DNA from: Deltaproteobacteria bacterium
GTDB taxonomy: Bacteria > Desulfobacterota > Binatia > UBA9968 > JAJDTQ01
Direction: 5' to 3'
Assembly: GCA_028821115.1 (NCBI GenBank)
Contig: JAPPHF010000146.1
Span: 1 to 43,080, forward strand
Length of the DNA: 43,080 nt
A program made the translations under genes and the position numbers. Of this stretch, positions 1 to 43,080 are shown in pieces. The notes under the pieces are model-generated. The model made no database searches. It worked only from the letters and a program-made list of their open reading frames with translations, and had not been told where the DNA came from. How positions within the stretch are numbered: the first letter of the stretch is position 1; the number at the start of each line of letters is the position of its first letter.

Positions 1-467
1 AGTACTGGTTCGCCTCGGCCAGCGCGGTGGAGGTGGAGGTGGACCTGGAGACCGGGCGCCTGGAGGTGCTGCAGTTCCACGCCGCCGGCGACGCTGGCAC
101 CGCCATCAACCCCAAGTACTGCGAGCAGCAGCTCGTGGGGGCGGCCACCATGCACCTCGGGCTGACGCTGTTCGAGCAGATGGTTTTCCAGGACGGCCAG
201 CTTCTCAACGGGTCGCTGCTGGACTACCAGATCGCCTCCATCATGGACGTGCCCGCGGCCTGCCACCCCATCGTGGTGCAGGTGCCCCACAAGGACGGCC
301 CCTTCGGCGCCAAGGGCATCGGCGAGACCGGCGCCCTCACCGTGGCCGCGGCCGTGGCCAACGCGCTGGAGGACGCCGTGGGCGTGCGCGTGCGCGACAT
401 CCCGCTGACCGCGGAAAGGATCTACCAGGCGCTCAAGGAGGCGCCTTCCCCGTCATCCCGGGCTTGA
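1..467 (+). CDS. Xanthine dehydrogenase/CoxL-type molybdopterin-binding large subunit, C-terminal part (5' end outside window)
   Basis: C-terminal reading frame with GPFGAKGIGETG (GxGE active-site region) and AINPKYCEQQLVGA; followed by the [2Fe-2S] subunit. Confidence 0.88.
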   Translation, partial: YWFASASAVEVEVDLETGRLEVLQFHAAGDAGTAINPKYCEQQLVGAATMHLGLTLFEQMVFQDGQLLNGSLLDYQIASIMDVPAACHPIVVQVPHKDGPFGAKGIGETGALTVAAAVANALEDAVGVRVRDIPLTAERIYQALKEAPSPSSRA

Positions 468-474
468 CCCGGGA
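456..474. repeat. Short palindromic repeat (tcccggg-cttga-cccggga), part of a gtcatcccgggcttgacccgggaaccagg element
   Basis: 7-bp perfect inverted repeat; flanking sequence resembles common dispersed GTCAT-CCCGG...CCGGGA-CCAGG elements. Confidence 0.6.
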
Positions 475-497
475 ACCAGGGGCGCGAAGCGAGGGCC

Positions 498-971
498 ATG
501 GAACGCTCAATCAGCCTGACAGTCAACGGGCAGCAACGGCAGCTCGAGGTCAACGACGCCGACACCCTGCTGGAGGTCCTGCGCGACGGGCTCAAGCTCT
601 GGAGCGTCCGGGAGTCCTGCGGCGTGGGCGCGTGCGGGAGCTGCACGGTCCTGCTGGACGGGAAACCGGTGAGCGCGTGCTTCCTGCTCGCGACGCGCCT
701 CGACGGCCGTTCGGTGGAGACCGTGGAAGGGCTGGAGAGCGACGAGGCTCTGCACCCGATCCAGCAGGCGTTCCTGGAGCACGACGCCGCCCAGTGCGGC
801 TACTGCACCCCGGGCTTCATCATGGCGACGAAGGCGTTGCTCGAAGAGCACGCGGACCCTGCAGACGACCAGATCCGCGACTACCTTTGCGGCAACCTGT
901 GCCGCTGCGGCGGCTACCCCAACATCATCCGCGCGGTCCGCGCCGCGGCCACGCGGATGAGCGAAGGTTGA
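498..971 (+). CDS. [2Fe-2S] ferredoxin-like small subunit of molybdenum hydroxylase (CoxS/IorA-like)
   Basis: CGVGACGSC, CGYCTPG and CRCGGY cysteine motifs; 157 aa. Confidence 0.95.
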   Translation: MERSISLTVNGQQRQLEVNDADTLLEVLRDGLKLWSVRESCGVGACGSCTVLLDGKPVSACFLLATRLDGRSVETVEGLESDEALHPIQQAFLEHDAAQCGYCTPGFIMATKALLEEHADPADDQIRDYLCGNLCRCGGYPNIIRAVRAAATRMSEG

Positions 972-979
972 CGAGGGCC

Positions 980-3169
980 ATGGACACCGCCCCGGACTCC
1001 GACCGTCTGGCAGCGCTCCTGAAGCCCCGGAACATCGCCCTGATCGGTGCGTCGGAGCGTGCCCCCCACGCGGCCGCGCTCATGCGGAACCTTTTCCGGT
1101 TCGGCTTTCCCCAGGATTGCATCTACCCGGTCAACCCGCGCTACGAGCAGCTCTTCGGTCTCCGGTGCTACCCGTCGGTGGGCGCGGTGCCGGAGGACGT
1201 GGACCTGGCGGTCATGGCGATACCGCGCGACGGCACCGTGCAGGTTATGAAGGAATGCGCCGCCAAGGGCGTGCGCGCCGTGCTCACCGTGGCCACGGGC
1301 TTCGGCGAGTTCGACGACAAGGGGCGGAAGTATCAGGCGGAGCTGTCCCGCATCGTGCGCGAGCACGGCATCGCGCTGGCCGGGCCCAACACCCTGGGCT
1401 ATCTGGCCCTCGAATGCGGCGCTGCGTTGTGGTCTTCGCCGCTCCCCGAACTCCTCACCACCGGACCGGTGAGCGCCGTGTTCAGCAGCGCCGGCCTGCT
1501 CAACCTCTTCCTCAACACGGCCGCCGACCGCTGCCTGGGGTTTCGCTACGCCATCGCCCCGGGCAACCAGGTGGGCGCGGGCTTCACCGATTACCTGCGG
1601 GCGGCGGTGGACGACGACGGCACTCGGGTCATCGTCGCCGTCATCGAGTCCATGAGCCGTCCCGAGGAGATGGCGGGGCTGCTGGACCTTGCGCGGGAGC
1701 GCGAGAAGGTGGTCATCGCGCTGAGGCTGGGACGCTCCCAAAAGGGCGGGCGCGCGGTCGCCTCCCACTCGGGCAACATGGCCACCTCCGGAGCGGTGTG
1801 GGACGGGCTGTTCCGGCAGAAGGGCGTCATCCCGGTGGACAACCTGGACCAGATGCTGGAAGTCACCGCCCTGGCCGTGGGCACACCGGAGCCCTACCGC
1901 CTGCCCGGGGCCGGCGGCGTCGGCATCGTCACGATCTCGGGCGGCGATTGCAGCTTTCTCGCCGATATCTGCGAGCGCAACGGCGTGGACCTGCCCGAGC
2001 CCGCCGGCGACACCTACGAGGCGTTGCGCCGCTACTTCGACAAGGAGGGCTTCAACGGCAACCCCCTGGACATCGAGGAACTGCACTGGGCGAACCGCGC
2101 CGGATATCTCGAATGCCTGGAAACCTTCATGCGGGACGACAACTTCGCGGTGGTCTGTTGCCGCCTGAACCTGCCCAAAAGCCCCAGCGACCGCCTGACG
2201 GATTTGTACCGGGAGTCGACGGCCGCGCTCCGGCGCGGCGGCAAGCCGTTCCTGTTCCTCTCCCGTGCGAGTGAGCAACTCGACCGCTCCTGGTTCGAGT
2301 TCTTCAACGAGCTGGGCGTGCCCTTGCTGCTGGAGTACGAGAAGTCGCTGCAGGCGGTGCGCGACGTCCTCGCGCTGTCGCGGCGGCGCACAAGCGTCGC
2401 GTCCGGCGTGGCAGCGGCGCCCGAGGGGAACACGGCGGAGACCGAGGCGCTCCGTCCGCTCCTCGCCGCCGGCGACGCCTCCCACGCCACGGTGCGGCGG
2501 CTGCTTCGGGCCTACGGCATCCCAACGGCCCCGGAGAGCCTGGTACGCTCCCGCGAGGAGGCGGCCGGAGCCGCCGCGGACATGGGATTCCCGGTGGCCC
2601 TGAAGGTCGAATCCGCGGACCTGCCCCACAAGACCGAGGCGGGAGGCGTGCGGCTCAACCTGACGAGCGTGGAAGAGGTGGGGCAGGCTTACGACCGGCT
2701 GCTGGAAAACGTGGGGAGGAATGCGCCGGATGCTCGCATCGACGGCGTGCTGGTGCAGAAGATGGTGGAAGGGGTGGCAGAGGTCATCGTCGGCACCTCG
2801 CGCACACCGGACCTGGGCGTCTGCCTCGTGTTTGGCCTGGGCGGCATCTACACCGAGGTGCTGAAGGACGTGTCGTTCCGGCTGCCGCCGCTGGGCCTTG
2901 AAGAGGCCCACGACATGATCCGGGAGATTCGCACCTACCCGCTGCTCACCGGTGCGCGCGGCCGGCCCGAGGCCGACGTCGCGGCCCTGGCGGAAGCCGT
3001 CGTGGCGCTGTCCCGGCTGGCGCTGGACTTTCGGGAGGAAGTAGACGAAATCGAATTCAATCCTCTGATGGTCCTGCCGGAGGGACAGGGGGTTCTGGCC
3101 GTGGACACGCTGGTCCGGCGCGCCGGTGCGCGGGAGCCCATGCCACGCCCAGCGCGCCGGGACGTGTAG
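980..3169 (+). CDS. NDP-forming acyl-CoA synthetase, fused CoA-binding/ligase and ATP-grasp domains
   Basis: IALIGASERAP nucleotide/CoA-binding start, SHSGNMATSGAVWDGLFRQKGV (catalytic His region), ATP-grasp LKVESADLPHKTEAGGVRLN. Start set at ATG 980; the ORF track start (464) overlaps coxS out of frame. Confidence 0.9.
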   Translation: MDTAPDSDRLAALLKPRNIALIGASERAPHAAALMRNLFRFGFPQDCIYPVNPRYEQLFGLRCYPSVGAVPEDVDLAVMAIPRDGTVQVMKECAAKGVRAVLTVATGFGEFDDKGRKYQAELSRIVREHGIALAGPNTLGYLALECGAALWSSPLPELLTTGPVSAVFSSAGLLNLFLNTAADRCLGFRYAIAPGNQVGAGFTDYLRAAVDDDGTRVIVAVIESMSRPEEMAGLLDLAREREKVVIALRLGRSQKGGRAVASHSGNMATSGAVWDGLFRQKGVIPVDNLDQMLEVTALAVGTPEPYRLPGAGGVGIVTISGGDCSFLADICERNGVDLPEPAGDTYEALRRYFDKEGFNGNPLDIEELHWANRAGYLECLETFMRDDNFAVVCCRLNLPKSPSDRLTDLYRESTAALRRGGKPFLFLSRASEQLDRSWFEFFNELGVPLLLEYEKSLQAVRDVLALSRRRTSVASGVAAAPEGNTAETEALRPLLAAGDASHATVRRLLRAYGIPTAPESLVRSREEAAGAAADMGFPVALKVESADLPHKTEAGGVRLNLTSVEEVGQAYDRLLENVGRNAPDARIDGVLVQKMVEGVAEVIVGTSRTPDLGVCLVFGLGGIYTEVLKDVSFRLPPLGLEEAHDMIREIRTYPLLTGARGRPEADVAALAEAVVALSRLALDFREEVDEIEFNPLMVLPEGQGVLAVDTLVRRAGAREPMPRPARRDV

Positions 3170-3190
3170 GGGCGGGTCTCAAACCCGCCC
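3170..3190. repeat. Palindromic intergenic repeat gggcgggt-ctcaa-acccgccc
   Basis: 8-bp perfect inverted repeat beginning immediately after the TAG stop at 3167-3169. Confidence 0.65.
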
Positions 3191-3217
3191 GTGTACGCGC
3201 ATTCAAGGAGTACGATC

Positions 3218-4282
3218 ATGAAGATCACGGACATACAGCTCGAAGCTCTGGAGCTGCCGTACGAGAAGCCCCTCATCACCGCCACCAACCAATTCTACTC
3301 GTCCAACGGCTTTCTGGTGAGCGTGGAGTCGGAGTCGGGACACACCGGCTACGGTTACATCGACGTGTTTCCCCGGACGGGCGAGACCCCCGCTTCGGTC
3401 CGCTACGCCATCGATGAGATCATGCGGCCGCTCCTGGTGGGGCAACCCGTCGAGGAGTTGAACCGGCTGAACCAACTCATCAACTTCCGGATGGTGGACA
3501 ACCGGCGCGCCAAGGGCGGCGTGGACATGGCGCTGTACGACCTCTTGGGCAAGTGCTACGGCGCGCCCCTCTACGTGCTCTTGGGCGGGCTCGCGCGCGA
3601 GGAGATCACGGTCATCAAGATGGTGAGCGTGGGGTCGCCGATGGAGATGGCGCGGGAGTGCCGGGAGCTGGTGGGCCAGGGCTATCGCGCTCTCAAGCTC
3701 AAGGTCAGGGGCGAAGTGAGTCTGGACCTGGCGCGGATCACCGCGGTGCGCGATGCGGTAGGGCCGGACATCTACATCAAGGTGGACGCCAACGAGGCCT
3801 TCGATGCCAAATCCGCCATCCGCATGGCCGCGGGCATGGCCGAGCTGGGAGTGGCGGTGTTCGAGCAGCCGCTGTCACGGCATCACGACGTGGCGCTCGC
3901 CGAGGTGAAGAGTCAGTCGAGCATCAAGATCGAAGCCGATCAGTCGGCCGGCTCGGTGCATGATGCTTTCAGGCTCATCCGCGACAACGCCTGCGACTCC
4001 ATCAACACCGGCATCCTCAAGGCCGGCGGCGTGCAGCAGGCGCGCCAGATCACCGACATGTGCGCGCTCACCGGGACCGAGTGCGGCCTCAGCAACATCG
4101 CGGCGTGCATGGTGGGCGACGCGGCGCTGCTGCACTTGGCTCTCAGCTCGCCGGGGGTGTCCGAGTACTGCGAGATCGGCGAGTGCGAGGCCCTGACCGG
4201 TGACCCGTTCACCGGCATCAAGGTCGTGGACGGCAAGCTCGGCGTCCCGGAAGGCCCCGGCCTGGGCGTCACCCGGACCTGA
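3218..4282 (+). CDS. Mandelate racemase/muconate lactonizing enzyme family protein (MLE-subgroup-like)
   Basis: KLKV (KxK), VDANEAF, FEQPL, EADQS and ILKAGG barrel motifs; SD aaggag at 3205-3210. Confidence 0.9.
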   Translation: MKITDIQLEALELPYEKPLITATNQFYSSNGFLVSVESESGHTGYGYIDVFPRTGETPASVRYAIDEIMRPLLVGQPVEELNRLNQLINFRMVDNRRAKGGVDMALYDLLGKCYGAPLYVLLGGLAREEITVIKMVSVGSPMEMARECRELVGQGYRALKLKVRGEVSLDLARITAVRDAVGPDIYIKVDANEAFDAKSAIRMAAGMAELGVAVFEQPLSRHHDVALAEVKSQSSIKIEADQSAGSVHDAFRLIRDNACDSINTGILKAGGVQQARQITDMCALTGTECGLSNIAACMVGDAALLHLALSSPGVSEYCEIGECEALTGDPFTGIKVVDGKLGVPEGPGLGVTRT

Positions 4283-4284
4283 CC

Positions 4285-5319
4285 TTGGGTAACGGTGTAA
4301 CCATCCGCGGTTCGCTGCCCGGCGTCTGGCCGCGAGCGGAGGCCGGTCCCGGCTTCGCGCCGCGCTTCCCGTGGCTGGGCGGCGACCTGCAGACGCTGCG
4401 TTACTATTTCTTTCCCGCCAGCGAGGACCTGTCGGCTTGGCCACAGGAACGTCTGAGCCTCCCCGTTCCGGGCGGGGACGGCGACACGCTGCTTGCCGCT
4501 CTCCATCGCCCGCAGGGCGCCACGGAGCGGCCGTTGGTGATCCTGGTGCACGGCCTCACCGGCTGCGAGGGCAGCTCCTACATGTTCGAGACCACCCGCT
4601 CTTTCCTGCGGCTTGGATATCCCGTCATGCGCCTCAACCTTCGTGGCGCCGGGCCGTCGCGGACGACCTGCCGCCGGAGCTATTGCGGAGGCTCCGGAGA
4701 CAACGTCGAAGCGGCGCTGGCGGTCCTCGACATCGAGGAGGCGCGTCGCGGTATCGTCCTCGTGGGGTTCTCCCTCGGCGGCACCGTGATCCTGCACTAT
4801 CTGGCGCAGACTGTCCGGGCGGTCGCTCCCCTCTGCGCGATTACGGTTTCAACGCCCTTCGATCTCGGGGCGGTCATCCGCAGGCTGATGCAACCCCGCA
4901 ATACGCTCTACCACCGCTGGCTGCTGGCGCGTATGAAGGAGGCGGTCGTCGGCGGCGCCTCCGAGATCTCCCCGCCGCAACAGGCGGCCGTCCTGGCCGC
5001 CCGCAGCATCCGCGAGTTCGACAACGCTTTCACCGCCCCTCACCACGGTTTCGTGGACTGCGATGACTACTACGCGCGCTGCTCGGTCACCGGATTGCTC
5101 GACCGCATCGACACGCCGCTGCTGCTGCTACACGCCAGGAACGATCCCTGGATACCGGCCGATCCCTACGAGGACATCGCCGGCGATACACCACCCAACG
5201 TGATCCTGATGCTCACCGACAACGGCGGCCACGTGGGGTTCCACGACCGCCGTAACGTCACCCCCTGGTACAACACGGTTATCCAGGCGTACCTGGAACG
5301 CGTCCTTCCTCCCATGTGA
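4285..5319 (+). CDS. Alpha/beta hydrolase, YheT-like
   Basis: VILVHGLTGCEGSSYM, nucleophile elbow GFSLGG, ARNDPWIP, NGGHVGF. Confidence 0.85.
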   Translation: MGNGVTIRGSLPGVWPRAEAGPGFAPRFPWLGGDLQTLRYYFFPASEDLSAWPQERLSLPVPGGDGDTLLAALHRPQGATERPLVILVHGLTGCEGSSYMFETTRSFLRLGYPVMRLNLRGAGPSRTTCRRSYCGGSGDNVEAALAVLDIEEARRGIVLVGFSLGGTVILHYLAQTVRAVAPLCAITVSTPFDLGAVIRRLMQPRNTLYHRWLLARMKEAVVGGASEISPPQQAAVLAARSIREFDNAFTAPHHGFVDCDDYYARCSVTGLLDRIDTPLLLLHARNDPWIPADPYEDIAGDTPPNVILMLTDNGGHVGFHDRRNVTPWYNTVIQAYLERVLPPM

Positions 5320-5346
5320 AGACACGGACGGTTGTGCTTCGCGGGA

Positions 5347-5373
5347 GGATGTCATGTCCGCGGAAGCGGGGTC
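5347..5373. repeat. Degenerate palindromic repeat (tcatgtccgcggaagcggggtccagg)
   Basis: Resembles the common TCATTCCCGCGAAAGCGGGAATCCAGG intergenic element; lies between convergent genes. Confidence 0.45.
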
Positions 5374-5403
5374 CAGGAGGGACGAGACGAGGAAACCGAC
5401 ATA

Positions 5404-6267
5404 CTACCGGCTCAGAATGATCGAGATGGTGCCGGTCATGACCGCGAAGGTGCCGGTGACCGTGCGGGTGTTGATGCGCTCGAGGCCGCGCAGGAAGACC
5501 ACGGTCAGGATCAGGGTCCACAGGGGACTCGAGGCGACAATGGGAGACACCACCACGACGCGGCCGAGGCTCACGGCGATGAGCGACAGCAGCGAGCCGG
5601 CGGATTCGAAGAAGCCCGAAAGGATGAACGGGGGCACGGCGCTGCGGCTGAGCACGAACTGCTCGGTCCGGAGCCGGACCTGCACGTACGGACCCAACGA
5701 GACGAAGGACACGATGGCCAGGATAGCGGCGAAGTACAGCGGTTCGTTGGAGATGTCGAAGGCGATGCGCCTGATCGGGAAGGCGACGCCCGCGAACAGG
5801 GCCGCCAGGAGCGAGAAGATCCCCTCCCACCAGCGATAGCGCAAGCCCGATTCCGCCGGCTGCCAGGAGATCAATGCGATGCCGCCCACCACCAGAAGCG
5901 TCCCGGCGATGATCCCCAGACTGGCCTGCTCCCCAAGAAAGACGATGGCGATGACGGCGCTCCACAGCGGGTAGGTGTTGCGCAGGGGCTCGGCCCGTGC
6001 GGCCCCCAGCCGGTGAATGCCGGTCAACTGGAGAAGGCTCGTGGCGGTCTGCAGCACTCCCAGTCCGACGAACAGCAGCAACGGCGTCCATTCGACATGG
6101 GGAATCCCGCCCATCAGGAACACCCCGCTCCAGAAGACGACGGTGCGCAGGCAGAGCAGCACGCAGGCCGCGGTCAGCGGCGATGAGTGGTGCATCCCCA
6201 TGCGCGCGGTGATAGTGCCTCCGGAGTAGAGGATGGCGGCGGCGAGGGCGATGAATTCAGGACGCAT
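5404..6267 (-). CDS. EamA/DMT-family transporter
   Basis: About 10 hydrophobic segments, FLGEQASLG and SPLWT motifs; start at MRPEFIALAAAILYSGG. Confidence 0.85.
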   Translation of the reverse strand: MRPEFIALAAAILYSGGTITARMGMHHSSPLTAACVLLCLRTVVFWSGVFLMGGIPHVEWTPLLLFVGLGVLQTATSLLQLTGIHRLGAARAEPLRNTYPLWSAVIAIVFLGEQASLGIIAGTLLVVGGIALISWQPAESGLRYRWWEGIFSLLAALFAGVAFPIRRIAFDISNEPLYFAAILAIVSFVSLGPYVQVRLRTEQFVLSRSAVPPFILSGFFESAGSLLSLIAVSLGRVVVVSPIVASSPLWTLILTVVFLRGLERINTRTVTGTFAVMTGTISIILSR

Positions 6268-6423
6268 GGGGTGAAGCGAGCGGGTCAGGTACCGGCACGC
6301 GCCAACCATCGACGAGTTGATGGGACACGCATGTGTAAGCCATGGAGGCACACCCGCCTGCAAAGTGATGTGCCGCGGGTGAGAAAGCTCGTCCCCCGGC
6401 GGTCAGGCGGACACGATCACAGT

Positions 6424-6708
6424 TCAGTTGTCTGCCTGCACCAAGCCGACGGTCAGCCGTGTGCCGGTAGCTTCTGCGTAGCGACGCAAGGTGGCAAAGG
6501 AAGGTGACACCCTGCCGCCTTCCAGCCGCGCGATGGCGGACTGGGTCGTGCCGAGGCGTTGGGCGAGTTCCGCTTGCGTCAGCTTCGCTTCCGTGCGAGC
6601 ACGAACCAGTGCCTCGATCAGCTTGAACTCGTCATCGGCCCGCGCATATTCCTCCCGGAAGTCGGCGTCTTCCATGTAACGCTTCTTCAGGTCCTTCAGT
6701 TTCGTCAT
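6424..6708 (-). CDS. XRE/HigA-type HTH antitoxin or regulator
   Basis: RTEAKLTQAELAQRLGTTQSAIARLEGGRVSPSFATLRRYAEATG. Start set at MTKLKDLKK; the ORF track N-terminus is out-of-frame toxin sequence. Confidence 0.88.
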   Translation of the reverse strand: MTKLKDLKKRYMEDADFREEYARADDEFKLIEALVRARTEAKLTQAELAQRLGTTQSAIARLEGGRVSPSFATLRRYAEATGTRLTVGLVQADN

Positions 6709-6863
6709 GGCATCACCTGCCTCATACGTTCTCGGGCCGTCACGAGCGCCCGCCGTGGCGTCTTCCGCGACTTCTTCGCGAAGACGTGGAGAACAACCAC
6801 CCGCCGTTCCGTCGCCGTCACGTAGATCCCCCATAGTATAGCGCGTCTGCTATATTCCTTCAA
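6705..6863 (-). pseudogene. RelE/HigB (phage Gp49-like) toxin, C-terminal remnant lacking its N-terminal half
   Basis: Manual translation: LKEYSRRAILWGIYVTATERRVVVLHVFAKKSRKTPRRALVTARERMRQVMP*; ATGA overlap with the antitoxin start; tctB ends just upstream at 6889. Confidence 0.7.
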
Positions 6864-6888
6864 GCCAAATTGTCGGGAACCCGAGGCC

Positions 6889-7350
6889 CTACAGCAGCGG
6901 CAGGATGGCGCCGAACAGCACGCCTTCGAACAGCGTCCGTTGCAGCACCAGCTCCAGGCTCACGTATACCAGCGCCCACACCGTCCCGGCAGCAACCGTG
7001 CACCGCGCCCAGGAGAGCCGGGCGAAGCTGCGCAGGAACAGCACCATGTAGATGGGGATGGTGAGCTGGAAGCCGATGAGGAGCACCAGCACGCAGAAGA
7101 CCCCGAGCCACGCCACCACGGGGGCGGCCTTGGCCCAGGGCGCCACCTCCACGGAGTCGTCCGGGGCCGCGCTCGGGTAGAGAAGCTCGCGGCCGAGGCA
7201 GAACAGGATGAACACCAGGGTCGGGATTCCCAGCACCAGCGGCACGAGCCCGCCCTGTCCATCGAAGCCGAAGGACGGGATGACCACCAGCAGCACCACC
7301 GCCAGGTAGAGCAGGTTGACGACCACATAGCTGTAGTTCACGCGGTTCAT
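6889..7350 (-). CDS. tctB: Tripartite tricarboxylate transporter small membrane subunit, TctB family
   Basis: Four hydrophobic segments; FGFDGQGGLVPLVLGIPTL and LFEGVLFGAILPLL C-terminus; ATG overlaps the tctA stop by 4 nt. Confidence 0.85.
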   Translation of the reverse strand: MNRVNYSYVVVNLLYLAVVLLVVIPSFGFDGQGGLVPLVLGIPTLVFILFCLGRELLYPSAAPDDSVEVAPWAKAAPVVAWLGVFCVLVLLIGFQLTIPIYMVLFLRSFARLSWARCTVAAGTVWALVYVSLELVLQRTLFEGVLFGAILPLL

Positions 7351-8831
7351 GGTTTCGGCGTCGAACGGGTGCGCATCCGGGTAATCAACGGGACCGCCAC
7401 CATCGTCACGATGAGGATCCAGGAGATGACGCTGTTGAAGAAGCCGAGATAGCTGCCGTCGTGGATCCTGAGGGTCAGCAGGAACGACTTCTCGGCGAGA
7501 TTGCCCAGCACGAAGCCGATGACCAGCGGCAGCACCGGCACTCCCGCCCGTCGCATGCCGAAGCCGAGGATCCCCAGCAGCACCACCAGCAGCACGTCCC
7601 AGATGTTCTCGCGCAGGATGTAGGTCCCTGCCAGCGCCACCACCGCGATGATGGCGGAAAGGTAATGCACCGGCACCCGGGTGATGATGGCCAGGTAGCG
7701 GGCGGCCAGCAGGCCGAAGATGCTGGCGAAAGCGTTGGAGACCACGTAGCCGTTGAGCAGGGTCCAGATGAAGATGGGGTTGTCGAGAATCAACTGCGGC
7801 CCGGGCGAGACTCCGTGCATGATGAAGATGCTCAGCAGCAGCGCCATGGCCAGGCTGCCGGGAATGCCGAAGCTCAGGGTGGTCAGCAGCGCGCCGCCGT
7901 CCTTGGAGTCGTTGGCCGCCTCGCTGGCGATGACGCCCTCGGGATTGCCGGTACCGAAGGTGTCGGGGCTTCTGGAGGACTGCACGGCCACCGTGTAGGC
8001 GATGAGGTTGGCGGTCTCGCCGCCCACCCCGGGGATGATCCCCACCAGGGTGCCGATGGACGAGCTGCGCAGCAGGCAGACCGCGTAGCGGAAGTTCTCC
8101 ATCACCCCCTGCCACGCGCCCCGGATGCTGGCCTGGATGTTGTCGCGCGCGATGGTGCCGCCCTGGGCCGAGTAGTTGATCAACTCGCCGATGGCGAACA
8201 GCCCCACGAAGAACGGGATCAGCGGAATCCCGTCCCACAGGTACTCGCTCCCCATGGTGTAGCGGATGAGCCCGGTGGGCTCGTTGAGGCCCACCAGGGA
8301 CAGCAGGATGCCGACCCCGCCGGCGATAAGCCCGTTCAGTAGCGAGCCTTGGCTCACCGTGGCGGTAGTGACCAGCCCGAACACCACCAGCCAGAAGATC
8401 TCGGGATGACCGAAGGCGATCACCAGCGGGCGCATGATCTGGATCAGCAGCGCCAGGATCACGAGCCCGAAGAGCGCCCCCAGCAGGCACGCCCCGGCCG
8501 ACAGCCCCAGCGCCCGCGCGGCTTCGCCGCGCTTGGCCATGGGGTAGCCGTCGAAGCAGGTGGCGGCGTTAACCGGGGTGCCCGGGGTGTTGAGCAGGAT
8601 GGCGCTGATGGAGCCGCCGAAGGAGCTGGCGCCCATGATGCCGGAGAACAGGTAGACGGCGGTGATGGCGTCCCAGGTGAAGGTGAACGGCAGCAGCATC
8701 GACATGGCGAGGATGCCGCCGAGCCCCGGCACCGCGCCGAAGATCAGGCCGATGACGCTGCCGAAGAACAGCGTCAGAAGGACGTGCGGTTCGGCGATGG
8801 TGACCAGCGCGGCGCCGAAACCTTCAAACAT
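7347..8831 (-). CDS. tctA: Tripartite tricarboxylate transporter large permease, TctA family
   Basis: GAVPGLGGILAMSMLLPFTF, AILLNTPGTPVNAATCFDGYPMAKRGEAARALG, FGIPGSLAMALLL. Confidence 0.95.
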   Translation of the reverse strand: MFEGFGAALVTIAEPHVLLTLFFGSVIGLIFGAVPGLGGILAMSMLLPFTFTWDAITAVYLFSGIMGASSFGGSISAILLNTPGTPVNAATCFDGYPMAKRGEAARALGLSAGACLLGALFGLVILALLIQIMRPLVIAFGHPEIFWLVVFGLVTTATVSQGSLLNGLIAGGVGILLSLVGLNEPTGLIRYTMGSEYLWDGIPLIPFFVGLFAIGELINYSAQGGTIARDNIQASIRGAWQGVMENFRYAVCLLRSSSIGTLVGIIPGVGGETANLIAYTVAVQSSRSPDTFGTGNPEGVIASEAANDSKDGGALLTTLSFGIPGSLAMALLLSIFIMHGVSPGPQLILDNPIFIWTLLNGYVVSNAFASIFGLLAARYLAIITRVPVHYLSAIIAVVALAGTYILRENIWDVLLVVLLGILGFGMRRAGVPVLPLVIGFVLGNLAEKSFLLTLRIHDGSYLGFFNSVISWILIVTMVAVPLITRMRTRSTPKP

Positions 8832-8927
8832 GAATACGTGTGTCCCGGGTCACGACGAGGCGGACTACCGCACCGGCAAGGCCGCCGCGGACCGAGCACG
8901 GAGAGGGCAGGGCATGGACGGAAGTAC

Positions 8928-8963
8928 CGCGACACGGTCCCGCGCGTGCGGGACCGTGTCGCG
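8928..8963. other. Strong stem-loop between tctC and tctA (16-bp perfect stem, 4-nt loop)
   Basis: cgcgacacggtcccgc-gcgt-gcgggaccgtgtcgcg. Confidence 0.85.
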
Positions 8964-8977
8964 AGCAGGCACGGGAA

Positions 8978-9970
8978 TCACTTGATGTACTTCTTGAGCA
9001 ACGCGGAGTTCTTCTGCACCAGGGCGAGCATGTCGGCGACGAGCTTGGTGGTGTCCTGCTTGCTCAAGGGCGCGACGATGTTGCCGTTGGCCTCGATCTT
9101 CTCCTTCAGCGCCGCGTCGTTGTTGGCCTTCACCAGGGCCTCTTCTATGACGGAAGCGATCTCGGGAGGAGTCTTGGGCGGCAAGGCGTAGAGGTTCTGT
9201 CCCACCAGCGAGGACGACCCCAGTTCCGGGAATCCCTGCTCCACGCCCGTGGGGATGTTCGGGAATTTGGGATGCCGTTTCGGCAGGTATACGACGATGG
9301 CCTTGGCCTCGCCCGACTGCACCGCGGTGGTCCAGCGCTTGACCAGCGGCAGGTTGGTGATGGAGAAGTCGCCGCGGATGATGCCGGTGATCAGTTCGGG
9401 GCCCTTGAAGCCGGCGATGAACTCCACCGGGAAGCCCACCAGGTTGGCGGTGATGACCGAGATCGGGAACGTGTTGCCGCCGGTCCCGGTGATGCCCGCC
9501 TTGATGGGCTTCTTGGCCGTCTTCATCTGCTTGAGCGACGTCCACTGGTCCTTGCCCGCCTTGGTGGTGGCCTGCATGAAATACGGGTTGGACACCTGGC
9601 GTCCGATCCAGGTGAAGGTCCGCAGGTCGGGGTCCATTCCCCGCGCCGCCTGGTTGACGGCCTGCCCGGGCAGGTTGATGGCGGCCATGGTATGGCCGTC
9701 GGGCTTGGACCGGTTGAGGATGGTCACGGAGTTGCGTCCCCCGGCCCCCGGCACGTTCCGGATCACCACGGGCACGCCCAGTGCCTTCGACATCACCTCG
9801 CCCTGGAGCCTGGCGGCTGTGTCCATGGCGCCCCCCACCGAGAATCCCACCAGGATGGTGACGGGCTTGCTGGGTTTCCACGCGGCCGTCGCCGGCTTCG
9901 CCGCCAGCGCCAACGCAACGGCTACGAGCATGACGAGGCACGCTTTGCTCAACGTATTCAGAATGCGCAT
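8978..9970 (-). CDS. tctC: Tripartite tricarboxylate transporter substrate-binding protein (TctC/Bug)
   Basis: Signal peptide; KPVTILVGFSVGGAMDTAARLQGEVMSKALGVPVVIRNVPGAGG; NRSKPDGHTM. Confidence 0.93.
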   Translation of the reverse strand: MRILNTLSKACLVMLVAVALALAAKPATAAWKPSKPVTILVGFSVGGAMDTAARLQGEVMSKALGVPVVIRNVPGAGGRNSVTILNRSKPDGHTMAAINLPGQAVNQAARGMDPDLRTFTWIGRQVSNPYFMQATTKAGKDQWTSLKQMKTAKKPIKAGITGTGGNTFPISVITANLVGFPVEFIAGFKGPELITGIIRGDFSITNLPLVKRWTTAVQSGEAKAIVVYLPKRHPKFPNIPTGVEQGFPELGSSSLVGQNLYALPPKTPPEIASVIEEALVKANNDAALKEKIEANGNIVAPLSKQDTTKLVADMLALVQKNSALLKKYIK

Positions 9971-10080
9971 AACGGGCTCCTTTCGGGTTGACGAGAAACC
10001 TTTTCAGGCCACATTTCAGCGGCGCGTGGCAGATTCTTACACTCCTTCGATTCCCGGTCAAGGTGTCGCCGGGTGGGGCT

Positions 10081-11493
10081 CTAACGCAGCAGCGAGCGGT
10101 CGAAGGGCGCCAGCAACCCTTCCAGTCGCACCTCCCGCACCTTGTCCTGGGGCGGCCGCGCCCGTTGCGGGTACTGGACCGGCGGCGCCGGCTTGGTAGC
10201 GTCCAGGATCATCACCGCGCCCATCACCGGCTCGTGGGTGCCGTCCACCGTATAGGTCCAGTTGGACGGCAGCAGGTCGCCCGGCCCGTTCCAGTCGGGG
10301 ATCGTGAGCACGTCCTTGTCCGGGCGCATGCGCGTCCCCACCGCCCAGGTCACTTCGGGCTCGTTGAACACGTTGATGTCGTCGTCCACCACCACCACGC
10401 AGCGGAGGTTCTCGGGCTCCGTCGAGATGGCGGCCATTGCGGCGCGTTTGACCTCCGAATCCCTGGTCTTGCGGATGGAGATGTAGCAGTGGGTGCGCGC
10501 GTGGGCCGGCACGTTGACGTTGACCACGCCGGGAACGGCCTCCCTGACCCGCCGGTAGATCGTCCCCATGCGCGGCAGGCTGCCCAGCACCAGGTGTTCC
10601 TGGCCCGCGGGAAAGACGTCGTAGTAGATGGGGTTCCGGCGCATGGTCATGGCCGACACGTGCATCACCGGCTGCGCTCCCACGCTTACGTAGTAGCCCG
10701 TCCACTCGCCGAACGGACCTTCCAGGCGGGTCTCGTCCGGCAGGAGCCGCCCTTCGATGACGATCTCGGCGTGGGCCGGCACCATGAGGTCCACGGTCTC
10801 GGCCCTCACCAGCTCGATGGGCTCTTGCAGGAGCGCGCCCGCCTCGGCGAACTCGCCGCCGATGCCCGGCAGCCGCGACACCGCCCCCAGCATGAAGGTG
10901 GGGTAGTGTCCGATGACCAGGGCGAACTCGGTGGGCTCGCCACGCTCGGAGTTGCGCCGGTAGATGTAGCCGCCGTGGTGGCTGCCCTGGATGTAGACCC
11001 CGAGAGTCCGGGGGTCGTGGACTTGGTGGCGGTAGAGCCCCGCGTTTTGGGCCCCGGTATCAGGGTCCTTGAGGATCATGACGCCGCCGGTGATGTACGG
11101 CCCCGCGTCGAGCTCGTTGTGGAACGGAATGGGCAGGGCCGACAGGTCCACCGCGTCTCCCTTGAGCACCACCTCCTTCACCGGCCCGTCGCTGACGGTC
11201 TCCGCCTGAATGGGGTTGGCCTGCCGCTCGCCGTAGACCCGGGCCATGTCCGGCACGCTGGTGCCCAGGGCCAGCGCCAGCCGCTCGTAAGTGGCGGTCA
11301 GGTTGATGACCAGCGGCATGGACGAGCCTTCCACGTCGGTGAAGAACAGCGCGGGAACCCGGCCGTCTTCGGCGAGCCTGTCGGCGATGGCCGTGATGTC
11401 GAACTCTCGGTCCACCCGCCGGGTGACCATGTGGATCTGGTCCGCCGACGAGGCCGCCAGTTGCTCGATAAAGGCGCGCAGGTCCTTCGCCAT
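10081..11493 (-). CDS. UbiD-family (prenylated-FMN) decarboxylase
   Basis: EGPFGEWTGYY, HHGGYIYRRN, GVVNVNVPAHARTHCYISI and VDDDINVFNEPEVTWA motifs. Confidence 0.93.
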   Translation of the reverse strand: MAKDLRAFIEQLAASSADQIHMVTRRVDREFDITAIADRLAEDGRVPALFFTDVEGSSMPLVINLTATYERLALALGTSVPDMARVYGERQANPIQAETVSDGPVKEVVLKGDAVDLSALPIPFHNELDAGPYITGGVMILKDPDTGAQNAGLYRHQVHDPRTLGVYIQGSHHGGYIYRRNSERGEPTEFALVIGHYPTFMLGAVSRLPGIGGEFAEAGALLQEPIELVRAETVDLMVPAHAEIVIEGRLLPDETRLEGPFGEWTGYYVSVGAQPVMHVSAMTMRRNPIYYDVFPAGQEHLVLGSLPRMGTIYRRVREAVPGVVNVNVPAHARTHCYISIRKTRDSEVKRAAMAAISTEPENLRCVVVVDDDINVFNEPEVTWAVGTRMRPDKDVLTIPDWNGPGDLLPSNWTYTVDGTHEPVMGAVMILDATKPAPPVQYPQRARPPQDKVREVRLEGLLAPFDRSLLR

Positions 11494-11515
11494 GGATGTG
11501 TCCTTTCGTCGTTGC

Positions 11516-11607
11516 CCGTCGGTCCTTCCTTAACACACTCCCGCGCGGTTGTTCACGGGTGCTGTCCGCGGCGCCCTGGCCCGTATGGAAAGCGGCCGTC
11601 GGTCCTT
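11516..11607. promoter_or_regulatory. Candidate operator pair: 12-bp direct repeat ccgtcggtcctt at 11516-11527 and 11596-11607
   Basis: Two identical copies 80 bp apart in the divergent ubiD/dppB intergenic region. Confidence 0.4.
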
Positions 11608-11659
11608 GAAATCCCGCCTCCTATGGCATAGACGGTAGGTTTTCCGAGAGACCGGCCCC

Positions 11660-12661
11660 ATGGGAACTTATCTGCTCCGCCGACTGATCGGGACGATCCC
11701 GGTCATGGTACTGATCAGCCTGCTGGTGTTCCTGCTGATCCAGGCGGCTCCGGGCGACCCCACGCTCATGCTGCTGGGTGAGGACAGCACCCAGGAGGAC
11801 ATCGACCAGGCCACGAAACGGTGGGGCCTCGACCAGCCCATCTACGTCCAGTACGTCAAGTTTTTCATGTCCGCGGTCCAGGGGGACTTCGGCCGCTCCT
11901 TCAAGTACGACGAGCCGGTGCTGGACGTGATCATCAACCGGATCCCGGCTACGCTGGAGCTGGCCTCGGCGTCGGTCATCATCGCGGTCATCTTCGCCAT
12001 ACCCTTGGGGGTGTGGGCCGCGGCCAAGCCCAACTCGTGGGTGGACAACACCGGCACCACCTTCGGCCTGTTCGGCATCAGCATGCCCAGTTTCTGGTTC
12101 GGGATCATGCTGATCCTGCTGTTCGCCGGCATACTCAATATTCTCCCGTCCGCGGGACGGGATACCTACGGCATCTCCGGCGAGCCCATCACCGGGTTCT
12201 ACATTCTCGACAGCGCGCTGCAGGGCAACTGGGCCGGCGTTCGCGACGGCGCGGAGCACGTGTTCCTGCCGGCGTTGGCGCTGGGCTCCAACATGCTGGG
12301 GATCCTCATGCGGGTGACCCGGTCGTCGGTGCTGGAGGTCATGCACGAGGAGTACGTGACCACGGCCCGGGCCAAGGGGCTGGTGGAGCGCAGGGTGCTG
12401 TGGCGCCACGTGGTGAGCAACGCGCTGATTCCGGTCATCACCGTGGTGGGGCTGGAGCTCGGCACGCTGCTGAGCGGCTCGATCATCGTGGAAACGGTCT
12501 TCTCGTGGCCCGGCAGCGGCAGCCTGCTGGTCACCGCACTCAACGCCCGGGATCATCCGCTGGTGACCGGGCTGGTGCTGGTGTACACGGCGGCGTTCGT
12601 CGCCATCAATTTCCTGATCGACGTGCTCTATGCAATCATCGACCCCAGAATCCGGTATTGA
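11660..12661 (+). CDS. ABC transporter permease, DppB-like
   Basis: YLLRRLIGTIPVMVLISLLVFLLIQAAPGDP; EAA-like loop TARAKGLVERRVLWRHVVSNALIPV. Confidence 0.93.
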   Translation: MGTYLLRRLIGTIPVMVLISLLVFLLIQAAPGDPTLMLLGEDSTQEDIDQATKRWGLDQPIYVQYVKFFMSAVQGDFGRSFKYDEPVLDVIINRIPATLELASASVIIAVIFAIPLGVWAAAKPNSWVDNTGTTFGLFGISMPSFWFGIMLILLFAGILNILPSAGRDTYGISGEPITGFYILDSALQGNWAGVRDGAEHVFLPALALGSNMLGILMRVTRSSVLEVMHEEYVTTARAKGLVERRVLWRHVVSNALIPVITVVGLELGTLLSGSIIVETVFSWPGSGSLLVTALNARDHPLVTGLVLVYTAAFVAINFLIDVLYAIIDPRIRY

Positions 12662-13556
12662 CATCGGCAACATGGGCCAGCCGGGAGCCGGGACCACACG
12701 GCGCGGCGGCCAGTGGTGGCGCCCGTGGATGCGGACCAAGGTCTACATGGGCGGCTCCATCGTCGTGATATTCGCCATCGTGGGAGCCCTCGGGCCGTAC
12801 GTGGCGCCTTACGATCCCAACCACCAGAGCCTCGAGACCATGCTGCAGGCGCCCCAGTGGTTCTGGGGGGCGCACTTTCTCGGCACCGACAACCTCGGCC
12901 GGGACATCCTGAGCCGCATCATCTTCGGCGCCCGGGTCTCCCTGCTGATCGCCTTCGCCGTGGTGTTCATCTCCGGTTTCGTGGGCGTGATTCTGGGAGC
13001 CACCTCCGGGTATTTCGGCGGCAACATCGACTTTACCATCCAGAAGTTCGTGGAGGTGGTGTGGGCGTTTCCGCCGCTCTTGCTGGCCCTGAGCATCATG
13101 GCGTTCCTGGGACAGGGGCTCGGCAATCTCATCCTGGCGCTCGTGGCGCAGCGCTGGATCCAGTACTGCCGGGTGACCCGGGGGCAGAGCCTGTCCCTCA
13201 AGGCTCGTGAGTTCGTCATCTCGGCCAAGTCGCTGGGAGCCAGCGACGCCCAGATCATCGCGCGCCACATCATCCCCAACTTGATCCAGGTGTCGCTGGT
13301 CATCGGCACCTTCGCCATGGCTTCCTCCATCATCTCCGAGGCGAGCCTGAGCTTCCTCGGCCTGGGCGTGCCCCCCGAGATCCCCACTTGGGGGACCATG
13401 CTCGCCGACGGCCGCATCTACATCAGCACGGCTTGGTGGCTGGCACTCTTCCCGGGCCTGTCCATCTTCGTGACCGTGCTGGGGATCAACCTCCTGGGCG
13501 ACGCCCTCCGCGACGTCCTGGACCCGAGGCTCAAGCGGGCGGGAACCTACATTTGA
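12630..13556 (+). CDS. ABC transporter permease, DppC-like
   Basis: GTDNLGRDILSRIIFGARVSLLI; SAKSLGASDAQIIARHIIPNLI. Confidence 0.93.
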   Translation: MQSSTPESGIDIGNMGQPGAGTTRRGGQWWRPWMRTKVYMGGSIVVIFAIVGALGPYVAPYDPNHQSLETMLQAPQWFWGAHFLGTDNLGRDILSRIIFGARVSLLIAFAVVFISGFVGVILGATSGYFGGNIDFTIQKFVEVVWAFPPLLLALSIMAFLGQGLGNLILALVAQRWIQYCRVTRGQSLSLKAREFVISAKSLGASDAQIIARHIIPNLIQVSLVIGTFAMASSIISEASLSFLGLGVPPEIPTWGTMLADGRIYISTAWWLALFPGLSIFVTVLGINLLGDALRDVLDPRLKRAGTYI

Positions 13557-14557
13557 CATCCTCGACGCCACGGCTGGGCATGGTGCTGTATCACGGCATC
13601 GACAGCGGCGACGAGTTGCGCAACTACGCCCGGGTCGCGGAGGAGGCGGGTTTCGACTCCCTGTGGGTGACGGAGCGTTATTTCCACGAGGAAACCTTCT
13701 CGCTGTTGGGGTTCCTGGCCGCCGCCACGACGCGCATCAAGCTCGGTCTCGGCGTTACGAATCCCTACACGCGGAACCCGGCGCTGTTGGGCATGTCCGC
13801 GGCGACGCTGGACCGGATTTCCGGGGGCCGCTTCCTCCTGGGCCTGGGGCGGAGCGACAAGTGGGTGATCGAGGGCCGCATGGGCATGCCCTACGAGCGG
13901 CCGCTGGCCCACATGAAGGAGGCGGTGGCGCAGCTCAGGCGGCTGTTGGCCGGCGAGCGTGCAAGCGGCGCGGCCGCCTATTGGGACTTGAAGGCCGTGC
14001 GGCTGGCGGTGACGCCGGCGCAGGAACGCCTGCCGATCTACCTGGCCGCCATCGGCCCCAAGGCGCTGCGGCTGGCGGGCGCGGTGGCCGACGGCGTGCT
14101 GCTCAACGCCTACGTGCCGGCGAGCTACGTGCGCTACGCGGTCGGGGAGATCGCGGCGGCGGCCCGCGAGGCCGGGCGCGATCCGGCCTCCATCGACATC
14201 ACCTGCATGCTGATCGTGCGGCTTACCGACGATCCCGCCCGAATGATGCCCGCCCTCAAGGAACGGATGGTACGGCTCCTGGCCGAGCCCTTCGTGGGGG
14301 AGGTGCTGCTGGAGCGGGGCGGTTTCGATCCCGGTGTTCTGCCGGAGCTTCGCGCCACCGCGGAGAGCCGCGGCGAGAAGGCCGCCGTCGGGCTCATCGC
14401 CGAGGAGATGGTGGAGGCGTTCTATCTGCTGGGCGATGCTTCGGAGTGCCGCCGCCGAATTGGCGAATACCGTGACGCCGGAGTGGAACATCCGCTGCTG
14501 CTGCCCCGGCTCGAGGACTACGAGGGTACCGTGGACGCTCTGGGACCGCGCGCATAG
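13553..14557 (+). CDS. Luciferase-like (LLM class) flavin-dependent oxidoreductase
   Basis: ARVAEEAGFDSLWVTERYFHEE, TRIKLGLGVTNPYTRNPALLGMSAATLDRISGGRFLLGLG. TTG start overlaps the dppC stop by 4 nt; ATG 13580 is an alternative. Confidence 0.88.
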   Translation: MTSSTPRLGMVLYHGIDSGDELRNYARVAEEAGFDSLWVTERYFHEETFSLLGFLAAATTRIKLGLGVTNPYTRNPALLGMSAATLDRISGGRFLLGLGRSDKWVIEGRMGMPYERPLAHMKEAVAQLRRLLAGERASGAAAYWDLKAVRLAVTPAQERLPIYLAAIGPKALRLAGAVADGVLLNAYVPASYVRYAVGEIAAAAREAGRDPASIDITCMLIVRLTDDPARMMPALKERMVRLLAEPFVGEVLLERGGFDPGVLPELRATAESRGEKAAVGLIAEEMVEAFYLLGDASECRRRIGEYRDAGVEHPLLLPRLEDYEGTVDALGPRA

Positions 14558-14605
14558 AGGCGGGCGGCCCGTGGCCTCCGGCGGAGAACGACATACCGTT
14601 GCGAA

Positions 14606-15925
14606 TTGATGGACAACGCGCCTGACACGCCGTATCCGAGGCGCCGCAAGCCACTCAACGTCCGGTTCTTCTACGGCTGGGTGGTGGTGGCGACGACCTT
14701 CACGGCATCGCTTATGGCCGCGGGGATCCGCGCCGCGCCGCAGACCTTCGTGCGGCCGCTGGAAGCGGAATTCGGCTGGGGCCGGGGTGCGATCAACGCC
14801 GCCGTATCCCTCAACTTGGTGCTTTATGGGGCCATCGGTCCGTTCGCCGGGCGCGTCCAGGACCGCCGGGGACCGCGGGTGGTGATGCTCGTGGCGCTGA
14901 CGCTGTTGGCGGTGGGGGCGGGGGCGACCGCGTTCATCAACCGGCTGTGGGAGTTCCTGCTGGTGTGGGGCCTGATCGTCGGCACCGGCGCGGGCGGCAT
15001 TTCGTCGGTGCTGGCCGCCAGCGTCGCCCATCGCTGGTTCGTGCGCCACCGCGGCGTGGTGCTGGGGTTGCTGAACAGCGCCGGCTCAACCGGGCAGCTC
15101 ATCTTCATCCCGGTGGTGCTGGGCATGGTCGTGGCCTGGGGCTGGCGCGTCGCCGCCATGACCCTATCGAGTCTGGCGGTGGTGGCCTTCCTGCTGGTGT
15201 GGTGGCTCATGCGCAGCGATCCGGCCGATGTGGGGGAGGAGGCGCTGGGCGAGTCGGAGGCCAACGCGGCCGCGGCCGCGAGACCGGGCGGCATGGCGCC
15301 GGTCACCACCACCACGGTGCGGGACGCGCTCCGGACGCGCACGTTCTGGCTCCTGGCCGCCGGCTACGCCATCTGCGGCGGGACCTCCAACGGCCTCATC
15401 GGGGCGAACATGATCCCGCATGCCCTGGACATCGGCATCAGCCACCAGGTGGCCAGCATAACGGTGGGGATCATGGCTGGCCTGAACTTCGTCGGCACCA
15501 TGGGGGCCGGATGGCTCTGCGACCGCATGGACCCGCGCAAGGTGCTGGCCTGGATCTACGGTCTGCGGGCGGTCTCGCTGTTCATCCTGCCGTCGGTCAC
15601 CGGCCCCGCTGGCATGTTCGTCTTCGCGGTGATCTACGGTCTGGACTGGTTCGCGACGGTGCCGCCGGTGGTGGCCATCGCCGGCAACACCTTCGGCAAG
15701 AACTCGGTGGGCAGCATCTACGGCCTGATTTTTCTGGCGCACCAACTGGGGGGCGCCGCCATGGCCCAGGGCAGCGGCATCGCCTACGATGTGTTCGGTG
15801 ACTACGTTCCGTCCTTCCTCACCGGCGCGGTGCTGGCCGTGCTGGCCGCGGGTATGTCGCTGGCCATCGCCAAGGACCCGCCGGTCCGGCTGGCGCCGCC
15901 CCAGCCCGGACTGGCCGCCACGTAG
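14606..15925 (+). CDS. Major facilitator superfamily transporter
   Basis: FYGWVVVATTF, GRVQDRRGPRVVM, GWLCDRMDPRKV; about 12 hydrophobic segments. Confidence 0.92.
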   Translation: MMDNAPDTPYPRRRKPLNVRFFYGWVVVATTFTASLMAAGIRAAPQTFVRPLEAEFGWGRGAINAAVSLNLVLYGAIGPFAGRVQDRRGPRVVMLVALTLLAVGAGATAFINRLWEFLLVWGLIVGTGAGGISSVLAASVAHRWFVRHRGVVLGLLNSAGSTGQLIFIPVVLGMVVAWGWRVAAMTLSSLAVVAFLLVWWLMRSDPADVGEEALGESEANAAAAARPGGMAPVTTTTVRDALRTRTFWLLAAGYAICGGTSNGLIGANMIPHALDIGISHQVASITVGIMAGLNFVGTMGAGWLCDRMDPRKVLAWIYGLRAVSLFILPSVTGPAGMFVFAVIYGLDWFATVPPVVAIAGNTFGKNSVGSIYGLIFLAHQLGGAAMAQGSGIAYDVFGDYVPSFLTGAVLAVLAAGMSLAIAKDPPVRLAPPQPGLAAT

Positions 15926-15937
15926 GAAATGCCGATG

Positions 15938-16042
15938 GCGTCCTTCGACTTCACTCCGCTCGCGCTCCGCTACGCTCAGGACGAGCGGAATGAGAGTATT
16001 TCCGTTCGTCCTGAGCGTAGCGAAAGCGAAGTCGAAGGACGC
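15938..16042. repeat. Long imperfect palindromic repeat
   Basis: gcgtccttcgacttc...ctacgctcaggacgagcggaa / ttccgttcgtcctgagcgtag...gaagtcgaaggacgc; arms of about 43-53 nt, left arm with extra internal sequence. Confidence 0.9.
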
Positions 16043-16067
16043 TATGCCGGACGAACGGAGAGACTCC

Positions 16068-17240
16068 ATGGCTTGTGATCCCAACTACCACAGCTTTTCG
16101 GACGCGGAGTACGAACGCCGCAATGCGGCGGTGCAGGCGCGCATGGACCGTATGGGCCTGGAGGCCGTGGTCTTCTACGGCAGCCGGACGGCGCCGGACA
16201 TCCACTACCTGAGCAACTGGCTTGCCACCTCCGAGGCATACTTCGTCTACCCGCGCCAGGGGGAGGCCACCCTGTTCGTGCAACTGTCCAACCACCTGCC
16301 CAATGCCAGGCGCATGGCCGTCGTGGATGACGTCCGTTTCGGGGGATCGAGCCCCACGGGCTCGGTGGATTCGGTGCCGCGGGTGCTGGAGAACCTGAAG
16401 GACCGGGGGCTTGAGAAGGCTACGGTGGGGCTTTGCGGCAACGTTCCCTACCGGCACTATCTGCGCCTGGTGGAGGCCCTGCCCGAAGTCGAGTGGAAGG
16501 ACTTCAGCGCCGAGATGCGCGACCAGCGCCAAGTGAAAAGCGACGAGGAGATCGAGCGGCTGCGCCAGGCCGCGGCCATGAGCGACGACTCGGTGGCGGC
16601 GCTCACCGAGCACGCGCGACCCGGCATCCCGGAGCACGAGCTGGCGCGGATCGTCGAGGACGTCTACCTGGGCAAGGGCGGCATCAACGGCATCCACTTC
16701 ATGATCACCACCTCCATGCACGACCCCAGGGGCGGCGTGCCCCAGCAGCATCTCTCCAACCGCATCCTGCGGAAGGGCGACGTGCTGGTCACCGAGATCA
16801 GCACCAACTACGCCGGCTACACCGGCCAGGTCCTGCGCACCTTCACCATCGGCGAGGAGCCCACCCCCGAGTACAAGCGCCTCCACGACGTAGCCATGGA
16901 GGCCTTCGACCGCATCGCCGGCGTCATCAAGGCGGGGGCGGGAACGGAGGAGGCGTTGAAGGCGGCGGACGTGGTCCATGAACGGGGATTCACCGTCTAT
17001 GACGACGTCGTCCACGGCGCCAGCCAGTTGCCGCCGATCCTGCGGACATCGAAGACCAGCCGTGGGGCGCCGCCCGACTTCCGTTTCGAGACGGACATGT
17101 GCCTGGTGATCCAGCCCAACGTGGTGACCGAGGACGGCTTGCGCGGGGTGCAGTTCGGCGAGATGATGCGGGTGACCGATACCGGGCTGGAAAAGATGCA
17201 CGACTGCCCGCGGGAGCTGATCGTGTGCCGCAACGGATGA
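16068..17240 (+). CDS. M24-fold (creatinase/aminopeptidase P-like) protein with degenerate metal ligands
   Basis: N-terminal creatinase-like domain and pita-bread C-terminal domain (GDVLVTEISTNYAGYTGQVLRTF, VVHGASQ, MCLVIQPNVV, FGEMMRVTDTG). Start at ATG 16068 or 16044; the ORF track start runs through the repeat. Confidence 0.85.
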   Translation: MACDPNYHSFSDAEYERRNAAVQARMDRMGLEAVVFYGSRTAPDIHYLSNWLATSEAYFVYPRQGEATLFVQLSNHLPNARRMAVVDDVRFGGSSPTGSVDSVPRVLENLKDRGLEKATVGLCGNVPYRHYLRLVEALPEVEWKDFSAEMRDQRQVKSDEEIERLRQAAAMSDDSVAALTEHARPGIPEHELARIVEDVYLGKGGINGIHFMITTSMHDPRGGVPQQHLSNRILRKGDVLVTEISTNYAGYTGQVLRTFTIGEEPTPEYKRLHDVAMEAFDRIAGVIKAGAGTEEALKAADVVHERGFTVYDDVVHGASQLPPILRTSKTSRGAPPDFRFETDMCLVIQPNVVTEDGLRGVQFGEMMRVTDTGLEKMHDCPRELIVCRNG

Positions 17241-17295
17241 CCGCGGCCGGTTCGTTGACCGGCCACGGGCGAGTCTGAAGCCCGCCACCGCGGTC
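17239..17295. other. Compound inverted-repeat structure (outer 8-bp stem enclosing two smaller hairpins)
   Basis: gaccgcgg (17239-17246) / ccgcggtc (17288-17295); inner ggccggt (17245-17251) / accggcc (17258-17264) and gggc (17267-17270) / gccc (17280-17283). The first inner stem competes with 2 nt of the outer stem. Confidence 0.5.
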
Positions 17296-17346
17296 GTCGC
17301 GCCTTACCGACGACTGTAGTCCCGCGCATCTTGGGGGGATCTGCTC

Positions 17347-18246
17347 GTGAGACGCAAGACTCGGCGCGACAAGAGATACCAGGCCGTCTGGTTGGCGCTG
17401 GCGCTCTGGACGGCGGTGCACCTGTCCCCGGCGGGCGCGACCGAGGACCCCGTGGCGCGGGGGAAGTACCTCGTCCGGGCCGGTCTGTGCATCGCCTGCC
17501 ACACCGACTACAAGAACAAGGGCGCGGAGCTTGCCGGCGGCTACGCCATCGAGGTCCCCTTCGGCAAGATCTACAGCACCAACATCACGCCGGACCCCGA
17601 GACCGGCATCGGCGGGTGGAGCGACGAAGAGTTCCTCAGGGCCATGCGAGAGGGCATCGGTCGACGCGGCCAGCACCTCTTTCCCGCCTTCCCCTACACC
17701 TCCTTCACCAGGATGTCCGACGAGGACATCCTCGCCCTCAAGGCATACCTGTCCACGGTCAAACCCGTGCGCAGGGAGAACCGGGAGCCCGAGTTGACCG
17801 TGCCCTTCAACTGGCGCTTTCTGCTGGCGGGCTGGAAGTGGCGCTATTTCAACGAGGGCGCGTGGACGCCCAACCCCAGGAGACCCGCTCAGTGGAACCG
17901 GGGTGCCTATCTCGTCCAGGCGGTCACGCACTGTGCCGAGTGCCACACGCCACGGGATTGGGCCGGAGGGCTGAAGCCGGAGCTTCTCATGGCGGGGGCC
18001 GCCGACGGCCCCGAGGGCGAGACCGCGCCCAACATCACGCCGCACGAGAAGACCGGCGTCGGCGACTGGTCGGTGGAGGACATGGTGGAGCTCCTGAAAA
18101 GCAGCTACAAGCCCGACGGCGACAACGTCCAGGGCCTCATGGAACGGGTCGTCATCCACGGCTACGAGCACATGACCGACGAGGACCTCACCGCCATCGC
18201 CGTCTATCTGCGCTCGCTGCCGCCCATCGACAACCGCATCGAATAG
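17347..18246 (+). CDS. Secreted diheme cytochrome c, dehydrogenase-subunit type
   Basis: Signal peptide; two heme motifs CIACH and CAECH; NITPDPETGIGGWSDEEF and NITPHEKTGVGDWS repeats. Confidence 0.92.
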   Translation: MRRKTRRDKRYQAVWLALALWTAVHLSPAGATEDPVARGKYLVRAGLCIACHTDYKNKGAELAGGYAIEVPFGKIYSTNITPDPETGIGGWSDEEFLRAMREGIGRRGQHLFPAFPYTSFTRMSDEDILALKAYLSTVKPVRRENREPELTVPFNWRFLLAGWKWRYFNEGAWTPNPRRPAQWNRGAYLVQAVTHCAECHTPRDWAGGLKPELLMAGAADGPEGETAPNITPHEKTGVGDWSVEDMVELLKSSYKPDGDNVQGLMERVVIHGYEHMTDEDLTAIAVYLRSLPPIDNRIE

Positions 18247-18344
18247 CCGCGGCCGTTCGCACCGCTTGCGCATGGATCGGGTTGGCCGAAGACGGAACCC
18301 GAGTCTGCGCGGCGCCTTGTCGGATGACCCTTGGCCAATCCGAC

Positions 18345-19349
18345 CTACGACGGTCGGGAACCGGCATCGAGGCCCAGCAGTCTGGCAGCGTTTCCCCCGC
18401 ACACCGCGTCGCAGCCGCCCAGCCCGGCTTGCTCTAACAGTTCCAGCGGATCGCTCTCGCCCATGTCGTAGGGGTAGTCCGTGCCCAGCAGGAGCCGTCC
18501 CTCGCCCGCCAGTTCGCACAGGAAGGCGAGCATACGGGGGTCGTGCAGGATGGTGTCGAAGTAGAAGCGGCGGAAGTAGGCTTCCGGGTCGCCGGTGACC
18601 GCCCGGGCCTCCGCCACCGCCCCGTGGCCGTGGACCACGCGCCCTAGAAGGTAGGGAAGGGCGCCGCCGCCGTGCACCAGGCAGATGTTGAGGGACGGGT
18701 AGCGCTCCAGCACGCCGCCCAGGATCAACGAGGCGGCGGCGATGGCCGTGTCCATGGGATTGCCCACCAGGTTGTTCATGTAGTACTGGCTCAGCCGCTC
18801 CGCGGCAGCGACCCGGTGCGGGTGCAGTTGAACCAGCACGCCCAGGTCGGCGGCGCACTCGAAGAACGGCCGGAACGCCTCGTCGTCGAGGTTCACGCCG
18901 TTGACGTGGGTGCCTATCTCCACCATGCGGATGCCCAGCACCTCCACTGCGTACCGGAGCTCCTCCACCGCCTCCCGTCCCGCCTGCATGGGCACCGTCG
19001 CCACCGGGATCAGCCCGGGCGTCCCGCGCGCCGCCTCGGCGTTGGTCTCGTTGAAGAGGCGTGACACCGCCTGCCCGTGAATGCCTTCCAGTTGATACGT
19101 CACGATGGTCATGGGCGGCGACAGCACCTGCCGGTCCAGCCCCCGCGCCCGCATGGCGCTCACCCGTGCCGGCAGGTCCGAAAGGAACGGCTGCAGCGGC
19201 GCGGGACGGCCGTCCCCGACCCGCAGGGACAGACGGCCCGAGGCGTCCTCCTCGATGTGGCACCCGTGCTGGGCGCCGTCCCGGCGCATGCCCTCGATCC
19301 ACTCGGGCGGGGTGAAGTGGGCGTGGATGTCGATGACTTCTTTAGGCAT
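18345..19349 (-). CDS. Amidohydrolase family 2 (ACMSD-like) protein
   Basis: IDIHAHFTPPEW (HxH), LVQLHPHRV, LVHGGGALPYLLGR, LLGTDYPYDMG. Confidence 0.92.
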   Translation of the reverse strand: MPKEVIDIHAHFTPPEWIEGMRRDGAQHGCHIEEDASGRLSLRVGDGRPAPLQPFLSDLPARVSAMRARGLDRQVLSPPMTIVTYQLEGIHGQAVSRLFNETNAEAARGTPGLIPVATVPMQAGREAVEELRYAVEVLGIRMVEIGTHVNGVNLDDEAFRPFFECAADLGVLVQLHPHRVAAAERLSQYYMNNLVGNPMDTAIAAASLILGGVLERYPSLNICLVHGGGALPYLLGRVVHGHGAVAEARAVTGDPEAYFRRFYFDTILHDPRMLAFLCELAGEGRLLLGTDYPYDMGESDPLELLEQAGLGGCDAVCGGNAARLLGLDAGSRPS

Positions 19350-19370
19350 TCTACTCTTCCGTAAGGCCGC

Positions 19371-19946
19371 CTACTCCTTCTTCGCCATCACGTCGGCGGC
19401 GGCCAGCCCCTCGCCGACCCGATGGAACGGCCGGCCCGAGTCGCTGATGGCCAGGACGACCACGATCTCGTCCGCCCGCGGGGCGTCGGGCACCGAGACC
19501 TCCATCGAGTCGAAATGGCTGAACTTCCAGACGTCGTCCTTGTGGTGCAGCGGGCAATCGATGGCGGTCCCGGGGCCGCCGATCTTGGTGGTCGAGGGCA
19601 TGACGGAGCGCGCCGGCCCGACGATCTCGCGTACCGGCTTGCCAAGCCGCGGGTGCATCACCGCGGCGGCATGCTCGCGCTCGCCGTTCTCGCCCACGAC
19701 CGCCGCCTTGCCGTAGCTGTGGACGGCGGCGCCGTCGATGCCCAGCGCGTCGATGGCGCGTTGAGCCAGCAGGCCGCCGAGCTCCGCGCCCGCCTTTTGC
19801 AGTTCTTCGAGCCCCTCGTCATAGACCCCGGCATAGGGGTTGGCGATCACCGCGATCGCGGCGCATTGACGCGACGCGGGCTCCACCGGCCGGCCGAGTT
19901 CGCGTCGGGTTTCCTCGACAATGGTGATGAGTTTGCGGATCTCCAT
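19371..19946 (-). CDS. Amino acid synthesis family protein (AA_synth/DUF1185-like)
   Basis: ANPYAGVYDEGLEEL, SYGKAAVVGENGEREHAAAVMHPRLGKPVRE; recalled family pattern. Confidence 0.75.
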   Translation of the reverse strand: MEIRKLITIVEETRRELGRPVEPASRQCAAIAVIANPYAGVYDEGLEELQKAGAELGGLLAQRAIDALGIDGAAVHSYGKAAVVGENGEREHAAAVMHPRLGKPVREIVGPARSVMPSTTKIGGPGTAIDCPLHHKDDVWKFSHFDSMEVSVPDAPRADEIVVVLAISDSGRPFHRVGEGLAAADVMAKKE

Positions 19947-20157
19947 ACGGCTTCCTCCTGAGCCCGATGGGCGTAGCTGGTTAGGGTACTACGCCACCAG
20001 CGAGGTTTGTTGCAATGCCCGCCGTCGGGGTTCCGACGTCCGGCGCCGATCCCTATCCTGTCCCAAGAAGCTCGATTGACAAGCACTCCCCGATGTTGTT
20101 TCTTAGGGAACCCCGGAAAATCGGGCAGATACGGCGTTTACGCACAGGAGGACCGTC

Positions 20158-21135
20158 ATGAGAAAGTGGGTTGTTATCGCGCTGTTGCTGACTCTGGTGG
20201 CCTTTACGCAAGCGACCACCGTTGCGGCGGCGGACTTTCCGAAGAAGAACATCACCATCATCGTCGCGGGATCTCCAGGTGGCGGTTTCGACCGGTTGGC
20301 CCGGGGCATCGGCAGGACCATGCGGAAGTACCTGCCCAAGGGCGTCCATCTCGTGGTCAAGAACATCACCGGCGGCGGACTGGTCATCGGCACGGTGGCC
20401 ATGTACAAAGCCAAGCCCGACGGCTACACGCTGGGCCACCTGTTCACCGACGGCATGCTCGGCAAGCAGTTGATCAGCGGCGTCGCCAAGACCGGCTACG
20501 ACGTCACCAAGTTCACCTACATCGCGCGGGTCGGAGCGGAGCCCTACAGCCTCATCGTGGGCAAGAACTCCAAGTTCCATACCCTTGAGGACCTCCAGAA
20601 GGCCAAACGCGTGAAATGGGGCGTGGAGGGCATCGGCGTGTCGCGCTGGATCCCGACCTTCGTGGCCGCCAAGGAGCTGGGCATCCAGATGGACGTCGTG
20701 TCGGGCTACCGCGGCACCAGCGAGGGCATACCGGCCATGATCCGGAACGACTTCGACGTCTACCTGCAGCCCATCGACCACCCCACCACGGCCACCTACA
20801 TCGCGTCGGGCGACGTGAGGCCGATCCTCCACCTGCACAGCGAACGGCCGGTGAACGCCCCGAAGACGCCGACGGCTGCGGAGAAGGGAGTCGATCTCCG
20901 CCTCTACGTGGGCCGCAGCATCGTGGCGCCGCCGGGTCTGCCCGACGACACGAAGAAGATCCTGGAAGATCTGTTCATGAAGGCCATGACCGATCCCGAA
21001 TACAAGGAGTTCCTGGCCAAGTCCAAGAGCCCCATCGTCCCCGGTGACTCCAAGGTGGCGCAGGCCGACCTGGACAACTACGTGAAGAGCTACAGCAAGT
21101 ACACCCAGGCCATGCGCGAAGCTTTGCCGAAGTAA
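20158..21135 (+). CDS. TctC/Bug-type substrate-binding protein (orphan receptor)
   Basis: Signal peptide; ITIIVAGSPGGGFDRLARGIGRTM; KAKPDGYTLG; SD aggagg upstream. Confidence 0.9.
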   Translation: MRKWVVIALLLTLVAFTQATTVAAADFPKKNITIIVAGSPGGGFDRLARGIGRTMRKYLPKGVHLVVKNITGGGLVIGTVAMYKAKPDGYTLGHLFTDGMLGKQLISGVAKTGYDVTKFTYIARVGAEPYSLIVGKNSKFHTLEDLQKAKRVKWGVEGIGVSRWIPTFVAAKELGIQMDVVSGYRGTSEGIPAMIRNDFDVYLQPIDHPTTATYIASGDVRPILHLHSERPVNAPKTPTAAEKGVDLRLYVGRSIVAPPGLPDDTKKILEDLFMKAMTDPEYKEFLAKSKSPIVPGDSKVAQADLDNYVKSYSKYTQAMREALPK

Positions 21136-21158
21136 CCGTGGTCTAGCGGCAGTCAGGG

Positions 21159-21190
21159 AACGGGGGTCCGTCTGCCGAGGGACCCCCGTT
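21159..21190. terminator. GC-rich hairpin between tctC paralog and MFS gene (11-bp stem)
   Basis: aacgggggtcc (21159-21169) / ggacccccgtt (21180-21190), 10-nt loop; no long U tract. Confidence 0.6.
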
Positions 21191-21217
21191 TCACGCTTCC
21201 ACAGAAAGCGAAATTGG

Positions 21218-22552
21218 ATGAATCATCCCGCGAGCCCGCAGTCCAAGCCACGCCCGCCCATACCTTTGCCTTTCCACTACGCTTGGCTCATCGTGGCCGT
21301 GACCTTCTTCGCCAGCTTCAACGGGGCCGGGATCCGGGTGGTTCCCACCGTGCTCATCCATCCGCTCGAGGCGGACTTCGGATGGGCTCGTTCGGCCATC
21401 ACCTTCGGGATTTCCATCAATCTCCTGCTCTACGGCGTCGCGGCCCCCTTCGTGGGGTGGATCCTGGACAAGTACGGGCCGCGGCGGGTCATGCTGACCT
21501 CGCTGACCTTGCTCTCGACCGGTCTGCTCTGTACCACGCTGGTGACCCAGTTGTGGCAGTTCTGGCTCACTTGGGGCGTCATGGTGGGGCTCGGAGCCGG
21601 CGGTATGTCGGGTGTGCTCTCAGCCTCGGTGGCGCATCGCTGGTTCAACGCCCGGCGCGGACTTGCGGTGGGCCTGCTCAGCAGCGGCAGCTCCTCGGGA
21701 CAGATCGTCTTCATCCCGTTCATGCTCTTCATCATTTCGTTCATAGGCTGGCGCATGGGCTCCTACGTGCTGGTGGGCTGCACGGCCGCGGCGGTGACGT
21801 TGGTATGGCTGTTGATGCGCGACAAACCCTCGGACATCGGCCTTGAGCCCTACGACTACGGGCCAGCGTCCGACCAAGCCCCGGTGGTCGACAAGCCAGC
21901 CGCCAAGGCGGAGGAGGCCAAGCCCGCGGGGCCGGTCATGGGCATCAAGGACGCCATCAAGACCCCGACCTTCTGGCTCCTGTGCGGCGTGTTCTCCATC
22001 TGCGGCGGAACGGCCAACGGACTCATCGGAACCCACCTGATTCCCCATGCCCTGGAGAACGGCTTCGACAAGGTCACGGTAGGCACGGCGGTCACCATCA
22101 TGGGGACCATGAACATCGTCGGGACCCTCTTCTCCGGCTGGTTGGCGGACCGTGTCGATCCCCGCAAGCTGATCGCCGCGGTGTTCACCTTGCGCGGGCT
22201 GTCGCTCTTCTACCTGACGTTCGTGGACAACACCCAGGGACTCATCATCTTCACCATCATCTACGGGCTCGACTGGTTCGCCACGGTTCCGCCCGTGGTG
22301 ATGATCGCGGGACAGACCTTCGGTAAGCAGTCCATCGGCCGGATCTACGGCTGGATCTTTCTCTCGCACCAGATCGGCGGGTTCGCCATGGCCAACGGCG
22401 GCGGCCTGCTGTACGACTACGTCGGCAACTACGAGATGGCGTTCTTCGCCGGTGGCTGGATGGGATTGATGGCCGCGGCGTTCGGGTTGAGCATCCGGAA
22501 GAAGAGGACGATGCCGCCGCTGGGACCGGCGCCGGCGGGGGCACCCGCGTAG
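21218..22552 (+). CDS. Major facilitator superfamily transporter, paralog of 14606-15925
   Basis: FHYAWLIVAVTFFASFNGAGIRVVPT; shares CGGT(S/A)NGLIG and IYGLDWFATVPPVV with the other MFS gene. Confidence 0.92.
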   Translation: MNHPASPQSKPRPPIPLPFHYAWLIVAVTFFASFNGAGIRVVPTVLIHPLEADFGWARSAITFGISINLLLYGVAAPFVGWILDKYGPRRVMLTSLTLLSTGLLCTTLVTQLWQFWLTWGVMVGLGAGGMSGVLSASVAHRWFNARRGLAVGLLSSGSSSGQIVFIPFMLFIISFIGWRMGSYVLVGCTAAAVTLVWLLMRDKPSDIGLEPYDYGPASDQAPVVDKPAAKAEEAKPAGPVMGIKDAIKTPTFWLLCGVFSICGGTANGLIGTHLIPHALENGFDKVTVGTAVTIMGTMNIVGTLFSGWLADRVDPRKLIAAVFTLRGLSLFYLTFVDNTQGLIIFTIIYGLDWFATVPPVVMIAGQTFGKQSIGRIYGWIFLSHQIGGFAMANGGGLLYDYVGNYEMAFFAGGWMGLMAAAFGLSIRKKRTMPPLGPAPAGAPA

Positions 22553-22602
22553 CTCCGACGCCTGGGAACGATGGATTTCGGATAGCGGTGCCGAATCCCG
22601 CG

Positions 22603-23061
22603 TTACGACCGGTTATCCTTGCCGGCGGCGTCGTAGTCGTAGACATACTGCCAGGGCACCGAACAGTGAGCCCAGACCAGGGGCTCGAACTTCTCCCACC
22701 ATTCAAGGTCGCGGCCCTCCATGCTGAGGACCCGCACCATGCGCACCATGTCCTGGATCTGGTACTTCTCCAGGGCGGGCTCGAAGGCGGGCATGATCCC
22801 CTTGCCCTTCTTGATGATCCGGCGGATCTCGAACACGTCAAGGTTGTCCACGGTGTGGCGGAAGTCCGGCACCTTGGCGGAGAGCGCCTTGGCGATGGGG
22901 CCGTCGCCCTGGCCGCCGGGACCGTGGCAGCTCGCGCAGCGCTGGGCGTAGACCAGCCTCATCTCCTCCTCGCGGATGCAGCCGGAAAGCGCCGCCAAGG
23001 CCAGCAGTAACAGGCAGGCCCGGAGGAATGCTGCCCGGCAGCGGGGTTTCGTCGGCGTCAC
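22603..23061 (-). CDS. Monoheme c-type cytochrome lipoprotein
   Basis: LLLLALAALSGC lipobox; CASCHGPGGQGDG; IMPAFE distal Met region. Confidence 0.88.
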   Translation of the reverse strand: MTPTKPRCRAAFLRACLLLLALAALSGCIREEEMRLVYAQRCASCHGPGGQGDGPIAKALSAKVPDFRHTVDNLDVFEIRRIIKKGKGIMPAFEPALEKYQIQDMVRMVRVLSMEGRDLEWWEKFEPLVWAHCSVPWQYVYDYDAAGKDNRS

Positions 23062-23143
23062 CCTTTCGTCCTACCACCTTCGGTGCGTGAACAAAACAGC
23101 GCCGCGATGGGGCCGAACACCGACCGCCGGATGCCGGTGACGG

Positions 23144-23172
23144 TTGGCATTCTTTCGTCGAACCGATACGCT
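23144..23172 (+). promoter_or_regulatory. Candidate sigma70 promoter (TTGGCA-N17-TACGCT)
   Basis: Upstream of the adenosyltransferase gene, 17-bp spacer. Confidence 0.35.
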
Positions 23173-23209
23173 TGTCCGCGTCTATCTATCGTGAACGAAG
23201 GGTCCCGGG

Positions 23210-23800
23210 ATGGCCATTAGAATCACCCGCGTCTACACCCGAACCGGCGACGACGGCATGACCGCGCTCGTGGGCGGAAAGCGGGTTCCCAAGGACGCCG
23301 CGCGGATCGAAGCCTACGGCACCATCGACGAGTTGAACGCGGTGGTGGGCTTGGCGCGCGCCTGGAACGAGGAGGGAAGGGGGGAGCGCGAGCTGCACCT
23401 GAAGCTTGACGCCATGCTCCAGCAGGTTCAACAGGAGCTTTTCGACCTGGGCAGCGAGTTGGCCACCCCGGAGGATTTCACCTACGACGGCATGCACCGC
23501 ATGGGCGAGGATGAGGTGACTCGGATCGAGCGGGTCATCGACGAGTGTCAGAAGGAGCTGGAGCCGCTCAAGTCGTTCATCCTTCCCGGCGGCGGACGCA
23601 TCAGCGCGCAACTCCATCAGTGCCGTACGGTGTGCCGCCGGGCGGAGCGGGAGATCCTCCGGCTGTCGCAGGTCGAAGACCTCGGCGAGTGGCCCCTCAG
23701 GTATGTCAACCGGTTGAGCGACCTCTTTTTCGTCCTGGGGCGATGGGTGGGCAGGAACCTGGGGGAGACGGAGTACCTCTGGCAAAGGGGACTGAGGTAG
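23210..23800 (+). CDS. PduO-type cob(I)yrinic acid a,c-diamide adenosyltransferase
   Basis: YTRTGDDGMTALVGGKRVPKDAARIEAYGTIDELNAVVGLA; CRTVCRRAERE; YVNRLSDLFFVLGRW. Confidence 0.95.
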   Translation: MAIRITRVYTRTGDDGMTALVGGKRVPKDAARIEAYGTIDELNAVVGLARAWNEEGRGERELHLKLDAMLQQVQQELFDLGSELATPEDFTYDGMHRMGEDEVTRIERVIDECQKELEPLKSFILPGGGRISAQLHQCRTVCRRAEREILRLSQVEDLGEWPLRYVNRLSDLFFVLGRWVGRNLGETEYLWQRGLR

Positions 23801-23857
23801 ACTCGTAGGGCGCTCCGGCCGATTCGGAGGCGGCGCGGGCACGAGAGGGAGTCTGGT

Positions 23858-24631
23858 ATGTCGGGAATCCTCGAAGGCAAGAAGGCATTGATATTCGGCG
23901 TGGCCAACGACCGCAGCATCGCCTGGGCGGTGGCGCGGGAGCTGCATGTCCAAGGGGCAGAGCTGGCCTTCACCTACGCCGGCGAGGTGCTGGAAAAGCG
24001 CGTCCGGCCTCTGGCCAAGGGTATCGGCTCGAACATCGTCCTGCCGTGCGACGTCACCCGGGACGATGAGATCGAGGCGGTGTTCGAGGAGGTCGGCCGC
24101 CGGTGGGGCGGCCTCGACATCCTGGTGCACGCCATCGCATTCGCCAAGAAGGAAGACCTGTCCCAGCCCTACGTGCAGACCGGCCGCGAGGGGTTTCACA
24201 CCGCGTTGGATATCAGCAGCTATTCGCTGGTGGCGTTGACGCGGCACGCCGCCGAGTTGATGAAGGGGCGCGGCGGCGCGGTGGTGACGCTGACCTACAT
24301 GGGGTCCGAGAAGGTGGTGCCCAACTACAACGTCATGGGCGTGGCCAAGGCCGCCCTGGAAGCCAGCGTCCGCTACCTGGCCCACGATCTCGGGCCGGAG
24401 GGAATACGGGTCAACGCCATTTCGGCCGGCCCGGTGAAGACCCTGGCCGCCTCGGGCATCGCCGGGTTCCGGGACATGCTGCACCTTGTCAGCGAAAAGG
24501 CCCCGCTCAGGCGCAATGTCGACCCGGCCGAAATCGGCAGGACCGCCGTCTATCTCGTGAGCGACCTGGGGAGCGGGGTCACCGGAGAAACGCTCCACGT
24601 CGATGCCGGCTACAACGTGATGGGCATGTGA
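23858..24631 (+). CDS. fabI: Enoyl-[acyl-carrier-protein] reductase (FabI type)
   Basis: ALIFGVANDRSIAWAVA; LTYMGSEKVVPNYNVMGVAKAALEASVRYLA; SAGPVKTLAASGI. Confidence 0.96.
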   Translation: MSGILEGKKALIFGVANDRSIAWAVARELHVQGAELAFTYAGEVLEKRVRPLAKGIGSNIVLPCDVTRDDEIEAVFEEVGRRWGGLDILVHAIAFAKKEDLSQPYVQTGREGFHTALDISSYSLVALTRHAAELMKGRGGAVVTLTYMGSEKVVPNYNVMGVAKAALEASVRYLAHDLGPEGIRVNAISAGPVKTLAASGIAGFRDMLHLVSEKAPLRRNVDPAEIGRTAVYLVSDLGSGVTGETLHVDAGYNVMGM

Positions 24632-24702
24632 AACCGGGCGCGGGCGTGCGCGGGCCGGGGTATCGGAGCCGCCGGGGCCACAAGAACCAGGAGAGGAAAA
24701 CC

Positions 24703-25137
24703 GTGAAAGAGATATCGCCGCAGGAAGCCTACGATGCGATGCAGGAGGACGGCGAGGCCGTCTACATCGACGTACGCACGGTGGAGGAGTTCACCGCCGG
24801 CCATCCCGAGGGAGCGGTCAACATCCCCATCGCGTTTCTCGACCCGGCGCAGGGCATGGCGTTCAACCCGGAGTTCGTCGAAGTGGTGGAGAAGCACTTC
24901 GCCAGGGACCAGAAGCTGCTGCTGGGGTGCAAGGCGGGACCCCGGTCCAACAATGCGGCGAACCTCCTGGAGCAGCACGGTTACCAGGACGTGGCCAGCG
25001 TGCGCGGCGGTTTCGGCGGCATGCGCGACCCCTACGGGCAGGTGCTGGCCGAAGGCTGGGCGGACCTCGGGCTCCCGGTGAGCCAGGACAACGGCGAAGG
25101 CACGAGCTACGAATCCCTGGCCGCCGAATCGGGCTAG
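24703..25137 (+). CDS. Rhodanese-like domain protein
   Basis: YIDVRTVEEFTAGHPEGAVNIP; active-site loop GCKAGPRS. GTG start inside a longer track ORF. Confidence 0.9.
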   Translation: MKEISPQEAYDAMQEDGEAVYIDVRTVEEFTAGHPEGAVNIPIAFLDPAQGMAFNPEFVEVVEKHFARDQKLLLGCKAGPRSNNAANLLEQHGYQDVASVRGGFGGMRDPYGQVLAEGWADLGLPVSQDNGEGTSYESLAAESG

Positions 25138-25186
25138 GCGAAGGGTTTTCCGCCCGCGACAGTGAGGTGACGGTCTTGTCCGTCGC

Positions 25187-25215
25187 TTGACAGCCTCTGG
25201 CATTTGGGCCATAAA
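25187..25215 (+). promoter_or_regulatory. Candidate sigma70 promoter (TTGACA-N17-CATAAA)
   Basis: Perfect -35 hexamer, 17-bp spacer; about 110-nt leader before the TctAB fusion. Confidence 0.45.
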
Positions 25216-25332
25216 GGCACGTTCGAAACGGACCATTTCCCAACACAAATCAACACGTTACCACCGGACGGTCCCTGCCTTGGTGAGGGCTTGCCCCTTC
25301 GTTCGAGCGCCTGACGCTCGGAGAACAACCGT

Positions 25333-27414
25333 ATGGACACCTTTCACTCATTCTATATCGGCTTGGCCAACATCCTGCCGTTTTCCGCCGCTGGACAGGA
25401 CCCGTTCCTGTTCATGCTCATCGGCATCGCCATCGGTTTCGTGGTCGGCATCCTGCCGGGGCTCGGAGGCGCCACAACCCTGGCGCTCATGCTGCCGTTC
25501 ATCTACAAGATGGACCCCACCACCGCGTTCGCGTTCCTCCTGGGCTCCAACGCGGTGACCGCCACCACCGGGGACATCACCTCGATCCTTTTCGGCGTGC
25601 CGGGCGAGGGCATCACGGCCGCCACCATCGTCGACGGCCATCCCATGGCGAAGAAGGGAGAAGCCGGCCGTGCCCTGGGGGCGGCGCTCATGAGCTCGCT
25701 GGTGGGGGCTGTCTTCGGCGCCTTCGCCCTGGCTCTGGCGATTCCCATCGTGCAGCCGCTGGTGCTTTCCATCGGCTCCTCGGAGTTCTTCATGCTGGCC
25801 CTCCTGGGGATCACCTTCGTGGCGTCCCTGAGCGGGGGCAACATCCTCAAGGGGTTGTGCACCGGCGCTTTCGGCCTGGTCCTGTCTACCATCGGCCTCG
25901 ATCCCATCGAGAGCGTCCCGCGCTTCACTCTCGACCCGCTTATCGGCGAGGATGCGGCGCTCTTCCTGTGGGACGGCCTGTCGCTGGTCTCGGTCACCGT
26001 GGGGCTGTTCGCCATTCCCGAGATCATCGACCTGTCGGTGCAGGGGTCGAGCATCGCGCGCCAGTCCACCGGCAAGCTCGGCGGCGTCATGCAGGGCATC
26101 ATCGACACCTTCCGCCACTGGAAGCTGGTGCTGGCGTGCAGCGCCATCGGCTCCTACATCGGCCTCATCCCGGGACTGGGCGGAGGACCGGCCCAGTGGG
26201 TTGCCTACGCACACGCGGTGCAGACCTCACCGGGAGACAAGGACCGTTTCGGCAAGGGCGCCATCGAGGGCGTTCTCGGACCTGGCGCGGCCAACAACTC
26301 CAAGGAAGGCGGCTCTCTGGTGCCGACCATCGCGTTCGGCGTGCCGGGCAGCGTCTCCATGGCCATCCTGCTGGGAGCCTTCATCATCCAGGGAATCGTG
26401 CCCGGGCCCGACCTGCTCGATCCGGCCAAGCACCTGGACCTCACGTTCTCGTTCGTTTGGATCATCGTCGTCTCCAACATCATCACGGTGGCCATCTGCC
26501 TGCTGTTCCTGAACCATCTGGCCAAGATCACCTTCGTCAAGGGGACCTACCTGATCCCGTTCCTGCTGCTTCTCATCTACCTGGGCGGCTTCGCCGTCAA
26601 CAATGCTTTCGGCGACATGCTCATGGTGCTGATCTTCGGCGCGGTGGGATGGTTGATGGTGCGGTTCGACTGGCAGCGGCCGCCGCTCCTGCTGGGACTG
26701 GTGCTCGGCGGCATCGCCGAGAACAACCTCTTCATCGCCACCAAGGTATACGGCGCCGGATTCGTGCTGCGGCCCGGCGTCCTGCTCATCTTCCTGCTGA
26801 TCCTGGCGGGACTGTTCTACCCGATGTATCAGGCCTGGCGGGAGAAGAAGCGGCTCGAACGGCACGAGGCCCGGTTCGAGGTGCCCGGCGTCACCAAGAC
26901 CGAGGAGGCGATCTCGCGCAACGAGCGGGTGGCCAGCGGCATCTTCGCGCTGTGCTTCGTCGCGCTGTTCGCCTACGTTCTGCGGGAGTGCTTCTGGGGC
27001 TTCGGCGCCTACGAGGAGCGCGCCGCCCTGTTCCCGGTGATCATCGGCCTGCCGGCCTTCGCCATCAGCATCGCGGTCTTCGTGAAGGAGATCGCGACCA
27101 CCTCCAAGGTCGTGGCCCACGGCGAGGAGGGCGTGGAGGAGGTGGAGGAGATCTCACCGGAGGAAACGCGCCGGCGAACCCTCGCCATCGGCGCCTGGGT
27201 GGTGGGTTTCTTCGTCTCCATCTGGCTGATCGGTTTCGTGCCGTCGTCGCTGGTGGCGACGTTCCTCTACCTCAAGTTCGGCGCCCGGGAGGGCTGGCTC
27301 ATTACCGTCATCCTCACGGCGGCGGCCTACGTGTTCTTCGCCGGCATCTTCGACTGGCTCCTGGTCCTGCCGTTCCCGCCCGGCGACCTGTTCGTCTGGC
27401 TGGGACTCGATTGA
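25333..27414 (+). CDS. TctA-TctB fusion transporter protein
   Basis: TctA motifs GILPGLGGATTLALMLPF, SILFGVPGEGITAATIVDGHPMAKKGEAGRALG, then a C-terminal TctB-like four-segment region from about residue 530. Confidence 0.88.
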   Translation: MDTFHSFYIGLANILPFSAAGQDPFLFMLIGIAIGFVVGILPGLGGATTLALMLPFIYKMDPTTAFAFLLGSNAVTATTGDITSILFGVPGEGITAATIVDGHPMAKKGEAGRALGAALMSSLVGAVFGAFALALAIPIVQPLVLSIGSSEFFMLALLGITFVASLSGGNILKGLCTGAFGLVLSTIGLDPIESVPRFTLDPLIGEDAALFLWDGLSLVSVTVGLFAIPEIIDLSVQGSSIARQSTGKLGGVMQGIIDTFRHWKLVLACSAIGSYIGLIPGLGGGPAQWVAYAHAVQTSPGDKDRFGKGAIEGVLGPGAANNSKEGGSLVPTIAFGVPGSVSMAILLGAFIIQGIVPGPDLLDPAKHLDLTFSFVWIIVVSNIITVAICLLFLNHLAKITFVKGTYLIPFLLLLIYLGGFAVNNAFGDMLMVLIFGAVGWLMVRFDWQRPPLLLGLVLGGIAENNLFIATKVYGAGFVLRPGVLLIFLLILAGLFYPMYQAWREKKRLERHEARFEVPGVTKTEEAISRNERVASGIFALCFVALFAYVLRECFWGFGAYEERAALFPVIIGLPAFAISIAVFVKEIATTSKVVAHGEEGVEEVEEISPEETRRRTLAIGAWVVGFFVSIWLIGFVPSSLVATFLYLKFGAREGWLITVILTAAAYVFFAGIFDWLLVLPFPPGDLFVWLGLD

Positions 27415-27428
27415 GGATTGCGGGTGCA

Positions 27429-27457
27429 TTGACCCGTTCCGGGGCGTTGGATAGTAT
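27429..27457 (+). promoter_or_regulatory. Candidate sigma70 promoter (TTGACC-N17-TAGTAT) 7 nt upstream of an ATG
   Basis: 5/6 and 4/6 consensus matches with a 17-bp spacer. Confidence 0.5.
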
Positions 27458-27464
27458 TTGAGGC

Positions 27465-28835
27465 ATGCGGAGAGCCCTCCACTGCTGCGCCGTGGTGATG
27501 CTGCTCGCTTGCTGTGTCACGACCTTTCTCCGCGTACCTCTCGCCCATGCCCTTTCCCAGGAGGAGGAGATCCGCATAAGCCGCCAGTTGCGGCAGGAAG
27601 CCCGTCGCCGGCACAAGTTCATCGACGATCCCGAGGTGGCGCTGTACGTCGACCGCATCGGCCGCCGGATCCTCGAAGCCGTAGGCAACACCCGATATCC
27701 TTACCGCTTCTTCGTCATCGAGGACTCCTCGATGAATGCGTTTGCCGTGCCCGGCGGGAGCATCTTCGTGCACTCGGGCCTGATCCGGCGGGTGGCGACG
27801 TCGGACGAGCTGGCGTCGGTGGTCGCCCACGAGATCGTCCATGTGAACGCGCGTCACTTCGCCACCCTGCTCGACAACACCGACACGACCATGATCATCG
27901 GGATGCTCGGCGTGTTCCTGGCGCCGGTCCTGGGGCCTGCCGCCCTGGCCGGCCCTGCCGTCGCCATGACCCAGCAACTGGAGTTCAGCCGGCAGATGGA
28001 GGAGCAGGCCGACAATCTCGGCGTCGGCTACCTGGCACGGGCTGGCTACGACCCCGATGCCGCGGTGACCTTCATGAAGCGGATGTACCGCGAACGGATC
28101 CTCAATCCCGTGGGGCGGCCATCGTATCTGCTGACCCACCCGCTGAGCCAGAAACGCATCGCCAACCTGAACGCGTCGATCCGTGCTCTCGGGCTCACGC
28201 GTCCGCGCTACCGGGGCGCCGACGATATCGAGCGGGTCAAGCTGTTGATCGAGCTGCGAAAAAGGCCGGAAGAGGTGGTCGAGCGATTGAGGAAGGCCCA
28301 TGAGCGCCGTCCGGAAGCAGCCGAATCGGCGCATGCGCTGGGCATCGCCTATGCCGCTACCGGCCGGTGGATTCGAGCCCGCGAGATGCTCGAACGGGCT
28401 GCCCGGTCGAACCCTGCGGTCCCGTACCTGGATCGGGATCTCGGACGGGTCTACGTCCACACGGAGGAGTTCGCCAAAGCCCACGCCGCCTTCGGACGAA
28501 TGCTGGCGCGGGAACCGGATGATCCGGTCACACACCTGTACAAGGGACAGCTCCTCGAAAAGGAATCGCGCTTTCGGCAGGCGACGCGTACGTATCTGAG
28601 GCTGCGCCAGCTTGCGCCGTTCTGGCCCGAGGCCGCCCGGAGGTTGGGCTATGCCTACCGCAAGCTGAATCAGCCCGGGAAAGCCCACTACTATCTGGCG
28701 CAATCGTACCTGCTGCGTGACGAGACCGGAAAGGCCGTCGATTCCCTCGGGCGCGCCGCCCAGCAATACCCGCCGGATTCGCCGAGGCGGCAGGTGATTC
28801 TCGACGAGATCGCCGCCATCCGGGCCGGAGGCTGA
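27465..28835 (+). CDS. M48-family metalloprotease with TPR region (BepA-like)
   Basis: VVAHEIVHVNARH (HExxH), FSRQMEEQADNLGVGYLARAGYDP, LTHPLSQKRI, C-terminal TPR-like helices. Confidence 0.92.
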   Translation: MRRALHCCAVVMLLACCVTTFLRVPLAHALSQEEEIRISRQLRQEARRRHKFIDDPEVALYVDRIGRRILEAVGNTRYPYRFFVIEDSSMNAFAVPGGSIFVHSGLIRRVATSDELASVVAHEIVHVNARHFATLLDNTDTTMIIGMLGVFLAPVLGPAALAGPAVAMTQQLEFSRQMEEQADNLGVGYLARAGYDPDAAVTFMKRMYRERILNPVGRPSYLLTHPLSQKRIANLNASIRALGLTRPRYRGADDIERVKLLIELRKRPEEVVERLRKAHERRPEAAESAHALGIAYAATGRWIRAREMLERAARSNPAVPYLDRDLGRVYVHTEEFAKAHAAFGRMLAREPDDPVTHLYKGQLLEKESRFRQATRTYLRLRQLAPFWPEAARRLGYAYRKLNQPGKAHYYLAQSYLLRDETGKAVDSLGRAAQQYPPDSPRRQVILDEIAAIRAGG

Positions 28836-28886
28836 CCGCCACCGACGCGGCACCGCCCGCGGCACCGCCCGCGACGGTCCTGCCGC

Positions 28887-29636
28887 TCAATCGTCCAGCG
28901 CCTTCCGCAGGCGTTTGCGCGCCTGCACGTAGATCTGGCAGATCCTTCCCTCCGTCAGTCCCAGACCTTCTCCTATCTCCCTGAACTTGAGCTCCCGGTA
29001 ATGGCGCAGGGTCACCACCAGGCGTTCCCGTTCCGGGAGCAGCGCCACCGCGCGTTTGAGCTTGTCCACCAGATCCTGGCGCTCGACGCACGCGAGCGGG
29101 TCCTGGTAAAGTCCTTGATCCGAATCGGTGCCGTCGAGAAGGACGTCGGCGCCGCCCCAGGACGGGTCGTCCAGGCTCACCCACCCTTGTTCCCGCACCC
29201 TGTAGCTGATCCTGTGCCAAGTCTCCAACGGCACCTCCAGCTCCTGCGCCATTTCCTCGGAAGTGGCCTCCCGGCAGAGGTGTTCGGCGAGCCGCCTGCG
29301 CACGGCCGCAACCCGGCGCGTCCAGGCCCGGATCGAACGGCTCACCCAGTCGAGGGAACGCAGGCATTGGATCATCTCCCCGTAGATGCGGTGCCTGGCG
29401 TAGACGTGGAACGAGACGCCCCGCTCGGGATCGTATCGCTCAAGGGCCTCTAGCAGCCCCACCACGCCGGAGTTCACCAGCGCGCCGAGATCGTGACCGG
29501 ACGGCAGCCGGCGGTGGAGGTGGCGCGCCATGCGTTCGACGAGCGGCAGATAGCCGGTGACGACGTCCTCGACGGAATCGCCGGGCTGGACGGCCGGAAA
29601 GGCGGCCGGCTTGGGTCCGGGTGGGCGTTGCTCCAT
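28887..29636 (-). CDS. Sigma-28/FliA-WhiG-like RNA polymerase sigma factor
   Basis: ALVNSGVVGLLEALERYDPERGVSFHVYARHRIYGEMIQCLRSLDWVSRSIR; LKFREIGEGLGLTEGRICQIYVQARKRLR. Confidence 0.9.
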   Translation of the reverse strand: MEQRPPGPKPAAFPAVQPGDSVEDVVTGYLPLVERMARHLHRRLPSGHDLGALVNSGVVGLLEALERYDPERGVSFHVYARHRIYGEMIQCLRSLDWVSRSIRAWTRRVAAVRRRLAEHLCREATSEEMAQELEVPLETWHRISYRVREQGWVSLDDPSWGGADVLLDGTDSDQGLYQDPLACVERQDLVDKLKRAVALLPERERLVVTLRHYRELKFREIGEGLGLTEGRICQIYVQARKRLRKALDD

Positions 29637-29796
29637 GAGCGGACATGAAGGCAACGCTCATGCCACTCGACCGCGGTTTCGGGGTCGGAGAAATCACCCG
29701 CACTTACGGGATGCGTGGGAAGAAACAGACCGGGCAGGGTGTCAACAGGCCGAAGCGATCGTCATCCCGCCGTCGCCTCCGGCGGTCGCTCCTGTC

Positions 29797-32229
29797 CTAG
29801 CGGTAGAGCTCCATCAACTCCACCAGGCCGAGGGCGCGCATTTGGCTGAAGAGATAGCGCTTGATCTCATCCACCCGGTCCAGCCGCAGAGCCTGCTGTC
29901 CGATGGCTACGGCCCGCTCGTAGGTCACGGAGCGCACCAGCTTCCGGACCACCGGAATGGACAGGGATTCCATGCTGAATTCTTCGAGGCCCATGCCCAT
30001 CAACAGCAGGGTCGACAGCGGGTCACCGGCCATCTCCCCGCACATGGCCACGCCCTTGCCCTTGTCCTTGGCCGCCTCGATGACCTGCTTGAGCGCGGCG
30101 AGGACGGCCGGATGGAAGGGCTCGTAGAGAGGAGCCACCTTGCGGTTCCCCCGGTCGACGGCCAACAGGTACTGGATCAGGTCGTTGGTGCCGATGCTGA
30201 CGAAGTCCACCTCCTCCACCAGCCGATGCGCCATCTGCACCGCTGACGGCACCTCGACCATGATCCCCAGCTCCATGTCGGCATCGAACGGTATGCCGTT
30301 GCGCCCGAGATCGGCCTTGACGTCCCGCAGCATGGCCTTGACCCGGAGGATCTCCTCCAGACTCGACACCATGGGGATCAACATGCGCACCGGCCCCAGC
30401 GCCCCGGCGCGCAGGATGGCCCGGAGTTGCATCTCGAAAGTCTCCGACGCCTCCAGCGAGACGCGGATGGAACGCCATCCGAGAAACGGATTGGGCTCGG
30501 CGCGTGCGATGCTTACGTAGGGCGGGTACTTGTCCGCGCCGATGTCGAGGGTGCGGATGGTCACCGGCTTGCCGCTCATGCCTTCCACCACCTTCTGGTA
30601 GAGGGCAAACTGCTGCGCCTCGGTGGGAAAGTCGTGATAGGCAAGAAACGGGATCTCGGTCCGGTAGAGGCCGATGCCTTCCGCTCCATGCGTTTGAGCG
30701 AACCGGATGTCGGTCAGCAGACCCATGTTGGCCAGCAGTCGGACCCGGTGTCCGTCCGTGGTCTGGGCCGGCAGATCCCGCATTTCGTCGAGTTCGCGGT
30801 TGACCGCGAGATAGTGACGCTCCATCCGGTCGTACTCGCCGACGATCTCCTTGTTGGGGTTGACGAACACGACCCCCGAGTTGCCGTCGACGATCAGGGA
30901 GTCCTCCTTCTGGACGCTTTCAAGCAACCCCTCCGCCGCCACCACGGTGGGAATCTCGAAGGACTTGGCCAGCAGCGAGGCGTGGGAGGTGACGCCGCCG
31001 GTGGCGAGCACGATGCCCTGGAAGCGATCGCGTTCGACGACGGCCAAGTCCGCCGGAGAAAGGTCCTCCGCCACCAGGACGGCCTCGCCCTCCGGCACCA
31101 CCAGCCTCCTGTCCTCGTAGCCGGCAAGATTGTCCAACAATCTTTCGGCAACGTCGCGGATGTCCGCCGTACGCTCCTTGAGGTAGCGGTCGTCGACCTC
31201 ACTGACGGTCCTTATGTGCCGCCGGAAGACGCTGCTGACGGCATAGTACGCGGTGAGGGCTTCGTGGAGGATACGGTGCTCGATCTGGCTCTTGAGCACC
31301 GGGTCGTTCAGCAGCATCCTGTGCACGTCGAAGATCGCCCCCGCCTCGTCGGAGATGAGGGCGATCATGCGGGTCTTGATCTCTTCCACCTGGACGGCGG
31401 CCTGCTGCAACGCGGAGCGAAAACGCTCCAACTCCCGCTGGGGATGGCCGGTATGGGTCTTCTGAATGGCGGCCAGGTCCATCCGGCGGTGCATGATGTG
31501 GGCCTTGCCGTAGGCGAAGCCGGGACAGGCGGCCAGCCCGGTCAGACGGCTGCGGAACTTTCTCGGCCTCTCGCTCGTGCGTTCCTTGCCCCGTCCTTCG
31601 TAGGACCTCAGTCGTTTGAGGGCGTTGACCATGCGCTGCCGGGACTGCTTGCGCTCGCGCTCCTTGTCCTTGAGCGAGTCCACCAACCGCGCGTGCACGA
31701 TGATGGTGGCAACCTGCGCGGAGATGGCCTTGAGGAGCCGGACCTCCTCCTGGGTAAACTCGCGCGGCCGGGAGGTTTGCACCACCAGCACGCCGATGGG
31801 CGCCTTCCGCGCGTTGACGGGAACGGCGAAGAAGGAGTGGTACCGTTCTTCGCCGGTCTCGGGAAAATACAGGAAGCGAGGATGGGAGGGGGCGTCCACG
31901 ACCATCACCGGCTCCCGTGTCTCCACCGCCAGTCCCGCCAGTCCCTCGCCGACGGTCATCGACACCCTCCCCACGGCGGCTTGGTCCAGGCCCCTTGTGG
32001 CGCTGAGCGTCAGCCTCCCGCTCTCGGCATCGAGCAGATAGACCGAGCATACTTCGGTCTGCATGCGCTTCGCGACGATGCCGGCGATGCTGTTAAGGCA
32101 TCCTTGAAGGTCTTCGGCCTCGTCGACGAAGCGGCTGATCTCCTCCAGGGTGACGAGATGAGAGGCGTCGTCCTCGGCGGCCGTGTCGGGTGTGTCAGGT
32201 ATGTCAGGTATGTCGGTTACGTGCATCAC
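29797..32229 (-). CDS. ptsP: Phosphoenolpyruvate-protein phosphotransferase with GAF domain (PtsP/EI-Ntr)
   Basis: N-terminal GAF ([18 protein letters not shown]); [48 protein letters not shown]. Confidence 0.95.
32183..32218. repeat. 9-bp tandem repeat (about 4 degenerate units, two interior units differ by 1 nt) in the ptsP 5' coding end
   Basis: gtgtcgggt gtgtcaggt atgtcaggt atgtcggtt; encodes [11 protein letters not shown] on the minus strand. Confidence 0.7.
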
Positions 32230-32359
32230 GGGGACACTCCAGCGCGCTGAAAACGCGGTTCGTCAACGAATATTCGCAGGATTTCTCGCTGTCGGCAAGC
32301 CGCCCCAGTGGGTGGTTTGGATGCCGGCGGCTCTCTCCGGAGGTGTTTCTGAGGCCGAT

Positions 32360-32388
32360 TTGACCCGGTTTGGGGCAGATGTTACGTT
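32360..32388 (+). promoter_or_regulatory. Candidate sigma70 promoter (TTGACC-N17-TACGTT) 7 nt upstream of folE ATG
   Basis: 5/6 -35 match, weak -10, 17-bp spacer. Confidence 0.35.
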
Positions 32389-32395
32389 GCCTCCG

Positions 32396-32995
32396 ATGTC
32401 CGTTCAATGGCGCGCCGAAAACACCGAGAACTCGACGGATTCCCTCGAAACCCACGTGAGAGCCATCCTGGCGGCGCTTGGGGAGGATCCCGGCCGGGAA
32501 GGGCTCGAGAAGACACCGGCGCGGGTGGCCGCGGCTTGGCGGTTCCTGACCAAAGGATACGGCGAGGATCCCGACGCCATCATCAATGGCGCCCTGTTCA
32601 CCGAGGACTACCAGGAGATGATCGTCGAGAAGGACATTGACTTCTACTCTCTCTGTGAGCATCACATGCTGCCATTTCACGGCAAGGCCCACGTGGCCTA
32701 CATCCCGCGCAGGAAGATCATCGGCGTTTCCAAGCTGGCACGACTGGTGGACGCCTACGCCCGCCGCCTGCAGGTCCAGGAACGCCTGACGAACCAGATC
32801 GCCAACACCATCATGGACCGCATCAACCCCTTGGGAGCGGCGGTGGTGATGGAGGCCGAGCACATGTGCATGCGCATGCGCGGCGTTCAGAAACAGAACT
32901 CCACCATCATCACCAGCTCCCTGTTGGGGGCGTTCCGCACACAGGAGAAGACCCGCGCCGAGTTCATGAACCTCATCCGCGGTCACCGCTCCTGA
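32396..32995 (+). CDS. folE: GTP cyclohydrolase I
   Basis: [65 protein letters not shown]. Confidence 0.97.
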
Positions 32996-33004
32996 CCGAG
33001 TCCC

Positions 33005-34492
33005 ATGGAAGTCAAGCTGAGAGAAATCGCCCCCTCACGGGTCCGCACCGCCCTGCTGGCGGTGCCGGTCACGGACAAGGGACTCGGCGACGGCCTCGCG
33101 CGGCGGCTCGACCGCCAGTTGAAGGGCAGGCTGGCCGCGTTGGTGAAACGGAGCGGTTTCGTAGCCCGGCGGGGAAGCTCGCTGCTGGCGGCGACGCACG
33201 GCGCCATCCCCGCGGAGCATGTGTTGCTGGTGGGACTGGGCAAGCACGAGGAGGAAGGGCTCCACGCCTGGCGCATGGCAGGGGCCGTCACCGCCAAGGA
33301 GGGCGGGCGGGTGTGGGCCGACGAGGCGATATTCATGCTGCCGCCGGATCAGCAGACGGAATCGGTGGTCGGGGCGGTGGCCGAGGGCGCCCTGTTGAAC
33401 GCCTACCGCTTCACCAGGTATCGCTCCAACGACAAGCAAAAGGCACGGTTGCGCACCCTCATCCTCGGGCGGACCGCGTCGGGACGGAACGCCGCGCTCA
33501 CGCGCGCGCTCAGGAATGCCAGGCTTTCGGCGTCGGCGGTGTGCCTGGCCCGGGACCTGGTGAACGAGCCGCCGTCCACGGCCACCGCCAGCTATCTGTC
33601 GGAGCAGGCCACGGCTCATTGCCGCGGCGAGGGGCTGAAGGTCGAGGTCTGGGACAAGAAGAAGATAGAGCGGATGAAGCTGGCGGGCCTTCTGGCGGTC
33701 AATCAAGGTAGCCGCGAGGAACCTCGCTTCATCCACATGCGCTACAAGCCCAAGGGCCGGCCGCAAAGGAAGGTCGCCCTCGTCGGCAAGGGGATCACCT
33801 TTGATTCCGGCGGGCTTTCCCTCAAGCCTGCGCGTTCCATGGAGACCATGAAAATCGACATGGCCGGGGCCGCCGCGGTCATCGGCGTCATGAGCGTGCT
33901 CCCCGAGCTGGCGCCCGACGTCGAGGTGCTCGGCCTGGTGCCGACCACCGACAACCTGCCCGACGGCGGCGCGCAGAAACCGGGAGACGTGATCCGTTAC
34001 CTGAACGGCAAGACCGTGGAGGTCATGAATACCGACGCCGAGGGAAGGCTCATCCTCGCGGATGCCCTGCTCCTGGCGGCCCGGGAGAAGCCCGACTGCA
34101 TGATCAATCTCGCCACCCTCACGGGCGCCTGCATCGTCGCCTTGGGCAACGAGGTGGCCGGACTCTTCAGCAACGACGACGAGCTGGCCGGCAAGCTCAT
34201 CCAATGCAGCCGCGACGCCGGGGAGAGCCTCTGGCAGTTGCCTCTGACACCCGAGTATCGCGAGGACATCAAGAGCCAGGTGGCGGATATCAAGAATGTG
34301 GGTGGGGGTTCGGCCGGCGCCATCACGGCGGCGCTGTTCCTGCAGGAATTCGTCGGCGAGACTCCGTGGGCCCACCTGGACATCGCGGGTCCCGCGTTCA
34401 CGGCCAAGGGCCACGTCGTGTGCCCGAAAGGGGGCACGGGGTTCGGGGTGCGGACGTTGTTGAATCTTCTCTCGGGAAGTCAGCCAGAATGA
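33005..34492 (+). CDS. pepA: Leucyl aminopeptidase (M17)
   Basis: GKGITFDSGGLSLKP; NTDAEGRLILADALLLA. Confidence 0.96.
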   Translation: MEVKLREIAPSRVRTALLAVPVTDKGLGDGLARRLDRQLKGRLAALVKRSGFVARRGSSLLAATHGAIPAEHVLLVGLGKHEEEGLHAWRMAGAVTAKEGGRVWADEAIFMLPPDQQTESVVGAVAEGALLNAYRFTRYRSNDKQKARLRTLILGRTASGRNAALTRALRNARLSASAVCLARDLVNEPPSTATASYLSEQATAHCRGEGLKVEVWDKKKIERMKLAGLLAVNQGSREEPRFIHMRYKPKGRPQRKVALVGKGITFDSGGLSLKPARSMETMKIDMAGAAAVIGVMSVLPELAPDVEVLGLVPTTDNLPDGGAQKPGDVIRYLNGKTVEVMNTDAEGRLILADALLLAAREKPDCMINLATLTGACIVALGNEVAGLFSNDDELAGKLIQCSRDAGESLWQLPLTPEYREDIKSQVADIKNVGGGSAGAITAALFLQEFVGETPWAHLDIAGPAFTAKGHVVCPKGGTGFGVRTLLNLLSGSQPE

Positions 34493-34514
34493 CTGGAAAA
34501 GGAGACACGTTTCG

Positions 34515-34838
34515 ATGGATATATCCCACGTAGCGGACAACGAGTTCGAAGCGGAAGTCATTGCCGCGACCATGCCGGTGCTGGTGGATTTCTGGGCGCC
34601 GTGGTGCGGGCCGTGCAAATCCATCGCCCCGGTTCTGGAAGAGCTGGCGCGGGAATATGACGGCAGGCTCAAGGTGGTGAAGATCAACGTTGACGAGAAT
34701 CCGGAAACCCCAAGCCGCTTCGGCGTGCGGGGAATTCCGAACCTGATGATCTTCAAGGAAGGGAGCCTCTCGGGCCAGATCGTGGGCGCGGCGCCCAAAG
34801 CGAGGTTGGTGAGCGAGATCGACAAGGCGTTGGGCTGA
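34515..34838 (+). CDS. trxA: Thioredoxin
   Basis: VDFWAPWCGPCKSIAPVLEELA; SD aaggag upstream. Confidence 0.96.
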   Translation: MDISHVADNEFEAEVIAATMPVLVDFWAPWCGPCKSIAPVLEELAREYDGRLKVVKINVDENPETPSRFGVRGIPNLMIFKEGSLSGQIVGAAPKARLVSEIDKALG

Positions 34839-34860
34839 GCCCTCTACCTTTGGGTGAGGG

Positions 34861-35958
34861 TCAGCGCGTGTTGCGCCTCATGCTGATGCTGATCAGCAGC
34901 CCCACGGCCACCAGGGTCGTGACCAGTGACGACCCGCCATAGCTGATGAGCGGCAACGGTATGCCCACCACCGGCAACAGGCCGGTGACCATGCCGATGT
35001 TGATGGTGAACTGCCAGAACAGGATGGCGGTCATTCCCGCGGCCAACAGCACCCCGAAGCGGTCCTGAGCGCGCCGAACCGCCCGAAGCGCGAGCAGGAT
35101 CAACAATCCATACCCCGCCAGCAACAGCACACACCCCGAGAACCCCCATTCCTCGGCGAACACGGAGAAGATGAAGTCCGTGTGCTGCTCCGGAAGAAAC
35201 TCCAGACGGTTCTGGCTGCCCTGAAGATACCCCTTGCCCCAAAGACGGCCCGAGCCGATGGCGATCTTGGACTGGACCACGTGATAGCCGGCGCCGAGAG
35301 GGTCGGACTCGGGATTCATGAAGGTCCAGATGCGGGTCTTCTGATAGGGCTTCAAGAATTTCCACCCCACCGGCAGCGCGGCAACGGCCACGAGGCCGAA
35401 GTAGAGCAGCGACCGCATGCGTAGTCCGGACATGACCACGACGCCCATGGCGATGAGGAAGATCAGCACGGCGGTGCCGAGATCCGGCTGCAGCAGCACG
35501 AGCAGGAGCACCGGTGCGCACAGCATCAAGGGCACGCCCAGGGCGGTGAGGGAATAACCGGGTTCGTAGTAGCAAAGCGTCTTGGCGAGCACGAGCACCA
35601 GCGCCAGCTTGGCGAACTCCGAGGGCTGCAACGAGAAGAACCGCAGGTCCAGCCACCGTTGCGAGCCTCCGCTGGTGATGCCGATGACCAGCACCAGTGC
35701 CAGGAGGATCACCACCGCCGCGTAGATGGGGTACGCCCAGCGGTTCAGGTGCTGGTAGTCCACGGCGAAGGTCGCGACCATCAGTACGAGGCCGATGGCC
35801 AGCCAGTAGGACTGCTTGGTGGCCAGATAGCGCGGACATTCCTCGTCGGCGCCGCAGGTGGCGCTGTAGATGGTCATGATCCCCAGCAAGGCCAGCCCCA
35901 CCGTCAGGACGAACAAGGGCCAGTCGAAGCCGGTGACGAGACGGCGATCAATTTGCAT
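34861..35958 (-). CDS. rodA: Rod shape-determining SEDS protein RodA
   Basis: LQPSEFAKLALVLVLAK; LLQPDLGTAVLI; GYLQGSQNRLEFLPEQHTDFIFSVFAEEWGF. Confidence 0.96.
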   Translation of the reverse strand: MQIDRRLVTGFDWPLFVLTVGLALLGIMTIYSATCGADEECPRYLATKQSYWLAIGLVLMVATFAVDYQHLNRWAYPIYAAVVILLALVLVIGITSGGSQRWLDLRFFSLQPSEFAKLALVLVLAKTLCYYEPGYSLTALGVPLMLCAPVLLLVLLQPDLGTAVLIFLIAMGVVVMSGLRMRSLLYFGLVAVAALPVGWKFLKPYQKTRIWTFMNPESDPLGAGYHVVQSKIAIGSGRLWGKGYLQGSQNRLEFLPEQHTDFIFSVFAEEWGFSGCVLLLAGYGLLILLALRAVRRAQDRFGVLLAAGMTAILFWQFTINIGMVTGLLPVVGIPLPLISYGGSSLVTTLVAVGLLISISMRRNTR

Positions 35959-37840
35959 GGCTTACCCGATTGGGTCCCGGGCCGGCGGAGACCATCGGCA
36001 CCTCATGGTCCTCCACGTCCATGTCGTAGCCCTCGCTGCGGAAGTAGGTTTCGATGACCCGCTTGGTGATGGGTGCGGCGGTGGCGCCGCCGTGGCCGCC
36101 GTGCTCCACGAGGGTGGCGACGGCGATTTCCGGCGCCTCGGCCGGCGCATACGCCACGAACCAGGCGTGATCCCTGACCACGTACGGCAGGTCCTCGCTC
36201 TTCACGGCCTCTCCGCGCATCTCCGCCACCTGGGCCGTACCGGTCTTGCCCGCGATGTCGACGATCTTCGAACGTGCACGCTTGCCCGTGCCGCGCCGCC
36301 CGTGAACGACGTCCAGGAGCGCCTTTCGTATGAAGGCCATGTTCTCTTTCCGGAGGTCGATCGTGCCGGTCCGGGCCGGGCCGTATTCTTCCATGACCTC
36401 GCCTTCGGCCGAGAGCACGCGCTTGACGAACCACGGACGATAGACTGTCCCTCCGTTGGCCACGGTGGCCATCATGCTGGCCATTTGCAGCGGCGTCACG
36501 CCGAGGAAACCCTGGCCGATGGCTACCAGAGGGGTCTCGCCGGGATACCACGGGGTGCCGAAACGGCGCCGCTTCCACGCCCGGTCGGGAACCAGTCCGG
36601 GGCTCTCGCCGTCGAGATCGATGCCCGTGGGCGCACCCATCCCGAAACGGCGGGCGTATCTGGCGATCTTGTCGACTCCGAGCCGTTGCGCCAACTGGTA
36701 GAAGTAGACGTCGCATGACTGGACCAGGGCCTGATGCATGGCGATGTGGCCGTGGCCATGCTTCTTCCAGTCCCGCAGCGTGCGGTTCCCTACCTTGTAG
36801 GTGCCGCCGCAGAACAGCCGCTGGGTCGGCGAGATGACGCCTTCCTGCAGCGCGGCCAACGCGGTGACGATCTTGAACGTCGAGCCGGGCGGAAAATGTC
36901 CCTGTAGTGCCCGGTTGTGCAACGGGGTCTCGTTGTCCGCCATCAGTTGACGCCACTCGTCAGGCGTCATCCCGCGCGCGAACGAGTTGGGGTCGAAGGC
37001 GGGAGTGCTCACCAGCGCAAGCACGGCGCCGGAATTCACGTCAAGGGCGACGATGGCGCCTTCCCTTCCGTTCAACGCGTCGTACGCCACTCGCTGAACG
37101 TCCAGGTCCAGGGTCAGCACGACGTTGTGCCCGGGCGTCGCCTTGAGACGATCGATGACGCGCACCTTGCGGCCGATGGCGTCCACCTCCACCTTTTCTC
37201 CGCCGCTGCGTCCGGCCAGGTGCCGCTCCCATCTCTTTTCGAGGCCGGCCTGCCCGATTGCGTCGCCGCGCCGGTAGCCCTTTCGACGGAGGTCCCGCAA
37301 CTGCTGGGTGTTGATCTCGCCCAGGTAGCCGAGCACGTGGGCGGTCATCGCGTCCGTCAGGTAGCTGCGCCGGGCCTTGACGCTGACATACACTCCGGGA
37401 AGGTCCGGCCGATGCGTCTCCACCGCCACCACGGACGGCCAATCCACGTCGCGGACGAGCGTGACCCCTTTCGAGCCCTTGGTGTGCTGAACGGCCTCCA
37501 TGAAGCGCTCGCTGTCGCCGTCGACCATGTTGGCGAGGCGCCGCAGGGTGGTCTCGCGGGCCTGTGAGTCACCGGGCGTGTAGCGCACGTCGAAGGAGGG
37601 CCGGCTGTTGATCAGGAGCCGGTTCTTCCGGTCGAACACCATGCCGCGAACCGCGGGAATCCGTTCCAGCCGGATACGGTTGTGTTCGGACATGACGGTG
37701 TAGCGCTTCCCCTGCAGGATCTGGAGGGTCCACAGGCGGTAGGTGAGGAAGGCGAAAACCAGCAGAATCAACAGGCCGAAGATGCGTATTCGTCTGCGGA
37801 ACTCCGTCTGAGTCCGGGGGGTGGGCCTAAGAGGCAGCAT
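35948..37840 (-). CDS. mrdA: Penicillin-binding protein 2
   Basis: STFKIVTALAAL (SxxK), KTGTAQV, YLGEIN; adjacent to rodA and mreD. Confidence 0.96.
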   Translation of the reverse strand: MLPLRPTPRTQTEFRRRIRIFGLLILLVFAFLTYRLWTLQILQGKRYTVMSEHNRIRLERIPAVRGMVFDRKNRLLINSRPSFDVRYTPGDSQARETTLRRLANMVDGDSERFMEAVQHTKGSKGVTLVRDVDWPSVVAVETHRPDLPGVYVSVKARRSYLTDAMTAHVLGYLGEINTQQLRDLRRKGYRRGDAIGQAGLEKRWERHLAGRSGGEKVEVDAIGRKVRVIDRLKATPGHNVVLTLDLDVQRVAYDALNGREGAIVALDVNSGAVLALVSTPAFDPNSFARGMTPDEWRQLMADNETPLHNRALQGHFPPGSTFKIVTALAALQEGVISPTQRLFCGGTYKVGNRTLRDWKKHGHGHIAMHQALVQSCDVYFYQLAQRLGVDKIARYARRFGMGAPTGIDLDGESPGLVPDRAWKRRRFGTPWYPGETPLVAIGQGFLGVTPLQMASMMATVANGGTVYRPWFVKRVLSAEGEVMEEYGPARTGTIDLRKENMAFIRKALLDVVHGRRGTGKRARSKIVDIAGKTGTAQVAEMRGEAVKSEDLPYVVRDHAWFVAYAPAEAPEIAVATLVEHGGHGGATAAPITKRVIETYFRSEGYDMDVEDHEVPMVSAGPGPNRVSHAN

Positions 37841-38351
37841 CGACGAGGGAGGAAGGTTTTCTCACGGTCTCCATGCGGTTCTGGATGGAGCGGAGCATCA
37901 GGAACAGCACGGGTGCGATGCAGGCGGAGAAGATCGCTTCCCGGAGTATGGCGTCGGCGACAACCACCCAGCCTCTCGCGGTCAACTCGAACAGTGGGGA
38001 GATGACGATCAGCGTGCCGACTTTCAGCCACACGGCCATGAATACGGTCACGGCGCTGATCAGTGCGCCGGTGGCCCAGACGTAACGGAAGACCACGTAC
38101 GCGACCAGGAAAACCGCGGTGAAGGCGAGGGCGTTCACGCCCGGCTGAGGGCTCGACAGGATGTCGATGGCGTATCCCAGCAGAAACGTCGCCCAGACCG
38201 CCTCTACCCGCGGGCGGTTAAGCGCCCAGTAGACGCACAGGATCAGGGTCAGATCAGGAATGATGGGCGTCCAGCTCGCCAGGTGCAGGACCGTGGACTG
38301 CAGGACTACGAAGACGAGGCCGATGCCGAAGAAGGCCAGCGATACGTTCAT
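37827..38351 (-). CDS. mreD: Rod shape-determining protein MreD
   Basis: Small polytopic protein with PDLTLILCVYWAL; position between mreC and mrdA. Confidence 0.9.
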   Translation of the reverse strand: MNVSLAFFGIGLVFVVLQSTVLHLASWTPIIPDLTLILCVYWALNRPRVEAVWATFLLGYAIDILSSPQPGVNALAFTAVFLVAYVVFRYVWATGALISAVTVFMAVWLKVGTLIVISPLFELTARGWVVVADAILREAIFSACIAPVLFLMLRSIQNRMETVRKPSSLVDAAS

Positions 38352-39331
38352 GGGGTAGCCGACTGCGCTGGTTCCCTGTCCCGCGTCGCGGTCGACGAAA
38401 CCGCCGGTTTGGGTTCGGCGGAGATGAAGAGCACTTCTTCCATTACCAGCGGGTCCACGGCCAGCGACACCCGTACCCGCCGGAAAAGCCCGGGACCGTC
38501 TTCCGCGATTTCAACGATGGTTCCGACCAGGAGTCCCTTGGGGAACGTCCCGTCCAGCCCGGAGGTGATGAGCCGGTCGCCGGGACGGACATCCTCGTTG
38601 CGGCCCATGTACTTCACGACGGGCTCTCCGTCCACCGACCCGGAAACGATCCCTCGTACCCGAGTCCGCTGCGTTATGATATCGAGCCCGCTCTTGTGGT
38701 CCGTCAGCAGCATGACCTTGGCGGTGTCCTCTTCCACGGACACCACCTTGCCGACCACGCCCCGCGGCGTGATGACCGCCATGCCCTGATGGATCCCCGC
38801 GCGCCCTCCCTTGTCCACCGTGATGGTGCGAAACCAGCTGCTGGGACTGTGGGTGATGACCGTGGCGGCGACGGATTGTCGGAGGATCCGGGTCCTGATC
38901 TCCAGCAGCTCGGTGAGCCGGTCGTTGGCGAGCTTGGCTTCGAAGAGCCGGTTGCGCTCGGCCTCGAGGGCGGCGATCTGCTCCTTGAGGGCATGGTTCT
39001 CGTTCCACAGGTCCTTGAAGGCCACGTAGTTCACCTGCAGGTTGTGGATCGCCGCGCCTACCGCGTGGAGCGACTTCTTGAGCGGTTTCATGGACTGTGA
39101 AAGCAGCCGGGTGACCGGTTCCCCTCCATTGGGAGAGGTGGAGGAAACGGTGACGACGTAGAACGCCAGGGCCAGGGCGAGCACACAGTGGATAGGAACC
39201 CGGTACCGGCGCAGCAGGACGACGGCGAGAAACCCGGCTTTGCTCAAGCGGGTGTCCTGCCGACGGGCCTTGGAGAATCGCTGCGACGACCGGCGTGAGT
39301 CCGCAGTTCTCCCTGTCCTGGCTGCGGGCAC
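38348..39331 (-). CDS. mreC: Rod shape-determining protein MreC
   Basis: Single N-terminal TM, coiled-coil, TVDKGGRAGIHQGMAVITPRGVVGKVV. Confidence 0.94.
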   Translation of the reverse strand: MPAARTGRTADSRRSSQRFSKARRQDTRLSKAGFLAVVLLRRYRVPIHCVLALALAFYVVTVSSTSPNGGEPVTRLLSQSMKPLKKSLHAVGAAIHNLQVNYVAFKDLWNENHALKEQIAALEAERNRLFEAKLANDRLTELLEIRTRILRQSVAATVITHSPSSWFRTITVDKGGRAGIHQGMAVITPRGVVGKVVSVEEDTAKVMLLTDHKSGLDIITQRTRVRGIVSGSVDGEPVVKYMGRNEDVRPGDRLITSGLDGTFPKGLLVGTIVEIAEDGPGLFRRVRVSLAVDPLVMEEVLFISAEPKPAVSSTATRDREPAQSATP

Positions 39332-39347
39332 GGTAGACTCTGTCTTT

Positions 39348-40421
<1,074 letters not shown>

Positions 40422-40486
40422 CTAAAGATATCAGAACTGGACCCGTGCTACAACAAAAGGAAGGAGCGCCGTTGCCGGCGCTGCCC

Positions 40487-40515
40487 TTCACTTAATCGCG
40501 GCGGGTACCTATAAT
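40487..40515 (+). promoter_or_regulatory. Candidate sigma70 promoter (TTCACT-N17-TATAAT)
   Basis: Perfect -10 in a GC-rich background with a 17-bp spacer, upstream of the PPIase gene. Confidence 0.6.
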
Positions 40516-40586
40516 GAGGCCCGGTTCGCCACCGTGCCGCGTGGCCGGACGACGTGCCATTCCGTGTCCCGAGGAGCGTTTCGAAC

Positions 40587-42488
40587 ATGCTTGATGTGCT
40601 GCGAAAAAGGAAACGGTCGTGGTTGGTGCTGCTCTTGCTGGGCGTCGGCGTGCTGGCGTTCGTCATGGTGGGCGTCGGCCCCCAGGGAGGGCAGGAGCAG
40701 CGGGTGGTCACCATCGCCGAGGTGAACGGGGAGAAGATCACCTACACCGAGCTTGAAAGGCACTACTACCGGATGCTTCAGACCTACCGGCAACTGGCCG
40801 GGGGGCGGCTTTCTCCCGCCGACATCGAGGCGTTGAATCTCAGGGGCCAACTGCTGCAGGAGCTGATCCAGCAACGGCTGTTGTTGCAGGCGGCTCACGA
40901 CCTGGGGCTGCAGGTCACCGATGACGAGCTGGCGGAAGGAATCGCGCGCAACCCGGCGTTCCAGGCCGGAGGCCGGTTCGACACGAACGTCTACCAGCAG
41001 GCGCTCCGGCAGCAGGGGTTGACGCCCGGGGAGTTCGAGGACCGCCAGCGCGAGGGGCTGACCATCCAGAAACTCCAGGATCTGATCCAGCACTCCATCC
41101 CGGTTACGGCCGCCGAGATCGAAGAGCGCTATCGGGTGGACAACGAGGAGATCGCGCTGGAGTTCGTCCGGCTCAAGACCGATGACTTCGCCGAAGGGGT
41201 CGAGGTCAGCGACGACGAGATCAAGGCCTACTACGACGGCAATGCCGCGCTCCTGCGGGAACCGCTCAAGGTCAAGGCTAGGTACATGGCGTACCGCGTG
41301 AAAGACTTTTCCGCCGGCATCGCGGTTTCCGACGACGATGTCCGGGCCTACTACGATGTCTACCGGGACCGGCGGTTCCGCAGGCGGGAGGCGGTGAAGT
41401 TCAGCCAGATCTTCATCCCCGCGCCGGAGGGCGGCGCGCCGGACGAAAAGGAGGCGGCGCGCAAGCAACTCGAGGACGTCCTGCGGGAGGCCCGCGGGGG
41501 CGCGGACTTCGCCGAACTGGCCAGGAAGCACTCCAAGGACGACAGCGCCGCCCAGGGCGGCGACATGGGCTTCGTGAACAGGGGTCAGCTCCTGCCGGCG
41601 CTCGACACGGCACTGTTCGCGCTCAAGGAGGGCGAGGTGACCGACGTCCTCGAGAGCGCCTTTGGCCTGCACCTTCTCAAGGCGGTGGAGAGGCAGGAGG
41701 ACGAGGTCGTGGAGCTCGACGAGGTGAGGGAGCAGATCGTCGACGCTCTCACGCTCGAGCGCGGCAGCGCCAAGGCCGCGCGGGCGGCGGAGGAAGACCG
41801 CGAAAGGGTCCTGGACGGCGCGCCGCTGGCCGACGTCGCCTCGAAGCGTGGCATCGAGCTGTCGGAGACGCGACTGTTCAGCGCGCGGGAGACCCTCGAC
41901 GAGATCGGCGACGTGGAAGATTTTTACCGCGCGGCCCTTTCCCTGAAGCCGGGTCAGGTTGGGCCCATCATCCTGACTCCGGAAGCTCTGTACCTCATGG
42001 ACGTAGCCGAAAGGGTCGAACCGGCGGTCCCGCCCCTGGACAAGGTGAAGGAGAGGATTCGGGAGACCCTCGTCCGCAGAAAGGCTCGGGAGCGCGCGCA
42101 GGAGAAGGGGGACGCGCTTCTGGCGGAGCTCAAGGCGGCGCCGGACCTCACGGCTGTCGCGGCGGCTCACGGGCTCACCGTGGAGGACACCGGACTGTTC
42201 CCGCGGGCACAGGCGGAGATACCGGAGATCGGTTTCCTCCCTCTGCCCCTGGGGCGGCTCACGGTGTCCGAGGAGAAGCCAGTGGTGGACACCGCCTACC
42301 TCCAGGACGACGCGGTCTTCGTCATGGTCCTGAGGAAGACCGTCGCGGCCGACCCGGCCGACCTGTCCAAGGCGAAGGAGGACCTGGCCCGGCGACTCCG
42401 CGACGAGAAACGGCAACGGGCGTTGACCCGGTTGATCGAGAACCTGAAGGCCAACGCCAAGATAGAGATCCATCCGGAGTTCACCTGA
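40587..42488 (+). CDS. SurA/PpiD-type periplasmic peptidyl-prolyl isomerase
   Basis: MLDVLRKRKRSWLVLLLLGVGVLAFVMVG membrane anchor; rotamase domain FAELARKHSKDDSAAQGGDMGFVNRGQLLPALDTALFALKEGEVTDVLES; SD gaggag. Confidence 0.9.
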   Translation: MLDVLRKRKRSWLVLLLLGVGVLAFVMVGVGPQGGQEQRVVTIAEVNGEKITYTELERHYYRMLQTYRQLAGGRLSPADIEALNLRGQLLQELIQQRLLLQAAHDLGLQVTDDELAEGIARNPAFQAGGRFDTNVYQQALRQQGLTPGEFEDRQREGLTIQKLQDLIQHSIPVTAAEIEERYRVDNEEIALEFVRLKTDDFAEGVEVSDDEIKAYYDGNAALLREPLKVKARYMAYRVKDFSAGIAVSDDDVRAYYDVYRDRRFRRREAVKFSQIFIPAPEGGAPDEKEAARKQLEDVLREARGGADFAELARKHSKDDSAAQGGDMGFVNRGQLLPALDTALFALKEGEVTDVLESAFGLHLLKAVERQEDEVVELDEVREQIVDALTLERGSAKAARAAEEDRERVLDGAPLADVASKRGIELSETRLFSARETLDEIGDVEDFYRAALSLKPGQVGPIILTPEALYLMDVAERVEPAVPPLDKVKERIRETLVRRKARERAQEKGDALLAELKAAPDLTAVAAAHGLTVEDTGLFPRAQAEIPEIGFLPLPLGRLTVSEEKPVVDTAYLQDDAVFVMVLRKTVAADPADLSKAKEDLARRLRDEKRQRALTRLIENLKANAKIEIHPEFT

Positions 42489-42503
42489 CGCGCACCCCCT
42501 GCC

Positions 42504-43010
42504 ATGCAGATATTCCTGCTACGTCACGGCGAGACCCGCTGGAACCGGGAGGGCCGCTGCCAGGGCAGCTCGGACATCGAGCTCAACGAGACCGGTCACC
42601 GGCAGGCCGGTGAGGTCGCCGCGCACCTGAGCCGGCGCCGCATCGACGCGGTCTACTCCAGCGATCTGCGGCGCGCCCGGCAGACCGCCGAGATCGTCGG
42701 CGAGCCCCATGACATCGCCGTAAATATCGAGCCCGACCTGCGCGAGCTCGACCACGGCGAGATGGAAGGGCTGACCTTCGTCGAGGTGCGCGAGAGGTTC
42801 GCGGAGCTGATCGAGTTGTGGCGCTCGCAGCCGTTGGCGGTGGTGCTCCCGGGCGGGGAGCGCCTGATCGACGTGGAACGCCGGACTTGGTCGGCGCTCA
42901 ACCGCATCGTGGAGAATCACGCCGCCGAAGACAGCATCGTCGTGGTCAGCCACACCTTCCCCATCGTTTCCATTCTCGGTAGGTTCTGGCGGACGTGGCT
43001 TAACCATTAG
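42504..43010 (+). CDS. Histidine phosphatase (phosphoglycerate mutase-like), apparently short at the C-terminus
   Basis: FLLRHGETRWNREGRCQG, SSDLRRARQTAEI, LRELDHGEMEG, VVVSHTFPIVSIL. Confidence 0.88.
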   Translation: MQIFLLRHGETRWNREGRCQGSSDIELNETGHRQAGEVAAHLSRRRIDAVYSSDLRRARQTAEIVGEPHDIAVNIEPDLRELDHGEMEGLTFVEVRERFAELIELWRSQPLAVVLPGGERLIDVERRTWSALNRIVENHAAEDSIVVVSHTFPIVSILGRFWRTWLNH

Positions 43011-43080
43011 CGCTCCTTTCTCCTGTATGCCTGGGACTTCTGCCAGGTGTGGTTGTCGCGGGCGGGGGGCTGGGATATCC

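Follow-up and report, generated by a model that had tools for sequence, protein, structure and literature searches.

Whether antitoxins that have lost their partner are selected shields or mere leftovers is a standing question, and it is raised again by a locus of the window analysed here (the whole stretch of 43,080 nucleotides), in which a complete antitoxin gene follows what appears to be the end of its toxin. The minus strand carries, in this order, tctC (9970-8978), tctA (8831-7347) and tctB (7349-6889), all three named after the tripartite tricarboxylate transporters that they resemble (the TctB match is below the Pfam cut-off), then the toxin remnant (stop at 6705), the helix-turn-helix (HTH) gene and an EamA-like transporter frame. 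Within 5404-11493, the tctC-tctA-tctB genes have the appearance of an operon, with the EamA-like transporter downstream and a UbiD-type decarboxylase-like frame (10081-11493) upstream.

The antitoxin (6424..6708, minus strand) is a full-length, HigA-like protein of 94 aa with an XRE/Cro-type HTH, which matches HTH_3 (5.5e-13), phrog_1373 (7.7e-27) and, in a phmmer search, the HigA chain 6af3_B of Streptococcus pneumoniae (1.5e-6). The S. pneumoniae HigBA structure 6af3 is the sole solved relative of both the intact toxin and the antitoxin in phmmer searches at the thresholds used, and NCBIfam and PADLOC added nothing specific. Being a full-length XRE HTH protein that overlaps the remnant by ATGA and has homologues behind full toxins, it belongs with the HigA-type antitoxins and, without an intact toxin beside it, also with the orphan ones; its identity to antitoxins adjoining intact toxins is 86-89%. 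The earlier note had seen here an intact antitoxin beside a beheaded toxin, and both frames, with their ATGA overlap, are indeed present. The predicted Shine-Dalgarno sequence of the antitoxin, AGGTGA (6713..6718, minus strand), lies intact at -10 inside the toxin remnant, and most intact relatives, like most deletion variants, have AGGTG at this position before the antitoxin start.

The frame preceding the antitoxin encodes 52 aa (6705-6863, minus strand). It had been described as missed by the ORF track, which is correct only in that it falls below the listing length, as it is listed when the minimum is set at 40 aa. The peptide matches PF05973 at 8.1e-10 with 39.1 bits (cut-off 23.9) over profile positions 48-89 of 90, in agreement with the proposed resemblance to the C-terminal part of Gp49 toxins, and it also matches the last 40 positions of PHROG 2523. 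Thus, it passes the membership cut-off of PF05973, but it does not contain a complete domain with the catalytic residues, nor is this a HigBA-type type II toxin-antitoxin module with both genes complete, the toxin lacking its first ~66 codons. In the genome bin (2.2 Mb, 195 contigs, 77% complete) this peptide is the only PF05973 match, and no intact cognate toxin was found elsewhere.

Relatives encode a full toxin of ~107 aa at the same place, which indicates that the protein is normally longer than the short form. The antitoxin has counterparts 81-89% identical in two genomes of the same genus and one of the same class; those of G007 and G057 are preceded by a toxin of ~107 aa, and in G005 the toxin is frameshifted. 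The intact toxin covers all 90 positions of PF05973 (2.9e-26). DNA similarity between the window and the full toxins stops at 6832, so that the remnant proper (6705..6832, minus strand) comprises the last ~41 codons and the stop of a Gp49/HigB toxin. The reading of the 52-aa peptide as toxin is consequently valid from ~6832 onwards and fails for residues 1 to ~11 (LKEYSRRAILW, 6863 to ~6831), which are translated promoter/operator DNA; when the operator-derived residues are removed, PF05973 positions 55-89 are still matched at 1.1e-9.

This non-toxin stretch reveals how the toxin was shortened. A consensus scan predicted a core promoter, TTGAAG-N17-TATACT (6835..6863, minus strand), with one found against 0.2 expected, and this promoter is conserved in relatives. 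Overlapping it is a predicted palindromic operator, TATAGCAGACGCGCTATA (6837..6854, minus strand; TATAGC-N6-GCTATA), present at the same place in 22 of the 24 intact relatives of the close set described below. According to the DNA alignment, TTGAAGGAATATAGCAGACGCGCTATACT in the window, formed by the -35 box, the 17-base spacer and the -10 box with the palindrome overlaid, is the counterpart of TTGAAAGAACATAGCG..GCGCTATATT before intact toxins. The palindrome is separated from the antitoxin start by 145/146 bases in the window vs 344-347 in those 22 intact modules; the operator being 200 bases nearer the antitoxin, it is deduced that the operon has lost 200 internal bases, which begin just behind the -10 box and reach toxin codon ~66. 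The junction (6832..6836, minus strand), with toxin codons 1 to ~66 missing, lies in or beside a G run. In the window ATGGGGGATC comes immediately after the -10 box, and the distal site of the nearest relatives has the sequence TAGGGGGATC, so that the deletion may have made use of a short match within the G run. The absence of the N-terminal half had thus been correctly recognised, although it had been deduced from the mere 26 nt between the frame and the tctB stop. Truncation by tctB or by the surroundings can be discarded, given that the module has kept its own promoter and operator and that the gap is internal. The source is a metagenome-assembled genome, and the 200 bases could have been removed by an assembly error; this is very improbable, taking into account the clean junction inside a 43-kb contig and the many unrelated genomes with other deletions of the same module.

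What the remnant could still do was approached by mapping its residues onto S. pneumoniae HigB (6af3) through a phmmer alignment, an offset of 20 residues bringing the chain into register with the numbering of the paper. D61, E66, R68 and R73 of that toxin are equivalent to D50, E55, R57 and R66 of the G007 toxin; all four equivalents are lost from the window remnant, in which the position of G007 R66 reads W, and those of F90 and K92 are kept. Four of the six catalytic-site positions are gone, both key arginines among them. In S. pneumoniae HigB, R73A brings ribonuclease activity down by ~70%, and R68A and F90A lower it as well (PMC7984235). Residues F17, M20, D40 and L44 of this toxin, which contact HigA, fall in the lost half. 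The remnant should then be neither toxic nor able to bind the antitoxin. The TTG of the remnant falls within the -35 box, and a longer, 136-aa frame (6424..6834, minus strand; in the ORF list with its translation), which extends the antitoxin 42 codons upstream, has its ATG right against the -10 box, so that the local transcript should contain neither start. The 136-aa frame is probably not the true gene, since its ATG comes directly behind the -10 box and would precede the transcription start. A short toxin that still works, or that has become a modulating protein, would be consistent with a frame intact to its stop and a conserved tail, but it is scarcely credible, the remnant having lost most of its catalytic positions and the region known to contact HigA, its TTG start being placed where the local promoter would not transcribe it, and no relative examined having the same short form.

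The preferred explanation is a solitary, autoregulated antitoxin, which the sequences make highly probable. The locus is a type II operon of the Gp49/HigBA kind in reverse order (toxin first) that has lost the 200 bases between its operator and codon ~66; the sequence shows promoter, operator, antitoxin Shine-Dalgarno and the full antitoxin frame still in place, and the toxin start, its N-terminal half and most of its catalytic positions removed. The antitoxin would be transcribed from the old promoter, with the remnant acting only as a 5' leader that bears the ribosome site, and would bind the operator and repress its own expression, probably less tightly than a toxin-antitoxin complex. This last point follows from what is known in other HigBA systems: in Acinetobacter baumannii, autoregulation by HigA with HigB as co-repressor has been established (PMC5906591), and S. 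pneumoniae HigBA binds DNA more tightly than HigA alone (PMC7984235). The earlier note had offered two roles for the antitoxin. A stand-alone transcription regulator acting on other parts of the genome would suit an XRE-type HTH, and such a regulatory role has been put forward for orphan antitoxins (PMC12654330, PMC10790755), but TATAGC-N6-GCTATA occurs once in the genome bin, even with up to one mismatch allowed, precisely at the promoter of the module. Furthermore, all the matches to a slightly shorter palindrome pattern adjoin module copies in the eight genomes tested, seven of which are further genomes. Since the sole operator palindrome of the genome is the module's own, regulation of other genes is very unlikely, and the other role, an anti-addiction or autoregulated relic, would fit better.

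To establish whether the loss is peculiar to this genome, 84,980 species genomes were scanned with the antitoxin, giving 80 loci, most of the upper half being 79-89% identical. They are labelled Alpha- and Gammaproteobacteria, Acidobacteria, Chloroflexi, Binatia, Nitrospinae and others (bin labels can err). Among them is a sponge symbiont by its title, Spongia_Bin9, and MPMX bin65 and MPMI bin18 are sponge symbionts from Aplysina aerophoba (PMC5649159). No gene order is shared with the relatives, even within the genus: DNA similarity between the window and 45 loci is confined to the module, its limits being the antitoxin stop at one end and the edge of the deletion at the other, and the upstream flanks of intact copies are alike only from about the -35 box. 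The module is a bare cassette of ~660 bases lying in unrelated places. The same ~660-base cassette is seen in L032-L073, with antitoxins 79-89% identical, labels from many phyla and no shared flanks, and one contig bears two module copies with equal scores ~7 kb apart (G091:C46:548-1143 and 7436-8031). Related toxins exist on plasmids, the nearest one, on an Acidiphilium plasmid, being 67% identical to the G007 toxin; viral contigs gave only distant antitoxins (<=46%), and the phage toxins among the matches listed reach about 40% at most. The near relatives across phyla and the Acidiphilium plasmid toxin show that cognate toxins circulate. When 148 genomes of the class were searched toxin-first, no strong full-length toxin match without an adjacent antitoxin was found.

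In the close set (~50 loci with antitoxins mostly at least 79% identical), an open full toxin is present in 24 loci, a frameshifted one in 5 and a partly deleted one in 8, while 11 have no toxin and 2 end at a contig edge, that is, 24 intact vs 24 broken or missing toxins, bearing in mind that frameshifts in bins can be errors and that a search by antitoxin under-counts lost antitoxins. Loss events are fewer than defective loci, because these include two orthologous pairs (L064/L077 and L061/L174). The deletion end points differ widely, the distance from operator to antitoxin being 39 bases in L042, 47 in L059, 82 in L174, 145 in the window, 184 in L087, 190 in L060 and 246 in L045. On the antitoxin tree, which takes in some more distant loci and has many weakly supported branches, there are at least 17 changes between the intact and the lost state. 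The same kind of toxin loss has taken place many times in relatives of the module, in several phyla and with known sponge symbionts included.

A rival explanation is pure decay: in a dying module, the toxin would be lost first, since no cell would survive losing its antitoxin before the toxin, and the antitoxin, left without any role, would be the next to go. This possibility comes close to an even chance, as the order of toxin and then antitoxin is expected without any benefit, the deletion in the window looks recent, and two defective relatives have damaged antitoxins (L061 without its first residues, L080 without seven internal ones). Against it, nearly all 24 toxin-defective relatives keep a full-length antitoxin. 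Selection was estimated by pairwise dN/dS, which for the antitoxin is about 0.08-0.13 between the window and its near relatives. The remnant gives mostly 0.1-0.3 (three operator-derived codons included) vs medians of 0.12-0.13 for intact toxins; with its tail about as constrained as intact toxins, the deletion is probably recent, and the constraint on the antitoxin could then all predate it and says little about later selection. The L061/L174 antitoxins, the one pair that may have a loss in common and is diverged enough to be measured, have a dN/dS of 0.27 (p = 0.0025 against neutrality), which speaks against pure decay, with the proviso that toxin loss before their split is unsure. L061 and L174 are orthologous solitary antitoxins upstream of a DNA ligase-like gene (ligA), and in L061 the operator lies almost directly on the antitoxin, whose first residues are missing.

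Returning to the solitary, autoregulated antitoxin, its most likely role would be that of a harmless leftover able to neutralise incoming or related copies of this mobile module and to repress their operator (anti-addiction). That it is a selected shield as such is a serious possibility, judged somewhat short of even. The best hint for it comes from one genome, G094, whose toxin (78%) has its own operator before it, no adjacent antitoxin and an altered C-terminus, and which carries two stand-alone antitoxins elsewhere (loci L173 (G094:C18:420714-423025), 1001-1312; L174, 1001-1282; and L073). If this toxin is active, the distant antitoxins must restrain it. It can be proposed, tentatively and with more doubt than confidence, that toxin loss with a kept autoregulated antitoxin has been selected repeatedly, protecting against new copies in communities, such as sponge microbiomes, where the module passes between phyla; if so, G094 would exemplify protection in trans. 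The family offers a natural series from many phyla, with about 24 close relatives whose toxin is defective, their deletion end points varied, and 24 whose toxin is intact, and the retention of the operator and the ribosome site in several relatives makes the shield question testable on one family.

Regarding known systems, the HigBA modules of S. pneumoniae (6af3/6af4, PMC7984235) and A. baumannii (PMC5906591) resemble this one in having a Gp49-type toxin first, an XRE-type HTH antitoxin second and palindromes in the promoter, and both module proteins match the 6af3 chains (phmmer). They differ in that the window toxin is beheaded and, in the case of S. pneumoniae, in having four palindromes instead of a single one within the -35/-10 region. 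Chromosomal CcdA of Erwinia chrysanthemi, an anti-addiction antitoxin for which neutralisation has been demonstrated (reviewed in PMC7354431), is alike in its proposed role, that of a chromosomal antitoxin acting against an incoming toxin, but it belongs to another family, and neutralisation by the window antitoxin is only inferred. Partnerless antitoxins have been described in Klebsiella pneumoniae (PMC7192599), E. coli (PMC10790755) and marine MAGs (PMC12654330), and proposed to be relics, regulators or anti-addiction elements. An orphan antitoxin is therefore an already known kind of gene; in contrast with these cases, the window preserves the broken partner, the operator and the exact deletion, and its module has lost the toxin repeatedly across phyla, this repeated loss in a cross-phylum cassette being the interesting part.
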